Assembly: GCF_009664085.1 (NCBI RefSeq)
Contig: NZ_CP039268.1
Coordinates: 1,163,501-1,227,500, forward strand
Direction: 5' to 3'
DNA: 64,000 nucleotides
Source of the DNA: Thermochromatium tepidum ATCC 43061
Lineage (GTDB): Bacteria > Pseudomonadota > Gammaproteobacteria > Chromatiales > Chromatiaceae
Under the pieces are notes generated by a model. That model was given only the letters and a program-made list of their open reading frames with translations, ran no database searches and was not told the origin of the DNA. Positions within the stretch are counted from its first letter, which is position 1, and each line of letters begins with the position of its first letter. Position numbers and translations under genes: made by a program. Shown here in pieces: positions 1-64,000 of this stretch.

Positions 1-305
1 CCGGCTTCGCTCAGGAAGCGATAACCGATCGCAAACGAGCGCCGGCGCAGATCCTCAACCTGGACCTCGACCCGGATCCGGTCCCCGTGACGCATCGGAT
101 GCCGGTAATCGGCCTCGGCATGGGTCAGAGGCAGCAGGATCTCGCCGTCGCGGATCATGGCGTGGATCGGATAGCCGATGTCCTCCATGAGGGCCTCAAG
201 CGCGTCCTGCGCATACCGGAACAGATGGGCGAAGAACAGCCGCCCGGCGGCATCTGTGTCGTGCAGCCGGACCTGGAACGCATAGTGGAAGGGGCGATCC
301 GTCAT
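1..305 (-). CDS. Hotdog-fold acyl-CoA thioesterase (4HBT/YbgC-like), partial
   Basis: The gene reads leftward from ATG at 305 and runs off the window edge, so only about 101 N-terminal residues are visible. The segment with residues R-LHDTDAAGRLFF followed by a long helix is the catalytic start of 4-hydroxybenzoyl-CoA thioesterase/YbgC-type hotdog proteins. In these the Asp in the DTDAAG stretch acts on the thioester of an acyl-CoA. The family is cytosolic and about 130-150 residues long, so perhaps 40 residues are missing. The substrate cannot be told from sequence; YbgC, MenI-like and 4-hydroxybenzoyl-CoA types share this motif. Its start lies 71 bp from the stop of the next minus-strand gene. 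Confidence 0.75.
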   Translation of the reverse strand, partial: MTDRPFHYAFQVRLHDTDAAGRLFFAHLFRYAQDALEALMEDIGYPIHAMIRDGEILLPLTHAEADYRHPMRHGDRIRVEVQVEDLRRRSFAIGYRFLSEA

Positions 306-376
306 GACGGTGCTTGACGAAGACACCTCCCTGTGTCTTTGCGGTAGTGCATTGGTCCAGGGGCGCCGATTGCGTT

Positions 377-973
377 TTAGGAGGAACGCTTGGCAGCGAC
401 CGAACCGCGGGTGCTCAGCATGAAGAATGCCGCGACGATGAAGGCAGCGATGGCCACGGCGATGACCATGGTCACGGGCTTGTTGGCGGGGTCGACGACC
501 TTGAAGGGCTCACCGATCTTGACCAGGATGGCCGAATGGCGCGGATCGGCCAGCAGATAGCCGCAGAATCCGAGGAAGGCGCCATAGAACACCATCTTGA
601 TGTCCAGATAGAGACCGACCAGGAGCGCGACCAGGGCCGTCATCATCACCAGGGTCACGGCGGCCTTCTGGCCACCCATGGCGGCATCGACGCCCATCTT
701 GTGCAGGATGTCCAGCACCCAGATGAAGGCACCCCAGATGATGATCTGCTTGATCAGATAGAACAGACGCGAGTCACCCCGGACATAGGCGTTGCCCCAG
801 GCCGTGACCAGGGAGATGAGCCCGATGACCGGGACGAAGTAGCCCCAGTAGAGGGCGATGCCGCTGGTGTTCTCGCGGGTGAGCGCGAAGAGTGCGACCG
901 TACCGGCATAGAGGATGAAGAGCGGGAACAGGGCGAGCATCAACGAGCCTTGCGATTTTGTGGATGTCGTCAC
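377..973 (-). CDS. Six-helix conserved membrane protein of unknown function
   Basis: This 198-residue protein starts at GTG 973, chosen because AGGAGG stands 8 nt upstream; an open frame continues further up without a good start. Six hydrophobic segments are visible: about residues 11-30, 42-62, 75-95, 105-126, 130-147 and 168-188. Short polar loops connect them, and a basic tail follows. I see no catalytic motif and do not recognise the family. It is divergent from the alpha-2-macroglobulin gene, with 262 bp between the starts that must hold both promoters. An inner-membrane location is inferred from the helices alone. Confidence 0.7.
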   Translation of the reverse strand: MTTSTKSQGSLMLALFPLFILYAGTVALFALTRENTSGIALYWGYFVPVIGLISLVTAWGNAYVRGDSRLFYLIKQIIIWGAFIWVLDILHKMGVDAAMGGQKAAVTLVMMTALVALLVGLYLDIKMVFYGAFLGFCGYLLADPRHSAILVKIGEPFKVVDPANKPVTMVIAVAIAAFIVAAFFMLSTRGSVAAKRSS

Positions 974-1235
974 GATGAAGCCTCCTGACGTTTGGGTTGC
1001 TGTGATTGATGAGCCGATAGCCTGTGTGAAACGGCAAGCGAGACCAGCGAATCGGTCAGGCCTGTTGATAGTAACCTCACTGAAACTGCGTGTTAAGGGT
1101 CGAACGCAAACTCGATGGGGTGCCGTAACCCCGCTTTTGGCGAACAGTGTGCGATGGATGCCTGTTGTCCATTGCTTGGAGGCCGCCGGAGGACTAGAGT
1201 TCATCCCATCCAGTCGAGTCGAAAGGGTCGCCGCC
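974..1235. promoter_or_regulatory. Divergent intergenic region between membrane protein and alpha-2-macroglobulin genes
   Basis: These 262 bp separate two divergent starts and should contain both promoters. An open plus-strand frame crosses it in phase with the downstream gene, but the codons upstream of 1236 look non-coding: there is no signal peptide and no family resemblance. I found no convincing -10/-35 pair or operator. Confidence 0.35.
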
Positions 1236-4200
1236 ATGCCCGCTCCTGCGCCTCTCTCCAGCATCGTGCGTCTCGCACTGATCGGTCTGGCCTGTGTCTG
1301 GTCGCTTGCCGCCACGTCCGCCGAACGCTCCATCGAGCTCTTACCCGGCATCGACTACTTCGGGCGGGACTATGCGACCCTCAAATCCATCAGCCTGGAC
1401 GACTGCCAGACGGCCTGTCTGAATGACAGTCGCTGTCGCGCCTTCACCTACAACACCAAGGCCGCCTGGTGCTTTCTCAAGGAGAGCCACGAGGAGCCCC
1501 GCCCCTTCGCGGGTGCCGTCTCCGGGCAGGTCGTCGAGCGGGCCGTTCAGGTGACGGGTGCCGAGGGTACGGCGCCGCGTCCCGTCTCATCGCAGGCGCG
1601 ACTGGCCGAGCTCCAATTCCTGCCCCCGCGCGAGCTCGCCGAGGCGCGCCGACTGACCGCCAAGCTGGCGAGTGCGCCTGCGCCCGGGGTCAAGCTCGCG
1701 ACCCTAACGGCCCAGGCGCGCACCGCGCTGCAATCCAATGAACCCGCTCAGGCCGCCGCACTCTACTCCCAGGCACTGAATCTGGCGCCGGAGGATCCGA
1801 CTCTCTGGATGGCGCTGGCCGAGTCCTCGCTCGCCGCCGCCGAGGCGGGCGATTGGGACGACCGACAACGCTATCGTCAGCAGGCGACCGCTGCCGCCAT
1901 CAACACCTATACACAGGCGCTGAACGACGCCGAGCGCGCCGCCGCGCTCGCGCTCATCGCCCGGACCCTGGCCCAGCGCCAGGAATGGCGGGCCGCGATC
2001 CGCGCCAATCGCGCCGCACTCGCCCTGGTCGATTCGCCCGCGCTGCGCCAGGTTCTCGATCAGCAGATCGCTGAGCATGGTTTCCGGATCAAGGGGCATG
2101 ATGTCGAGTCGGACGCCGCCAGCCCGCGGATCTGTATCCAGTTCAGCGATCCGCTCGATCTGCGCCGGCCCAATCTCACCGACTTTGTGCGCGTCGTCGG
2201 TCGCACCGATCTGCCGATCGAGGCCGAGTCCAAGCAGATCTGTATCGATGGCGTGCGCCACGGTGAGCGCTATCAGGTGCTGGTGCGTCCCGGGCTGCCG
2301 GCCGCCGACGGCGAGATCTTGATTAAGGGCTCGGAACTCGACATCTATGTCCGCGACCGTGCGCCCATGGCCCGCTTCCTCGGGCGTGCCTATGTGCTGC
2401 CCAAGGGTGGCGAGGCGGCGATCCCGGTGGTCTCGGTCAATACCGAGCGTCTCGAGGCCGAGGTCCATCGACTCGGCGATCGCAGCCTGACCCAGGCGCT
2501 GGAGGAGGGACTGCTGGAGCGTCCGCTTGGACGCTGGAACCTAGAGCGCATCCAGGAACGCACCGGCGAGGCGGTCTGGAAGGGGGAGATCGAGGTCAAG
2601 TCCGAGCTCAACCGCGAGGTGACCACGGCGGTTCCGGTCGGGGCGCTGGTACCCGAACTCAAGCCCGGGATCTATGTCCTGACCGTGCGTCCGCACACTG
2701 CCCCCGATGACGGCGATTCGCTCGCGACCCAGTGGTTCCTGGTCTCGGACCTGGGTCTGACCACGCTGGCAGGCAATGACGGACTCCATGCCCTAGTCCG
2801 CTCACTCTCCAGTGCGAAGCCGCTCGGAGGGGTCGAGCTGCGTCTGGTCGCGGTCAACAACGAGATCCTGGGGCGCGCGACCACAGACAGCGCCGGCCAT
2901 GCCCGCTTTGATCCCGGTCTGCTGCGCGGCAGCGGGGGCAATGCCCCGGCCCTCTTGGTGGCCGAGTCGCCCGCCGGCGACTATGCCTTTCTCGATCTGA
3001 CCCAGCCGCCATTCGATCTGAGCGATCGGGGCGTCGAGGGGCGGCTGCCGCCTAAGCCGCTTGACGTTTATCTCGTCAGCGATCGCGGCGCCTATCGTCC
3101 GGGCGAGACCGTCCATCTCACCGCCCTGGTGCGCGACGCGCGCGCGCGGGCGGTGACGGAGCTCCCGATCACCTTCATCGTCAAGCGCCCGGACGGGATG
3201 GAGTCTCTGCGCACCCTGACCCAGGATCAGGGGCAGGGCGGGCATGCCACCGAGGTGCAACTGACCAAGACGGCCCCGCGCGGCACCTGGCGTGCCTCTG
3301 TCCATGCCGATCCCGAGGGGCCGGCCCTGGCCGAGCTGGCGTTTCTGGTCGAGGACTTCCTGCCCGAGCGCCTGACCTTCGAACTGGATTCATCCACTCC
3401 GGCGATCGATCCGGACGATCCGCCGTCGCTCAGGCTCGATGCCCGCTTCCTCTATGGTGCACCGGCCGGCGGTCTGGCACTGGAAGGCGAGATCCAGGTG
3501 AAACCGACCGAGACCCTGGACGCCTTCCCCGGTTATCGCTTCGGTCTGGCGAGCGAGACGTTTGAGCCGGTCGGCGGCCCGCTGCCGGAGGGGCGAACGG
3601 ATGCCGCGGGTCATGCCGAGGTGCCCTTGGATCTGCCCGAGATCCCGCCGACCAGCAAGCTGCTGGAGGCCGAGATCCAGGTGCGGGTGCTGGAGCCGGG
3701 CGGGCGTCCGGTCGAGCGCCGGCTCAAGCGTCCGTTGGCAGCCAAACAGACGCGGATCGGACTCAGGCCGCTATTCGAGGGGGCGGTGGAGGAGGGCGGC
3801 CATGCCCGGTTCGAGGCCATCGCCCTCGGCGCGGATGGTCGGCGTCAGTCACTCGCCGGGGTGCGCTGGACCCTGGTGCGGCTCAAGACCAGCTTCCAGT
3901 GGTACACCTCAGATGGCACCTGGAACTATGAACCCATCACCACCACCGAGCGCGTGGCCGACGGCACCCTGGATCTGGATGCCCAGGATCCTGGACGGAT
4001 CGAGGTCCCAGTCGCTTGGGGCCGCTATCGTCTGACGCTCTCGACCTCGGACGGTTCGGTGCTGCCGGTCGATCTGGAGTTCGAGTCCGGCTGGTACGTC
4101 GAACCCAAGACCCAGGACACACCGGATCTACTCAAGGTCGTGCTCGACAAACCAAGCTATCGGGTCGGCGACAAGGCGCGGGTACGGCTCGAACCGCGCT

Positions 4201-6761
4201 TCCCGGGGATCGCCCTGGTGATGGTGATCGACGATCGACTGATCGGCATGCAGGCGGTCGAGGTGCCCGAGTCTGGGGCGACCCTCGAACTCCCGGTGAC
4301 CGCCGACTGGGGGCCGGGCGTCTATATCACGGCGGCGCTCTATCGCCCCATGGACCTGGAGGCGCGCCGGATGCCGGCCCGTGCACTGGGTCTGACCTGG
4401 GCGGGCGTCGATCCAGGGGCGCGTCGGCTGGCAGTCAACCTCCCCGAGACGCCCCAACTCAGCGGCACGGTGCGTCCGCGCCAGACCCTCGAGATCCCGG
4501 TCCAGGTCGAGGGGGTCAAGCCCGGATCGCCGGTCTATGTCACGGTCTCGGCGGTCGATCTTGGGATCCTGAACCTCACCCGCTATCAGCCACCCGCGCC
4601 GGACGACTGGTATTTCGCCCAGCGGCGGCTGGGGATGGAGATCCGCGATCTCTATGGCCGGCTCATCGACCGGATGCAGGGGTTGCCGGGCGTGGTACGC
4701 AGCGGCGGCGATGCATTGAACCTGACGATCGAGGGCCCGCCGCCGACTGAGGAGCTGCTTGCCTATCATTCGGGGATCGTCAAACTCGACGCGCGCGGTC
4801 AGGCGCGGGTCGCCGTGGATATCCCCGACTTCAACGGCACGGTGCGCGTCATGGCCATGGCCTGGGGCGCTGAGGGTGTTGGCCATGCGGTGCGCGATCT
4901 GACGGTGCGCGATCCGATCGTGGTCACCCCAACCCTGCCGCGCTTCCTGGCCCCAGGCGACCGCTCGCGTGTGCTACTCAGTCTGGACGCGGTCGAGGGG
5001 CCGGGCGGCGAGGTTGGGCTTGCGGTGGCCGCTGAAGGCGGTCAGGTCCAGGTCGCGCCTGAGTCGGCCCGCTCCAGTCTGACCCTGGCGGCAGGCCAGC
5101 GTGCGCAGACCAGCGTCGCGCTTCAGGCCGAGTCGGTCGGGGAGGCGCGTCTGAACATCGACCTGCTGACCCCGGACGGTCAGGCCCTACGCAAGACGCT
5201 GCGCGTACCAGTGCGCGCCAATGCGCCACGCACCAGCCGTACAGAGGCTGTAACGCTCCAGCCAGGTGAGGGACTGACCCTGGACGCCGAACGGCTCGCC
5301 GACCGGGTGACTGGAACTGGCGTCTTGACGGTCTCGATCGGTGGGGCTGGACGGCTGGATGTCGCCGGGCTCTTGATGGCGCTCGACCGCTATCCCTACG
5401 GCTGTGCCGAACAGCTCACCAGCCGGGCGCTCCCCTTGCTCTATCTCAATGAGGTTGCCCAGGCCATTGGACTGGCCGGCGAGGGCGGGGTGCGCGCGCG
5501 GGTGCAGGCGGCGATCGGCGAGATCCTGGCCAAGCAGGACAGCAACGGCAGCTTCGGCCTCTGGGGCAACGATGGCGGCGGCGACACCTGGCTCGATGCC
5601 TATGTCACCGATTTCCTCACCCGGGCGCGCGAAAAGGGCTATGCAGTGCCGGAGGTCCCCTTCCAACTGGCGCTCGACAACCTACACAACGGCCTCAGCA
5701 GTACCCCGGACTTCAGCTCAGGCGGCGAGGACATCGCCTATGCCCTCTATGTGCTGGCCCGCAACGGACGCGCCGCGATCGGCGACCTGCGCTACTACGC
5801 CGACACCAAGCTCGATGCCTTCGCCAGCCCCCTGGCCGTCGCCCAGCTGGCCGCCGCGCTTGCCATCCAGGGCGACCGCCCCCGTGCCGAGGGGCTGTTT
5901 CGGACCGCGCTTGGTCGGTTCATGCAGGGCCACGACGATCGGCGCTGGCGTTCGGACTATGGCTCGCTGCTGCGCGATGGGGCCGGGCTGCTGACACTGG
6001 CCGCCGAGAGCGACTCCTCGGCGCTGAACCTCCAATCGCTCGCCCAGCGGCTCCAGGCGCTCTGGGCGAGCGAGTCCTATACCAGCACCCAGGAACAGGC
6101 CTGGCTGCTGCTTGCCGCCCGGGCACTGATGCAGTCGAGCGAACAGCCAGCCCTGAGCGTCGATGGGGCGACGCAGGTGGGCTTTTTCCAGCGTCGCCTC
6201 GATGAGTCCCAACTCGCCGTGCGCCCATTGTCGATCGTCAATCGCGACACGCGTCCGGTTGAGGCCTTGGTGACGGTGACGGGCGTGCCCCGCGTGCCCG
6301 AACCGCCCGGCGGTCAGGGCTATCGGATCGAGCGCGCCTATTACGATCTGGATGGACGGCGGGTCCGGTTGGCGGAGGTCGAGCAGGGCGCGCGTCTGGT
6401 CGCGGTGCTGACGGTTGAGGCGAGCGCGCCACGTCAGGCGCGCCTGATCCTCGATGATCCCTTGCCGGCGGGCTTGGAGATCGAAAATCCCCACCTGATC
6501 GGCGCCGGCGACCTCGCGGGCATCCCCTGGCTCGGGCTGGAAAGCGAGGCTCAACACACCGAGTTTCGCGCCGATCGCTTCATCGCGGCCATCGACCGGG
6601 AGGCCGACGACCCGGTACGGTTCCAGCTTGCCTATCGGCTGCGTGCGGTCTCGCCCGGTGTCTTCGCCCATCCGGCTGCAACGGTCGAGGACATGTACCG
6701 GCCCAGTCTGCGCGCCTGGACCGGGAGCGGCACGGTCGAGGTGCGCGAGTTGGGACGCTGA
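1236..6761 (+). CDS. Bacterial alpha-2-macroglobulin with N-terminal PAN/apple-like domain
   Basis: The 1841-residue exported protein is predicted to trap proteases in the periplasm. The start at ATG 1236 puts a Sec signal peptide first (hydrophobic core about residues 10-27, cleavage near TSA-ER). There is no lipobox Cys, unlike many bacterial homologues. A small four-Cys module follows (C57, C61, C67, C79) that looks like a PAN/apple domain, then an Ala-rich TPR-like helical stretch to about residue 300. Macroglobulin beta domains come next, then a thioester motif CAEQ at Cys1390 followed by the alpha/alpha toroid (thioester) domain. The Cys and Gln form the internal thioester that attaches covalently to attacking proteases. 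The usual partner gene pbpC (penicillin-binding protein 1C) is not adjacent. Length matches the family, about 1600-1900 residues. Confidence 0.9.
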   Translation: MPAPAPLSSIVRLALIGLACVWSLAATSAERSIELLPGIDYFGRDYATLKSISLDDCQTACLNDSRCRAFTYNTKAAWCFLKESHEEPRPFAGAVSGQVVERAVQVTGAEGTAPRPVSSQARLAELQFLPPRELAEARRLTAKLASAPAPGVKLATLTAQARTALQSNEPAQAAALYSQALNLAPEDPTLWMALAESSLAAAEAGDWDDRQRYRQQATAAAINTYTQALNDAERAAALALIARTLAQRQEWRAAIRANRAALALVDSPALRQVLDQQIAEHGFRIKGHDVESDAASPRICIQFSDPLDLRRPNLTDFVRVVGRTDLPIEAESKQICIDGVRHGERYQVLVRPGLPAADGEILIKGSELDIYVRDRAPMARFLGRAYVLPKGGEAAIPVVSVNTERLEAEVHRLGDRSLTQALEEGLLERPLGRWNLERIQERTGEAVWKGEIEVKSELNREVTTAVPVGALVPELKPGIYVLTVRPHTAPDDGDSLATQWFLVSDLGLTTLAGNDGLHALVRSLSSAKPLGGVELRLVAVNNEILGRATTDSAGHARFDPGLLRGSGGNAPALLVAESPAGDYAFLDLTQPPFDLSDRGVEGRLPPKPLDVYLVSDRGAYRPGETVHLTALVRDARARAVTELPITFIVKRPDGMESLRTLTQDQGQGGHATEVQLTKTAPRGTWRASVHADPEGPALAELAFLVEDFLPERLTFELDSSTPAIDPDDPPSLRLDARFLYGAPAGGLALEGEIQVKPTETLDAFPGYRFGLASETFEPVGGPLPEGRTDAAGHAEVPLDLPEIPPTSKLLEAEIQVRVLEPGGRPVERRLKRPLAAKQTRIGLRPLFEGAVEEGGHARFEAIALGADGRRQSLAGVRWTLVRLKTSFQWYTSDGTWNYEPITTTERVADGTLDLDAQDPGRIEVPVAWGRYRLTLSTSDGSVLPVDLEFESGWYVEPKTQDTPDLLKVVLDKPSYRVGDKARVRLEPRFPGIALVMVIDDRLIGMQAVEVPESGATLELPVTADWGPGVYITAALYRPMDLEARRMPARALGLTWAGVDPGARRLAVNLPETPQLSGTVRPRQTLEIPVQVEGVKPGSPVYVTVSAVDLGILNLTRYQPPAPDDWYFAQRRLGMEIRDLYGRLIDRMQGLPGVVRSGGDALNLTIEGPPPTEELLAYHSGIVKLDARGQARVAVDIPDFNGTVRVMAMAWGAEGVGHAVRDLTVRDPIVVTPTLPRFLAPGDRSRVLLSLDAVEGPGGEVGLAVAAEGGQVQVAPESARSSLTLAAGQRAQTSVALQAESVGEARLNIDLLTPDGQALRKTLRVPVRANAPRTSRTEAVTLQPGEGLTLDAERLADRVTGTGVLTVSIGGAGRLDVAGLLMALDRYPYGCAEQLTSRALPLLYLNEVAQAIGLAGEGGVRARVQAAIGEILAKQDSNGSFGLWGNDGGGDTWLDAYVTDFLTRAREKGYAVPEVPFQLALDNLHNGLSSTPDFSSGGEDIAYALYVLARNGRAAIGDLRYYADTKLDAFASPLAVAQLAAALAIQGDRPRAEGLFRTALGRFMQGHDDRRWRSDYGSLLRDGAGLLTLAAESDSSALNLQSLAQRLQALWASESYTSTQEQAWLLLAARALMQSSEQPALSVDGATQVGFFQRRLDESQLAVRPLSIVNRDTRPVEALVTVTGVPRVPEPPGGQGYRIERAYYDLDGRRVRLAEVEQGARLVAVLTVEASAPRQARLILDDPLPAGLEIENPHLIGAGDLAGIPWLGLESEAQHTEFRADRFIAAIDREADDPVRFQLAYRLRAVSPGVFAHPAATVEDMYRPSLRAWTGSGTVEVRELGR

Positions 6762-7064
6762 GCCGAACCGTTCCATCAGACTTACTCATTCCTGCTCACA
6801 CAGGAACAAAGCTGACTTCCTGCTTCGCAGAGGCCGGTTTCGTCTTGAGCGTGCGCCCAAGGCCAGAGCCCGCCTCTCCACAGGCTGTCACCGAGCAATC
6901 AGCTTGTCGCTGAAAGGGCTGGCAGCCGCCAGCCGAACTCTCGGCCACTTTTTCAAAGGCCTCTTGGATGCATGACCATCTTGCGAGACATGCAGATATT
7001 ACAACATTCTCGCAAAAAAGTTCAACTATCAACGAAACTGTTCGAGCCCCAGGCCGGGACGGAA
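6762..7064. other. Intergenic stretch of lower GC, possible relic
   Basis: These 303 bp lie between two convergent genes. By eye the GC is clearly lower than in the flanking genes, especially 6960-7060. A minus-strand frame of about 100 codons (6796-7104) crosses it, but it overlaps the epimerase 3' end, has no ribosome-binding site and resembles no family I know. It may be remnant mobile DNA. No clear terminator hairpin was found. Confidence 0.3.
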
Positions 7065-8084
7065 TCACCCGAGACGTGCCGTGGGATAGAAGTCCAGATA
7101 CCACTCCACGAACCGCGCCACGCCCTCGGCCACGGGTGTGGTGGGTTTATAGCCTGTATCGCGGACGAGGTCTGTGACGTCGGCGAAGGTGTCTGGGACA
7201 TCACCCGGCTGGAGCGGGAGCAGTTCCATCTCGGCCTTGCGGCCCAGGCACTGCTCCAGGACCGAGATGTATTCCAGCAGCTCGACCGGCTGGTTGTTGC
7301 CGATGTTGTAGACGCGGTAGGGCGCGCGGCTGCTGGCCGGGTCGGGCCTGGATCCGGACCAGTCGGGGTTGCCTTCGGGCACCCGGTCGAGCACGCGGAT
7401 CACGCCCTCGACGATGTCGTCGATATAAGTGAAGTCACGTCTGTGGCGACCGTAATTGAAGACCTGGATCGGTTCGCCGGCGAGGATGGCGCGGGTGAAC
7501 TTGAACAGTGCCATGTCCGGTCGGCCCCAGGGCCCGTAGACGGTGAAGAAACGCAGCCCGGTGCTCGGGATCCGGTAGAGATGGCTATAGGTGTGGGCCA
7601 TCAGTTCATTGGCCTTTTTGCTGGCGGCATAGAGGCTGAGCGGATGGTCGACATTGTCGTGGACCGAAAACGGCATCTGGGTATTGGCGCCATAGACCGA
7701 GCTACTTGAGGCGTAGACCAGATGCTCGACCCCATAGCGGCGACAGCATTCCAGGACATTGGCAAAGCCGAGCAGGTTGGTATGGACATAGGCCATGGGA
7801 TTGGTAAGCGAATAGCGCACCCCGGCCTGGGCGGCCAGATTCACCACGCGCTCGGGGCGATGGACGTGGAAGACCTCGGCCAGTCCGGCGCCGTCTGCGA
7901 TATCGAGCCGCACGTCGGTGTAGTTCGGATGATCGAGGGTGCGCGCCAGCCGTGCCTCCTTGAGCCTGACGTCATAGTAGTCGTTGAGATTGTCGACCCC
8001 GATCACGGTGTCGCCGCGTTCGAGTAGGCGCATTGAGAGGGCCGAACCGATGAAACCGGCGCTGCCGGTGATCAGGATCTTCAT
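7065..8084 (-). CDS. UDP-glucuronate 4-epimerase-like NAD-dependent epimerase
   Basis: This 339-residue short-chain dehydrogenase/reductase probably interconverts UDP-glucuronate and UDP-galacturonate (or the HexNAc-uronate equivalent) for surface polysaccharide. The Rossmann motif GSAGFIG is at residues 7-13, the catalytic Tyr-Lys pair is Y152/K156 in YAASK, and an SSSS stretch near 126-129 supplies the catalytic Ser. The segment after the motif (DNLNDYYDV) is characteristic of the CapI/LpsL uronate epimerases. It lies 21 bp downstream of the UDP-sugar dehydrogenase and in the same direction, so the two enzymes likely act in sequence. The exact substrate is inferred from that pairing. Confidence 0.88.
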
Positions 8085-8105
8085 CGAGACTCCAGGTGTG
8101 TGAGA

Positions 8106-9398
8106 TTACAGCCGTCCGTCGACCGCCTCGCGTGGGAGCACGGATTTGACGTCATAGAGGATGGCGCCCGGCTTACCGAAGGCGCGGAGGCGTTCGGCAC
8201 CCCAGTCGGCGAATTGGCGATGGGCCACGGCCAGGATGATGGCCTCATAGACGCCGTGCTCGGGCTGCTCGACCAGTTTGAGGCCATACTCGTGCTCGGC
8301 CTCGGTCGGATTGGCCCAGGGATCACAGACATCACAGCTCAGACCATAGTCCCGTAACTCGGCGAGGATGTCGATGACGCGCGTGTTGCGCAGATCCGGG
8401 CAGTTCTCCTTGAAGGTCAGGCCCAAGACCAGCACCCGGCTATCCCGGTTGAGTCTGCCGTTGCGTGCCAGCCGCTTGATGACCTCCCCGGCGACATAGG
8501 CCCCCATGCCGTCGTTGACGCGCCGCCCGGCCAAGATGACCTCGGGGTGGTAGCCGATCTCCTGCGCCTTGTAGGTCAGATAGTAGGGGTCGACGCTGAT
8601 ACAGTGTCCGCCGACCAATCCGGGACGAAAGGGCAGGAAGTTCCACTTGGTCTCGGCCGCCTCCAGTACCTCCAGGGTATCCAGTCCTAGACGGTTGAAG
8701 ATCAGTGCCAGCTCGTTGACAAGCGCGATATTGAGATCGCGCTGAGTATTTTCGATCACCTTGGCCGCCTCGGCGACGCGGATGCTGCTGGCCAGATGAG
8801 TACCGGCGCTGATGATAGAGGCATAGAGTGCATCCACGAAGCGCGCAACCTCAGGTGTGGAGCCTGAGGTGACCTTCTTGATGGTGGTCAGACGATGTGC
8901 CTTATCGCCAGGGTTGATGCGCTCTGGGCTGTAACCGGCATAGAAGTCACGGTTGTAGGTCAGGCCCGAGAGACGCTCGAGGATGGGGATGCAGACCTCC
9001 TCAGTCGCCCCTGGATACACGGTGGACTCATAGATGACGATCCGACCCGGCTTGAGGATGGAACCGATGGCGCGGCTGGCCGATTCGAGCGGACCGAAAT
9101 CCGGCTGTTTGTGGGCATTGATCGGCGTCGGCACGGTGACGATCAAGACATGACAGTCGGCGAGCGGCTCGATGGTGTCGGTGTATTCGAGTCGGCTGGC
9201 GGTGCGCAGTTCGTCCGGCTCGACCTCGAGCGATGAATCGCGCCCGGCGCGCAGCTCGGCGATGCGCGCAGCGTTGATGTCGAACCCAAGGGTCCGATAC
9301 CTTTTGCCGAACTCGACGGCGAGCGGGAGCCCGACATAGCCGAGCCCCAGAATCCCGATCTGGGTCGTGGCGAGGTCCGAATGAAAGGGGGTGTCCAA
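8106..9398 (-). CDS. UDP-N-acetylhexosamine 6-dehydrogenase (TviB/WbpO family)
   Basis: The enzyme oxidises a UDP-HexNAc to the uronic acid with two NAD+ for O-antigen or capsule synthesis. NAD motif GLGYVG is at residues 18-23, and the catalytic Cys sits in GGHCISVDP (C266). The sequence resembles TviB/WbpO more than UDP-glucose dehydrogenases. I chose TTG 9398 because AGGAG lies 8 nt upstream, the N-terminus then matches the family, and overlap with ilvA is avoided. An in-frame ATG at 9443 would add 15 residues and overlap the ilvA stop. The epimerase follows immediately, suggesting a two-step uronate pathway. Confidence 0.88.
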
Positions 9399-9426
9399 GT
9401 TGGATTCTCCTGGCGATGGCGATGCC

Positions 9427-10947
9427 TTAGCCGTTGCCGGCAAAGATCCGATAGGCGGGGTTGTCGGTCTCGTCCCAGTGCGGATAGCCCAGGCCGGCGA
9501 GTGTGTGTTCGAGGTCTGGATACTCCTCGGGTGGGATCTGCAACCCCATCAACACCCGTCCATAGGCCGCGCCATGGTTGCGATAGTGAAAGAGGCTGAT
9601 ATTCCAGCGCTTGCCGAGCCCGCTCAGAAAATCGAGCAGGGCGCCTGGACGCTCGGGGAACTCAATCCGCACCAGCCGCTCGTGTTCCAGACCAGGTGCA
9701 TGCCCCCCGACCATGAAGCGAATATGCTGCTTGGCCGTTTCGTTGTCGGTCATGTCCAGTACCCGGAACTCCTTTTCTGTCAGGCGGGCGATCAGCTCGG
9801 CACGCTCATCCTCGCCCTTTGTCAGTTCGATCCCGACGAAGACCTGGGCGCGGCGGCTGTCGGCATAGCGATAGTTGAACTCGGTGATCTGGCGTCTGCC
9901 GAGCGCGCGACAGAAGCTGAGGAAGCTGCCGGGACGTTCGGGGATCTCGACCGCAAACAGGGCCTCGCGATGCTCGCCCAGTTCGGCGCGTTCGGCGACA
10001 TGGCGCAGCCGGTCGAAATTGATGTTGGCCCCGCTCTCGATGGCGATCAGATGGGCGTTGCGTGTGTCCGTGGTCTCGACCCAGCGCCTGAGTCCGGCCA
10101 CAGCCAGTGCCCCGGCCGGCTCGGCGATTCCGCGCGTGTCGTCGAAGATGTCCTTGATCGCGGCGCAGATCTCGTCGGCAGTCACCAGCACCACCGCATC
10201 GACGCGCGCGCGCGCGATGCGGAAGGTCTCTACACCGATCTTCCGGACCGCTACACCATCGGCGAACAGTCCAACTTGGGGCAGGGTGACAGGCTCACCG
10301 GCAGCCAGTGCGGCATGGAGCGTCGGCGCGTCCTCCGGCTCGACACCGATGATCCTGACCTCGGGATAGAGCCATTTGACATAGGCCGAGATACCGGCGA
10401 TCAACCCGCCACCGCCGACCGGGACAAAGATGGCATCTGGCGGCTCGGGATGCTGGCGCAGGATCTCCATCCCGATGGTGCCCTGACCGGCGATGACGTC
10501 CGGATCGTCGAAGGGATGGATGAAGGTCAGTCCCTTCTCGTCCACCAGTTCGCGGGCATGGGCATAGGCTTCATCATAGGAATCGCCGTGGAGCACCACC
10601 TTGCTGCCCTGGGCGCGCACCGAGCGCACCTTGATCAGCGGCGTGGTGCGTGGCATGACGATGGTCGCCTGGAGTCCGAGTCGATTGGCGCCAAGCGCCA
10701 CGCCCTGCGCATGATTGCCGGCGCTCGCGGCGATCACACCGCGCCCGCGTGCCTCGGCGTCGAGATGGATGAGTTTGTTGTAGGCCCCGCGCAGCTTGAA
10801 TGAGAACACCGGTTGCAAGTCCTCGCGCTTGAGCAGCACGGTATTGCCCAGGCGCGCCGAGAGTTGCGGCGCGAGGGTGAGCGGGGTCTCGACAGCGACA
10901 TCATAGACACGCGCCTTGAGGATGCGGTCGACATAGGAGTCAGGCAT
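9427..10947 (-). CDS. ilvA: Threonine ammonia-lyase, biosynthetic
   Basis: The 506-residue PLP enzyme deaminates threonine to 2-oxobutanoate, the first step to isoleucine. The PLP lysine is K51 in [10 protein letters not shown], and SAGNHAQG binds the cofactor phosphate. After the catalytic domain (to about residue 330) come two ACT-like regulatory modules with the ERPG signatures, as in the isoleucine-inhibited enzyme. Full length compares with 514 residues in E. coli. It is the first gene of a minus-strand run with two nucleotide-sugar genes, an odd functional pairing that may be only positional. Confidence 0.95.
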
Positions 10948-11374
10948 TCAGAATCCTCGGTCGGGGATGGAGCTATGGTTTAGATTAGGGTTTTGTCATC
11001 GTGGAACGTCTCGGCGCGCTTGGAGTCTGAGTCTCCTGACTCCATCATCGAACGAGCCGGCAAGTTCGATCTTCCGCGCCAGCCGGCTAGACCTCAGGCG
11101 CCCTGTCTTAGGGTCCGTCTTCGACATGCCTGATCACGCCGAGGTCGAGTGCAGGAGGATGGCGCGCTTGCTTGATCTGCCCAAGCATCGTATGGATTTG
11201 GAGATCGTAGCAACGACCTGTGCCCAGGCCCAACTGGAGCGGGTCACGCTATCGCTGGTTTGAATTTAGACTTCATCACACCGCATCTCAGCTGCGTCGG
11301 TGATCTAGACCTACATGTGCCACCGACGTGGTCCAAGACGAGCGTCCGTTTTTCCGAGAGTGAGGTATTAGTCC
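10948..11374. promoter_or_regulatory. Divergent intergenic region ilvA / prkA
   Basis: These 427 bp separate the starts of ilvA and prkA and should hold both promoters. A plus-strand frame (10967-11263) is open. Its last 35 or so codons begin after an AGGAGG at about 11155, so a tiny gene or gene remnant is possible. I recognise no family in it and do not call it. No hairpin terminator or repeat was seen. Confidence 0.35.
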
Positions 11375-13297
11375 ATGTCGATCTTTGAGCGTTATCAGGC
11401 TCGGTATGAGGCCTCGCGTGAAGAGGTGATGAGTCTTAACGAGTATCTGGAACTGTGCAAGACTGACCCCACTGCCTATGCTGGTCCAGCCGAACGGTTG
11501 TTGATGGCGATCGGCGAGCCGGAGTTGATCGATACCCGCGATGACCCACGCCTGAGCCGGATCTTCCAGAACAAGGTGATCCGGCGCTATCCGGCCTTCT
11601 CCGAGTTCTACGGCATGGAGGAGGCGATCGAGCAGCTGGTCTCCTATCTCAAGCATGCCGCGCAGGGGCTGGAGGAGAAGAAACAGATCCTCTACCTGCT
11701 GGGCCCGGTCGGGGGCGGCAAGTCGTCCTTGGCCGAAAAGCTCAAGGAACTGATGCAGGAACGGCCCTTCTACGCCATCCAAGGCTCGCCGGTGTTCGAG
11801 TCGCCCCTGGGTCTGTTCTCGCCTGAGGAGGATGGGGCCATCCTGGAGGAGGACTATGGCATCCCGCGCCACGCCCTGCGCACCATCATGTCGCCCTGGG
11901 CGGTCAAGCGCCTGCAGGAGTACAACGGCGACATCACCAAGTTCAAGGTGGTCAAGCTCTATCCCTCGATCCTGGAACAGATCGCGATCGCCAAGACCGA
12001 GCCGGGCGACGAGAACAACCAAGACATCTCGTCCTTGGTGGGAAAGGTCGATATCCGTCAGCTCGAACGCTTCGCCCAAAACGACGCCGATGCCTACAGC
12101 TATTCGGGGGCACTGTGCCGGGCCAACCAGGGCCTGATGGAGTTCGTCGAGATGTTCAAGGCGCCGATCAAGGTGCTGCATCCGCTCCTGACCGCCACCC
12201 AGGAGGGCAACTACAACGGTACTGAGGGCCTATCGGCGTTGCCATTCCAGGGCATCATCCTCGCCCACTCGAACGAATCCGAATGGCAGAGCTTCCGCAA
12301 CAACAAAAACAACGAGGCCTTCCTGGATCGTGTCTTCATCGTCAAGGTGCCCTATTGCCTGCGGGTGAACGAAGAGGTGCAGATCTACCAGAAGCTGCTG
12401 CGCAACAGCTCGCTGGCCACGGCGCCCTGCGCGCCCGGGACCCTGGAGATGCTGGCCCAGTTCTCGGTCCTGACCCGGCTCAAGGAGCCCGAAAACTCCA
12501 GCATCTATTCCAAGATGCGGGTCTATAACGGGGAGAACCTCAAGGACACCGACCCCAAGGCCAAATCGATCCAGGAATATCGCGACTATGCCGGGGTCGA
12601 TGAGGGGATGAGCGGGATCTCGACCCGCTTTGCCTTCAAGATCCTGTCGCAGGTATTTAATTTCGACCACACCGAGGTCGCGGCCAATCCGGTGCATCTG
12701 CTCTATGTGCTGGAGCGCCAGATCGCGCGCGAGCAGCTTCCGCCCGAGACCCAGGAGCGTTATCTCGGCTTCCTCAAGCAGTATCTGGCCCCGCGCTATG
12801 CCGAGTTCATCGGCAAGGAGCTCCAGACGGCCTATCTGGAGTCCTATGCCGAATATGGTCAGAACATCTTCGATCGCTATGTCACCTATGCCGATTACTG
12901 GATCCAGGATCAGGAATATCGCGACCCGGACACCGGCGAGATGATGAACCGCGCCATGCTCAACGAAGAGCTAGAGAAGATCGAGAAACCGGCCGGGATC
13001 TCCAATCCCAAGGACTTCCGCAACGAGATCGTCAACTTCGTGCTGCGCGCGCGCGCCAACAACGCTGGAGCCAACCCGAAATGGACCAGCTACGAGAAGC
13101 TGCGCGTGGTGATCGAGAAGAAGATGTTCTCCAACACCGAGGATCTGCTGCCGGTCATCTCGTTCAACGCCAAGGCATCGGCCGAAGAGAAAAAGAAGCA
13201 CGAGCAGTTCGTCGACCGCATGACCGCCAAGGGCTACACGCCCAAGCAGGTGCGTCTGCTCTCGGAGTGGTATCTGCGCGTGCGCAAGGCACAGTGA
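11375..13297 (+). CDS. prkA: PrkA-family serine protein kinase
   Basis: This 640-residue protein is the YeaG/PrkA type, a cytosolic AAA+ domain joined to a C-terminal kinase-like domain. The Walker A motif GPVGGGKSS is at residues 110-118, and the N-terminal signature FERYQARYE is typical. It phosphorylates protein substrates during starvation, nitrogen stress or sporulation in the species studied. Length equals E. coli YeaG (644). It is followed after 13 bp by yeaH and then spoVR, the widely conserved trio, so the three are expected to form one operon under stress control. The promoter should lie in the long upstream gap. Confidence 0.95.
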
Positions 13298-13310
13298 GCG
13301 GACCAAGACC

Positions 13311-14582
13311 ATGTCACACTTCATCGATCGGCGTCTAAACGGCAAAAACAAGAGTGCGGTCAACCGCCAGCGCTTCCTGAGGCGTTACAAGTCCCAGCTC
13401 AAGCGGGCCGTGGCCGACGCGGTCAACAAGCGCCGCATCACCGACATGGACTCCGGCGAGAAGGTCAGTATCCCGGCGCGCGACATCTCGGAGCCGGTGT
13501 TCCATCACGGCAAGGGTGGGGTGCGCGACCTGGTGCACCCCGGCAACAAGCAATTCGAGTCGGGCGATCGCATCCGTCGGCCCGAGGGCGGGGAGGGTGG
13601 CGGCTCGGGACAGGGGCGGGCGAGCAAGGACGGGCGGGGCGAGGACGACTTCGTCTTCGAGCTCTCGCGCGAAGAGTTTATGGACCTGCTGTTTGAGGAC
13701 CTGGAACTGCCCAATCTGGTGCGCAACCAGCTTATGGGGACCACAGAGTTCAAAGCAGTGCGTGCCGGCTACTCGACCCAGGGCGCGCCGACCAACATCG
13801 ATGTGGTGCGCTCGCTCAAGGGGGCGGTGGCACGGCGCACCGCGCTTGGCGCCTCCGCGCGTGCCCGCATTCGTGAACTGGAGGAGGAGATCGCGCACCT
13901 GCTCGCTGAGGGGGCACCTGAGACCGATCCCCGTATCGGCGAACGGCGTGCCGAGATCGACCGGCTCAAGACCCGCCTCGCCGCGTTGCCCTTCATCGAC
14001 ACCTTCGATCTGCGCTATCAGAGCTTTGTCAAGCAGCCCGAACCGACCAGTCAGGCGGTCATGCTCTGTATCATGGACGTCTCAGGCTCCATGGACCAGG
14101 AGCGCAAGAATCTGGCCAAGCGGTTTTTCATCCTGCTCTACCTGTTCCTCAAGCGCAATTACGAGCGGATCGATCTGGTCTTTATCCGCCATCACACCAT
14201 CGCCCAGGAGGTCGACGAGGAAGAGTTTTTTTACTCGCGCGAGACCGGCGGCACCGTGGTCTCGAGTGCGCTCAACCTGGCCTATGAGGTGATCAAGGAG
14301 CGCTACGATCCGAGCCTCTGGAACATCTATGCCGCTCAGGCCTCGGATGGCGACAACTGGGATTCGGACTCCAGTCTCTGTCGCGACCTGCTAATCGAGA
14401 AGCTGCTGCCGCTGATGCGCTATTACGCCTATGTCGAGATCACCCCGCGCCAACATCAGAGCCTCTGGTATGCCTACGAGGAGGTTAAGGCCGTGCATCC
14501 GCACTTCGCGATGCAGGAGATCGACGGTGCCGAGGACATCTATCCCGTCTTTCGTGAGCTGTTCAAGAGGCAGACGGCATGA
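13311..14582 (+). CDS. yeaH: YeaH/YhbH family protein (DUF444)
   Basis: The 423-residue cytosolic protein carries a von Willebrand A-like fold with a MIDAS motif DVSGS (D256, S258, S260) for metal-dependent binding. An N-terminal basic segment (ID-R-NGKNKSA) matches the DUF444 family. A Gly-rich linker lies near residues 88-105. It lies between the PrkA kinase and SpoVR and overlaps spoVR by 4 bp, so translation is probably coupled. The molecular role is unknown; context suggests it is a substrate or adaptor of the kinase. Confidence 0.93.
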
Positions 14583-16069
14583 GCCGACGACTCATCACGG
14601 ATTCGTCTGAGTGGTCCTTTTCGCTCCTGGAGCGTTTTGATCGCGAGATCGCGCGTTTGGCCCACGAGGTCTATGGGCTTGATACCTATGCCAATCAGAT
14701 CGAGGTCATCAGCTCCGAGCAGATGATCGATGCCTATTCCTCGGTCGGTCTGCCGATCTATTATCACCACTGGTCGTTCGGCAAGCAGTTCGTGGCCACC
14801 GAGCAGACCTACAGGCGCGGTCAGATGGGCCTGGCCTATGAGATCGTCATCAACTCAGATCCCTGCATCGCTTATCTGATGGAGGAGAACAGCTTGCCGA
14901 TGCAGGCCCTGGTGATCGCGCACGCCTGCTATGGACACAACAGCTTCTTTAAGGGGAATTATCTGTTTCGCACCTGGACCAGTGCCGACGCCATCATCGA
15001 CTATCTGGTCTTCGCCCGAAAGTACATCGCCGAGTGCGAAGAACGCTATGGACAGGATGAGGTCGAGCTATTGCTCGATTCCTGTCATGCCTTGATGAAT
15101 TATGGAGTCGATCGGTATAAACGCCCCGCGCCGCTGTCGCTGGCCGAAGAACAGCGCCGTCAGCGCGAGCGCGAGGCCTATCTGCAATCTCAGATCAATG
15201 ACCTGTGGCGCACCCTTCCGACCACTGTCGAGCGCAACGAATCCTCGCGTGAGGAACGCTGGCCGGAGGAGCCGCAAGAGAACATCCTGTATTTCATCGA
15301 GAAGAACGCGCCTTTGCTCGAGCCCTGGCAGCGCGAGATCGTGCGCATCGTGCGCAAGATCGGGCAGTATTTCTATCCCCAGCGCCAGACCCAGGTCATG
15401 AACGAAGGCTGGGCCACCTATTGGCACTATACGCTCCTGAATCACCTCTACGACGAGGGACTCGTCAGCGATGGCTTCATGATCGAGTTCCTGCAATCCC
15501 ATACCAGCGTGATCTACCAGCCGCCGTTCGATGCGCCCTATTACACGGGCATCAACCCCTATGCGCTCGGCTTTGCCATGATGCGCGACATCCGCCGCAT
15601 CTGCGAGTCGCCCACCGACGAGGACCGTCACTGGTTCCCCGACATCGCTGGCCAAGACTGGCTCCAGGTGTTGGACTTTGCCATGCGCAACTTCAAGGAC
15701 GAAAGCTTCATCGCCCAGTTCCTCTCGCCCAGGTTGATGCGCGAGTTCCGGTTCTTTGCCATCACCGACGACGACCTGGAGGAACATCTCAGGGTCAAGG
15801 CGATCCACGAGGAGAGCGGTTATCGTGTCCTGCGTCAGGCGCTGGCCGAACAGTACAATCTGGGTACGCGCGAGCCCAACATCCAGGTCTACAATGTCGA
15901 TCGGCGTGGTGACCGCTCGCTGACCCTGCGTCATTTCATGCACAACCGGCGTCCACTCGGCGACTCGGTGCCGGAGATGTTGCGCCACATCCGCCGTCTG
16001 TGGGGGTTCACCGTACGCCTAGAATCGGTCGACGACCGCGGTCGGGTCGAGCTCATCGGTGAGGTTTGA
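14579..16069 (+). CDS. SpoVR family protein
   Basis: The 496-residue protein matches SpoVR/YcgB along its whole length, including the central segments YAHVYGLDTY-like near the N-terminus, [14 protein letters not shown] and [10 protein letters not shown]. In Bacillus SpoVR affects the spore cortex; in proteobacteria it travels with prkA and yeaH and its biochemical role is not known. The start overlaps the yeaH stop in ATGA style. An L,D-transpeptidase gene starts 9 bp after the stop, which suggests a link to cell-wall remodelling under stress. Confidence 0.93.
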
Positions 16070-16078
16070 ATTGACGAC

Positions 16079-17752
16079 ATGAAGACATCGTTTCCACTGG
16101 TCCTGCTGTCCTGGCTGACCCTGATGACACCCGCGGTCGGGCGCGCCAACGATCTGCTCGTCGCGACCCTGGAGGCGTTTCGCGACTCCAGGACATTGGC
16201 CATCGACGGTGTGCCACTGCTCTCGGCGCCCGTGCTCGCCGATTTTTATCTCCAGCGTGACTACGCCCTGGTCTGGTCCAATCCGACACAGATCGATGCG
16301 CTGCTCGATCTGGTCGAGCGGAGCGAGGAAGACGGATTTCGCCCCGAGGACTTCCATGTCGAGCGCCTGCGCACACTGAGCCGACCCGGCGTGCTCGCGG
16401 CACTCCGTGGCAGCGCGCGCCTCGCCGCCGATCTCCAGCTCAGCGATGCGCTCTTGCGCTATGTCCATCACACCCGCTACGGCAAGCTCGATCCGGTCAT
16501 CGTCGATCCACAATGGAACGATCGCCCCCCGGTGCCTGCCGAGCGTCTGATCGCCGACATGCACGGGGCCCTGGAGGCCGAGGATCTGGCCGACTTTCTC
16601 AACGGGCGTTTCCACAAACCCTTTTGGTATCAGGATCTCAAGCGTGCCTTGAGTCATTATGCAGGTGCGCGTCACCTCAATCAGCTTCCCCCGCTCACGC
16701 CTGGACCCCCGCTTTCGCTCGGCAGCCGGGGTGAGCGTGTCGCCCTGTTGCGCGAGCATCTGCGTCTGCTCGGTTATGGTGAGCGCCGGGACTCCGATCG
16801 GCCCGATGTCTTCGATGCCGCCCTAAGCGAGGCGGTACGCGCCTTCCAGCGGGCTCGTGGTCTCGTCCCAGATGGAATGGTCGGCCCCCAGACGCTCGCG
16901 GCGATCCATGATCCCGTCGACGAATCCAAGATCGATCGCATCCGCCTCAACCTGGAGCGCATGCGTTGGCTCTATGAGGACCTGCCGTCCGACTATATCT
17001 TCGTCGACGTCGCCGACTACATGGCCCACCTGGTGCGCGGACACGAGATCGTCTGGAGCACGCGCGTCATTGTCGGCAAAGAGGATTCGCAAACACCCAT
17101 GTTCCGCGACCGGCTCGATCATCTGGTGCTCAATCCGACCTGGACCGTGCCGGTCTCGATCCAAAAAAATCTCGGTAACGTCTCGGACAAATACACCCTG
17201 ATCGATCGACGCACGGGGCGCCGGGTCAGCGGCGGCAATGCCGCCGACTACAAACGCTATCGTGTGGTCCAGTCGCCGGGGCCGGACAATGCACTGGGAC
17301 GGGTGAAGTTCATGTTCCCCAACCGCCATGCCGTCTATATGCACGACACCCCCAGCAAGGCACTGTTCGGGCGCCCGGTGCGCGCCCTCAGCCACGGCTG
17401 TGTGCGGGTGCAGAATCCGATTGAGCTCGCCGAGCTGCTGTTGGAGGAGTCAGGCTGGGATCGGGCGCGCATCGACAGCGTCTTTGAAGACACCAAGACG
17501 CGCTATGTCAATCTGTCTGAGCCCTTGCCGGTTCTGCTCTATTACCTGACGGCCCGTGCCGACGCCAAAGGCAGCCTCAGCCTGCGCCGCGACATCTATG
17601 GACGCGATCCGGCGGTGGCCGAGGCGCTCGACCAGCCCTTGCAGCGCACGCGGATCGCGCCCTATGCCTTCCTGCCGCTCGAAGCCACCACGCCCGATCC
17701 GGCGTTGGAGTATAGTGTACGATTGACGCGCTCAGATGTCGGCGCTCGCTAG
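16079..17752 (+). CDS. L,D-transpeptidase of the YcbB/LdtD type
   Basis: This 557-residue periplasmic enzyme makes 3-3 cross-links in peptidoglycan. A Sec signal peptide spans about residues 1-23 (cleavage after GRA). An N-terminal scaffold domain follows, then a PG_binding_1 module (about 215-285, with the LSLGSRGERV start) and a YkuD catalytic domain (about 300-480). The catalytic signature SHGCVRVQN places the nucleophile at C441 with H439. The length is close to LdtD of E. coli (615). It lies 9 bp behind spoVR, so the prkA operon probably extends through it. No terminator is evident before the next gene. Confidence 0.92.
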   Translation: MKTSFPLVLLSWLTLMTPAVGRANDLLVATLEAFRDSRTLAIDGVPLLSAPVLADFYLQRDYALVWSNPTQIDALLDLVERSEEDGFRPEDFHVERLRTLSRPGVLAALRGSARLAADLQLSDALLRYVHHTRYGKLDPVIVDPQWNDRPPVPAERLIADMHGALEAEDLADFLNGRFHKPFWYQDLKRALSHYAGARHLNQLPPLTPGPPLSLGSRGERVALLREHLRLLGYGERRDSDRPDVFDAALSEAVRAFQRARGLVPDGMVGPQTLAAIHDPVDESKIDRIRLNLERMRWLYEDLPSDYIFVDVADYMAHLVRGHEIVWSTRVIVGKEDSQTPMFRDRLDHLVLNPTWTVPVSIQKNLGNVSDKYTLIDRRTGRRVSGGNAADYKRYRVVQSPGPDNALGRVKFMFPNRHAVYMHDTPSKALFGRPVRALSHGCVRVQNPIELAELLLEESGWDRARIDSVFEDTKTRYVNLSEPLPVLLYYLTARADAKGSLSLRRDIYGRDPAVAEALDQPLQRTRIAPYAFLPLEATTPDPALEYSVRLTRSDVGAR

Positions 17753-17975
17753 GCGCTCCCGCGCGGATTGGCCGCCAGATCTGCCGCGTCTGGCCAGTCC
17801 GGGCGGCTTCGGCATGAGCGGCCTTGATCCATAGATTGGCTAAATCTCGGATTGATTTGGCGAATTTTTGCTTGCCTCCAGAGTATCCCGCCGGTTAGCA
17901 TCCCCCCTGCGAACGAGTATCCGAAGGGTTCTTGCTCAAGCGCCCAAACACCAAACGACATGCGGAGGAAGCGTT

Positions 17976-18416
17976 TTGGTCAATCGACGCAACTGGCTAT
18001 CACCCTTGGCGCTAGCGTTCTCGCTCTTGCCAATGACCCAGGCCCAGGCATTTACCACCGAGGGCCTGGCCTCCTACTACGCGGATCGCTTCAATGGCCG
18101 CCGCACCGCGAGCGGCGAGCGTTTCGACCAGGATGAACTGACGGCGGCGCATCGCACCCTGAGGTTTGGTACCCGGGTGCTGGTGACCAACAAAATCAAC
18201 GGTCGCTCGGTCGAGGTCACCATCAACGATCGCGGACCCCATGCGCAGGGACGCACGATCGATCTCTCCAAAAAGGCCGCCAGTGAAATCGGCCTGCTCG
18301 GCCATGGCGTGGTTCCGGTCGAAATGCAGGTTGTCGACGTTGGAGATGTGGAGCCCTCCAGCGCCAATGAGCAGGCTCTGGCTCAGGCGCAGCGTCTACT
18401 CATCGAGCTATTTTGA
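17976..18416 (+). CDS. RlpA-like septal-ring lytic transglycosylase domain protein
   Basis: The 146-residue exported protein has a double-psi beta-barrel (DPBB) domain, visible as GLASYYADRFNGRRTASGERF followed by LVTN-NGRS-VTINDRGP and the HGRTIDLS-like stretch AQGRTIDLS. RlpA enzymes cleave denuded glycan strands at the septum. The start is TTG 17976 with GGAGG at 17964-17968, giving a signal peptide that ends QAQA. The open frame continues upstream without a better start. It is short and lacks the C-terminal SPOR domain and the lipobox of classical RlpA, so it is not a true septal RlpA. It may form a cell-wall block with the L,D-transpeptidase, though 223 bp separate them. Confidence 0.85.
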   Translation: MVNRRNWLSPLALAFSLLPMTQAQAFTTEGLASYYADRFNGRRTASGERFDQDELTAAHRTLRFGTRVLVTNKINGRSVEVTINDRGPHAQGRTIDLSKKAASEIGLLGHGVVPVEMQVVDVGDVEPSSANEQALAQAQRLLIELF

Positions 18417-18473
18417 TCCAGGGTCTGCACAGACCACCTTGAACCCGCATTTTGCGCGTTTGTTCATCCTTCT

Positions 18474-18517
18474 TGCGCTATCCATCCCCGTCCTTCAGGA
18501 CGGGGATGGATAGCGCA
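18474..18517. repeat. Perfect 20-bp stem hairpin with TTCA loop
   Basis: Two exactly complementary 20-nt arms flank a 4-nt TTCA loop, with ATCCATCCCCGTCC in the left arm. A second small perfect stem (7 bp, GTA loop) follows at 18517-18533. The hairpin could stop transcription after the RlpA gene, but no T-run follows. The loop and the nearby right-end-like hairpin suggest an IS200/IS605-type palindromic end or a palindromic mini-element. Confidence 0.7.
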
Positions 18518-18581
18518 CCGCGCGTAGCGCGGTTAGGCCGTCCGTCTCGCCACCTCCGTATCCCTGGTCAACCGAGCCTGT

Positions 18582-18618
18582 TCTCACAAGCCCCGGACTT
18601 CAGGCCGGGGGAGTTGAC
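18582..18618 (+). repeat. Relic right end of an IS200/IS605-family element
   Basis: The run TCTCACAAGCC, a G-C stem around ACTTCAGG, then GGGGGAGTTG lines up with the right end of the complete IS605 element at 36500-36540 (TCTCACAATAAAGCC, stem around ACTTCAG, AGGGTTG). The stem here is CCCCGG/CCGGGG. There is no transposase nearby, so this is a solo end or the edge of a short palindromic element starting at 18474. The call is by alignment by eye. Confidence 0.5.
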
Positions 18619-18687
18619 CGCAGGCTCCTTTGTGGCATGGTGGCGCCTATTGTCACCCATTCGTCCCCGTAACCAAAGGACCGCGCG

Positions 18688-19998
18688 ATGCACGCCGAAC
18701 TGCTCATCCATGCCGAGTGGATCCTGACCGTGGATCCCGAGGATCGCCAACTGACCGATCATGCCATCGCCATTGCCGACGGGCGTATCCAGGCGCTCCT
18801 GCCCTACGAGGAGGCACGGCGCACCATCCAGGCCGAGCAGACCCTCGAGCTGCCCGGTCATGTCCTGATCCCGGGTCTGATCAATGCCCACACCCATGCC
18901 GCCATGACCTTGCTGCGGGGCTTAGCCGATGACCTGCCGCTCATGACCTGGCTGTACCAGCACATCTGGCCGACCGAGCAGCGCTGGGTCGATGCCGACT
19001 TCGTCGCCGCTGGGACGCGCTTGGCGGTACTGGAGATGTTGCGCGGTGGGGTGACCTGTTACAACGACATGTATTTCTACCCCGAGGTTTCGGCCCAGGT
19101 GACGGCCGCGGCCGGGATGCGCGCCCTGATCGGGATGATCCTGGTCGATTTCCCGACCCGCTATGCCGCCTCGCCCGATGAGTACATCGCCAAGGGGCTG
19201 GCGCTGCACGAGTGCTATCGTGACCACCCGCTGATCCGGGTCGCCTGGGCGCCGCATGCGCCCTATTCGGTCTCGGATGGGCCGCTGCAACGGGTAGCGA
19301 GCCTGGCGCACGAACTGGGCGTGCCGATCCATATCCATCTGCACGAGACTCGAGACGAGGTCGAGCAGGCGGTCCAAGCCCGGGGCGAGCGCCCCTTTGC
19401 GCGGCTCGATCGGCTGGGTCTGATCGGCCCGGCCCTGGCCGCCGTGCACCTGACCCAACTCACAGACACCGAGATCGCGCGCCTGGCCGAGACGGGCGCA
19501 AGCGTTGTGCACTGTCCGGAGTCCAATCTCAAGCTCGCCAGCGGTTTCTGCCCGGTCGCGCGGCTCTTGGAGGCGGGGGTGAACGTCGCGCTCGGCACCG
19601 ATGGTGCGGCCAGCAACAATGATCTCAATCTGCTCGGCGAGATGCGCACCGCGGCCCTGCTCGGCAAGGGTGTCGCCGGCTCGGCCGCCGCCGTGCCCGC
19701 GACCGAGGTGCTACGGATGGCGACCATCAATGGGGCACGCGCCCTCGGTCTGGACGCGGAGATCGGCTCGATCGAGCCAGGCAAGTCGGCCGATCTGGTC
19801 GCGGTCGATTTGCGCGATCCGCACACCCAGCCGATCTATCACCCGATCTCGCAGCTCGTCTATGCCGCTGGACGCCACCAGGTGCGTCAGGTCTGGATCC
19901 GGGGCCGTCAGGTCATCCGCGATGGTGCCCCGACCACCCTGCACCTGGCCGAGGTGCTCGCCGAGGCCCAGATCTGGGGGAGACGGATCGGCGGATGA
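18688..19998 (+). CDS. mtaD: 5-methylthioadenosine/S-adenosylhomocysteine deaminase-type amidohydrolase
   Basis: The 436-residue amidohydrolase belongs to the TRZ/ATZ group. Metal-binding HxH is H68/H70 in NAHTHAAM, a second histidine cluster is in IHIHLHET, and the catalytic Asp is D305 in GTDGAASNND. The CPESNLKLASGF segment is typical of MtaD enzymes, which deaminate methylthioadenosine or S-adenosylhomocysteine to inosine forms. It is cytosolic and of family length. Substrate is assigned by family; guanine- or triazine-type deaminases are the alternatives. It precedes psd by 114 bp in the same direction. Confidence 0.87.
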   Translation: MHAELLIHAEWILTVDPEDRQLTDHAIAIADGRIQALLPYEEARRTIQAEQTLELPGHVLIPGLINAHTHAAMTLLRGLADDLPLMTWLYQHIWPTEQRWVDADFVAAGTRLAVLEMLRGGVTCYNDMYFYPEVSAQVTAAAGMRALIGMILVDFPTRYAASPDEYIAKGLALHECYRDHPLIRVAWAPHAPYSVSDGPLQRVASLAHELGVPIHIHLHETRDEVEQAVQARGERPFARLDRLGLIGPALAAVHLTQLTDTEIARLAETGASVVHCPESNLKLASGFCPVARLLEAGVNVALGTDGAASNNDLNLLGEMRTAALLGKGVAGSAAAVPATEVLRMATINGARALGLDAEIGSIEPGKSADLVAVDLRDPHTQPIYHPISQLVYAAGRHQVRQVWIRGRQVIRDGAPTTLHLAEVLAEAQIWGRRIGG

Positions 19999-20112
19999 AT
20001 GACCCCAAAACGCCGCGCGCCCCAGGGACGTGAAAGTCACTCCGTTTCCTCAAAGACTTTGCTCGCTTTGCTCACCTGTGGTTCAAAGACGTTTTGCCGA
20101 TGGGATACCCGC

Positions 20113-20991
20113 ATGTCACTCACAGACCGGCTCTTCATCGCCCTGCAACACCTGATCCCCCAGCGCTGGCTCTCCGAACGCCTGTACTGGCTGGCGCGCG
20201 TCCGGTGGCGACCGTTCAAGCGGCTGATCATCCGAAACTTCGCGCAGATCTATCGCATCGACATGCGTTTGGCGCTGGAACCGGACCTAGACGCCTATCC
20301 ACACTTCAATGCCTTCTTCACCCGCGCGCTCCGTCCCGATGCCCGCCCGCTCGACCCGGACCCGGCGGCCATCCTCTGTCCGGTCGATGGTGCCATCAGT
20401 CAGATCGGGACCATCGAGGCCGGGCGGCTGATCCAGGCCAAGGGGCGTCACTATCGCGTCGAGTCGCTGCTTGCGCTCGCACCCGGCGAGCCCCATCCCT
20501 TCGAGGGCGGGCGTTTCGCAACCCTGTATCTCTCGCCGCGTGACTACCATCGTATCCACATGCCGCTTGGTGGGCGGCTCGATCAAATGGTCCATGTGCC
20601 GGGCACGCTCTTTAGCGTTAACGCCATCACGTCCGCGGGTGTATCCGACCTGTTTGCGCGCAACGAGCGTCTGATCTGCCGCTTCGAGACCGCAGCCGGT
20701 CCCATGGCGCTGATCCTGGTCGGCGCGATCTTCGTCGGCGGCCTCGAGACGGTCTGGGCCGGTGAGGTCACGCCGCCGCATTCGGGCTTAGAGCCCCGGC
20801 GCTGGGACTATGCCGTCGACGAGCAATGTATCCACCTGGAACGCGGTGAGGAGATGGGACGCTTCAATCTCGGCTCGACCGTGATCCTGCTGCTGCCCGA
20901 TCAGACCGAGTGGGAACCTGGACTGGTGCCCGGCATCGGGGTCCAGTTTGGCCAGCGGCTCGGGAGATGGCGCCCGGCAGACCCTGGCTGA
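20113..20991 (+). CDS. psd: Phosphatidylserine decarboxylase
   Basis: This 292-residue proenzyme converts phosphatidylserine to phosphatidylethanolamine at the inner membrane. The self-cleavage motif LGST places the pyruvoyl-forming Ser at S255, leaving a short alpha chain of about 38 residues. The DGAISQIG and YLSPRDYHRIHMP segments are diagnostic. ATG 20113 was chosen because it begins the conserved N-terminus (MSLTDRLF); the frame opens earlier at 19999 without homology. Length fits the type I bacterial enzyme. Confidence 0.95.
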   Translation: MSLTDRLFIALQHLIPQRWLSERLYWLARVRWRPFKRLIIRNFAQIYRIDMRLALEPDLDAYPHFNAFFTRALRPDARPLDPDPAAILCPVDGAISQIGTIEAGRLIQAKGRHYRVESLLALAPGEPHPFEGGRFATLYLSPRDYHRIHMPLGGRLDQMVHVPGTLFSVNAITSAGVSDLFARNERLICRFETAAGPMALILVGAIFVGGLETVWAGEVTPPHSGLEPRRWDYAVDEQCIHLERGEEMGRFNLGSTVILLLPDQTEWEPGLVPGIGVQFGQRLGRWRPADPG

Positions 20992-21113
20992 ACCAAAGGT
21001 GACTGAAGGCGTTTCTATCACCCGTCCAAGACTGGCGAGGCTTGATCGCGCTGGATGGATCGCGGATCCTTAATGCACAGCCTTGAACCCAGCACGACCT
21101 TAAGGAGGGCCCC

Positions 21114-21704
21114 ATGACCCCAATCGTCCCCCGAATCCTGATTGCCGCCAGCCTGTATCTCCTGACCAGCTCGATGCCAGTCCTGGCCTCAGCCGATGAC
21201 CCCTTGACCGAAGAGGCCAAACAGATCATCAAGGAATTCTCCGGGCAATTACAGTCCGAACTTAAGGCGGCGATCGAGAGCGGCGGCCCCGTCGGGGCGA
21301 TCTCAGTCTGCAAGGATCGCTCGCCCGCCATTGCCGCCGAGCTGTCCGAAGCCAGCGGCTGGGAGGTTGGGCGTGTCAGCCTCAAGACGCGCAACACGAA
21401 ACTTGGCACACCGGACGCCTGGGAGACCCGGGTGCTCGAATCCTTCAAGGCCCGTCTGGCCGAGGGCCAACCCGCCGAGACCCTGAGCCAGGCCGAGGTG
21501 GTCGAGGACGATCAGGGACGGAGGACCTTCCGTTTCATGAAGGCGATCCCAACCCAGGAGGTCTGTCTGGCCTGTCATGGCAAGACCATCGCGGCACCGG
21601 TCGCTCAAGCGCTCGATGAGCACTATCCGAACGACCGCGCACGCGGCTTCGAGGTTGGCGACATCCGCGGGGCCTTTACCCTATCCAAGCCGCTGACCGA
21701 GTAA
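21114..21704 (+). CDS. DUF3365/Tll0287-like periplasmic c-type haem protein
   Basis: The 196-residue protein starts behind a strong AAGGAGG. It has a Sec signal peptide (about residues 1-26, ending VLASA) and a single c-haem site CLACH (C151, C154, H155). The overall pattern, with an EFSGQLQSELKAA helix, VCKDRSPAIA and a RTFRFMKAIP strand before the haem, matches DUF3365 (Tll0287-like) domains, which occur alone or as redox sensor domains. It probably acts as a periplasmic haem sensor or electron carrier; a partner is not evident. Confidence 0.8.
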   Translation: MTPIVPRILIAASLYLLTSSMPVLASADDPLTEEAKQIIKEFSGQLQSELKAAIESGGPVGAISVCKDRSPAIAAELSEASGWEVGRVSLKTRNTKLGTPDAWETRVLESFKARLAEGQPAETLSQAEVVEDDQGRRTFRFMKAIPTQEVCLACHGKTIAAPVAQALDEHYPNDRARGFEVGDIRGAFTLSKPLTE

Positions 21705-21794
21705 AAGGGCGCTTGCAATAGCTCCAACGAGGCGGTCACCTGTGGCGACCGGCGATCGGGGGCGCCTGATCCTTGATGCAAAGAGGGGGGAGAG

Positions 21795-22376
21795 ATGTCA
21801 GGGGCAAGATTCGACATCCTGTTCGACGGCACACTCAAACCGGGCGCCGATCCGCGTCTGGCGCGCGAGCGGCTCCAGGCGGCCTTCAAGCTGGACGCCA
21901 CAGGTATCGAGCGTCTTTTCAAGGGCCAACGGCTTACCGTCAAGCGCAACGCGGACGCCGCTACCGCGGCCCGCTACAAGCGCATCTTCGAGGAGGCCGG
22001 TGCCATCGTCACCCTAAGGGCGGTTGAGGTTGCCGCGTCCACTCAATCTCCGTCACCTCCTACAAAGCCTCCTTTGGTCGCAGATCCCGAAGCCGGTGTC
22101 ACGCCCAAGGTCACCACGCTTAAGACCGACACTGAGGCGGTCGCGAATCTCACTGCCGAGGGCGGCTTTGAGTTCCTCGAAGAGCCGCCCCAGGTTAGGC
22201 CGCCGGACCTCGATCTCAGCCATCTGAGCCTGGTCAACGGCTCGGATTGGAGTCTGGCCGACTGCGACCGGCCACCTGAGCCGGTGCATATCCCCGACAT
22301 CAGTCATCTGCGTCTCGACGAGATCGAGACGCCCCCGGATGACAACGAGCCGACTGGACACAATCCCGCCCCATGA
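21795..22376 (+). CDS. Uncharacterised protein with conserved N-terminal FDG-type domain
   Basis: This 193-residue protein is preceded by GGGGGGAG. Residues 1-75 (ARFDILFDGTLKPGADP, then IERLFKGQRLTVKRNAD) form a small alpha/beta unit. I have seen it at the N-terminus of several gammaproteobacterial proteins, but I cannot name it. The rest is Pro/Thr-rich and acidic with short LDLSHLSL and DISHLRLDE repeats, likely disordered. No signal peptide or membrane segment is visible. It overlaps the next gene by 4 bp (ATGA), so the two are probably co-translated. Confidence 0.75.
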   Translation: MSGARFDILFDGTLKPGADPRLARERLQAAFKLDATGIERLFKGQRLTVKRNADAATAARYKRIFEEAGAIVTLRAVEVAASTQSPSPPTKPPLVADPEAGVTPKVTTLKTDTEAVANLTAEGGFEFLEEPPQVRPPDLDLSHLSLVNGSDWSLADCDRPPEPVHIPDISHLRLDEIETPPDDNEPTGHNPAP

Positions 22377-23575
22377 GCACAGATTTCGACCACATTGTCA
22401 TCGGCGCTGGTATTAGCGGACTGGGTGCCGCACATTTCTCAGCCCGCCGCGGTTTGAGCACCCTGGTGCTCGAGGCGAGCGACCGCATCGGCGGCTGCAT
22501 CAATAGCCAGACCTTTCCGGCGCTCGGTGGTTTCTGGACCGAGGCCGGTGGGCACACCTGCTTCAATAGCTATGGCAATCTGCTGTCCATCCTCGATGAT
22601 CTGGGGCTGACCACCCAGGTCCAGCCCAAGCTCAGGGTCGGCTATAGGCTTTGGAAGGACGGTCGACGCCGCTTTATCCTCTCGGCCATCCATCCCTTCG
22701 AAGCGCTAGGCTCGCTGCCCAGGCTGGTCAAGGAACCCAAGGAGGGGCGCAGCGTGCGCGACTACTACAGCGCCGTCCTCGGTCGGCGCAATTATCGCGA
22801 TCTACTCCAGCACGCCTTCCAGGCCGTGATCTGCCAGCCGGCAGACGACTACCCGGCCGAGGCGCTGTTTCGGCGCAAACCGCGCCGCAAGGACGTCATC
22901 AAGGCCTTCACCTTCGCCGACGGGCTTTCGGCCATCCCGAACGCCCTCGTCGCCCAGGGGACATTTGAGGTCCGCACCGGGCAGCGGATCGAGCAGATCG
23001 CAACCGAGGGTGAAGGGTTTAAGGTCCGACTCCAGGATGGCACCGCGATCAGGAGCGCCCATCTGACCCTGGCCGTGCCGCCTGATGTCGCAGCTATGCT
23101 GATCCCGGCTGTTTTTGCCCGGGCGCGTGCCCTGGTCGCTGGCATCGGGATGGCCGAGATCGAGACCCTGGTGCTGGTCTTCCGGCAGGACGCCCTGAAC
23201 CTGCCGCCGCTCGCCGGTCTGATCGCGGTCGAGGACGCCTTCTATTCCGCCGTCTCGCGTGACTTTTTGCCCGACGCCCAGTATCGCGGCTTTGCCTTCC
23301 ACTTCCGCCCCGGCGTACTTGATCCGGAATCCCAGGTCAGATGTGCCTGCCAGGCCCTGGGTGTCACCCCGGACCGGATCGCCGCCCAGTCGCGTGTCCA
23401 CAATCGTCTGCCGGCGCTGCGCCAGGGTCATTTCAGACTGGTCGAGCAGCTCGATGCCGCGCTCGCCGGCACCCGTCTGGCCCTGACCGGCAACTGGTTC
23501 CTCGGCGTCTCGATGGAAGACGCCCTGACCCGCAGTCATAGCGAGCACGTCCGACTGTTCGGCGCCCGCACCTGA
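22373..23575 (+). CDS. FAD-dependent amine/protoporphyrinogen oxidase-like oxidoreductase
   Basis: The 400-residue flavoprotein opens with the dinucleotide fold IVIGAGISGLGAA and the EASDRIGGCI motif of the flavin amine oxidase superfamily (HemY, phytoene desaturase, monoamine oxidase). The C-terminal FAD signature is LALTGNWFLGVSMEDAL. It resembles HemY-like proteins most but is shorter than HemY (about 450-470), so the substrate is open. It is co-translated with the unknown gene upstream and precedes creA by 27 bp. Confidence 0.82.
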   Translation: MSTDFDHIVIGAGISGLGAAHFSARRGLSTLVLEASDRIGGCINSQTFPALGGFWTEAGGHTCFNSYGNLLSILDDLGLTTQVQPKLRVGYRLWKDGRRRFILSAIHPFEALGSLPRLVKEPKEGRSVRDYYSAVLGRRNYRDLLQHAFQAVICQPADDYPAEALFRRKPRRKDVIKAFTFADGLSAIPNALVAQGTFEVRTGQRIEQIATEGEGFKVRLQDGTAIRSAHLTLAVPPDVAAMLIPAVFARARALVAGIGMAEIETLVLVFRQDALNLPPLAGLIAVEDAFYSAVSRDFLPDAQYRGFAFHFRPGVLDPESQVRCACQALGVTPDRIAAQSRVHNRLPALRQGHFRLVEQLDAALAGTRLALTGNWFLGVSMEDALTRSHSEHVRLFGART

Positions 23576-23602
23576 AGACACCCCACACCCGGAGAACCCA
23601 GC

Positions 23603-24097
23603 ATGCAATCTATACTGCTCGTGCCGCTCTTGATCGGCGCTTTCTTCGGCCTGGCCCACGCCGAGGAGATCGGAAGTGTCTCGACCAAGTTCAAATGGAT
23701 GGGCCCAAACGACAAGATCGTCGTCGAGGTCTTCCAAGACGAGGCGATCCCCGGGGTGGTCTGTTATCTGAGCCGGGCCAAGACCGGCGGTGTCTCGGGG
23801 GCCGTCGGGGTGGCCGAGGACACCTCGGACGCCTCGATCGAATGTACCCAGATCGGCCCCATCGCCCTGCCTGATGACATCCGGTCGGGCAAACGCAACG
23901 GCGAACCGGTGTTTAAGAAACGCACCTCGCTCCTGTTCAAGACCCTGCAGGTGGTGCGTTTCTACGATGGACCCCGCAACGCCCTGGTCTATCTGACCTA
24001 CAGCGACCGCCTCATCGAAGGCTCGCCTAAAAACAGCGTCTCGGCGGTGGTCATTCAGCCGTGGAAGGGGGATCCCGCCCAGCCGGCGGGGGAGTGA
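23603..24097 (+). CDS. creA: CreA family protein
   Basis: The 164-residue protein has a signal peptide (to about residue 20, ending AHA) and matches CreA throughout: [51 protein letters not shown]. coli CreA is 157 residues and lies with creBCD, but its function is not known; here there is no creBC. Two cysteines, in VCYL and IECT, could form a disulphide in the periplasm. Confidence 0.92.
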
Positions 24098-24170
24098 GGG
24101 GCACTGCAACTGTGATGCAGACAACCGACCCAGAGACGCGGTCTGCTTGAGCCAATTGAAAATCCGTTCC

Positions 24171-24210
24171 TTGACATCCTCCCCGGCCTTCAGGCCAGGG
24201 AGGATGTCAA
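24171..24210. terminator. Long TTCA-loop hairpin after creA
   Basis: Two 18-nt arms with one mismatch flank a TTCA loop, with outer arms TTGACATCCTCCC and GGGAGGATGTCAA. It lies between convergent genes (creA and the broken EAL gene), so it may act as a bidirectional terminator. No poly-T tract follows, and the loop is the same as in the hairpins near 18.5 kb. An IS200/IS605-type palindrome is an equal possibility. Confidence 0.5.
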
Positions 24211-24577
24211 CCCCTCTTGTCTTTCGCCTAAGAAGGGAATGCGCACACAATTCGGTCAAGCGCCCCGCCTTGGCTGTCTCCCGGCACGAGGACTGATGGC
24301 GCGCTTCGGGCCTGGCAGGTGCTCAGTGTCGGGTAAAGAATTCATCGATGAAACCGGGGCGTGCGATGGCATAGCCCTGGACATGATCGATGCCAAGCTC
24401 ACGCATTAGGCTCAGGGTTTCGGCGTTTTCCACGAACTCGGCCACCGTCTGCTTACCCATAAAGTGGGCGATTTCGTTGAAGGAACGCACGATCACCTGA
24501 TCATGGGGATTATTGACGATATCCTTGATGAAAGAGCCATCGATCTTGAGGTAATCGATCGGCAGGTGCTTAAGATA

Positions 24578-24585
24578 GCCGTAAG
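24578..24585 (+). repeat. Target site duplication, left copy (GCCGTAAG)
   Basis: The 8-bp GCCGTAAG directly borders the IS66-type element. The identical copy is at 26134-26141. Eight base pairs is the duplication length made by IS66-family transposases. Confidence 0.95.
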
Positions 24586-26133
24586 GTAACTGTTCAGGTG
24601 CCCCGGGGAAGCTACCCCGAGAAATTTGGCTGAGGGGTGTTGCCCTTGAACACTTGGATGAGGGATTGGAAGAGGTCGAAGTGCTGCTTCTGCAGGGTGG
24701 CGAGGTAGGAGCGGATGATGCAGAAGGCCTGTGCGCCTTCGGTGGTGCGGAAGCAACCGGCGATCTTGTGCTTGACCTTGGGCATGCGGATCGCTTGTTC
24801 GGCAAGGTTGTTACTGAACGGAACGCGTGGATCGGTCGTGAAGCGCAGGACATCGTCGGCATGATCACGCAATCGTCGGTAGAGATTGAACGGCACGCTT
24901 TGCGCCGTGCGCCCGCGTCTGCCGCTGGCGGGTTTCTCTGGATTGGCGGCGGCCGCTTCAGCAAGGATCGCCTCGTAGTGAGTGCGGATCGCCTGGATGC
25001 GCAGAGCCGTCAGCGGCTGGCCATGGGCGGCCACCGTTTCATGGTGGGCAGAGACCAACAAATCGATCATGCGCTTGGCCCACGCTTGTCCGCATTCCTC
25101 ATGGACGAAGGTCAATTCACGCAGATGATGGGCGTTGCACAGCGCATGGGTGCAGGTCAGTTCCCGATACGAGGCCCAGCCGTCATGAACCAGCGTTCCC
25201 TTGAGCCGATACAGCAGACCGAAGTCCTCAAACGCCGCCTTGCCGCGCTTGGCATGCAGACCCAGCCAGGTCAGGGTGTCGGTCACCGCGGTGTGCAGCC
25301 AGTTGAGCTTGCCTGCCACGCGAAAGCCAGACTCGTCGGCGCCCGCGACATCCGCCTGAGCGACCGCATCCGCGATCCGCGCGACCGTCGGAGCCAACCG
25401 CTCACTCGCCTCCCCGATCATGGCCTGAACCGTGCCGGTCGAGATCGGCACACCATACAGGTCTGCAAGGACGTTGGCGGTGCGCGCCACGGGCAGCATG
25501 TGGTGCTGCGTCAGATAGACCGCCTGCGCCTTGACGCCGGGGCCATATTGAACCGGGGCCGTGACCTCGGGCGGGAATTCGCTGCGGTGCAGTTTGCCGC
25601 AGGTGCAGCGCAGCGCGTGAATCCGGTGCTCGGTCACTTCCATTGTCACCGGCGGCAGATCGAAGACCTGGCGGATTTCGGTCGTGGCCTGCCCCGTGAG
25701 CGATTCGCCGCAGACGTCGCATACCTCGGGCAGTGGATGATCCACCACGTGATCGGGCTGCGCCACTTGCTTGAGCGTCGAACCGGAATGACCCGGCTGA
25801 CCGCCAGGCGGTCGGCTTCCCTGCTTGCGCATCGACTTCGTCTTCTTCAAGCCTTCGGCCGAGGATGGAATGCTCGAGTTGCGGCTGTTCTTCGCCATCT
25901 GCCCGCGCAGATGGGCGACTTCCCCCTGCAGCCGGGTCACTTCCGCTGTCAGCCGGACGACTTCCTGGCGCAACGCGGTGACCCAATCCCACAGCGCATG
26001 AATGAGTGCGTCTTTCTCCGCGTGCGTCAGGCCAGCAAGATCGGGCAGTCTTTCCATGCCGCTTATTGTCAGCTGTCCTTCCCGTTCTTAAACCCGGATC
26101 AGAGACTCTTTTATGGGGAACCTGAACAGTTAC
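24586..26133 (-). mobile_element. IS66-family insertion sequence, single-transposase type (1548 bp)
   Basis: The element is bounded by terminal inverted repeats GTAACTGTTCAGGTGCCCC (24586-24604) and the complement of its partner at 26115-26133, which match at 18 of 19 positions. It is flanked by perfect 8-bp duplications. It holds one gene, the IS66 transposase, and no tnpA/tnpB accessory genes, as in the ISBst12-like subgroup. The intact ends, frame and duplication indicate a recent insertion. Confidence 0.95.
24612..26057 (-). CDS. IS66 family transposase (TnpC type)
   Basis: The 481-residue transposase begins with a coiled coil (about residues 25-60, leucine heptads), followed by the basic KNSRNSSIPSS segment. 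A zinc-finger-like region follows (CDVCG...CTCGK), then the DDE catalytic core. DDE candidates are in GADESGF, LVHDGWASY and NNLAEQAIR, with the C-terminal IS66 signature near FFRTTEGA-like CFRTTEGAQAF. All catalytic landmarks are present, so it is probably active. It is read in the same direction as the gene it interrupts, but in another frame. Confidence 0.95.
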   Translation of the reverse strand: MERLPDLAGLTHAEKDALIHALWDWVTALRQEVVRLTAEVTRLQGEVAHLRGQMAKNSRNSSIPSSAEGLKKTKSMRKQGSRPPGGQPGHSGSTLKQVAQPDHVVDHPLPEVCDVCGESLTGQATTEIRQVFDLPPVTMEVTEHRIHALRCTCGKLHRSEFPPEVTAPVQYGPGVKAQAVYLTQHHMLPVARTANVLADLYGVPISTGTVQAMIGEASERLAPTVARIADAVAQADVAGADESGFRVAGKLNWLHTAVTDTLTWLGLHAKRGKAAFEDFGLLYRLKGTLVHDGWASYRELTCTHALCNAHHLRELTFVHEECGQAWAKRMIDLLVSAHHETVAAHGQPLTALRIQAIRTHYEAILAEAAAANPEKPASGRRGRTAQSVPFNLYRRLRDHADDVLRFTTDPRVPFSNNLAEQAIRMPKVKHKIAGCFRTTEGAQAFCIIRSYLATLQKQHFDLFQSLIQVFKGNTPQPNFSG

Positions 26134-26141
26134 GCCGTAAG
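26134..26141 (+). repeat. Target site duplication, right copy (GCCGTAAG)
   Basis: This is the second copy of the 8-bp target. Joining the flanks through a single copy recreates the uninterrupted EAL reading frame (GLSSYGYLKHL). Confidence 0.95.
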
Positions 26142-29100
26142 ACGAGAGCCCAACACCAAAGTCGTCGAGATAGATCGGGCAGCCCAGTGCCCTGAGGTGC
26201 TCGAGGTTGGCTGCCGCGCGTTTGAGATCGGTGATGGCCGCGGTCTCGGTCACCTCGAATCCCAGCCGCCTGGGGGGGATCGCCCAGTGTTCCAGACGCT
26301 GGCTGACCCAGGCGACGAAGTCGGCCTCACCAATGGTCTGACCCGAGACATTGACGGCCACGCTGCCGAGTGGCCCCTCCAGCCCAGGGTGTGCGTTGAG
26401 CCAGCGCAATGTGGTCTCGATGACCTGGCGATCCAGTATCTGCATCATGTTCAGGGCCTCGGCGGCGGCGATGAAGTCGCCAAGCGGGAGGGGACGATGC
26501 CGTTCATCATAGACGCTGAGCAGGATCTCCGAATGATGCGCGACCGGCTCTTGGCCATCCTCGAGCTCGGTCAGCGCGGCGATGATCTGAAAGCGTAGCC
26601 GTATCCGCCCCGAGCGGATGGCCTCTGCGGTCTGGGCGCAGATCCGCATCTGTTCCAGTTGTTTGTGGATGACTGGGTCCTCATCACGAAAGAGGATCAC
26701 CCGGTCACCCCCCTGACGTTGGGCGGCCAGGCAGGCCAGGTTCGCCGTCGAGAGATAGTGTTCTGGCGGCTGCCGTCGGTCCTCGATGAGGCTAAACCCC
26801 AGGCTCCAGGATAGGCCCTGGGTAACCGACTGGATCTGGATTGGGATCGCGTTCAGGCTCAGGCGCAGGCGCTCGCCCAAGCCCCGGGCCTCGTCGTGAT
26901 CCCGAATCCCGATCAGGACGCCGAAGCGACCATTGCCGAGAGAGGCCAGACACTGGTTGTGGGCAAGGTGCAGGCGCAACTGGTCCGCGGCGTACTTGAG
27001 GATCTGCTCCCCGGTGTCCGATCCATACTGGAAGGTCAGGATGGCGAGGCGGTCGAGCTCCAGGATCCCCAGGGCATAGGGCTGGACATTGGGGTCGGCT
27101 TGGGTGAGGACCCTGATCAGGGCGAGTTTGAGCTGACGCTGACTCGCAAGCCCCGTCAGGGGATCGGGAAGGTCATGCTCATGGATCTGAGACTCCATGC
27201 GCTCCAGGGCGGCGGTGGTGGCACGCTGTACGCTTCCTGTGGGCGGCGGGCGGTCGATGACGAGGCGTTGGCGCAGGAGCCTGCGGGCCAGGCGGCTGCG
27301 ACGCAGACTGGTTAGGCGCTTGCCCAGGGGATCGCTGAGGCCAAGACGCGACCCATCCGGGCTGCGCCAGATCAGACAGAGCGCCATTGGACCAGCGCGT
27401 TCCTGAGTCCAGAGCAGGGTGCCGATCGGTAGGGCATCGATGCGGGCGATTGCCGCGTTCCAGTCTGCCTCGGCGATCGTCTCATCGACCGTGTCCGGCC
27501 CATCCTCAGGGTCGGGTAGGAGCGGCCTGAAGGGCTGATGGAGCCCGGGGGCGACCTGACCGGCACGCACCTGTTTAAGCGCCTGATGGACGCGCTCGGT
27601 CAGCTCGGCGTGCTCCTCGGCCGTCAGGCCCGCGGCGCCCAATCCATCGAGGATCTCCTCGAGGAGGACCTCCTGGCGACTCAACTCAATGGCGCCCCGA
27701 TGCGCCAGGGCCTCGCCACCGGTGTCGAGATGCAGTTGCCAGAGCGTGCGCCAGTGACGACGCCAACGCGGACTGTCCACACCTGCGGTGATACCGACCA
27801 TCTCGAGGAGGCTGCGCCAGCCGCGATCGAGGATCTCGGTGACTACTGGGTGGATGTATAGGCCATCCAGAAGGCTGTTGATCCGCTGACGAACCCCTTC
27901 CCGGGCCTGGCGATGACGCTCGCGGATATTGCAGAGCGAGATCCAGTGCGCGTGATTTGTGCGACTCAGGTGCTCAAGGTGCGCCTTGAGCCCCCGCATC
28001 TGTTCGCTGAGCACCTCCAGGGCCGGGAGATCGCCCGGTTCGGTCGCCACCAGACGCTCGACCAGCTGTTCGAATTCTTGCTGACGCTCGGGGTCGTCGC
28101 GGGCCCCATTGGGAAGCAGGCGCGCGAGTTGCTCGACTTGATCGAGCAGGACCGTCAATGGATGTCGCTCATCGAGGAGTGCGCCCGGATGCGTCAAGGC
28201 CATGGAGAGCAGATGCGCTGGGATACGCTCCAGTACGGTCTTGAGCGTCTTCGGTGTGGATTGGTCGCTCAGGATCTCGGTGATGAGACGATCGGTCAGG
28301 TCGACGCGCCCCTGGGTCCAAGGGAGGTCGAGTCGCCCGCTATCCAGGGGGGGATGCTGTACCCCGTGCTGGATGGGCGCGGGTCTGGATGGCTGGAGGG
28401 CCTGAGCGCGCAGGGCGTCGAACAGTTCACGCACTCGGAGATCCTGTGGTGCCGGGGTCGGCTCGGCTGGCAGGGGTCCCGGCGCCCGCTGGTCTGGCAT
28501 CGGGTTGGGTCTGGCGGGCGACTGGGGTGTGGTGGTCGGCTCGGGTGGCGCGGGCGGTTCCGGGGTCAGATCCGAGGGCGGGACGAATCCATCCCCGGGG
28601 TCGGCGCTGGGTCCGACCTCGGGGTGTGGCGCCTGTAAGGTCTGGACCCCAGGCTTGGACGCGGTCAATCCGAGATGGGACCAGTCGAGAGAGAGTGCGC
28701 GATAGAACGCCGCGAGTGCATCGGCGATCCGATGCCCGCCGCTCCGCAGACCGATGCGCAGGATCGTGTCGCTGACGCCGACTTGACCCAGGAGTCCCTC
28801 CAGCACATCGAGTAGGCGTTCGGGTTCGATCGGCCAGAGTGGCTGGCCCGATAATGGCGTGGCCTGTGAACGCAGCATGCCCAGGAGTTCGCTCAGTTCC
28901 TGTTCCAACCGGGTGCTGAGCTCGGACTTCACCAGCCAGTTCTCGAACACCTCCTGATCGAGGAGCGCGAGCTCGATCCGCCCTTTATTTTGATCATGGG
29001 GATCCGGGGTCGGTGTGGGGGCGACGAGGGATTCTTGGATGACCTCATGCACCTGAGACGCCAGGCGTCCCGACTGGAGGGCCTGGATGAGCAGGCCGGC

Positions 29101-29678
29101 CTCGCTGGCGGCGAGTGACCGATGCACGTCGGACTCGGCATGCTCGCTGTATTCCAAGAGCGCTTCGAGTAGATGCCCGATCCACTGATCGAAGATCTCG
29201 GGCAAGCGCTCCTTGCTTAGGGCACGCAGCAACCCGAGTGCCTGGTGGTCGAGTTGATTCCGGTGTTCGTCTATGGCCGTTGTGGCCGCCTGATGAATGA
29301 AGCGACCCAGCCGGTCAGCCGTGTCCTCGAGCAGGGTCGTGAAGCGCAGTCCGAGTCCATACGGCGTTGTGCGCACGACCTCTGCCAGTGCGCCCGCCGC
29401 TCGAGGGTCATCAGGTAGGGCGATGTCCAGGCGGTAGGCTTGGCTTGGTCGCAGATCGTCAGAGATCTGGTCAGAGGCGAGCTCAAGAAAGAGTCCCCCG
29501 GCACAGATGTCACGGACCCGTCCATGAATCACTTGGCCCTGGGGGTGCCTGAGTTCGGCAGCGAGATCGACACGGTAGCGGGCGTTGACTCGGCGCTCGC
29601 GGCCATATCCCTGAGAGATTGCCATGGATGCATTCCGAATGAGCGAGATGAGCGAAGTGATCCACCGAGCGGATCGAG

Positions 29679-30314
29679 CTAAAGGATGGACCGCTCAGGG
29701 GTTAGCTTGATCTGGGTGTGGATGTGCGCGAACACCGTCAGGGCGCCCGCGATCACTCGATCTGGAACCAGTACCTTTTGTGCAACGAGTGCATTGAGTC
29801 CTCCCGTGAACCTCTTCCAGGCCGTCGCAGTATTCTGGCCATGAAAATCGAGGAAGCGTGTCGACCCGAGTGGGGCACCGATGATGCCTCGCAGATGACG
29901 GGCGATGGTCCGACCGCCGAGCGTGGCCCCCTCCAGGACATAGAGTCCACCGACCGTGGTGCTGAGATCGTCGAGCAGAGCGGGTCCAGGTGCGAATGCC
30001 AGGGTCGCCGAGTTGAACGTCAGACCCTGCTCCTCCATATCCGCGATCAGTGCCGGCAACTTGGGCATGATGCCGAGCCGATCGCGAGTCGTGTCGTCGA
30101 GCCGGGCGTAGAGGATCTGCTCCAGCGGGGCATAGACGGACAGGATGGCACGCAGATAACGACGATAGTCATCGAGTATCACGGCCTTCGAGGTCAGACG
30201 CGCCATCAGCGGCAGTTGCTCGATCTCGGCATGGATCTCGGCCGTGGCCCGGCGCAGGGCGAGGGCCAGGTCGATTTCGAGGCATGGATGTGAAGGGGAG
30301 GATGGAAATGACAT
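29679..30314 (-). CDS. bphO: Heme oxygenase, bacteriophytochrome-associated
   Basis: The 211-residue cytosolic enzyme opens haem to biliverdin, the phytochrome chromophore. The proximal haem ligand is H28 in ATAEIHAEIE. The VGGLYVLEGATLGG stretch is the distal-helix signature of BphO/HmuO-like enzymes. ATG 30314 gives the family N-terminus; the open frame extends upstream without homology. It is divergent from bphP with only 59 bp between starts, so a shared promoter region is likely. The interrupted c-di-GMP gene follows 53 bp downstream. Confidence 0.92.
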   Translation of the reverse strand: MSFPSSPSHPCLEIDLALALRRATAEIHAEIEQLPLMARLTSKAVILDDYRRYLRAILSVYAPLEQILYARLDDTTRDRLGIMPKLPALIADMEEQGLTFNSATLAFAPGPALLDDLSTTVGGLYVLEGATLGGRTIARHLRGIIGAPLGSTRFLDFHGQNTATAWKRFTGGLNALVAQKVLVPDRVIAGALTVFAHIHTQIKLTPERSIL

Positions 30315-30373
30315 GGGTCCGTCCGAATATTTAAGATCACGCCAACCGGACTTAAGCAACCTGAGCACAGACC
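30315..30373. promoter_or_regulatory. Short divergent region bphO / bphP
   Basis: The 59 bp between the two starts must hold at least part of both promoters. It contains an A/T-rich patch (GAATATTTAAG) but no consensus promoter or PpsR-like TGT-N12-ACA site that I could find. Confidence 0.4.
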
Positions 30374-31954
30374 ATGAGCGAATCCCTAGCCCCAGGCTTT
30401 TGGGCCGAATGCGAGCGTGAGCAACTGCATCATGTGCAGTCTATCCAACCCTGGGGTTGTTTGCTAGGCGGACGCACCGGTGAGGCGATCGTGCGATTCG
30501 CAAGCGCCAATCTGGCCGACTGGACCAATTGGACGCCCGACTCGGCCCTCGGTCGCGCACTCACTGACCTGCTACCCGGATTCCCACCCAAGACCGAACT
30601 GGCCGATATCGCCGAGGCGCCCGATGCCTGGATGCGTGCCTCTTCCCGCAAGCATTTCTATCCGGGTCTGCTGGCTGGTCCTGTGGGTACGCTCGACGGT
30701 CTGCTCTCCTGCAACGAACACAACTGGCTGCTGGAACTGGAAGTCGCATTGCCCGCCAATCAGCACAACGAGGCTTACCGCCCCGTCCCACATCGTCTCT
30801 ATCGCATGCCCTATTCCGAGCGCGATTGGGAGAACCACTGCCAGTATCTCGCCGACGAGATGCGTGCCGCAACCGGCTTCGAGCGGGTCATGATCTACCG
30901 CTTTCGTGACGATGGCTGCGGCGAGGTCATCTCTGAGAGTCTAACGGAGGGCCTGCTGCCCTATCTGGGTCTGAGATATCCAGCCTCCGACATCCCCCAG
31001 ATCGCGCGCCATCTCTACCGGCTCAACTCGCACCGTCAGATCCCCGATATCCACACGACCGATGTCCCCATTCTGAGCCTCGACCCCGGCGCACTTGCCG
31101 ATCTCTCGCTCTCGGACCTGCGCGCCGTCTCGCCGGTGCATCTGGAATATCTCCGTAACATGGGCGTCACCGCCTCACTGTCGTTCTCGGTGCCCATCGC
31201 CGGTGAGCTGTGGGGACTGATCGCCTGTCATCATTCCGAGCCGCGTCATCTGCCGCTGCCGGTGCGGCTGCGTTGTGCCGAGATGGCCCAGGTGTTCGCG
31301 CTCGCCATCGCCGGCTATCAGAGCGCGCAGCGGCTGATGGAGCTCAACGAGAGTGATCAAGAGATCCTCGCCCTGCGCTCGGCGCTGTGGCTCTCGGAGG
31401 GCGAGCGCGATCTGGGCGTGGAAATCAAGGACGGCCAGACCCATCCGATCGACCAGACCCTGGGCCAGACGCTCTTGTCGCTGGAGCGCGCCACGGGGGC
31501 GGCACTGGTCGACGACCTGGCCATCGTGACCTTTGGGCAGACGCCGGAGCCTTCAGATATCCGCGCCCTGGTCGACTGGCTACGCGAGACGATGCCCGAC
31601 CCGATCTTCGCCACTGACCGACTCTCGTCACTCTTCCCGGACGCCCTCCAGTATGCCGAGCAGGCCAGTGGCTTGCTGGTGGTGCGTATCGAGGGCGATC
31701 GTGAGACCGGCGATCGTTGGTTTTTGTGGTGGCGTCCCGAGCAACCCCAGACGGTCCAGTGGGCGGGCGACCCACGCAAGGGTGCGCTCTTCGATGAGCA
31801 GCGTCAGGTGCTTTCACCGCGTTCGTCTTTTGAACGCTGGATCGAGACCACAGCGCGCCAGTCCGAACCCTGGACCGAGGCCGATCGGCTGCGCGCCAAG
31901 AAGTTCCGCAGCCTGGTGCTGCACGAAATCAATGCGCATCTCCTGGGGCGTTAG
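30374..31954 (+). CDS. bphP: Bacteriophytochrome photosensory core (PAS-GAF-PHY, no output domain)
   Basis: This 526-residue red/far-red photoreceptor has the biliverdin-binding Cys at C13, in CEREQLHHVQSIQPWG. A GAF domain carries PASDIP (203-208, with the conserved Asp D206) and LWGLIACHH. The PHY domain has the tongue motif PRSSFERW and the WWRPE strand. The gene ends about 30 residues after PHY, so the histidine kinase module of typical BphPs is absent. The C-terminal helix could dimerise or bind a partner. The usual QPHG is QPWG. Its stop overlaps the convergent V-ATPase subunit D stop by 4 bp. Confidence 0.92.
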   Translation: MSESLAPGFWAECEREQLHHVQSIQPWGCLLGGRTGEAIVRFASANLADWTNWTPDSALGRALTDLLPGFPPKTELADIAEAPDAWMRASSRKHFYPGLLAGPVGTLDGLLSCNEHNWLLELEVALPANQHNEAYRPVPHRLYRMPYSERDWENHCQYLADEMRAATGFERVMIYRFRDDGCGEVISESLTEGLLPYLGLRYPASDIPQIARHLYRLNSHRQIPDIHTTDVPILSLDPGALADLSLSDLRAVSPVHLEYLRNMGVTASLSFSVPIAGELWGLIACHHSEPRHLPLPVRLRCAEMAQVFALAIAGYQSAQRLMELNESDQEILALRSALWLSEGERDLGVEIKDGQTHPIDQTLGQTLLSLERATGAALVDDLAIVTFGQTPEPSDIRALVDWLRETMPDPIFATDRLSSLFPDALQYAEQASGLLVVRIEGDRETGDRWFLWWRPEQPQTVQWAGDPRKGALFDEQRQVLSPRSSFERWIETTARQSEPWTEADRLRAKKFRSLVLHEINAHLLGR

Positions 31955-32571
31955 CGCACCTGCCCACGCAGCAGCTTGACCTGGAACAGGGTGTTGCGCT
32001 CCTCTTCCTCCAGTGAGGACTGGATGAAGCGGATGGTGCGGTGATAGCGCGGGATGATGTTGTACTTGAGTGCATTGACCCGTTTTTGGGCCTTGCGCTG
32101 TTCTTCGAGCAGACGATGAAGCGCGATCTCGACCTCCGAGAGCTGCGCGAGCCGCACGGCGGCCTCGGCCAGATGCTCGCGCGTGGTATCGAAGCTCACG
32201 TCCGTCCCCAGCAGCCCAACCGGCTTGAGCGGCAGACGCTCGCTCGTCACCGCCGGATATTCCACCCCGAGCGCCCGGCGCGGCAGGATATCCACCTTGA
32301 GGGCTGGCTCGACCCCGAGCGAGGCCTGACGGATGGCGCGGCTGCCCATGCGCAGATGGCTAATGGCCAGACACTGGTAGGCCTTGGCCAGCGCACGCTC
32401 GGACTCGGCGCGCAGCCGGCGATATTCGCCGATACGCTCATAGACCAGGCGCGTGAGCAGCTCGCGCTTGCGCTCCAGCAGGTCGTGACCGTCCTCCAGG
32501 AACCGAACCTGCTTTTTGAGCTTGAGCAAGGTGTTTTTGGTCGGCGGGACCTTGATCAGTTGTTGGACCAT
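31951..32571 (-). CDS. ntpD: V/A-type ATPase subunit D
   Basis: The 206-residue central-stalk subunit forms the rotor coiled coil inside the A3B3 head. N-terminal VPPTKNTLLKLKKQV and the C-terminal FKRTKRI-like segment RRVNALKYNIIPRYHRTIRF are diagnostic. ATG 32571 was chosen for GGGAGG upstream and family length; it overlaps the YkgJ-like gene by 16 bp. It is the last gene of the ATPase operon and is convergent with bphP. Confidence 0.93.
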   Translation of the reverse strand: MVQQLIKVPPTKNTLLKLKKQVRFLEDGHDLLERKRELLTRLVYERIGEYRRLRAESERALAKAYQCLAISHLRMGSRAIRQASLGVEPALKVDILPRRALGVEYPAVTSERLPLKPVGLLGTDVSFDTTREHLAEAAVRLAQLSEVEIALHRLLEEQRKAQKRVNALKYNIIPRYHRTIRFIQSSLEEEERNTLFQVKLLRGQVR

Positions 32572-32840
32572 GCGGCCTCCCGCTCGATGAGACACTCGGG
32601 GCCGCCCATCGCGAACTCGCGGCACAACAGCGGCCGTTGTTCATAGATGCGGCAGCGTAGGCGGTCGCGGTCGAGCGCCGCGCACCAGCCATCGTCCAGA
32701 CGCTTCATCACGACCGCGCCCCAGGCATCGCGCCTGGTGAAGTGAGGCGGCACCCCGGTCTCGGTCAGACACCGCACTTCGAGCCTGCAACAGGCCGCTG
32801 CGCACTGATCGCAGGTGACGGCAGGCGAGGGTGCGCTCAT
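32556..32840 (-). CDS. YkgJ-family cysteine-cluster protein
   Basis: The 94-residue protein carries the CxxCxxxCC arrangement (CDQCAAACC) and later C-RIYEQRPLLCREF, the pattern of the UPF0153/YkgJ family predicted to bind Fe-S or zinc. It overlaps ntpB by 4 bp and ntpD by 16 bp, so it is translated as part of the ATPase operon. The family has no established function. Its place between B and D suggests a role in assembly or regulation, but that is inference. Confidence 0.87.
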   Translation of the reverse strand: MSAPSPAVTCDQCAAACCRLEVRCLTETGVPPHFTRRDAWGAVVMKRLDDGWCAALDRDRLRCRIYEQRPLLCREFAMGGPECLIEREAAWSNN

Positions 32841-34219
32841 GCCTCGACCTCTCGGTAATACTTGGCCAGATCGGTCTCCTTGAGGCGCGTGAGCATGTCG
32901 CGCGGGAAGATACTCATCAGCTCCCAGGCCAGATTGAGCGTGGCCTCGATCGAACGATCCTCGTCCTCACCCTGGCCGACGAAGCGCTGATCGAAGGCAT
33001 CGGCAAAGCTCAGATAGAGCCGGTCGCGCTCGGAGAGCTCGTCGGCGCCGATGATCGAGGCCAGATTGCGCGTCTCCTGGGCGCGCGCATAGAGGGCATA
33101 GAGCTGGGCGGCGACGCGCGGATGGTCCTCGCGGGTGTCGTCCTTGCCGATCCCATCCTTCATCAGACGCGACAGGCTCGGCAAGATATTGACCGGCGGA
33201 TAGATCCCTTGATTGTGGAGCTCGCGCGAGAGCACGATCTGACCCTCGGTGATATAGCCGGTGAGATCCGGGATCGGGTGGGTGATGTCGTCCGAGGGCA
33301 TGGAGACCACGGGCACGAGGGTGATCGAGCCGTGACGCTGGTGGATGCGTCCGCAGCGCTCGTAGAGCTCGGCCAGGTCCGAATACAGATAGCCCGGATA
33401 GCCCTTGCGTGCCGGCACGTCGCCCTTGGCGGTGGCGACCTCGCGCAACGCCTCGGCATAGTTGGTCATGTCGGTGAGCACCACCAGTACATGGCGGTCG
33501 AGGTCGTAGGCCAGATATTCGGCGGCGGTGAGCGCAGTGCGCGGCAGGATCAGGCGCTCGACCGGCGGGTCGTCGGCCAGATTGATGAACATCACCACGT
33601 TGCGCAGCACGCCCGAGTTGGCAAACTCGTCGCGGAAGAACTTGGCGTCGGCGTAGGAGACGCCCATGGCGGCGAAGACGATCGAGAAGCCGGCGGACGC
33701 ATCGACCAGCTTGGCCTGGCGTACGATCTGGGCCGCCAGCCGGTTATGCGGCAGACCCGAGCCGGAGAAGATCGGCAGCTTTTGGCCGCGTACCAGTGAG
33801 TTGAGTCCATCGATGGTCGAGATCCCGGTCTGGATGAACTCGCGTGGATAGGTGCGTGCGGCTGGGTTGATGGCCGAGCCCCCGACCGGACGGCGGATGG
33901 CCGAGAGGATCGGTGGACGACCATCGCGCGGGACACCGAGCCCGTTGAACTCACGCCCCAGGATCTCGGGCGAGAGTGCGATCTCGATCGGCTCATCGAG
34001 AAAGCGGACCCAGGTGTTCTCCAGGTCCAGGTCATCGGTGCCCTCGAAGACCAGGATCAGCACCTCGTCATCGCTAGCACGGATGACCTGACCATTGCGG
34101 ACCTGGCCGGCGTGGTCCTGGATGCGAACCCGATCACCGAAGGCGACATTGGGGGTGTGTCTGACCACCAGCAGACCGCCGCGGGCCTCGACGGCAGTGC
34201 GGTATTCCTTGATGCTCAT
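32837..34219 (-). CDS. ntpB: V/A-type ATPase subunit B
   Basis: The 460-residue non-catalytic subunit alternates with A in the head. The P-loop position is degenerate (FSGSGLPHN), as expected for B, and the segments PARTYPREFIQTGISTIDG and LTDMTNYAEALREVA are typical. ATG 34219 gives the family N-terminus SIKEYRTAVEARGGLL. In most operons B follows A directly. Here 2.3 kb with an Uma2 gene and an IS605 element separates them. Confidence 0.95.
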   Translation of the reverse strand: MSIKEYRTAVEARGGLLVVRHTPNVAFGDRVRIQDHAGQVRNGQVIRASDDEVLILVFEGTDDLDLENTWVRFLDEPIEIALSPEILGREFNGLGVPRDGRPPILSAIRRPVGGSAINPAARTYPREFIQTGISTIDGLNSLVRGQKLPIFSGSGLPHNRLAAQIVRQAKLVDASAGFSIVFAAMGVSYADAKFFRDEFANSGVLRNVVMFINLADDPPVERLILPRTALTAAEYLAYDLDRHVLVVLTDMTNYAEALREVATAKGDVPARKGYPGYLYSDLAELYERCGRIHQRHGSITLVPVVSMPSDDITHPIPDLTGYITEGQIVLSRELHNQGIYPPVNILPSLSRLMKDGIGKDDTREDHPRVAAQLYALYARAQETRNLASIIGADELSERDRLYLSFADAFDQRFVGQGEDEDRSIEATLNLAWELMSIFPRDMLTRLKETDLAKYYREVEA

Positions 34220-34297
34220 TGAAAGGCGCCTCGCAGGATGGGCCGTGTCTTCATACAACTAGGCGCTTGGGACATTGGCCTTGGCGTGTTCGTTTGA

Positions 34298-34774
34298 TCA
34301 AACGCGAATGTGTGTTGGAAATCCGGGGACAAGCCCAGATTCCGCGATTTCGCCTTCATGACAAAAAAATCTCATCTGTCCTTCGCTCTCGCAGATCCAC
34401 ACCTCTAGAGCGCCCTTGGCAAGATAGAGTTCGATCTTCTCGTTCATCTCTCTGTCAGTATTGGTGGGTGATCGAACCTCGATGCACAGTTCAGGGGCTT
34501 TTGGGTAAGGTGTCTCGAATCCAAATTTTTCGATGAACCGAGAGGATGCCCAGCATACATCTACCACTTTGACGTTCTTGGAGGTCTGGATGCTCGTCTC
34601 GACCAGGAGTTTGCCGTCGTCGATCTTTTTTGCCAGCTCCATGACGAGTCGCGATTGCAAATATCCATGGAGATTCGACGCCGGACTCATGACGATATGG
34701 CCGTCCTCGTTGAGTTCGATTTTGTATGGAAGATCCTTGAGTACGGGGTCTTGCAAGACCTGGCTCCATTCCAT
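34298..34774 (-). CDS. Uma2-family (DUF820) putative restriction-like endonuclease
   Basis: The 158-residue protein has the Uma2 layout: YKIELNEDGHIVMSPAS, then a VDVCW strand, and the PD-(D/E)XK-like core ELCIEVRSPTNT, followed by ELYLAKGALEVWI. A good AGGAG lies 8 nt before the start. Uma2 proteins spread widely in cyanobacteria and phototrophs and have no proven function. GC is near 50%, well below the ATPase genes around it, so it looks acquired. It sits between ATPase genes B and A, 78 bp before ntpB. Confidence 0.87.
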   Translation of the reverse strand: MEWSQVLQDPVLKDLPYKIELNEDGHIVMSPASNLHGYLQSRLVMELAKKIDDGKLLVETSIQTSKNVKVVDVCWASSRFIEKFGFETPYPKAPELCIEVRSPTNTDREMNEKIELYLAKGALEVWICESEGQMRFFCHEGEIAESGLVPGFPTHIRV

Positions 34775-34856
34775 GTCGTTCTCCTCATGTCATATTCGCC
34801 AGTGTTTTAGGATGCGATAAAAATCTTGTGAACTGCATCTTTCGCGATCGATGCGG

Positions 34857-34861
34857 TTCAT
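34857..34861 (+). other. TTCAT target/TAM abutting the IS605 left end
   Basis: TTCAT directly precedes the element here, and the same pentanucleotide precedes the second copy (57267-57271). IS200/IS605 elements insert 3' of a short fixed target that also serves as the TnpB target-adjacent motif, so TTCAT is the candidate. Two copies are a small sample. Confidence 0.6.
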
Positions 34862-34930
34862 AGACCCTCCGCAAGGAAACCCGCGACTTGAGTCGCGGGA
34901 GGAATGGCGGGTGCGCGAAGCGCGCCATGT

Positions 34931-34945
34931 GGTGTATAATACACC
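34931..34945 (+). promoter_or_regulatory. Palindromic -10-like box ahead of tnpA
   Basis: GGTGTATAATACACC is a 7-bp perfect palindrome around a single A and contains TATAAT. It ends 2 bp before the tnpA ATG, so transcription from it would give an almost leaderless mRNA. The symmetry could also allow transcription outward. No good -35 was seen. Confidence 0.35.
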
Positions 34946-34947
34946 GC

Positions 34948-35361
34948 ATGGTTGACATAGTAACCAACAGGAACTGCGTCTATCAAACGGCATACCATGT
35001 GATCTGGTGTCCGAAGTATCGGCGAGATGTACTGACGGGACTGGTGGCAGAGGAAATGGGGGCGATGCTGGATGCGATTTGCGCGGAGCGCGGCTGGCCG
35101 ATGATCTCCAAAGAGATTCAGCCCGACCACGTTCACCTGTTTGTCAGCATCCCGCCTGCCATTGCTGTGGCCGATGCCGTAAAAATCCTGAAAGGGACAA
35201 CGGCGCGCAAGCTGTTTCAGCGGTTTCCGTGGCTCAAGAACCGCCTTTTGGACGGGCATCTGTGGTCGCCCTCCTACTATGTCGGCACGGCAGGTAACGT
35301 CAGCGCCGAGACGATCCGGCGCTACATCGAACGATCCGAACACGTCACCAAGCGGCGATAA
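34948..35361 (+). CDS. tnpA: IS200/IS605 TnpA Y1 transposase
   Basis: The 137-residue single-strand transposase carries the HUH motif DHVHLF (H61, H63) and the nucleophile Tyr Y126 in IRRYIERS. The N-terminus YQTAYHVIWCPKYRRD is the family signature. It cuts and joins single-stranded element ends folded as hairpins. Length equals that of active members (about 130-155), and it is followed by tnpB after 3 bp. Confidence 0.94.
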   Translation: MVDIVTNRNCVYQTAYHVIWCPKYRRDVLTGLVAEEMGAMLDAICAERGWPMISKEIQPDHVHLFVSIPPAIAVADAVKILKGTTARKLFQRFPWLKNRLLDGHLWSPSYYVGTAGNVSAETIRRYIERSEHVTKRR

Positions 35362-35364
35362 CCC

Positions 35365-36510
35365 ATGCTGCGCACCGCCTCGATTCGCCTGAATGTTCGC
35401 CCGGACCAAGTGGCGGCCTTGGGGGCTCTGCAATCGGCTTATGCCGATGCCTGCAACCGCTTGGTGCCGACGGTGATCGAACATCGCTGCTGGAACCGCG
35501 TGGCGCTGCACCAGTTGGCCTATGCCCGGCTGCGCGAGGAAACACCGCTGGGCTCGCAAATGGTCTGCAACGCCATCTTCTCGGTCTGTAAGTCCTACAA
35601 GGCGCAAAAGGAACTCGGTCGCATCAAGAAGGACGAGCCCGCACCTGTAGTGCACTTCGACCGCGCCAGTGTCCATTTCGACAAGCGAACATACTCCATC
35701 AAAGGGGAGTGCCTGAGTCTCTACACCCTTTCTGGCCGCATCGCCGTCCCGATGGTGCTGGGCGAGCATCAGCGTCGCATCATGGCCTCGGGCAAGGCCA
35801 AAGAAGCCGAGTTGGTTTGTCGCAAGGGTCGCTGGTATTTCAACCTCGTCGTCGAGTCCGACGATGCGGACCCCATTGCATCCAGCCCCGTCATGGGCGT
35901 GGATGTCGGAGAAAACAATCTCGCTGCCACCAGCACGGGCAAGGTATGGGGCGGCGGGCAACTGCGCCACAAGCGCAACTGCCACCTTGCCCTTCGTCGT
36001 CGTTTGCAGTCCAACGGCAGCCAAAGCGCCAAACAGAAGCTGCGGCAGGTCTCTGGCAAAGAGCAGCGACGTGTGACGCACATCAACCACGAAACGAGCA
36101 AAGCGATCGTTGCCGAAGCGCGGCGCATTGGTGCTTCCAAGATCGTGATGGAAGACTTGTGCCATATTCGCGACCGCATCCGGGCTGGCAAGCGCGTGAG
36201 AGCGAGACTGCATCGCTGGGCTTTCCGGCAACTTCAGACCTTTGTCGAATACAAGGCCAAGGCTGCCGGAATCGCGGTCGAATACGTCAATCCGGCCTAC
36301 ACCAGCCAGACGTGTTCTTGCTGCGGGGCGTTGGGTCGGCGCGTCAAGCATCGTTTCGTGTGCGACAAGTGTGGTCTCCGGGCGCACGCCGACTGTAACG
36401 CCAGTCGAAACCTGGCCCGGATTGGTAGCGGCGCCCCGCTGCCAAGGGCGGCTGTAAACACGCCTAATGTTGGGGATGTGGTCAACCATGTTTGCTGTGT
36501 CTCACAATAA
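35365..36510 (+). CDS. tnpB: TnpB RNA-guided nuclease of IS605 element
   Basis: The 381-residue TnpB has a RuvC nuclease with D180 (GVDVGENN), E263 (VMEDL) and D343 (HADCNAS), and a zinc ribbon with two CxxC pairs (CSCCG, CDKCG). TnpB nucleases use an RNA from the element right end to cut the empty donor site next to the TAM, which favours element retention. All catalytic residues are present and the length is typical, so it is probably functional. Its transcript continues toward the 3' end of ntpA, antisense. Confidence 0.93.
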   Translation: MLRTASIRLNVRPDQVAALGALQSAYADACNRLVPTVIEHRCWNRVALHQLAYARLREETPLGSQMVCNAIFSVCKSYKAQKELGRIKKDEPAPVVHFDRASVHFDKRTYSIKGECLSLYTLSGRIAVPMVLGEHQRRIMASGKAKEAELVCRKGRWYFNLVVESDDADPIASSPVMGVDVGENNLAATSTGKVWGGGQLRHKRNCHLALRRRLQSNGSQSAKQKLRQVSGKEQRRVTHINHETSKAIVAEARRIGASKIVMEDLCHIRDRIRAGKRVRARLHRWAFRQLQTFVEYKAKAAGIAVEYVNPAYTSQTCSCCGALGRRVKHRFVCDKCGLRAHADCNASRNLARIGSGAPLPRAAVNTPNVGDVVNHVCCVSQ

Positions 36511-36540
36511 AGCCTTCGACTTCAGTCGAGGGTTGTTTAC
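36400..36540 (+). ncRNA. Predicted omegaRNA (reRNA) scaffold at tnpB 3' end
   Basis: In IS605-type elements the guide RNA scaffold overlaps the 3' end of tnpB and ends at the right boundary, and the guide is the adjoining host DNA. Here the scaffold would end with the stem at 36513-36532 and GTTGTTTAC. The guide would start at 36541 (TGGCGCACTC), next to the ntpA stop. The same 3' 170 bp is retained in the short copy. The 5' boundary is a guess. Confidence 0.45.
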
Positions 36541-36549
36541 TGGCGCACT

Positions 36550-38367
36550 CTATACAGCCTCCCCCTGCTTCGCATACTCGATTCGTATCGCCTCCATCAC
36601 CTGATCGACCTCCTGTCGAAACGCCTGAATCTGCTCCAACTGCTCACTCGAATACATCGACTTGATCCGCCGCATCTTGGCCAGGAGCGGTAGACGCTGC
36701 AATTCGGCCACAGGCACACCCAGCTTGATCAATGCCTCACCGCGCTTATAGATCGTAATCGCTAGGTCGAGCAGGGCATATTGCTTGGCCGGTGAACAAA
36801 AGGTATCGATCTCATCCAATGCACTCTGCTGCAACACCCCTTCCTTGATCAAGGACGCCCCCTCCAACTCCCAGCGCTGCATATCCGACAGGGCCTCGGG
36901 TCCCACCAGATTCACGATCCGCGACAATTCAGCATCCCGTGCCAACAAGGCCAAGGCGGCCCCGCGACGCTTCTCCCAATCCGGATCGATCTCCGTGTGC
37001 CACCATTTAGCCGCAGTCTTGACGTGTTTTGAGAAACTCGTTACCCAATCGATCGATGGATAATGGCGTGCGTCGGCCAATTCCTTCGACAGGGCCCAAA
37101 AGGTCTCGATGATGTCTTTGGTATGACTGGTGACCGGTTCCGAGAAGTCCCCTCCCGGCGGCGACACCGCCCCAATCAGCGTCACCGAACCGGATCCCGC
37201 CCCAAAGGTCTCTACTCGCCCCGCCCGCTCATATACGGCCGCCAACCGCGACGCCAGATAGGCTGGATAGCCCTCCTCGACCGGCATCTGCCCTAGCCGC
37301 CCCGAGACCTCGCGCAACGCCTCGGCCCAGCGACTGGTCGAATCCGCCAGCATCACCACGTCATAGCCCATATCGCGGTAATACTCGGCCATCGTGATCC
37401 CGACATAGACCGACGCCTCGCGCGCCACCACCGGCATGTTGGAGGTATTCGCCACCAACAGGGTCCGCTCCATCAGCTTGCGCCCAGAGTAGGGATCGTC
37501 CAGCTTTGGGAAGGTCTCGAGCACATCGACCAGCTCGTTGCCGCGCTCGCCACAGCCGACATAGATCACGATGTCGGCATTCGACCAGCGCGCGATCTGC
37601 TGCTGAACCACGGTCTTGCCCGCCCCGAACGGTCCAGGCACTGCGCCCTTGCCACCCTTGATCTGCGGAAAAAAGGTGTCGATCACCCGCTGTCCGGTGA
37701 TCAGCGGCGACACACCGTCATCACGCCGCCGATAAGGACGCGGCCGACGCACTGGCCAGCGGTGATAAAGACTGAGCCGATGACTCACACCCCGATGATC
37801 GCGCACCCGCGCAATGGTCGACTCGATGTCGTACTCAGCCTCCGGCGCGATCTCCTCCAGCTCACCTTCGATGCCGGGCGGCACCAGGATCCGGTGCTCG
37901 ATGGTCAGCGTCTCCTGCACCCGCCCAAGCACCGTCCCCGGACCGATCCTGACCCCAGGTTCGAGCTCCGTATTCGGCTCGAACGCCCAGCGCTTGGCAC
38001 GATCGAGCGCCGGCACGCTCAGACCGCGCCGGATGTAGTCGCCCGACTGGAGCGCGAGCTTCAACAGCGGACGCTGCACCCCATCGAAGATGCCGCCCAG
38101 CAGTCCAGGCCCGAGTTCGACCGACAGCGGCCAACCCAGTCCCACCGCCGGCTCACCCGGCCGCACCCCATCGGTCGACTCATAGGTCTGGACCACGGCC
38201 CGCTCGCCGCTGAGCGAGATGATCTCGCCATAGAGCCCGAGCTCGCCGATCTTGACTTGTTCGCCGCTGCGTGCGCCCGGTAGCTCGATAGTGACGATGG
38301 GGCCATTGATGTCGCGGATGACGCCGATCTTATTGGTTTCACTCATGGTCTTCGCTGCCTCGCTCAT
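36550..38367 (-). CDS. ntpA: V/A-type ATPase catalytic subunit A
   Basis: The 605-residue catalytic subunit hydrolyses or makes ATP in the head. The P-loop is GPFGAGKT (residues 245-252) and LADSTSRWAEALREVSGRL is the family signature. Start ATG 38367 overlaps the subunit E stop as ATGA, like the F/E junction. ATG 38346, seven codons later, is the alternative. It is about 600 residues, as in other bacteria. The gene ends 9 bp before the IS605 right end, so the next operon gene (B) now lies beyond the insertion. Confidence 0.95.
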   Translation of the reverse strand: MSEAAKTMSETNKIGVIRDINGPIVTIELPGARSGEQVKIGELGLYGEIISLSGERAVVQTYESTDGVRPGEPAVGLGWPLSVELGPGLLGGIFDGVQRPLLKLALQSGDYIRRGLSVPALDRAKRWAFEPNTELEPGVRIGPGTVLGRVQETLTIEHRILVPPGIEGELEEIAPEAEYDIESTIARVRDHRGVSHRLSLYHRWPVRRPRPYRRRDDGVSPLITGQRVIDTFFPQIKGGKGAVPGPFGAGKTVVQQQIARWSNADIVIYVGCGERGNELVDVLETFPKLDDPYSGRKLMERTLLVANTSNMPVVAREASVYVGITMAEYYRDMGYDVVMLADSTSRWAEALREVSGRLGQMPVEEGYPAYLASRLAAVYERAGRVETFGAGSGSVTLIGAVSPPGGDFSEPVTSHTKDIIETFWALSKELADARHYPSIDWVTSFSKHVKTAAKWWHTEIDPDWEKRRGAALALLARDAELSRIVNLVGPEALSDMQRWELEGASLIKEGVLQQSALDEIDTFCSPAKQYALLDLAITIYKRGEALIKLGVPVAELQRLPLLAKMRRIKSMYSSEQLEQIQAFRQEVDQVMEAIRIEYAKQGEAV

Positions 38368-39011
38368 CCAGTGAACAGGCTGCCGGTATCGAAGCCGCCG
38401 GGCAGCAGACGCTCTAGGATGGTCTGTTGGATACGGGGACGCAGGCGTTCGAGCCGGCCCTCGAAGGTATGGTCGACGCGGATCCGTCCATCGGCGCTCG
38501 TCACCAGCACGCCGCCGAGCGTATGGATCACCTCGGGCGCCGGCACCAAGACGGCGCGCTTGCCGGGGGGCAGGGCGCTGACGATTGTGTCCCAATTCAC
38601 GAACAGCCGGCGCTGATCCTGGGCATTGGCGGTGACCAGGATCTCGGGTGACTCAATGACCTCAGCCGCTTCGACGATCAGACGCTGCAACCAGGCGTTA
38701 TAGGCGACCTCGTCATCAATGAAGACCCGCATCCGCTCGGACAGACGCTGTTCGACATCGAGCACCAGATTCCAGCGCACGCGGTCGAGATGGGTCTGCA
38801 TCTTGAGTTCGCTCGCCTGGACCCGCTGGCGGAAGGTCCGCTCGGCCAGCGCCTTGGCGTTGGCCTCTTCGCGTGCCTCACGCAGACGCAGCCGCTCGGC
38901 GGCCTCGCGCAGGATACTGTCGCGACTGCGGGCGGCACGCTCGCGGTATTCGGAGGCGAGCCGTTCGGCGCGTGCCAGGATGGCGCGTTCGAGTGCTTCG
39001 ACCTGATTCAC
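38364..39011 (-). CDS. ntpE: V/A-type ATPase subunit E
   Basis: The 215-residue peripheral-stalk subunit has an N-terminal charged helix (ERAILARAERLASEYRER) and a C-terminal globular part with the typical GGVLVTSADGRIRVDHTFEGRLE. It starts with GTG that overlaps the subunit F stop by 4 bp. It ties the head to membrane subunit I together with H/G. The position between F and A fits the operon. Confidence 0.9.
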   Translation of the reverse strand: MNQVEALERAILARAERLASEYRERAARSRDSILREAAERLRLREAREEANAKALAERTFRQRVQASELKMQTHLDRVRWNLVLDVEQRLSERMRVFIDDEVAYNAWLQRLIVEAAEVIESPEILVTANAQDQRRLFVNWDTIVSALPPGKRAVLVPAPEVIHTLGGVLVTSADGRIRVDHTFEGRLERLRPRIQQTILERLLPGGFDTGSLFTG

Positions 39012-39382
39012 GGTGACTCTCGCTCGCCGCTCGGGGCGGTCTCCAGGGTCGAGGTTCCAAAGAGCGAGGCCAGCCGCTGAGCGACCTCGCTGGTCAGACT
39101 GGGTTGTGGACCGAGCGCAGGGACGGCGATCACCACGATCCGTCCACCTTCTTGCCGCACCCGGTGCAGGTTCGGGATCTTCTGGCTCATGAGCGCGTCA
39201 TCGACCACGACGAATGCCTTGGCCTGGGTGCGGCGCAGATCGCGCAGCAGCCGGTCGGCCTCCTCCGGGGTCGGGTTTGCATAGGTCTCGAAACCGATCA
39301 GCCGAAAGCCGTCGGCGAGCGTCTCCTCGCCGAGGAACAGCATCCGGGTCGGATGGCTCGGATCCGGTGGGTGCTCGGTCAT
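39008..39382 (-). CDS. ntpF: V/A-type ATPase subunit F
   Basis: The 124-residue protein contains MLFLGEETLADGFRLIGFE and the ADRLLRDLR-KAFVVVDDAL pattern of the small central-stalk subunit F, which modulates ATPase activity through its C-terminal helix. ATG 39382 is used; an in-frame TTG lies two codons upstream. Spacing to subunit K is 12 bp. Confidence 0.87.
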   Translation of the reverse strand: MTEHPPDPSHPTRMLFLGEETLADGFRLIGFETYANPTPEEADRLLRDLRRTQAKAFVVVDDALMSQKIPNLHRVRQEGGRIVVIAVPALGPQPSLTSEVAQRLASLFGTSTLETAPSGERESP

Positions 39383-39394
39383 GATCAACGGCGC

Positions 39395-39844
39395 TCAGAG
39401 CTTATTGAGCAGCAGGATCGATATGACCAGACCATAGATCGCGATACCCTCGGCCAACCCCAGATAGATCAGCGTGCGACCGAGGTTCTCGGGCTTCTCG
39501 GTGATGGCTGCCAGCGAGGCGGCACCGATCGGACCCACGGCGATGCCGGCGCCGATGGTCGAGAGTCCGGTCGGAATGCCAACGCCGATCATGGCCAGAC
39601 CCATGCCGATCGACATCTCTTTGAGTCCCGCGGCGGCTCCGGTCTCGGGCACGGCCAGGGCATCGCTGACACCGAGCACCAGCAGGGCGATCTGGGCCCC
39701 GACGAAGACTACCAGCTGCGAGCCGAGCAGTGGACGGAACCAGGACCGGATGACGCTCACGGCCTGCGGGCGCTGGTCGAGCAGGAACCCGGCGACGATC
39801 AGGCCGAGGATGGCGAATGACATGAGTGCGACGAGCCAGAGCAT
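39395..39844 (-). CDS. ntpK: V/A-type ATPase proteolipid subunit K (c ring)
   Basis: The 149-residue membrane protein has four helices (about residues 3-22, 42-62, 80-104, 124-147). The second hairpin carries the ion-binding Glu E132 in LAEGIAIYG. The first hairpin has no matching carboxylate, so each subunit should carry one ion site per four helices. This lowers the ion-to-ATP ratio as in eukaryotic V-ATPases. H+ versus Na+ use cannot be decided by eye. Confidence 0.9.
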   Translation of the reverse strand: MLWLVALMSFAILGLIVAGFLLDQRPQAVSVIRSWFRPLLGSQLVVFVGAQIALLVLGVSDALAVPETGAAAGLKEMSIGMGLAMIGVGIPTGLSTIGAGIAVGPIGAASLAAITEKPENLGRTLIYLGLAEGIAIYGLVISILLLNKL

Positions 39845-39907
39845 GGACGAATCCCCTCGTGTTTGAAGTCCGGTTTAAGGTGTTCGGTCAGCGGCGAAGG
39901 CAGCGCA

Positions 39908-41800
39908 TCAGGCCGGCCCACGCCCGAACCGGATCGGTCTGAAGGCATAGCCATCCCCTGAGAAATAGCGTGAAAAGCCCTCGTAATACTGCAAGCGCAT
40001 CACCTGGATCATGACGATGCCACCCTCCAACACCAGCACGAAGACATTGCCCAGGATGACCGTCACCACATGGCCGAAGGCGCCCATCATGTCGGCCAGG
40101 GTGAAGACGGCGATCGAGAGCGCGACATGGTTGAGACTGAAGGCCGCCACGCGCAGGAATGACAGGGTATTGGAGACATAGCCGATCAGGGTCTCCAGGG
40201 TCTCGATGACCACGACCAGGATCTTCTCACCCACAGGCGCTTGCTGATGCAGCCAACTGTGCCAGGCCAGGACCAAAAGACTCCCAGCCACCAGGGACGC
40301 GGGCCAGATGCCGAAACCCGTGCCGTCGACCAGCCCGGTTCCACCGGCGATCAGGGCCAGATAGAACACCAGATTGACCACGCCATGATGTCCGAACAGG
40401 GACTCGCGCCACTGCCCGGTCGCCCAGCGGTTATAGATGGCCAGCAGACAGGCGAGGACGATGAAGAAAACGCCCCAGATCAGCGCCAAACGCAGCATCA
40501 GCAGCGGATCGCTGAGCGGATTCATCCACAACGCCGGCAGGACGTGCTCATAGCCAAAGAGACTGCCATAGAGAAAGCCGAACAGGACCGATGACCCACC
40601 GGCCATGAGTCCGAACGGCCAGAAGCGTCCGAGCCTGCCGCGCAGCGTCCAGGCGGCGAGCGCGATCACCGCGCCCTGGCCGACGTCACCGAACATGCTG
40701 CCGAACATGATCAGGAAGGTCAGCGCGAACAGTGGCGTCGGGTCCACCTCGCCATAGGAGGGGATACCGTACTGATTGACCAGCAGCGCAAAGGGCGCAA
40801 GCAGACGGCCCTTGACCGGAACCGTGGGCACCAGTGGACGCTCCTCGGGTAGTGGATCGCGGACGCTCAGCGCATAGCGTCCGGCCAGCGCCGCATCGAG
40901 CCGCCGGCGCAGGGCGTCGAGGGCGCGCGCTGGTACCCAGCCGGCCAGATGCGCCAGATGGCCGGTACTGCGCAGCGCGCTGTCGAGCTGCACCAGGGGC
41001 TCGGCCAGCCTTAGGGTGCGCTGGGCCTCGCGCAGCGGCTCGCGGTAGGGTTCCGACCAGCGTTCCAGGGTCTCGGTGAGTGTGGCGCGCTCCTCGGCGA
41101 TCGCGTCGAGACGTCTGGCAAACTGGCGCTGGAGCTTGGCCGGTTCGCTGTCGAGCTCCTCTGGGATCGGCAGACGCTGAAAACCGGCGGCGGCGAGCAC
41201 CGGCGACAGGTCTGACTCATGGTCATCGCTCGGGCCGACGATGACCAGATGGACAGTGTCATGGCCCTCCAGGTAGACGTGCAGGATGTGCCCGGCGAGC
41301 GCCACCGCCCCTTCGAGCTGGCGCAGGTTCTCGCGCGGCACGAGACCGACATGGATGTTCAGAAACCGGGTCCGGGTCCGCAGCATCCCGAGGTCGATGT
41401 TGAGATGACGAAAGTTCTCTAGCGCCGCCTGCTGCTCGCGGATCAGACGCTCGGCGTCGTCGAGCCGTCTGAAGTCCTCCTCGTAGTTGGAGACCTCTTC
41501 CCACAGCCGACCGAGCCAGTCGTTGAGCCGGGCGAGCTCGTCCTGCTCGATGACGCGCATCGGCTCCAGGCTCGTCGGCGGCTCGAAGCGGATCAGCCGG
41601 GCGATCTTGTCGAGTCGCGACTGGGCCTGGGTGTGGAGGTCGTGGAAGGGACGGACGGGCAGGGTGGCGAAACGCTCACTCTCGGGTTCGCGCGGGTCGG
41701 GATGGAAGCACTGGGTCTCGGCGAGTGCAAGCGAGGCGCGCGGCAGGTCCTCAGTCAGGACCAGCAGACGAACATGCTTCATCGGTGTGGGTTTCAGCAT
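39908..41800 (-). CDS. ntpI: V/A-type ATPase subunit I (a subunit)
   Basis: The 630-residue stator subunit has a soluble N-terminal half with coiled-coil segments and a membrane C-terminal half starting near residue 330. The latter holds about seven to eight helices, including TFLIMFGSMFGDVGQGAVI and FLRVAAFSLNHVALS, where the conserved Arg faces the proteolipid ring. ATG 41800 is chosen over an upstream in-frame start by family N-terminus (KHVRLLVLTED). Confidence 0.92.
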   Translation of the reverse strand: MLKPTPMKHVRLLVLTEDLPRASLALAETQCFHPDPREPESERFATLPVRPFHDLHTQAQSRLDKIARLIRFEPPTSLEPMRVIEQDELARLNDWLGRLWEEVSNYEEDFRRLDDAERLIREQQAALENFRHLNIDLGMLRTRTRFLNIHVGLVPRENLRQLEGAVALAGHILHVYLEGHDTVHLVIVGPSDDHESDLSPVLAAAGFQRLPIPEELDSEPAKLQRQFARRLDAIAEERATLTETLERWSEPYREPLREAQRTLRLAEPLVQLDSALRSTGHLAHLAGWVPARALDALRRRLDAALAGRYALSVRDPLPEERPLVPTVPVKGRLLAPFALLVNQYGIPSYGEVDPTPLFALTFLIMFGSMFGDVGQGAVIALAAWTLRGRLGRFWPFGLMAGGSSVLFGFLYGSLFGYEHVLPALWMNPLSDPLLMLRLALIWGVFFIVLACLLAIYNRWATGQWRESLFGHHGVVNLVFYLALIAGGTGLVDGTGFGIWPASLVAGSLLVLAWHSWLHQQAPVGEKILVVVIETLETLIGYVSNTLSFLRVAAFSLNHVALSIAVFTLADMMGAFGHVVTVILGNVFVLVLEGGIVMIQVMRLQYYEGFSRYFSGDGYAFRPIRFGRGPA

Positions 41801-41819
41801 GGCCTCGACTCCTGTTCGC

Positions 41820-42857
41820 TCATGGACTGGGTTCGATCTGGGCGAGCGCATGCCGGATCGTCTGATCGTCGAACCCGAGCAGACGCCCCTGAACGACGGC
41901 GAACAGGCGCATCAGATCGGTCTCGCGCAGCATCAGATAGGCCAGGGCGCGTGCCACCGCCGAGGGACTGCGCGCCAGGACCAGTCGAACCTCGTCGATG
42001 GCATAGCGCGCCAGGCGTTGCTGAACCTCGGCGATCGAGCGGCAATCGGCGATCAGGACGTTCAAAGGGGCAGGCAGCGCCTCCAGCACCTGTTCGAAGC
42101 TGTCGAGATCGGCGAGATGCAGCAGACGATCGCGCGTGAGCAGACGCATCGAGGGCACCAGCCAATAGTAGGTCTCGGAGGGCGAGAGTCCGTAGGTAAA
42201 GCGAAAACGCAACAGCCAGAGCAGTCCGACGCGGTCGAGTTCGGCCGAGATCAGCCGCCTGAGCCAGTCGTGATCCGGCGCACCGAAGCCCTGGACGCGG
42301 CGGGTCAGGCCGATGAAATAGCGCTGATCGATCGCGGCCTCCAGGGCGAAAGGCTCGCGCTGGCGTTCATAGACCTCGCGTGCCTGGCGGGCAATCTGAC
42401 GTTGTGGCCCGGCCTCGAGCCGGCGCAGCAGTTCGAGCACGTTCTCGGCGCCGAAGAGCTCCTTGTCGGCCAGACGGATATGGGCCGGAAGCTCGAATAG
42501 GTTGTCGTTGATCTGCTGACGATCGAGCTGGTGGAGCTTGCCGCGGATCAGGGTCTTGAGGTTGTAGAGCGCATACTTGCGTCCCCAGTCGAGCACCAGC
42601 GCGCGGGCGTTGACCTCCATCGAGCGCGTGAGCACCAGCAGCTCGGAGAGCAGGAGCTGGATAAGACTCTGCTCGACGGCCCGGCGGCGCACTGCCGGCG
42701 TGGTCTGATCATCGAGCAGGGGAGCGAGGCCGAATTCCTCGGCCAGCGTCGGCAGCGGCAGCTGGGCCAGGCGCTCGATCAGGCCCGGGGCGAACAGCCG
42801 GGTGGTCATCACCGAGACGCGGGTGTTGAGATAGGCTTGATTGGCGACCTGGCTCAT
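41820..42857 (-). CDS. ntpC: V/A-type ATPase subunit C
   Basis: The 345-residue soluble subunit, all helical, is the funnel that couples the central stalk to the proteolipid ring. Segments YLNTRVSVMTTRLF at the N-terminus and LRARLEA-like NVLELLRRLEAG near residue 140 fit NtpC. ATG 42857 is used; an in-frame GTG at 42869 is the alternative. It is the second gene of the operon, 19 bp before ntpI. Confidence 0.87.
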   Translation of the reverse strand: MSQVANQAYLNTRVSVMTTRLFAPGLIERLAQLPLPTLAEEFGLAPLLDDQTTPAVRRRAVEQSLIQLLLSELLVLTRSMEVNARALVLDWGRKYALYNLKTLIRGKLHQLDRQQINDNLFELPAHIRLADKELFGAENVLELLRRLEAGPQRQIARQAREVYERQREPFALEAAIDQRYFIGLTRRVQGFGAPDHDWLRRLISAELDRVGLLWLLRFRFTYGLSPSETYYWLVPSMRLLTRDRLLHLADLDSFEQVLEALPAPLNVLIADCRSIAEVQQRLARYAIDEVRLVLARSPSAVARALAYLMLRETDLMRLFAVVQGRLLGFDDQTIRHALAQIEPSP

Positions 42858-42885
42858 GGTGGAGTCCACGCTGCCCAGTGCGGGC

Positions 42886-43203
42886 TTAGTGTTCCAGGCC
42901 GATCAGGATCTGAAAGGCGGCCTCCAGCGCCTCTTGCTCGCGCTGCTCGGCCTGATCGCGCAACTGGACGTGACGCTCGTCATAACGGCGGCGCAGCTCG
43001 GCGATGGTCTGCTCGGCGCGCTCCTCGGCCTTGGCGATGAAGGCGCGTTGCAGCTCGGGGATGCGCAGCGTGAAGCGCTCGTTCTCGGCCTTGGCGTCGA
43101 CCATGGCCTGCTGGATGAGCCTGTCCTGCTCAGCCTCGGCCTGTTGGACCAGCCGTTCGGCGCGCAGCTCGGCTTCGAGCAGGCGTTTGAGTGTATCGTC
43201 CAT
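42886..43203 (-). CDS. V/A-type ATPase peripheral-stalk subunit H/G-like
   Basis: The 105-residue, almost entirely helical, highly charged protein (AELRAERLVQQAEAEQDRLI and many E/R heptads) is the expected stator partner of subunit E. It is the first gene of the operon. The 111 bp upstream (43204-43314) should contain the operon promoter. Subunit naming varies (G, H or AhaH). Confidence 0.8.
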   Translation of the reverse strand: MDDTLKRLLEAELRAERLVQQAEAEQDRLIQQAMVDAKAENERFTLRIPELQRAFIAKAEERAEQTIAELRRRYDERHVQLRDQAEQREQEALEAAFQILIGLEH

Positions 43204-43314
43204 CAGTGTCACCTTCAGTGCTCGGGCCTAACCTCTGCGCCACCCAGGGTCGCGCACTGGCCAATGGGGCCAAGCTTAAACCCTTCGGGCCGCGCTCGCT
43301 AGCCGGGGCCTGTT

Positions 43315-44451
43315 TCAGATCGGATTGGCCGGACGCCTCCAGGTATAGACGGCGGTGACGGCATAGTTCCAGACCGCCCCGACCAGGATGCCGGCCAGTG
43401 CCGACAGCACCCAGCCGGAGTGCCCGGCCCGGAACAGATAGTCCGCAATCCCGACATTGGCCAACGCACCTAGGCTACAGGCCAGCACGAAGCTGAGCCA
43501 CCCCCAGAGCAACTGACGCCCGCGCAGACGCAGGTCGCGATAGGTCAGGAGGTTGTTGAGGAAGAAATTGCTGGTCATGGCCACCAGGGTCGCCGTGGCC
43601 TGACCGACCAGAAAGGCATCCTCACCGAGGAGATGCAGGATCGGCCAGAGCACGCTCAGGTGTACCAGCACCCCGAAGGCACCGATCAGCGAAAAGGCGA
43701 TGAAGCGCAGCGGGATCATTGGGCCGACCAGTTTTTGGATCAGCATCAGCAGATACTCCCAGAGCACGGTGGTGTCGAGCTTGCTCTGCCCGGTCCGACG
43801 GGGCCTGAACCTAAAGGGCAGTTCGCGAAGGCGTAGTGGCGTCTTGCTGGCCGAGAGGATGTCGAGCAGGAGCTTAAATCCGACCCCGCTGAGGCGCCGC
43901 ACGCAGCCGTGGATGACCGAGGCGCGCACTATAAAGAACCCGCTCATGGGGTCGCTGAGTTCGGCGCGGATCAGGGTCCGTCCGATCCAGGTCGCCAGAC
44001 GGCTCATGCCCTGGCGCCTGGCACTCCAGTCGCCGAGGTCGCCGCCTGCGACATAGCGGCTGCCAACGACGATGTCCAGATCCTCGTCGCGGATGGCCTG
44101 GAGCATGTGGGGGAGCAGGGCCTCGTCGTGCTGAAGATCGCCGTCCATCACCGCCAGATAAGGGGCCGTGGTCGAAAGCATCCCCTCGATGCAGGCCGAG
44201 GACAGTCCACGCCGGCCGATGCGCTGAATCACACGGATACGCGGATCCAGACGCGCCAGTTCGCGCGCGCGCTCGGCGGTGCCATCGGGCGAGTCGTCAT
44301 CGACGAAGATCAGCTCCCAATCGAGCCCCTCGAGCACGGACGCGACCCGGCGCGCCACCTCGGCGACCGCCTCGGCCTCGTTATAGGTCGGCACGATCAC
44401 GGCCAATTCAGGCGGACGCTGATCAAGGGTCGGGGGTGTGCGCTCGGGCAT
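43315..44451 (-). CDS. GT2 polyprenyl-phosphate glycosyltransferase fused to GtrA-like domain
   Basis: The 378-residue protein has a dolichol-phosphate-mannose-synthase-like GT2 domain (about residues 15-240; VPTYNEAEAV, VDDDSPDGT, MDGDLQHDE). A GtrA-like four-helix membrane domain follows (about 250-370, with TSNFFLNNLLTYRD). It probably transfers a sugar from a nucleotide to undecaprenyl phosphate and helps flip it. It is divergent, 86 bp apart, from an ArnT/GT39-like transferase that would use such a lipid-linked sugar. Confidence 0.9.
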   Translation of the reverse strand: MPERTPPTLDQRPPELAVIVPTYNEAEAVAEVARRVASVLEGLDWELIFVDDDSPDGTAERARELARLDPRIRVIQRIGRRGLSSACIEGMLSTTAPYLAVMDGDLQHDEALLPHMLQAIRDEDLDIVVGSRYVAGGDLGDWSARRQGMSRLATWIGRTLIRAELSDPMSGFFIVRASVIHGCVRRLSGVGFKLLLDILSASKTPLRLRELPFRFRPRRTGQSKLDTTVLWEYLLMLIQKLVGPMIPLRFIAFSLIGAFGVLVHLSVLWPILHLLGEDAFLVGQATATLVAMTSNFFLNNLLTYRDLRLRGRQLLWGWLSFVLACSLGALANVGIADYLFRAGHSGWVLSALAGILVGAVWNYAVTAVYTWRRPANPI

Positions 44452-44537
44452 CGGGTATAACCTTGGGCGGTTCTGATGGACAATGGGCGCCGATAGGCGC
44501 CGCGTTGGACGCGCCATTCTATAACCGACACGGTTTT

Positions 44538-46076
44538 ATGATGCATCTTAACGACAAAGCGTCTTCAGTCCTGGCTGGAGGACGTCCGCTCCTCCGGGTG
44601 TTCGGCGCCCTGATCCTTTGGCGTCTGGCCATCGCCGCCGTGCTGCCCGTGACCCAGGACGAGGCCTATTATTTCGACTGGGCACGTCATCTGGCCTGGG
44701 GCTATTTCGACCACCCGCCCGGCGTGGCCTTATTGGGCTTGGGTGTGTCTCTGGGGCCCGGCTCGGTGTTCATGGCGCGGCTGGGGGGGCTGTTGGCCGG
44801 GGCGGCGACCCTCGTGGTGCTCGATCGTCTCTATCGTCACTGTGGCCTGACCGATGTCCGCGACCGGGCGCTGGCGCTGCTGTTGACGGGCGCGACCCTG
44901 GGCGGGATCGCAGGCGGTGTCCTTACCACGCCCGACACCGTACTGGCGCTCGCCTGGGCGCTGGCGCTGCACGAGGCCGAGCGGGCGCTCAGTGGCGATC
45001 CGCGCCGCTGGATCAGCGCCGGGATCGCCACTGGGCTGGGGCTGTTGGGCAAGTACACCATGTTCCTGATCGGTCCAGTCCTGGTGCTGGCCATCCTGGG
45101 CACGAACCGGCGTCAGTTACTGACGCCCTGGCCCTATCTGGGCGCAGGTGCGGCGCTCCTGGTCTTTGCACCGAATCTGATCTGGAACGCGCACAACGAA
45201 TGGCTGACGCTGGGGTTTCAGTTCGGACATGGTTTCGGGGTCGAGCTCGGCGGGGTGGTCGCGCCCGAGGCCCGGTCCATCGTGCCGTCCGGCCCCGAGA
45301 CGACCGGGGAGCGCGCCGCGCGTCTGCTGGGCTATCTCGGCGTCCAGCTCGCCCTGTGGGGTCTGATCGGGTTGCTGCTCCTGCTTGCGCCCTGGATCGG
45401 TCGGTCCGACGCCAGACCCGCGTCCTCGCGTCTGACCCCAGTTGGACGGGTGTTGCTGCTGGCCGCCAGCCTCTTTCCCCTGGGGTTCTTCGCCCTGGTG
45501 GCCCTGATCAGCGCGGTCGAGGCCAACTGGCCGGGGATGTATCTCCTTGGCGCTGCGCCCCTGGCGGCCCTCTGGCTGCGTCGGGCACGGCGCTGGGCCT
45601 GGTGGGCGGCCCTGACCAATCTGGGGTTGGCCAGCCTCTATGCGCTCCATGCCGCCACCGTTGCACTACCCCTGCCGGACGGCTGGAACCGCATCCTGCG
45701 CGAGACGCATGGCTTTGCCGAGCTGGCCGAGATCGCCGCTCGACTCGATGCCCCGGTCCAGGCCGATCGCTATCAGCTCACGGCCATGCTAAGGTTCTAC
45801 CGACCCAGCGAACTGGCCGCCACCAGCCAGTGGCCAGGACTCACGCGGCCCTCGGAATATCTGCGCGGGCGAATCGCGCCCCGGATCGACCCGACGACGG
45901 TCATGGCCCCTTTCTGGCTGCTGACCCGCTCCAGCGGACCTCCCGAACTCCCTGGTTTTCGCGTCACGACCGAACGGCATCTATTCGACTGTCCCGGGCG
46001 ACCCTTGATCGAAGGGGACGAGTCAGCCTGTCGCCGCCCGCTGCAGCGCTGGTCGCTGTATCGCTACGAACGCTGA
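44538..46076 (+). CDS. GT39/ArnT-like membrane glycosyltransferase
   Basis: The 512-residue integral membrane protein has about 12 hydrophobic segments. The catalytic first-loop motif TQDEAYYFDWARHLAWGY includes the Asp-Glu pair of PMT/ArnT enzymes, followed by YFDHPPG. These enzymes move a sugar from polyprenyl phosphate to lipid A, glycan or protein on the periplasmic side. The start at tandem ATG 44538/44541 gives the family N-terminus. The divergent GT2-GtrA gene probably makes its donor. Confidence 0.88.
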   Translation: MMHLNDKASSVLAGGRPLLRVFGALILWRLAIAAVLPVTQDEAYYFDWARHLAWGYFDHPPGVALLGLGVSLGPGSVFMARLGGLLAGAATLVVLDRLYRHCGLTDVRDRALALLLTGATLGGIAGGVLTTPDTVLALAWALALHEAERALSGDPRRWISAGIATGLGLLGKYTMFLIGPVLVLAILGTNRRQLLTPWPYLGAGAALLVFAPNLIWNAHNEWLTLGFQFGHGFGVELGGVVAPEARSIVPSGPETTGERAARLLGYLGVQLALWGLIGLLLLLAPWIGRSDARPASSRLTPVGRVLLLAASLFPLGFFALVALISAVEANWPGMYLLGAAPLAALWLRRARRWAWWAALTNLGLASLYALHAATVALPLPDGWNRILRETHGFAELAEIAARLDAPVQADRYQLTAMLRFYRPSELAATSQWPGLTRPSEYLRGRIAPRIDPTTVMAPFWLLTRSSGPPELPGFRVTTERHLFDCPGRPLIEGDESACRRPLQRWSLYRYER

Positions 46077-46126
46077 TCCGCCTGGACGGCGATTCTCGAT
46101 GCGCGGCTTGGCATCCAGTCGAGCTG

Positions 46127-47017
46127 TCACTGATGACGCTGGGCAGAGAGGCCGCCTAGGGAGGGGTGATCGTCCAGGATCTCGGTGACCAGGACCGTTC
46201 CAGGTGCGACCCGGGGCTTGGTGCCGGTACTCATCTCGAAGCCATGCCGCTTGATCCCGAGATAGCGGCTGGCCCAGGCGACCAGGATCTCGGCGACGTA
46301 CTCGGCGTCCTCAGGGTTGGTGAGCATGTGGTCGGCCTGGTCGAGCGAGATGAAGCTCTTGGGATGCAGCGCCGACTGATAGATCCGCGCCGCCTCGCTG
46401 ATATCCACGATGGTATCGAGCGGCGAGTGAAAGATCAGGAGTGGCCGCCTGAGGGCACGGATGTGATCGGGCGAGACATAGAGGTCCAGGTCCTCGAGGA
46501 ATTGCCGGCGGATCCGGAGGCGCCGGTGGCCGATCTGGACCGCGGCCTCGCCGCGCTCGGCGAGCTGGTCGCGCGCACCGGTCAAGAGGTGCTTGACGTG
46601 TGCCGCCGTCGCGGGCGCGGCGATGGTCGCCACCGCCTGGACCGAGGGCAGGTGCGCGGCCGCCGCGAGCACGGCCGCACCGCCCAGGCTGTGACCGACC
46701 AACAGGGCCGGGGCCGCGAAGTCCTGTTCCAGCTTGCGTGCCGCCGCCAGCAGATCCTGGACATTGGACGAGAAGTTGGTGTCGGCGAAATCGCCATCGC
46801 TGTGGCCCAGGCCGGTGAAATCGAAGCGCAGCGTCGCGATCCCGCGTTCGGCCAGTGCCCGGCTGATGCGGCTGGCGGCGGCCATGTCCTTGCCGCAGGT
46901 AAAGCAATGGGCGAAGAGGGCGTAACTGACCGCAGACACCGGCTCGGGCGGGGTCTCCAGTAGACCGACCAGGGTCTGGCCGTTGGCGTTGGGGAATTCG
47001 AGTCTAAGGCGTGACAT
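46127..47017 (-). CDS. Alpha/beta hydrolase, possibly a shortened hydrolase-OsmC protein
   Basis: The 296-residue protein has the nucleophile elbow GHSLGG, the oxyanion strand FAHCFTCGKDM and a C-terminal HM catalytic His in DQADHML. The FAHCFTCGKD signature and the TLRFDFTGLGHSDG stretch match the hydrolase half of proteins that often end with an OsmC peroxidase-like domain. Here the frame ends about 40 residues after the hydrolase fold (VAPGTVLVTEI then a short tail). The OsmC part is therefore missing. It is divergent from alr. Confidence 0.83.
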   Translation of the reverse strand: MSRLRLEFPNANGQTLVGLLETPPEPVSAVSYALFAHCFTCGKDMAAASRISRALAERGIATLRFDFTGLGHSDGDFADTNFSSNVQDLLAAARKLEQDFAAPALLVGHSLGGAAVLAAAAHLPSVQAVATIAAPATAAHVKHLLTGARDQLAERGEAAVQIGHRRLRIRRQFLEDLDLYVSPDHIRALRRPLLIFHSPLDTIVDISEAARIYQSALHPKSFISLDQADHMLTNPEDAEYVAEILVAWASRYLGIKRHGFEMSTGTKPRVAPGTVLVTEILDDHPSLGGLSAQRHQ

Positions 47018-47200
47018 GTGCGCCACCCTGTCGTCTGTGGCGTTGCAAGCTACCCAGCCCGGGCGTATCGCTACAACGGATCGTTTCTATAAAATCAATC
47101 TAATCATAGAATTGAATTCGCAGCCAAGCTGTGTTGCGCATTCGCGCCCGGCTTGTGCGACACTGACTGGCTTAAGCCTCAATCACCTGCGACTGCATCC
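47018..47200. promoter_or_regulatory. Promoter region ahead of the alr-cobU-btu operon
   Basis: These 183 bp between divergent genes contain the most A/T-rich patch nearby (about 47085-47125, with TATAAAATCAATC and ATAGAATTGAATTC). This is the likely site of the alr operon promoter. I saw no B12 riboswitch elements. Confidence 0.4.
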
Positions 47201-48304
47201 ATGTCCCGCTCTGCCCGCCCCTTGCGCGCCCGGATCCATCTGGACGCGATTCGCCATAACTATCGTCGCGCCCAGTCGCTGGCGCCGCATTCGCGCGCGC
47301 TCGCGGTGGTCAAGGCCGATGCCTATGGGCATGGCGCGGTCGCCGTGGCGCGTGCCCTAACCGGTGAGGCCGACGGCTTTGCCGTGGCCTGTGTCGAGGA
47401 GGCACTGGAATTGCGCGAATCCGGTATCCGGGGGCCGATGTTGCTGCTGGAAGGGGTCTTCAGTCCAGATGAGATCGCGCTCGTTGACCGCGCCGGACTC
47501 GCAATGGTGGTGCACTGTCGCGAGCAGCTGGACTGGGTGCTGGCGGCACGCCCCAGCCGGCGGCTCGATTGCTGGATCAAGCTCGACACCGGGATGCACC
47601 GGCTCGGTTTCTGCCCGTCCGAGTTCGCCGAGGTCAATGCGCGGCTGGCCGCCTGTCCGCATGTCGGCGAGCGCGTGGCCATGACCCATTTCGCCCGTGC
47701 CGACGAGCCGGACCATCCCTATACCTCGGTTCAGATCGATGCCTTCGAGCGGGCGCTGAACGGTGCCCGGATCGGGCGCAGTCTCGCCAACTCGGCGGCG
47801 GTGCTCGCCTGGCCCCAGACCCACGGCGACTGGACGCGCCCCGGGATCATGCTCTATGGCGTCTCACCCTTTGCCGGCACCGGGTCGAACGCGAACCTGG
47901 AGGCGGGTGAGCTGCGCCCAGCGATGACGCTCGAATCGGCCCTGATCGCCATCCGCGACCTGAAGGCCGGCGAGCCGATCGGCTATGGTGGACGCTTCGT
48001 CTGCGAGCGTCCGACCCGAATCGGGGTGGCGGCCATCGGCTATGCCGACGGCTACCCACGACAGGCGCGCGATGGGACGCCGATCGCCGTCGGTGGACGG
48101 CCCACCCGGCTCATCGGGCGGGTCTCCATGGACCTGATCACGCTCGACCTCACTGGCCTCGAGACCGCCCGCCCCGGCGATCCGGTCGAGCTCTGGGGCC
48201 GAACCGTGCCGGCCGCCGCCGTTGCCGAGGCGAGTGACACCATCGCCTATCAGCTCTTCACCGCGATCGGCCGGCGCGTGTCTCGGAGATATGAGGAGGC
48301 TTGA
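47201..48304 (+). CDS. alr: Alanine racemase
   Basis: The 367-residue PLP enzyme makes D-alanine for peptidoglycan. The PLP lysine is K38 in VKADAYGHG, and the second catalytic Tyr is in the IGYADGYPR region. ATG 47201 gives the family N-terminus ARIHLDAIRHNYR. Length matches Alr of E. coli (359). It is the first gene of a tight plus-strand run; cobU starts 6 bp later. Confidence 0.96.
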   Translation: MSRSARPLRARIHLDAIRHNYRRAQSLAPHSRALAVVKADAYGHGAVAVARALTGEADGFAVACVEEALELRESGIRGPMLLLEGVFSPDEIALVDRAGLAMVVHCREQLDWVLAARPSRRLDCWIKLDTGMHRLGFCPSEFAEVNARLAACPHVGERVAMTHFARADEPDHPYTSVQIDAFERALNGARIGRSLANSAAVLAWPQTHGDWTRPGIMLYGVSPFAGTGSNANLEAGELRPAMTLESALIAIRDLKAGEPIGYGGRFVCERPTRIGVAAIGYADGYPRQARDGTPIAVGGRPTRLIGRVSMDLITLDLTGLETARPGDPVELWGRTVPAAAVAEASDTIAYQLFTAIGRRVSRRYEEA

Positions 48305-48310
48305 CGCAGG

Positions 48311-48871
48311 ATGATCGGCGGGAACGAAAGGGCCACTCTCCTGGTCACCGGACCGGCGCGCAGCGGCAAGAGCGAATGGGCCGAGCGACTGGCGCACGAG
48401 TCGGAACGATCGGTCATCTATATCGCCACCGCACGCGAGGATCCGGATGACGCCGACTGGATGGCGCGCATTGACGCGCATCGCCGGCGCCGTCCCGCAC
48501 ACTGGTCGACCCTGTGCGTCCCCACCGAGCTGGAATCAGCCATCGCGACGGCGGACAGGGGCGATGTCTGCTTGCTGATCGACTCGCTCGGGACCTGGGT
48601 GGCGAACCTGATCGAGCTGGATGACGCGGCCTGGCAGGCGCGATCTGAGCGTCTGCTCACAGTGCTCGAACAGCGCCCAGCGGCCCTGGTCATCCTGGTC
48701 GCCGAGGAGACCGGCTGGGGTGTCATCCCCGCCTACCCGAGTGGGCGCCTGTTCCGCGACCGGCTCGGCGGTCTGGTGCGCCGGCTCGGACCGCGCTGTG
48801 CGGCGACCTATCTGGTGACGGGTGGGCACGCGCTCGACCTGCGCCGGCTTGGCGTCCCGCTTGAGCGCTGA
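48311..48871 (+). CDS. cobU: Adenosylcobinamide kinase/guanylyltransferase
   Basis: The 186-residue bifunctional enzyme phosphorylates adenosylcobinamide and then attaches GMP in nucleotide-loop assembly. The P-loop TGPARSGKS is at residues 13-21. YIATARE, IDAHRRRRP with the guanylylated His, and EETGWGVIP are diagnostic. It is 3 bp before the BtuF-like gene. That position suggests cobinamide salvage is coupled to uptake. Confidence 0.94.
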   Translation: MIGGNERATLLVTGPARSGKSEWAERLAHESERSVIYIATAREDPDDADWMARIDAHRRRRPAHWSTLCVPTELESAIATADRGDVCLLIDSLGTWVANLIELDDAAWQARSERLLTVLEQRPAALVILVAEETGWGVIPAYPSGRLFRDRLGGLVRRLGPRCAATYLVTGGHALDLRRLGVPLER

Positions 48872-48874
48872 GCG

Positions 48875-49759
48875 ATGTCGAGCCGCTGGGTGGTGCTTGG
48901 GCGTCATACCGGCTGGCTGGTGGGCGGGGTTATGCTCTGGGTCGCGCCCGTGCTGGCGACAACCCCGCTCCCGAGCGTCATGAGCACCAACCTCTGTGCC
49001 GACCTGCTCCTGCTGCGGATCGCCGACCCGGGACAGATCCGCTCGGTCTCGCGCCAGGGTCAGGACGCGCGGATCTCGCCCGTGGCTGATCAGGCACGGG
49101 CCTATCCGGGCAATCGCGGTGGGGTGGAGGATCTGCTCTACTTCAAACCGGACATCGCCCTCGTCTATCAGGGCTGGATGGGGCGACCTCATGCCAAACG
49201 GCTGGCCGGACAGGGGATCGAGGTCATCGCCTTACCCTATCCCCGGGGCTGGGACGAGGCACTCCAGACCGCGCGCGCCCTCGCCGCGCGCCTCGGGCGT
49301 GCCGAGACCGGCGCGGCCCTGATCGAGGGGCTCGAGCGCCGGATGCAGGCACTGGCCCGCCCCCGCGGCGCAGGCGCGCCCCGCCTGCTCTATCTGCGCC
49401 CGAGCGGCGGCACGGCGGGGCAGGGCACCTATGTCGATGATCTGATCAGGCGGCTCGGTCTGCGCAATCTGGCCGCCGAACAGGGCATCAAAGGCTGGGG
49501 ACGCTTTCCGCTCGAGCGCCTGGTGTCCGCGCCGCCCGATGTGTTCCTGCTCGGCTATTTCGATCAGGCCCAGTCGCCTGCGCGCTCGGCCTATGGCCGT
49601 CATCCGCGACTCCGTTCGCTCCTGGAACTTACCCCAGCGATCGAACTTCCGGGCCAGGCCTGGGGTTGCGGCGGGCTGGAGCTGCTTGAGGTCGCCGAAC
49701 AGATCAGCGCGCAACTCACCGCGATCGACCAGACCCGATCCCGGACGCCATCCCCCTGA
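48875..49759 (+). CDS. btuF: ABC transporter substrate-binding protein, BtuF-like
   Basis: The 294-residue periplasmic protein has a signal peptide (hydrophobic to about residue 29, VLATT) and the two-lobe helical-backbone pattern of the BtuF/FecB group (PSVMSTNLCADLLLL, YPGNRGGVEDLLYFKPDIAL). It is followed by btuC and btuD, and cobU precedes it, so cobamide or cobinamide is the likely ligand. A siderophore binder is the alternative from sequence alone. Confidence 0.82.
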   Translation: MSSRWVVLGRHTGWLVGGVMLWVAPVLATTPLPSVMSTNLCADLLLLRIADPGQIRSVSRQGQDARISPVADQARAYPGNRGGVEDLLYFKPDIALVYQGWMGRPHAKRLAGQGIEVIALPYPRGWDEALQTARALAARLGRAETGAALIEGLERRMQALARPRGAGAPRLLYLRPSGGTAGQGTYVDDLIRRLGLRNLAAEQGIKGWGRFPLERLVSAPPDVFLLGYFDQAQSPARSAYGRHPRLRSLLELTPAIELPGQAWGCGGLELLEVAEQISAQLTAIDQTRSRTPSP

Positions 49760-49763
49760 TCAG

Positions 49764-50741
49764 ATGCTGACTCTCGTGCTGTTACTCGCCCTGTCGCTGC
49801 TCAGTCTGGTCTCGCTCGGATTCGGCGAGGCGCCGCTCAGTATCGGCGAGGTGATCGCCGGTCTGCTCGGTACCGGACCCGAGACCCATCAGGTGATCGT
49901 GCGCGAGATCCGGCTGCCGCGCCTGGTGCTGGCCTGGCTGGTCGGCGCCGCACTCGGGGCCTCAGGTGCGGCGCTCCAGGGTCTGCTGCGCAATCCGCTC
50001 GCCGAACCGGGGCTGCTCGGGATCTCGGCGAGCGCCGGCCTGGGGGCGGTGCTGACGCTCTATTTCGGGCTCGCGCTGGTCAGTCCCTGGATGCTGCCGG
50101 CGGCGGCCATGTCCTTTGCCCTGCTGGCGACCCTGGTGCTCCAGGCACTGACGCGCGCCGGCTCAAACAATCTGACCCTGATCCTGGCCGGGGTGGCGCT
50201 GTCCTCGCTGGCCGGCGCCCTGACCGCACTGGCGCTCAATCTCGCGCCCAATCCGAGCGACGCGCAGGACATCGTGCTCTGGCTGCTCGGCTCGATCAGC
50301 GATCGCAGTTTCGACGACGTCTGGCTCTGTCTGCCCTTCGTGCTGCTGGGTCTAGCCCTATTGCTGGGGTGCGCGCCTTTGCTCGATGCACTGGCGCTCG
50401 GTGAGGCCGAGGCGAGCAGTCTCGGGGTCGATCTGGTGCATCTGCGTACCCGCATCGTCCTGGGATCGGCGCTCAGCGTCGGCGCGACCGTGGCGATCAC
50501 AGGCACCATCGGGTTTGTCGGGTTGGTGGTGCCGCATCTGCTGCGTCGTTTCGTCGGCTTCCGGCCAGGACCGCTGCTGCCGGCGAGCGCGCTGGGCGGG
50601 GCCGTGCTGGTGCTCGCCGCCGATATCGCGCTGCGTCTGCCCGAGACCGGGCGCGAGCCGATGCTGGGCGTGGTCACGGCCCTGATCGGCGCCCCCTTCT
50701 TCCTGGCCCTGGTGTGGCGCTCGCGGAGGGATCTGCCGTGA
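49764..50741 (+). CDS. btuC: FecCD-family ABC permease, BtuC-like
   Basis: The 325-residue permease has about ten membrane helices. It carries the family signatures IRLPRLVLAWLVGAALGASG and LRNPLAEPGLLGIS near the N-terminus, and GTIGFVGLVVPHLLRRFVG near residue 245, which couples to the ATPase. ATG 49764 follows the btuF stop by 4 bp, and its stop overlaps the btuD GTG start. Confidence 0.9.
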   Translation: MLTLVLLLALSLLSLVSLGFGEAPLSIGEVIAGLLGTGPETHQVIVREIRLPRLVLAWLVGAALGASGAALQGLLRNPLAEPGLLGISASAGLGAVLTLYFGLALVSPWMLPAAAMSFALLATLVLQALTRAGSNNLTLILAGVALSSLAGALTALALNLAPNPSDAQDIVLWLLGSISDRSFDDVWLCLPFVLLGLALLLGCAPLLDALALGEAEASSLGVDLVHLRTRIVLGSALSVGATVAITGTIGFVGLVVPHLLRRFVGFRPGPLLPASALGGAVLVLAADIALRLPETGREPMLGVVTALIGAPFFLALVWRSRRDLP

Positions 50742-51523
50742 GCCGGCTCGAAGGCGTCGCGGTGAGCGTGCAGCTTGGGGGACGGACGCTGCTGCATGAA
50801 CTGTCGTTCCAGGTCGGGGCCGGTGAGCTGGTCGGGCTCATCGGTCCCAATGGGGCCGGCAAGAGCACGCTGATCAAGGCGATCGCCCAGGTGTTGCCCT
50901 ATCGTGGGTCGATCCGGCTCGAGGGTGAGCCGCTAGAGCGGATCCCAGCGCGCGAGCGGGCGCGTCTGGTCGCCTATCTCGGGCAGGACGACCGCATCCA
51001 GTGGCCGATCGCGGTCGCCGATCTGGTCGCACTCGGACGTCATCCCTATCGCGGAAGCTGGTGGCGCGGGGCCGGACGGACGAGTGACGCGGATCGGCAG
51101 GCCATCGAGTCGGCGCTGCGCGCGACCGATGTCTGGTCACTGCGCGCGCGTGCCTCCGATACGCTCTCCGGCGGTGAACGGGCGCGGGTGCGGCTGGCGC
51201 GGGCGCTGGCGGTCGAGGCACCGCTCTTGCTCGCCGACGAGCCGGTCGCGGCGCTCGATCCGCGCCATCAGCTCGAGGTCATGGAGCTGCTGCGCGCCCA
51301 GGCGCATCAGGGTGCGAGCGTCATCGTGGTCCTGCACGATCTGACGCTGGCGAGCCGCTTTTGTGATCGCCTGCTGTTGCTGCATGAGGGGCGAACCGTG
51401 GCGGCGGGCGCGGTGGAGACTGTTTTGAGTGCGGATCATCTGCGTCTGGTTTATGGCATCGGCGCGGTCATTGGAGAACATCAAGGACAGCGTTATATCG
51501 TCCCTTGGTCATGCACACTGTAG
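50738..51523 (+). CDS. btuD: ABC transporter ATPase, BtuD-like
   Basis: The 261-residue ATPase has Walker A GPNGAGKST (36-44), Q-loop LGQDD, signature LSGGERARV and Walker B LLLADEP with the H-loop VLHDL. Start GTG 50738 overlaps the btuC stop as GTGA with GGAGG upstream, so translation is coupled. With btuF and btuC it forms a complete importer; no TonB-dependent receptor lies in the window. Confidence 0.9.
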   Translation: MSRLEGVAVSVQLGGRTLLHELSFQVGAGELVGLIGPNGAGKSTLIKAIAQVLPYRGSIRLEGEPLERIPARERARLVAYLGQDDRIQWPIAVADLVALGRHPYRGSWWRGAGRTSDADRQAIESALRATDVWSLRARASDTLSGGERARVRLARALAVEAPLLLADEPVAALDPRHQLEVMELLRAQAHQGASVIVVLHDLTLASRFCDRLLLLHEGRTVAAGAVETVLSADHLRLVYGIGAVIGEHQGQRYIVPWSCTL

Positions 51524-51530
51524 GTTCAAG

Positions 51531-52322
51531 ATGCGGTTCAGTCGGCTCTTGCCTTGGATAATCCTGGTGGTCTGCACTGGAGCGGGTGCGGCTTTGGCCG
51601 ACTGGCGACCCGTGACGCACGAACCCTGGCCCGCGCCCGAGGCCCCCATCAGTCATCGCGAGCAGACCCTGGAGTCATCGACCGGCCGCACCCTCAGGGC
51701 CCATCTGGTGCTGTTCGACTCACGCCGCTATCGGCTCGCCGTGCTCGATCTGGGGCCGGAGCTTGCGCCGACCTCGGCCTGGCTGGAACGCCTGCGCGCC
51801 GCCGGTCTATTGGCGGCGGTCAATGGCGGATTTTTCCATGCCGACGGCCAGCCGCTTGGGCTGGTCATCGCCGAGGGCAGATCCCTCAGCCGCTTCGAGA
51901 CGGTCAAGCCCCTAAGCGGCGTGCTCTATGACGATGGGCGCGGTATCCATCTGGAGCGGCGCGCGCGCTTTCAGTCGCGTCCAGGCATCGACGCCCTGAT
52001 CCAGTCTGGTCCCTATCTGGTCGAACGGGGACAGGCGGTGCGCGGACTCTCGACACAGGATGTCAGCCGCCGCACCTTCATCGCGACCGACTGGCGCCGT
52101 CACTGGATTCTGGGCGCCACGCGCGATGGCCTGACGCTCGCCGAGCTGGCCGAGGCGCTGGCCACGCCCGGCGCGCTCGCCCCCTGGCCGGTGGAGCGCG
52201 CGCTCAATCTCGATGGGGGCAGCTCGACCGGGTTCCTGTTCGACCCCGGCGAGGGACGGGCGCCGATCGAGCTGCGCGCGCGCCGCCCGGTGCGCAATCT
52301 GGTCGGGGTGCGGGCGCGTTGA
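51531..52322 (+). CDS. Phosphodiester glycosidase family (DUF2233) exported protein
   Basis: The 263-residue protein has a signal peptide ending AALA and the DUF2233/NAGPA-like core: AAVNGGFF, then LIQSGPYLV, RTFIATD, and LNLDGGSSTGF near the end. These domains cleave phosphodiester-linked sugars in animals and are found in bacterial envelope proteins whose substrate is unknown. It starts 7 bp after btuD and overlaps the next start, so it is part of the operon. Confidence 0.88.
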   Translation: MRFSRLLPWIILVVCTGAGAALADWRPVTHEPWPAPEAPISHREQTLESSTGRTLRAHLVLFDSRRYRLAVLDLGPELAPTSAWLERLRAAGLLAAVNGGFFHADGQPLGLVIAEGRSLSRFETVKPLSGVLYDDGRGIHLERRARFQSRPGIDALIQSGPYLVERGQAVRGLSTQDVSRRTFIATDWRRHWILGATRDGLTLAELAEALATPGALAPWPVERALNLDGGSSTGFLFDPGEGRAPIELRARRPVRNLVGVRAR

Positions 52323-53098
52323 TGGACGCGCTGTCCTGGCTGATCCCGATCGCACTGGCGGGGCTGGGTGTTAAGCTCTGGAGTCGCGTGCGGGCCATCC
52401 AGGGCTATGGTCGCGAGGGCGAACGCCAGGTCGGGGCCGCCCTAAAACGGCTGTTCCCGGCGGTCATCCATGACGTGATCCTGCCGAGTGCGCGCGGCGG
52501 TCTGACCCAGATCGACCATGTCGCCCTCACGCCCAAGGGCCTGCTGGTGGTCGAGACCAAGCACTATCGCGGCACCATCCTGGGCCGATCTGAGGATCGG
52601 CAGTGGGTGCAGCAGCGCGGACGTGCCCGCCGGACGTTCCAGAATCCCTGCCGTCAGAACTACGCCCATCTCAAGGCCGTCGAGGCGCTTGGACTCGGGG
52701 TGCCGGTCCTGGGACTGGTGGTCTTTACGGACTCGGCCTATTTTCCAGACGGTGTTCCGGACGGCGTGTCACGGCTGGCGACGCTGGAGGCGGACTTGGC
52801 GCCCTGGCGTCGCGGTCGGGTCTCACCCGAGCTGCGCCTGGCCTGGAACAGGCTTAAGCAGGCGATCCTGCAGGATACCCGGGCCAGACGGGCACACCGG
52901 CGGGGACTGCGTCGGCGCCATGGCTGGGAGCGGGGGCGGATCGCGGCCGGGATCTGTTTCATTCTGGCCGCGCTGTCGGCGGGTGGACTCTGGTCTTCGT
53001 CCCGAGACCCGCTGGGACTGGCCGCGAGCGGGTCGGCGTTCATCGAGTGGCTGACGCGCCTTCGGCCCCAAGCCCAGGTACTCGATGTTCAACGCTGA
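52322..53098 (+). CDS. NERD-domain (nuclease-related) membrane protein
   Basis: The 258-residue protein has an N-terminal membrane segment (about residues 5-22) and a NERD domain. The domain is GYGREGERQVGAAL, then QIDHVALTPKGLLVVETKHYRG with the D-x(n)-ExK residues of the PD-(D/E)XK fold. Another hydrophobic segment lies near residues 205-225. A basic patch precedes it. The domain is thought to act on DNA, without direct proof. ATG 52322 overlaps the previous stop, and the gene is convergent with cobE, overlapping by 10 bp. Confidence 0.85.
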   Translation: MDALSWLIPIALAGLGVKLWSRVRAIQGYGREGERQVGAALKRLFPAVIHDVILPSARGGLTQIDHVALTPKGLLVVETKHYRGTILGRSEDRQWVQQRGRARRTFQNPCRQNYAHLKAVEALGLGVPVLGLVVFTDSAYFPDGVPDGVSRLATLEADLAPWRRGRVSPELRLAWNRLKQAILQDTRARRAHRRGLRRRHGWERGRIAAGICFILAALSAGGLWSSSRDPLGLAASGSAFIEWLTRLRPQAQVLDVQR

Positions 53099-53505
53099 GT
53101 CCGGCGCGCCACGGCCACAGTCACGGCCTTGCCGTCCTCGCCGTGATGGATCCGTTTGGCGACCAGCAGCTCACCCCCCTCGGCGGCGAGTCGCGCCGCG
53201 GCTTCCGCCACGCTCGGTGTGCCGACCGCGCTGGCGGCGCGTACCGAGGGTGTCGGAACCACGACTCCGGCCAGTGTCTCGGACGGATAGAATCGCAGCG
53301 GCCAGCCGCGGAGCCTGGCCAGCTCCAGCAGGGCCGGTTCGTCGGTTTTGCGTTCATGGCTGGCCAGACAGCCCACCTCGACCGCACCAAGCCGGCTCAA
53401 GACCGCGTCGATGGCCTGCTCCAGGGTGGTGAGTGAAGCGCCGTGCTGACACCCGACGCCGATGGCGACCTCGATCCTCTGCAACTGACTTTCGTCCATG
53501 CCCAT
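53089..53505 (-). CDS. cobE: CobE / CbiG C-terminal-domain cobalamin protein
   Basis: The 138-residue protein resembles the C-terminal domain of CbiG, known alone as CobE: VAIGVGCQHGASLTTLEQAI, ASHERKTDEPAL, FYPSETLAGV, SVAEAAA. CbiG opens the delta-lactone ring of cobalt-precorrin-5A in the anaerobic route; the isolated C-terminal domain is of uncertain role. The start, with GAGGT a few nt upstream, overlaps the divergent cbiA start by 8 bp, an unusual face-to-face arrangement. Confidence 0.85.
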   Translation of the reverse strand: MGMDESQLQRIEVAIGVGCQHGASLTTLEQAIDAVLSRLGAVEVGCLASHERKTDEPALLELARLRGWPLRFYPSETLAGVVVPTPSVRAASAVGTPSVAEAAARLAAEGGELLVAKRIHHGEDGKAVTVAVARRTQR

Positions 53506-54808
53506 GTCACACCTCGATGTTCGTCACTGTCCCGCCCTGTTCGTCGCCGCCTGCGCCTCCGGTCAGGGTAAGACTACAGTGGTTGCGGCGCTCGCCCGGC
53601 ATCATCGCCGTCTCGGACGGCAGGTGCGGGTGTTCAAGACCGGGCCGGATTTTCTCGACCCCATGATCCTGGCGCGCGCGAGCGGCGCCGAGGTCAGCCC
53701 ACTGGATCTGTGGATGGTCGGCGAGGCGCTGTGCCGGCGCAAGCTCTATGAGGCGGCGGGCGAGGCGGACCTGATCCTGGTCGAGGGGGCCATGGGGTTG
53801 TTCGACGGTACACCTTCGGGCGCCGATCTGGCCGCGACCCTGGGGCTGCCGGTCGCGGTCCTGATCGATGCGCGCGGCATGGGTCAGACCCTGGGTGCGC
53901 TGGCGCTGGGTGTAGCGAGCTATCGGCCCACGCTGCGTCTGGCCGGGATCGCGGCCAACCAGGTCGGAAGCCCGCGCCATGCCGAGATGATCGCAGCGGG
54001 CCTGCCGGAGTCGGTGCACTATCTGGGCGCGATCCCGCGTCTGACCGAGGTCGCCTTGCCGAGCCGGCATCTGGGTCTGGTCCAGGCCGCCGAGATCGCG
54101 GATCTCGACCACAGGCTCGATGCGGCGTCCGAGCGGCTCGCCGGGCTGGCGCTCGCCGAGTTGCCCAAACCCCTGGAGTTTGCACCCCCGGAGCCCGAGC
54201 CCGAACCTCCGGGTCAGTGGCTGTCTGGATGCCGCATCGCGGTCGCGCGCGATGCGGCCTTCTCCTTCCTCTATGCCGACAATCTGCGTCTGCTCGAGGC
54301 CCTGGGGGCGAGGCTCAGTTTCTTCTCGCCGCTCGCCGACCCGGACGTCAGCGCCGATGCCATCTATCTGCCCGGTGGCTATCCTGAGCTGCATCTGGAG
54401 GCGCTCGCCGCCAACACCGGCATGAAACGCGCCCTCCACGCCCATGTCGCGTCCGGACGACCACTCTATGCCGAGTGCGGTGGGATGCTGTATCTGGTCG
54501 AGCAACTGACCGACCACAGCGGACAGACGGCCGACCTGGTCGGCTTGCTGCCGGGGCGTGCCCGGATGCAGTCGCATCTGGCCGGACTCGGGATGCAGTC
54601 GCTCGACACGCCGTTCGGTCGTCTGCGCGGTCACAGCTTCCATCACTCGACCCTGGAGACGCCGCTCGCGCCGGTCGCCTTCAGCCAACGTCAGCGCGAC
54701 GGCCGGCCGGGCGAACCCGTCTATCGTCTGGGATCGCTCCAGGCCAGCTATCTGCACCTCTATTTTCCATCCGCGCCGCGGGCCGCCGCAGCGCTATTCT
54801 CGGCCTGA
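53498..54808 (+). CDS. cbiA: Cobyrinate a,c-diamide synthase
   Basis: The 436-residue glutamine-dependent amidotransferase adds two amides to (hydrogeno)cobyrinate. The ATP-binding ASGQGKTT is at residues 20-27 and EGAMGLFDG follows. The class I glutaminase Cys is C327 in [10 protein letters not shown], and the C-terminal GHSFHHS holds the His. ATG 53498 or 53504 may be used. The 3' end overlaps the convergent copper ATPase by 15 bp. Confidence 0.94.
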
Positions 54809-57232
54809 CAGGGCGGTGCGCAGTCGCAGACTGTTGGTGACGACGAACAGGCTCGACAGGCTCATGGCGCCGGCGGCGAGCATGGGATCGAGCTGCCAGC
54901 CGGTGAAGGGCCAGAACACCCCGGCAGCAAGCGGAATGAGCGCGACGTTGTAGCCATAGGCCCAGACGAAGTTGAGCCGGATGGTGCGCAGGGTGCGGCG
55001 TGCCAGTACCACGGCATCGGCCACAGCGCGCGGGTCGCCGCGCATCAGGACCACGGAGCCGGACTCGATCGCGATGTCGGTCCCGGTACCGATGGCGATG
55101 CCGACATTGGCCTGAGCGAGCGCCGGAGCGTCGTTGATACCGTCGCCGACGAAGGCCACGCACCGCCCTTCGGCTTGCAGACGGGCGATCTCGGCGGACT
55201 TGTCGGCGGGCATGACCTCGGCCAGCACGCGCCTGATGCCAAGCTCGCGCGCGATCGACTCGGCGGTGGGGCGTCCGTCACCAGTCAGCAGGGTGATGTC
55301 CAGGCCCTGTTCGACCAGTCGCTGGATGGCCTCGCGGCTGCCGGATTTGATGGGGTCGGACACGCCCAACACAGCGATCAGCCGGCCGTCGACGGCGACA
55401 TGGATCGGTGTCGCCGTTGAGTTCGAGCGGGTCGTAAGCGCGTTCGCCGGCTCCAGATCTACCCCAAGCTGTTCCATCCAGCGCCGCGCGCCCACGACGA
55501 CCATTTGGCCATCGACCTTTGCTTGAATGCCAAGCCCTGGATGCGCCTCGACCTCACCGGCATCGCTCAGACTCAGGCCACGCGCCCGCGCCGCGGCGAC
55601 GATGGCTGCACCCAGCGGATGCTCAGTGTGCTGCTCGACGGAGGCCGCTAGTGCCAGTGCCGCGTTCTCGTCCAGACCAAAGGCCGTCAGCTCGGTCAAC
55701 GCCGGCCGACCCTCGGTCAAAGTGCCGGTCTTGTCGAACACTACCGTATCGACCCGCGCCAGGGTCGAAAGTGCCGCGCCCTGCCGAAACAGCAGACCCA
55801 GACCGGCCCCGCGCCCAGTGGCGACCAGGATCGCCGTCGGGGTCGCCAGCCCCATGGCGCAGGGACAGGCGATCAGCAGCACGCTGACGGCGGCGACGAA
55901 GGCGTGATTGAGCGCCGGCTCAGGTCCCAGCCACAGCCAGACGCCGAAGGTCAGGACCGCGATCCCGATGACGATCGGCACGAACACCGCCGCGATACGA
56001 TCGGCCAACCGTTGGATCGGCGGCTTACTGGACTGCGCCTCCTGGACCAATTGGACGATACGCGCCAGCACCGAGTCGGCGCCGACATGCGTGGCGCGAT
56101 AGCGGAAGGCGCCGGTCTGGTTGAGCGTGCCGCCGATGACCGCATCCCCCGGCCCCTTGCGCACCGGAACCGGCTCACCGCTGATCATGGACTCATCGAC
56201 ATGGCTTGCGCCCTCGATCAGGAGGCCGTCGACCGGGATGCGCTCACCTGGACGCACTAGCAGCACATCACCCGGAATCACGGCCTCGGACGGGATCTCG
56301 GTCTCGCCCGCGGCGTCGAGCACGCGCGCGGTCGGTGGCTTTCGATCGAGCAGACGCCGGATCGCCTGCGAGGTGCGGCCCTTGGCGATCGCCTCCAGAT
56401 AACGCCCGAACAGGATCAGGGTGACGATGACGGCGGCGGCCTCGAAATAGAGATGTGCCGTCCCGGTGGGGAAGAGCTGGGGTCGTGTCAGGGCCAGCAG
56501 CGAATACCCATAGGCCGCACCACTGCCGAGCATCACCAGGCTGTCCATGCCCGGACTGAGCTGCGCGAACTCCTTTATGCCGCGGTTGAAGAAACGCCGA
56601 CCCGACCAGAACACGACCGGCGTGGCCAACAGCAGTTGCAGCCATTGCCAGACCGTCATGGGCGCCAGCCGTTCCATGAGCTGATGCAATCCGGGCAGCG
56701 ACATCGGCCCCATGCTGAGGAGCAGCAGCGGCAGACTCAGGGCGGCGGCGAACCGCAGATCGCGCTTGAGCCGGTCGAGCTCGCGTGCCTGCCGGGTCTC
56801 GTCGCTCTCCTGCGGCTGATCAGGCAGGCGTGCCTCATAGCCCGCCGCGCGGATGGTCTGGGCAAGGCGCTCGCGGCTCACCGTGGCCGGCAGATAGACG
56901 ACGCTGGCCGACTCGGTGCTCAGGTTGACGTTGGCCTCCAGCACACCCGGCACGGCCCGCAGCCGACGCTCGATGCCCGCCACGCATGAGGCGCATCTCA
57001 ACCCGCCGATGCCAAGACTGATCGATTCGGTCACGGGCACATAGCCGGCCGCGCGCACCGCCTCCAGCAGCTCAGGCACCGAGGTCTGCTCGAAACGCAC
57101 CAGGGCCAGCCCCGAGGCCAGATTGACCTCGGCTGACTCCACGCCAGGATGATTGAGGATGACACGCTCGACCCGTGCCACACAGGAGGCGCAGTTGAGG
57201 CCATCGACACCGATTCGCAATTCTTGGGTCAT
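54794..57232 (-). CDS. copA: Copper-transporting P1B-type ATPase
   Basis: The 812-residue pump exports Cu(I). Two heavy-metal-associated domains (C14/C17 and C80/C83 in GLxCASC) precede eight membrane helices. The ion site is C456-P-C458, the phosphorylated Asp is D500 in DKTGT, and HTEHPLG and GDGINDAP complete the signatures. ATG 57232 gives the family N-terminus, but ATG 57271 (13 codons up) has GGAGGG 3 nt ahead, supplied by the mobile element end. Which start is used is open. No copper regulator is adjacent. Confidence 0.93.
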
Positions 57233-57266
57233 GTGTAGAGATTGATGCTGATTCGACGAGGCAAGT

Positions 57267-57271
57267 TTCAT
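57267..57271 (+). other. TTCAT target abutting the short IS605 derivative
   Basis: This is the same pentanucleotide as at the full-length element. Read on the minus strand it gives ATGAA, the possible upstream start of copA. Confidence 0.6.
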
Positions 57272-57531
57272 AGACCCTCCGCAAGGAAACCCGCGACTTG
57301 AGTCGCGGGAGGAATTGCGGGCGCACGAAGTGCACCATGTGGTGTATAATGCACCGCAAGCGTGGTCTCCGGGCGCACGCAGACTGCAACGCCAGTCGAA
57401 ACCTGGCCCGGATTGGCAGCGGGGCCCCGCTGCCAAGGGCGGCTGTAAACACGCCCAATGTTGGGGATGCGGTCAACCATGTTTGCTGCGTCTCACAATA
57501 AAGCCTTCGACTTCAGTCGAGGGTTGTTTAC
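57272..57531 (+). mobile_element. 260-bp non-autonomous IS605 derivative (MITE-like)
   Basis: The first 86 bp match the left end of the element at 34862 with 6 differences, up to the tnpA start. The sequence then jumps to the last 170 bp of tnpB plus right end, with about 8 differences and no gaps. It keeps the left stems, the palindromic -10-like box (one base changed), the D343 region of tnpB and the right stem. It encodes no transposase, so it would need TnpA in trans. It lies between copA and the cbiET stop. Confidence 0.92.
57391..57531 (+). ncRNA. Possible orphan omegaRNA in the short derivative
   Basis: This segment corresponds to the predicted scaffold of the full element at 36400-36540 and ends at the same GTTGTTTAC boundary. 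The guide would be the following host DNA (CGTGGCGACC), just before the cbiET stop. Expression is not known; the 5' end is a guess. Confidence 0.35.
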
Positions 57532-57545
57532 CGTGGCGACCGCGT

Positions 57546-58790
57546 TCAGCGCGGCTTGACGGCAGTCAGGAGCGTGACCGGCATGGCGGTGCGCCAGCCG
57601 TCGAAGCGCCCGAGCGGGGCGGCGTGCGCGACCGAGATCCGGGTCAGCTCGCCGCCGATACGGGCGCGCAGCTCGACCAGGAAGGCCTCGCTCTGGACCG
57701 TGACCGCGTTGGCCACCAGACGTCCGCCGGGCTTGAGCGCCGACCAACAGCGCTCGGCCAGTCCCGCAACCCTGAGTCCACCACCGATAAAGATGGCGTC
57801 GGGCGGCTCCAAGCCGTCCAGGGCCTCGGGCGCGCGTCCGGCGACCAGGATCAGATCGGGCACCCCGAGTGCCTCGCGATTGCGTTCGATGAGCGTGCAG
57901 CGCCCCGCATCCGACTCGATGGCGATGGCGCGACAGCGCTCGTCGGCACGCATCCACTCGATCCCAATCGAGCCACAGCCGGCGCCCACGTCCCACAGCA
58001 GTTCGCCCGGACTGGGGGCCAGACGCGCCAGGGTCGCGGCGCGCACATCGCGCTTGGTCAACTGGCCGTCGTGTTCATAGGCCGCATCCGGCAGAGCGGT
58101 GCGGCGCGATAAGGGGAGGGTGTCTGGATCGGGCCGACATTCGACCGCGATCAGGTTGAGCGGGTCACACTCGGGGTGGTCCCAGTGGGCGGCCTGACCC
58201 TCGATCCGTCGCTCGGCACTCCCCCCGAGACGCTCCAGCACCGTCAGCCGGCTTGGGCCATAGCCGCGCGCGGTCAGTTGTGCTGCCAGTCGGGCGGGGG
58301 TGGCGCCATCGGCGGACAGCACCAGCAGGCGGGCACCCGTGGCGAGATGGAGATTGACCCGTGCCAGCGGGCGTCCATGCGCCGGGATCACAGTCACGTC
58401 CTGCACGGCCCAGCCGAGCCGCGCTGCCGCCAGCGAGATCGAGGAGGGCGCAGGCAGGATGCAGAGTTCCTCGGGCGGCAGGCGCTGGGCCAGCTGGGCA
58501 CCGATGCCAAACCACATCGGATCGCCGCTGGCGAGAACACAGACCGGCTGACCGCGCCGGGTCAGAAGCTGGTCATAGGCCAGATCGAATGGGGTCGGCC
58601 AGGGGTGACGCTCCTGGCCAGGACGCTCCGGGATGAGCGCCAGATGCCGTGCGCCGCCGAAGAGCAGCCGTGCCTCGGCGATGGCCCGCCGCGCCGGCTC
58701 GCCTAGCCCGGCCAATCCATCCTCGCCAAGGCCGACGATGGTGAGCCAGGGGGAGGTCGTTGAAAACGATGTGTTGGTCATGCCGTTCAT
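57546..58790 (-). CDS. cobL: Precorrin-6Y C5,15-methyltransferase (decarboxylating), CbiET fusion
   Basis: The 414-residue protein joins a CbiE-type tetrapyrrole methylase (about 1-205; [23 protein letters not shown]) and a CbiT-type Rossmann methyltransferase (about 215-414; [16 protein letters not shown]). Together they methylate C5 and C15 and decarboxylate the C12 side chain. ATG 58790 or 58781 may be the start. It is divergent from cobH, with 209 bp between. Confidence 0.93.
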
Positions 58791-58999
58791 TTCAAATTCA
58801 GGATGCCGAACCGGCTGGTCGTCCCGGTGTCGTACTGAGCACAACGCTCAAACAGATCACGCCGAAACCGCGATTTGCGATTATAATCGGCCTCCTTCAG
58901 ATCGAACGCCCGTCCCCGCCGACCTTCGACCCGATTTGGGCCCTCTGTCCTCGCCACTGAGGACCTGCGCCCGCTCCGCCTGACTGTGAGACCCCGGAT
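58791..58999. promoter_or_regulatory. Divergent region cbiET / cobH
   Basis: The 209 bp hold a TATAAT (in GCGATTATAATCGG, about 58875-58890) that could be a plus-strand -10, without a clear -35. I looked for a cobalamin riboswitch and found no B12 box or GGGAA-type core. Confidence 0.3.
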
Positions 59000-59626
59000 A
59001 TGATCGACTACAACCGTGATGCCCATGACATCTATCGTCAGTCCTTTGCCATCATCCGCGCCGAGGCCGATCTGAGCCGCATCCCTCCCGACCTGGAGGC
59101 GCTGGCTGTGCGCGTGATCCATGCCTGCGGCATGCCCGAGATCGTCGCCGACCTGGAGTTCTCGCCGGGCGCAGGTGCGGCGGGGCGCGCGGCGCTGGAG
59201 GCGGGCGCGGCCATCCTGTGCGACAGCCGCATGGTCGCCGAGGGGATCACGCGCGCCCGGCTGCCCGCCGACAATCCTATCCTCTGCACACTGAACGACC
59301 CGAGCGTCCCGGCGCTGGCGCGAGAACTGGGCAACACCCGCACGGCGGCGGCGCTCGAGCTCTGGCGCCCCCATCTGGCCGGCGCGATCGCGGTGATCGG
59401 TAATGCCCCCACCGCCCTGTTCCGGTTGCTGGAGCTGCTCGATGCGGGTGCGCCCAAGCCCGCACTCATCCTCGGCTTCCCGGTCGGCTTCGTCGGCGCG
59501 GCCGAGTCCAAGGCCGCGCTCGCCGCCAACAGCCGCGGTGTGCCCTTTGTGACGCTGCGCGGTCGGCGGGGCGGGAGCGCCATGGCCGCGGCAGCGGTCA
59601 ACGCCCTCGGTCGCGGGCATGCCTGA
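59000..59626 (+). CDS. cobH: Precorrin-8X methylmutase
   Basis: The 208-residue enzyme moves a methyl group from C11 to C12 to give hydrogenobyrinate (CbiC in the anaerobic route). The catalytic His is H41 in VIHACGMPE, and CDSRMVAEGI, IGNAPTALF and GFPVGFVGAAESK are diagnostic. It is followed by the cobI-cobJ fusion after 5 bp. Confidence 0.95.
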   Translation: MIDYNRDAHDIYRQSFAIIRAEADLSRIPPDLEALAVRVIHACGMPEIVADLEFSPGAGAAGRAALEAGAAILCDSRMVAEGITRARLPADNPILCTLNDPSVPALARELGNTRTAAALELWRPHLAGAIAVIGNAPTALFRLLELLDAGAPKPALILGFPVGFVGAAESKAALAANSRGVPFVTLRGRRGGSAMAAAAVNALGRGHA

Positions 59627-59631
59627 TCGAC

Positions 59632-61200
59632 ATGGGCAAGGGACGTCTCTATGGCCTGGGCGTGGGTCCAGGCGACCCTGAACTCATCACCCTCAAGTCA
59701 CTGCGCTATCTGCGCGCCGCGCCCGTGGTCGCCTACTATGCCGCGCCCGACAAGCCCGGCCATGCCCTGACCACGGTTCAGCCCTATCTGCGCCCCGAAC
59801 AGATCCGACTCCCACTGATCTATCCGGTCACGGGCCGCAGGCCCGAACCGCCCTATGATTACGAGGGCCAGATGCGCGAGTTCTACGATCGCGCGGCGCA
59901 GCGGGTGGCCGAGCATCTGGATACCGGGCGCGACGTGGCCGTGATCAGCGAGGGCGATCCGCTGTTTTATGGCTCATTCATGTATCTGCACGACCGGTTG
60001 GCCGAGCGTTATCAGACCGAGGTGGTCCCGGGTGTGTGCTCAGTGGCAGCGAGCGCGGCCGTGCTGGGTACGCCCCTGGTCTATCGCGATCAGCGTTTCC
60101 AGGTGGTTGCCGCGACCCTCCCCGAGGAGACCCTGATCGAATGGCTTGATGGCGTCGAGTCGGCGGCGATCATGAAGCTCGGCAGCCATTTCGAGAAGGT
60201 CCGGCGGGTGCTCAGACGGCTCGGGTTGCTTGGGCGGGCGCGCTATGTCGAGCGCGCGACCATGGCGGGCGAGCGGGTGTGTCCGATCGAGGAGGTCGAT
60301 CCGGCGAGCGTGCCCTATTTCTCGATGATCCTGATCCCAGGCGAGCGCTGGCCGGGATCGAGCGCCAGTGCGCCTGCGTCCGTGCCGACACCTGAACGTC
60401 AGCCGCCTCGACCTGGCCGATTGGCGGTGATCGGTCTGGGGCCAGGTGCCGCCGAGCTCATGGCCCCGGCGGCGCGCCAAGAACTCGAGCGCGCCCAGGA
60501 CATCGTCGGCTATACCACCTATGTCGAGCTGGCCGGACCCTTTCGCCCGGATCAGCGTCTGTTTGCCTCGGACAATCGTCAGGAGCTTACCCGCGCCCAA
60601 TTGGCCTTCGAGTTGGCGGCCCAGGGGCGGCATGTCGCCCTGGTCTCGTCCGGTGATCCAGGCGTCTTTGCCATGGCGGCGGCGGTGTTCGAGGCGCTCG
60701 AACAGTCAAAGGACCCGGCCTGGCACGCGGTGGAGCTTACCGTCCTGCCCGGCATCTCGGCCGCCCAGGCCGCGGCGGCCCGCGCCGGCGCCCCGCTCGG
60801 GCACGACTTCTGCGTCATCTCGCTCTCGGACAACCTCAAGCCCTGGTCGCTCATCGAGCACCGGCTGCGTCAGGCGGCGCTGGCCGACCTGGTCTTGGCC
60901 CTCTACAACCCGCGTTCCAAGGCCCGTCCCGATCAGTTCGCCCAGGCGCTCGCCATCCTGCGCGGGCTCCGCGCCCCTGACACGCCCGTGGTGCTCGGGC
61001 GCGACCTCGGGCGCCCGGGCGAGGCCCTGACCATTACCACCCTGGATGCCGTCCAGCCCGATCAGGTCGATATGCGCACGGTCGTCATCGTCGGCTCGTC
61101 GCTGACCCGGCGCCTGCCGCGCCCCGATGGCGGTACCTGGGTCTATACGCCGCGCTGGTCGGGGCGCGCCCCACTGGCCTCAGACCCTGAACCTTTGTAG
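59632..61200 (+). CDS. cobIJ: Fused precorrin-2 C20- / precorrin-3B C17-methyltransferase
   Basis: The 522-residue protein carries two tetrapyrrole methylases in one chain. The first (about 1-240; [29 protein letters not shown]) is CobI/CbiL. The second (about 262-500; [36 protein letters not shown]) is CobJ/CbiH. A 20-residue Pro/Ala-rich linker joins them. Each uses S-adenosylmethionine. The fusion lets two methylations that are not quite consecutive share a protein. Its 3' end overlaps the convergent chemoreceptor by 21 bp. Confidence 0.93.
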
Positions 61201-63738
61201 CTGCCCGAGCTGTTGCGCCGCCAACTGGGCAAGCTCGGCGGCGGCATGCTCGATCTGGTGCGCGCCCGCGGCGATCTGTTCGATGGCCTGGGCGCTATTG
61301 ACCAGATTGCGATCCACCTCGGTCGCCACCGCGCTCTGTTCCTCAGTGGCGCTCGCGATCTGGGTATTCATGTCGCGGATGCGCGCCACGGCGGCGCTGA
61401 TGTTGGTCAGCGCCTGCTGGGACTGGGCGGCCATGGCGGCATTGCGCTCGATCAGGGTACGCGCCTGCTCCATGGCCGCGACCGCCTGACGGGTCCCCTG
61501 TTGAAGCTGCTCGATCATGCGCTGGATCTCGGTGGTCGAGTCCTGGGTGCGGCTGGCCAGGGTGCGGACCTCGCCCGCGACCACTGCAAAGCCCCGACCC
61601 TGCTCGCCGGCGCGCGCCGCCTCGATCGCGGCATTGAGCGCCAGCAGATTGGTCTGGTCGGCGATGCCGCGGATCACATCCAGCACCTGGCCGATGTTTT
61701 CGGCCTCCTGCGACAGGTGTGCGACCGCAGCGGCGGTGGACTGGACCTGGTCGGCGGTGTTCTGGATCAGCTGCAAGGCCTCGGTCATCACCGCCTGACC
61801 CTGCTGGGTGTCCTGATCGGCCGTGCGCGCCGCCTCGGCCGCCGCCGCGGCGCTCTTGGCCACGTCGGCCACGGTGGCGGTCATCTCGTTCATGGCGGTG
61901 GCGACCTGATCGGATTCCGACTGTTGACACTGGACCTGGGCATTGGCCGCGCGGCTGGTGGCCGAGAGCTCCTCGGCGGCGGCGGCCACCCGTTGGCTGG
62001 CGGTCATGGCCTCGGCCACCAGGTCGCGCACCCGGCGCTGGAAACGGTTGAAGGCGGACGCCAGCTCGGCCAGCTCGTCGCGCCCGGTCTCGGGCAGGCT
62101 GCGGGTTAAGTCCCCCTCGCCCTCGGCGATGTCGCGCATGGTGTCGGTCGCGGTGCGCAGCCGCCGCACGATGCTGTGTGCCAACCAGGACATCCCAGCC
62201 ACACCGATCAGGACGGCGAGGACTACCAACCCTAGCATCAAGGCGGCCGCCTCGCGGATCTGGGCCGCGGCGGCCTCGGCCCGGGCCTGGATGTTTGACA
62301 TGGGCAGCATGACCTCGACCGCCCAGGGTGTCCCGGTGAGGCCGATCTCGACCGGTGCTAAGGCCACCAAACGCTCTGCCCCGTCCAGCTGGTCCGTCAG
62401 CTCCAGGGTCTCGCCGCGGGCGATGGCCTGCTTGATCCGTTCGCCCTGGGGATGGACCTTGGCCAGGTCCTGGCCGATCCATTCGGGATGGGCGCTGCTT
62501 GCGACCACAGTACCGCGATGGGCGAGGATGGTGACCTGTGCCGTCCCATCAAACAACCGGGCGGCGGCGGCCTTGACCCCCTGTTGCAAATCATCTAGGC
62601 GCAGGTCGATGCCGACGATGCCGCGAAAGGCACCCTGGCGCAGCACCGGCGCTACCAGCGAGGTCAACCACACCTCCTGCCCCTGTACCGGATAGCGATA
62701 GGGGTCGATGATCACCTCGCGTTGGGTGCGCTTGGGGAGCTGGTAATAGTCGCCTGGCCCCGGCTGGTCATAATCGAGCAAGGGCTCGAGCGCCAGGGTG
62801 CCGTCTGGGGCGCGGTTCCAGTAGGGGATGAAACGCCCGCTCCCATCCGTGCCTGGGGTGTTGACAAACTGGGCATCGCGCCCATCGAAGGCATTGGGCT
62901 CCCAGGCGGTATAGACGCCGAGAAACCCCGGGTTTTCGCGCAGGATGGACTTGAGCATGAAGTTGATGTCGTCGCGCGAGTAAAAAAACAGCCGATCGGC
63001 CGAGAGACCAGTGGCGATCACCCAATCCCAGTCCCGGATCAGGCGTCCATAGGCGAGCTTGGGGCGCAGCTGGCCCGTACCCGGGGCAGGCCACAGATAA
63101 TGGACATAGCCCTCGCCATCGTCGTCGACCGCGCGCGCCAGGGCCGCGAGTAGGTTCTCGCCGCGCCCCAGGGCGGTGTTGAACTGGGGGCTATTGCCGA
63201 TCTGACCATTGAGCTCGGGTCTAAGCGGGTGCATGAGGGTGCGCGGGATCGGCTGGGTGCGATCCTGGACCCAGAGATAATTGCCCTGGTCATAGCGCAG
63301 GTTGGCCAGGAGCCTCAGCGCCTCCTCCTGGGCCCGCTTGCGCGGCATCGTACCGCCCTGTTCGGCGGCCAGATAGGGCGCGATCAGCGACTCGGCCAGA
63401 TCGACCGCGATCTGTAGGTGGTTGAAGCGCTGGCGCAGGCGCTCCCAGTCCTCGGCGGTGAACTGGTCATTCTCGGGGTGCGCCGCAGATACCAGGGCCT
63501 GGGCCAGGGTGCGGGCGGCATCGAGCGGGACCTCGAGGGCCGCCTTGATCCGGGCCGCCTCACCGCTGGCGGCATTGAGCGCAAGCGCCTGGGCGTTCTG
63601 CAATTCCTTGGCGCGCTGGTCATCGGCCATCCGCTGGAGCTCGGTGACGGCATAGCCGCCGATCACGACCCCAAGGGCGACCATGGATACGCCCGACCAC
63701 AAGGCGATGCGAAAGCCGATGGAGTGGGGATTAAACAT
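61180..63738 (-). CDS. Methyl-accepting chemotaxis protein with tandem Cache modules
   Basis: The 852-residue chemoreceptor has a first membrane helix near residues 8-28 and a large periplasmic region with two Cache-like units. The first is sCache_2-like, with [20 protein letters not shown] and [11 protein letters not shown]. The second is dCache-like, with [21 protein letters not shown] second membrane helix lies near 500-520, followed by HAMP and a signalling domain with the hairpin tip ([20 protein letters not shown]). ATG 63738 has GGAG 6 nt upstream; ATG 63750 is possible. No CheB/CheR pentapeptide at the C-terminus. Confidence 0.92.
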
Positions 63739-63810
63739 ATAGAACTCCATGAGTTTTATCGATTTTTGATACCCAAGCCGGGCGGGGCCCGCTTCAAGCC
63801 CCAGACAGGT

Positions 63811-64000
63811 CTATCCAGTCTGCAGGGCGCGGATCCAGTTCAAGGCTGCCTCCACGGTTGTCGCTTGAGCGAGCGCCTGGGGGCGCGCCGGGCGCTCGAG
63901 CATGATGACCCTAATCCCGCGCTCACGCGCGGCGACCAGCTTGGCGGCGGTGGCCTCGCCGCCGCTGTTTTTGCACAGGATGGTATCGATCCTCTGGGCA
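63811..64000 (-). CDS. cobK: Precorrin-6A reductase C-terminus, partial
   Basis: Only the last 63 residues are in the window, ending at TAG 63811. The segment DTILCKNSGGEATAAKLVAARERGIRVI contains the KNSGG motif and is followed by a MLERP strand, both typical of CobK/CbiJ, which reduces the macrocycle with NADPH. It adds to the cobalamin cluster at 53-64 kb and lies 72 bp beyond the chemoreceptor start. Confidence 0.88.
   Translation of the reverse strand, partial: AQRIDTILCKNSGGEATAAKLVAARERGIRVIMLERPARPQALAQATTVEAALNWIRALQTG

Follow-up and report, generated by a model that had tools for sequence, protein, structure and literature searches.

Results

Anatomy of the short element and of its full-length parent

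The window, that is, the whole 64,000-nucleotide stretch of DNA that was analysed, carries a full-length IS200/IS605 element with both protein genes and, further downstream, a 260-bp element that resembles only its two extremities. The first 87 bases of the short element align with the left end of the full one with 6 mismatches and its last 173 bases align with the right end with 8 mismatches, in both cases with 0 gaps. The short element lacks tnpA as well as tnpB up to codon 335, and it is too short to hold a transposase gene. The original prediction of an internally deleted IS200/IS605 derivative that matches both ends of 34862-36540 gap-free, without tnpA and most of tnpB, is therefore borne out by 87 + 173 aligned bp. 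The features discussed below are the following.

34862-36540, plus strand: autonomous IS200/IS605 element of full length (the genome has five)
34948-35361, plus strand: tnpA, Y1 (HUH) transposase (Pfam Y1_Tnp, 2.3e-39)
35365-36510, plus strand: tnpB, RNA-guided nuclease family (Pfam Cas12f1-like_TNB and OrfB_IS605; related to solved TnpB/Cas12f chains in the PDB)
36370-36540, plus strand: omegaRNA part of this element, scoring 174 bits with covariance model R1
57267-57271, plus strand: TTCAT, TnpA target site in the left flank, which would be the TAM once the site is empty (found at 39 of 42 copies and in the unoccupied site of the relatives G140, G124 and G073)
57272-57531, plus strand: short element of the 260-bp class, a non-autonomous IS200/IS605 derivative (PATE/MITE-like), with exact boundaries from the relatives' empty site
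57285-57289, plus strand: GGAAA, 5' foot of the left hairpin and candidate left guide (GL), which could pair with TTC of the target
57290-57309, plus strand: left-end subterminal hairpin CCCGCGAC-TTGA-GTCGCGGG, putative binding site for TnpA, unchanged in almost every copy
57320-57336, plus strand: second left-end stem, GGCGCAC-GAA-GTGCACC, with 6 of 7 pairs standard here and one C-A mismatch
57345-57350, plus strand: TATAAT, possible -10 box of low confidence, 8 nt upstream of the junction and kept in 32 of 36 short copies
57357-57359, plus strand: deletion junction, left ...CACCGCA joined to right AG(C/T)GTGG..., with CA microhomology ('CA' at 57357-57358)
57361-57531, plus strand: complete omegaRNA scaffold with all five helices (163 bits to R1)
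57504-57522, plus strand: right-end subterminal hairpin, flanked by TAAAG (57499-57503, candidate GR) and TTTAC (57527-57531, candidate right cleavage site)
57532-57547, plus strand: predicted guide of this copy, the 16 nt directly 3' of the element, CGTGGCGACCGCGTTC (the right flank differs in all 42 copies)

Several of these assignments are made by analogy. GGAAA is presumably the left guide, as in IS608 and ISDra2, and the same two elements suggest TAAAG as the candidate GR and TTTAC as the candidate right cleavage site. TTCAT is a predicted TAM by comparison with ISDra2-type TnpB, while the right flank is the predicted guide by comparison with TnpB systems. Both end hairpins are near-invariant across copies, and terminator-like hairpins occur on the minus strand at both element ends. 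An Rfam scan of the 260-bp element returned chance-level matches only, and a sigma-70 promoter scan of the element found no -35/-10 pair, TATAAT having no recognisable -35.

A family of 42 copies in one genome

The genome, a single contig of 2,958,290 bp, contains five full IS200/IS605 elements, in each of which tnpA and tnpB are intact, along with 36 internally deleted copies and one 117-bp copy. Given 41 related copies elsewhere in the genome, the match at 57272-57531 is not due to chance. The short copies outnumber the full ones 36:5 and form two junction classes of 260 bp (n=16) and 254 bp (n=20), which have a common right breakpoint just 5' of TGTGG and left sides 6 bp apart. The simplest reading is a single founder deletion followed by a 6-bp change; two deletions are the alternative. 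Identity reaches 98-99% among the five full elements and 96-100% among short copies within a class. Orientation is balanced (21:21), and its clustering along the chromosome, tested over the copies, was not significant. Each of the 42 copies has a distinct flank, right flanks included. The element at 57272-57531 would supply not a "second guide RNA", as originally proposed, but one of ~41 guides in the genome.

Some individual copies are unusual. The 117-bp copy (L080, G000:C1:2736944-2737060, minus strand), located at a TTCAT, has both end hairpins and only ~73 bp of the right end, and is thus a natural derivative without most of the omegaRNA. In L075 (G000:C1:452960-453213, minus strand) the left hairpin is now a near-perfect palindrome of ~40 nt (CCGCCATTCCTCCCGCGACTTGAGTCGCGGGAGGAATGGCGG), a change that template switching on single-stranded DNA might have produced. 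L052 (G000:C1:1633540-1633799, minus strand) lies just upstream of a tRNA-like gene (GGGGCTGTAGCTCAGCTGGGAG...), only a few bases away, and its predicted guide therefore enters the tRNA. A different but related element is represented by a single decayed copy (L179, G000:C1:41514-41674, plus strand), in which tnpB is apparently internally deleted and the omegaRNA scores 158 bits.

Target sites and empty sites

TCAT lies directly 5' of the element in 42/42 copies and TTCAT in 39/42, and every copy ends in TTTAC at its 3' end. The site of the copy in the window is empty in the relatives G140, G124 and G073, with an intact target (TTTCAT/CGTGGCGACC). There is no target duplication, as G140 reads CTCGACGGAGCGCGTTTCAT/CGTGGCGACCG where the present genome reads TTCGACGAGGCAAGTTTCAT/element/CGTGGCGACCG. 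At 12 of 14 other sites tested, the flanks joined in silico were contiguous in relatives; the target was intact at base level at three of them (L048, L063 and L055), and elsewhere there are differences in the motif or gaps in the alignment. Other copies and empty-site alleles, whose absence the original prediction had named as a refutation, were thus both found.

As judged from these genome comparisons, the distinct flanks, the targets, the empty sites and the intact donors together show that the short form itself inserted in this lineage, with sites and ends typical of TnpA peel-and-paste transposition. Since the copies lie 3' of TCAT, their sites are all different and the site in the window is empty in relatives, transposition by TnpA in trans is close to certain, and the proposal that the element could be moved in this way gains firm ground from 36 dispersed short copies at TTCAT and five intact TnpA donors.

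In G140 and G124 an extra gene lies between copA and cbiET, and its start codon coincides with the TTTCAT target of the element. The G140 gene encodes a Cache-HAMP sensor (N-terminus MKRAPSSLQG). Here this intervening gene is lost, and a scar of ~40 bp (57232-57271 of the window) remains beside the element.

A whole omegaRNA scaffold is kept at the right end

We derived the fold from 14 right ends of diverged elements belonging to Nitrospirae, Gammaproteobacteria, Deltaproteobacteria, Chlamydiae, Verrucomicrobia and others. It comprises 46 pairs, 29 of which show two-sided changes among the 14 diverged sequences, and the covariation extends beyond the tnpB stop codon, though much of the fold overlaps coding sequence. 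The corresponding covariance model, R1, is matched end to end by 36/36 short copies (163-177 bits, versus 170-174 bits for the full copies and 56 bits for the 117-bp copy); one full element of the present genome went into R1, which by itself accounts in part for the high scores of near-identical copies. The scaffold of the short copies begins at the deletion junction, ~8 nt 5' of the first helix, and this stretch folded alone gives z = -5.2. Covariation and model match thus identify the part kept at the right end as a complete omegaRNA scaffold, and the prediction that the omegaRNA tail had been kept proved right, at 163 bits for the copy in the window. Expression of the omegaRNA and its binding by TnpB are predicted.

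Breakpoints and omegaRNAs in other genomes

The covariance-model search covered twelve genomes, four of the same genus and eight encoding relatives of this TnpB. Each of the latter eight has 1-3 omegaRNAs, most of them adjoining tnpB; G166 has 11 and G103 has one, while zero were found in G140 and G026. None of the twelve genomes searched yielded another large swarm of short copies. Outside this set, a search for the left hairpin in viral contigs gave no exact match, and a plasmid search gave one distant relative only.

Two derivatives in G166 bear on the origin of the junction. One (C1:29487-29729) joins the left end, broken within tnpA at codon ~10, to the common right-end point, and the other (C38, L241) joins tnpB codon ~70 to that same point; both breakpoints fall within a few nt of the right breakpoint of the short copies, a coincidence that was spotted post hoc and to which no probability is attached. 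The recurrence could reflect selection for the whole scaffold or a deletion hotspot linked to hairpins. Convergence on this breakpoint as a general rule was rejected, as a derivative of ~287 bp in G103 breaks ~50 nt further upstream.

G103 also has more than 12 copies of a separate, C-terminal-only TnpB match (e.g. C1:2154200-2154598, 1196563-1196958 and 2985383-2985724), with open frames of ~230 aa, possibly another expanded internal-deletion derivative. At L245 (G166 C86, ~1290-1780) an omegaRNA fragment adjoins repeats resembling a CRISPR array.

Substitutions in the stems and exchange between copies

The original prediction took a G-C to A-T replacement in the second left-end stem as a compensatory change. 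The named pair (pair 6) did change in this way and covaries across the family through the series G-C, G-T, A-T. Three pairs away (pair 3), T-G of the full element became a C-A mismatch here; across the copies this pair runs through T-A, C-G and T-G, with C-A in 2 copies including the one in the window and A-C in one full copy. Reading the stem change as a pointer to selection was therefore overstated, given that another pair is broken in the same copy and that copies exchange sequence.

As to the right end, its variants are mainly C/T on the RNA strand (12 C/T versus 3 G/A, against 15 versus 14 elsewhere; p = 0.10). Such changes are wobble-compatible and keep G-C pairs as G-U. A helix pair is broken at 4/10 right-end variant sites absent from the full copies, meaning that new mutations in short copies disrupt helices at roughly the chance rate, and so purifying selection on the fold is not detectable after the deletion.

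Among short copies, four gametes occur at 70/153 pairs of informative sites. In the full elements (n=5), the ends that they have in common with the short copies vary 2.9-fold more than the tnpA-tnpB body does (p = 0.005). Both observations point to gene conversion between short and full copies. Since exchange between copies keeps the scaffolds alike, inference from single substitutions is weakened.

Discussion

The element described here has no transposase gene, retains both subterminal palindromes and ends, uses a fixed target without duplication, and is multicopy in a genome with resident intact tnpA. We are therefore nearly certain that it is a PATE, formed by internal deletion of a resident element and amplified to ~36 copies by TnpA acting in trans on the retained ends. 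As it keeps the two ends together with the omegaRNA, it very probably jumps with a borrowed transposase.

We favour, at a rough probability of 0.6, a guide-donating PATE that borrows TnpA for its movement and the resident TnpB for its retention. TnpB presumably keeps its transposon in place by cleaving the site that excision leaves behind. By this model, TnpA from the full copies would move the short element via its retained ends, and the guide of each short copy would be the sequence 3' of its insertion. Transcription might begin at the TATAAT that shortly precedes the junction, or come from outside, and TnpB from any of the five full copies would bind the resulting RNA. When TnpA peels the short element out, the rejoined TTCAT and right flank would present the cognate TAM and target; TnpB would cut the rejoined site, and repair from the sister chromosome would restore the element. 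We infer transcription, TnpB loading, cleavage and copy retention alike, and the short element may thus borrow its nuclease.

A bolder version regards the swarm of ~36 nuclease-less copies as minimal selfish guide units that selection has moulded so as to keep the omegaRNA whole. The recurrent right breakpoint (tnpB codon 335-337), seen here and twice in one relative, would then mark the mature omegaRNA 5' end, and competing guides would load the TnpB of the five full copies, sharing retention and parasitising the nuclease supply. We consider this version rather unlikely.

The element could also be an ordinary PATE/MITE moved by TnpA in trans, with the omegaRNA segment as an inactive passenger and the deletion endpoint set by DNA hairpins and microhomology. 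The mobility evidence would be identical, no promoter pair was recognised, the new variants of the short copies disrupt helices at about the expected rate, and the left breakpoint is next to a DNA hairpin and shows CA microhomology. On the other hand, the right end that was kept far exceeds the need of a hairpin and a cleavage site, the scaffold is complete in 36/36 short copies, the one derivative that lacks it occurs as a single copy, and the two G166 derivatives break at the same point. We regard the passenger explanation as a tenable possibility, at appreciably less than even odds. A co-opted host regulatory RNA or terminator cassette, whose hairpins act on neighbouring genes, might account for the terminator-like minus-strand hairpins at both ends and for the fact that some insertions abut start or stop codons, TTCAT containing CAT and TCA. 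No common gene context was seen in the flanks, the copies lie in both orientations (21:21) and the retained segment is the omegaRNA fold, which makes such a cassette very improbable. As for an old inactive relic, or the in-situ deletion of a once-full copy, the locus did decay, since the host gene between copA and cbiET is lost here. Yet 36 near-identical short copies have common junctions in different flanks, the site is empty in relatives, and dispersed copies sharing one junction already refute an origin in situ; the old relic that the original prediction named as a possible refutation was checked on these grounds and does not hold, and we give this explanation practically no weight.

An element reduced to ends plus guide lets the borrowing of TnpB retention be tested, together with the dilution of the nuclease by many guides. 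The genome offers 36 elements with distinct guides and a natural copy without most of the guide RNA, and its relatives have the empty sites.

Guide RNA units without an adjacent nuclease gene, such as Geobacillus PATEs and IscB omegaRNAs, are presumed to use a resident nuclease. Meers et al. reportedly described guide-bearing PATEs in Geobacillus in 2023, and stand-alone IscB omegaRNAs are said to have been described by Altae-Tran et al. in 2021. In the literature searched, no paper treated PATEs as TnpB guide donors; if the Geobacillus PATEs are of this kind, the present element is a further example. What is added here is the covariation evidence for the whole omegaRNA, together with a breakpoint that recurs and short copies that outnumber full ones 36:5.

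PATEs (palindrome-associated transposable elements) are described in Haloquadratum walsbyi, in the passages concerned, as short and transposase-free, with several types in multiple copies (PMC3119063), and a PATE-like single copy in Halanaerobium hydrogeniformans is given as 28 nt of the left end followed by the final 58 nt of tnpB together with 160 nt of the right end (PMC7290912). As far as these passages go, our element resembles PATEs in keeping IS605-type subterminal palindromes and in lacking a target duplication, and some PATEs likewise arose from core deletion. Whereas the same passages leave the guide RNA untreated, here an omegaRNA scaffold is identified by covariation, with the deletion ending at its 5' boundary. 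With ISDra2 (PMC8612924) and AmaTnpB (PMC10278001) the family shares a Y1 TnpA, a TnpB, an omegaRNA overlapping the tnpB 3' end, a right-flank guide and a left-flank target pentamer. Unlike those elements, the short element has neither protein gene, and its omegaRNA would act in trans.
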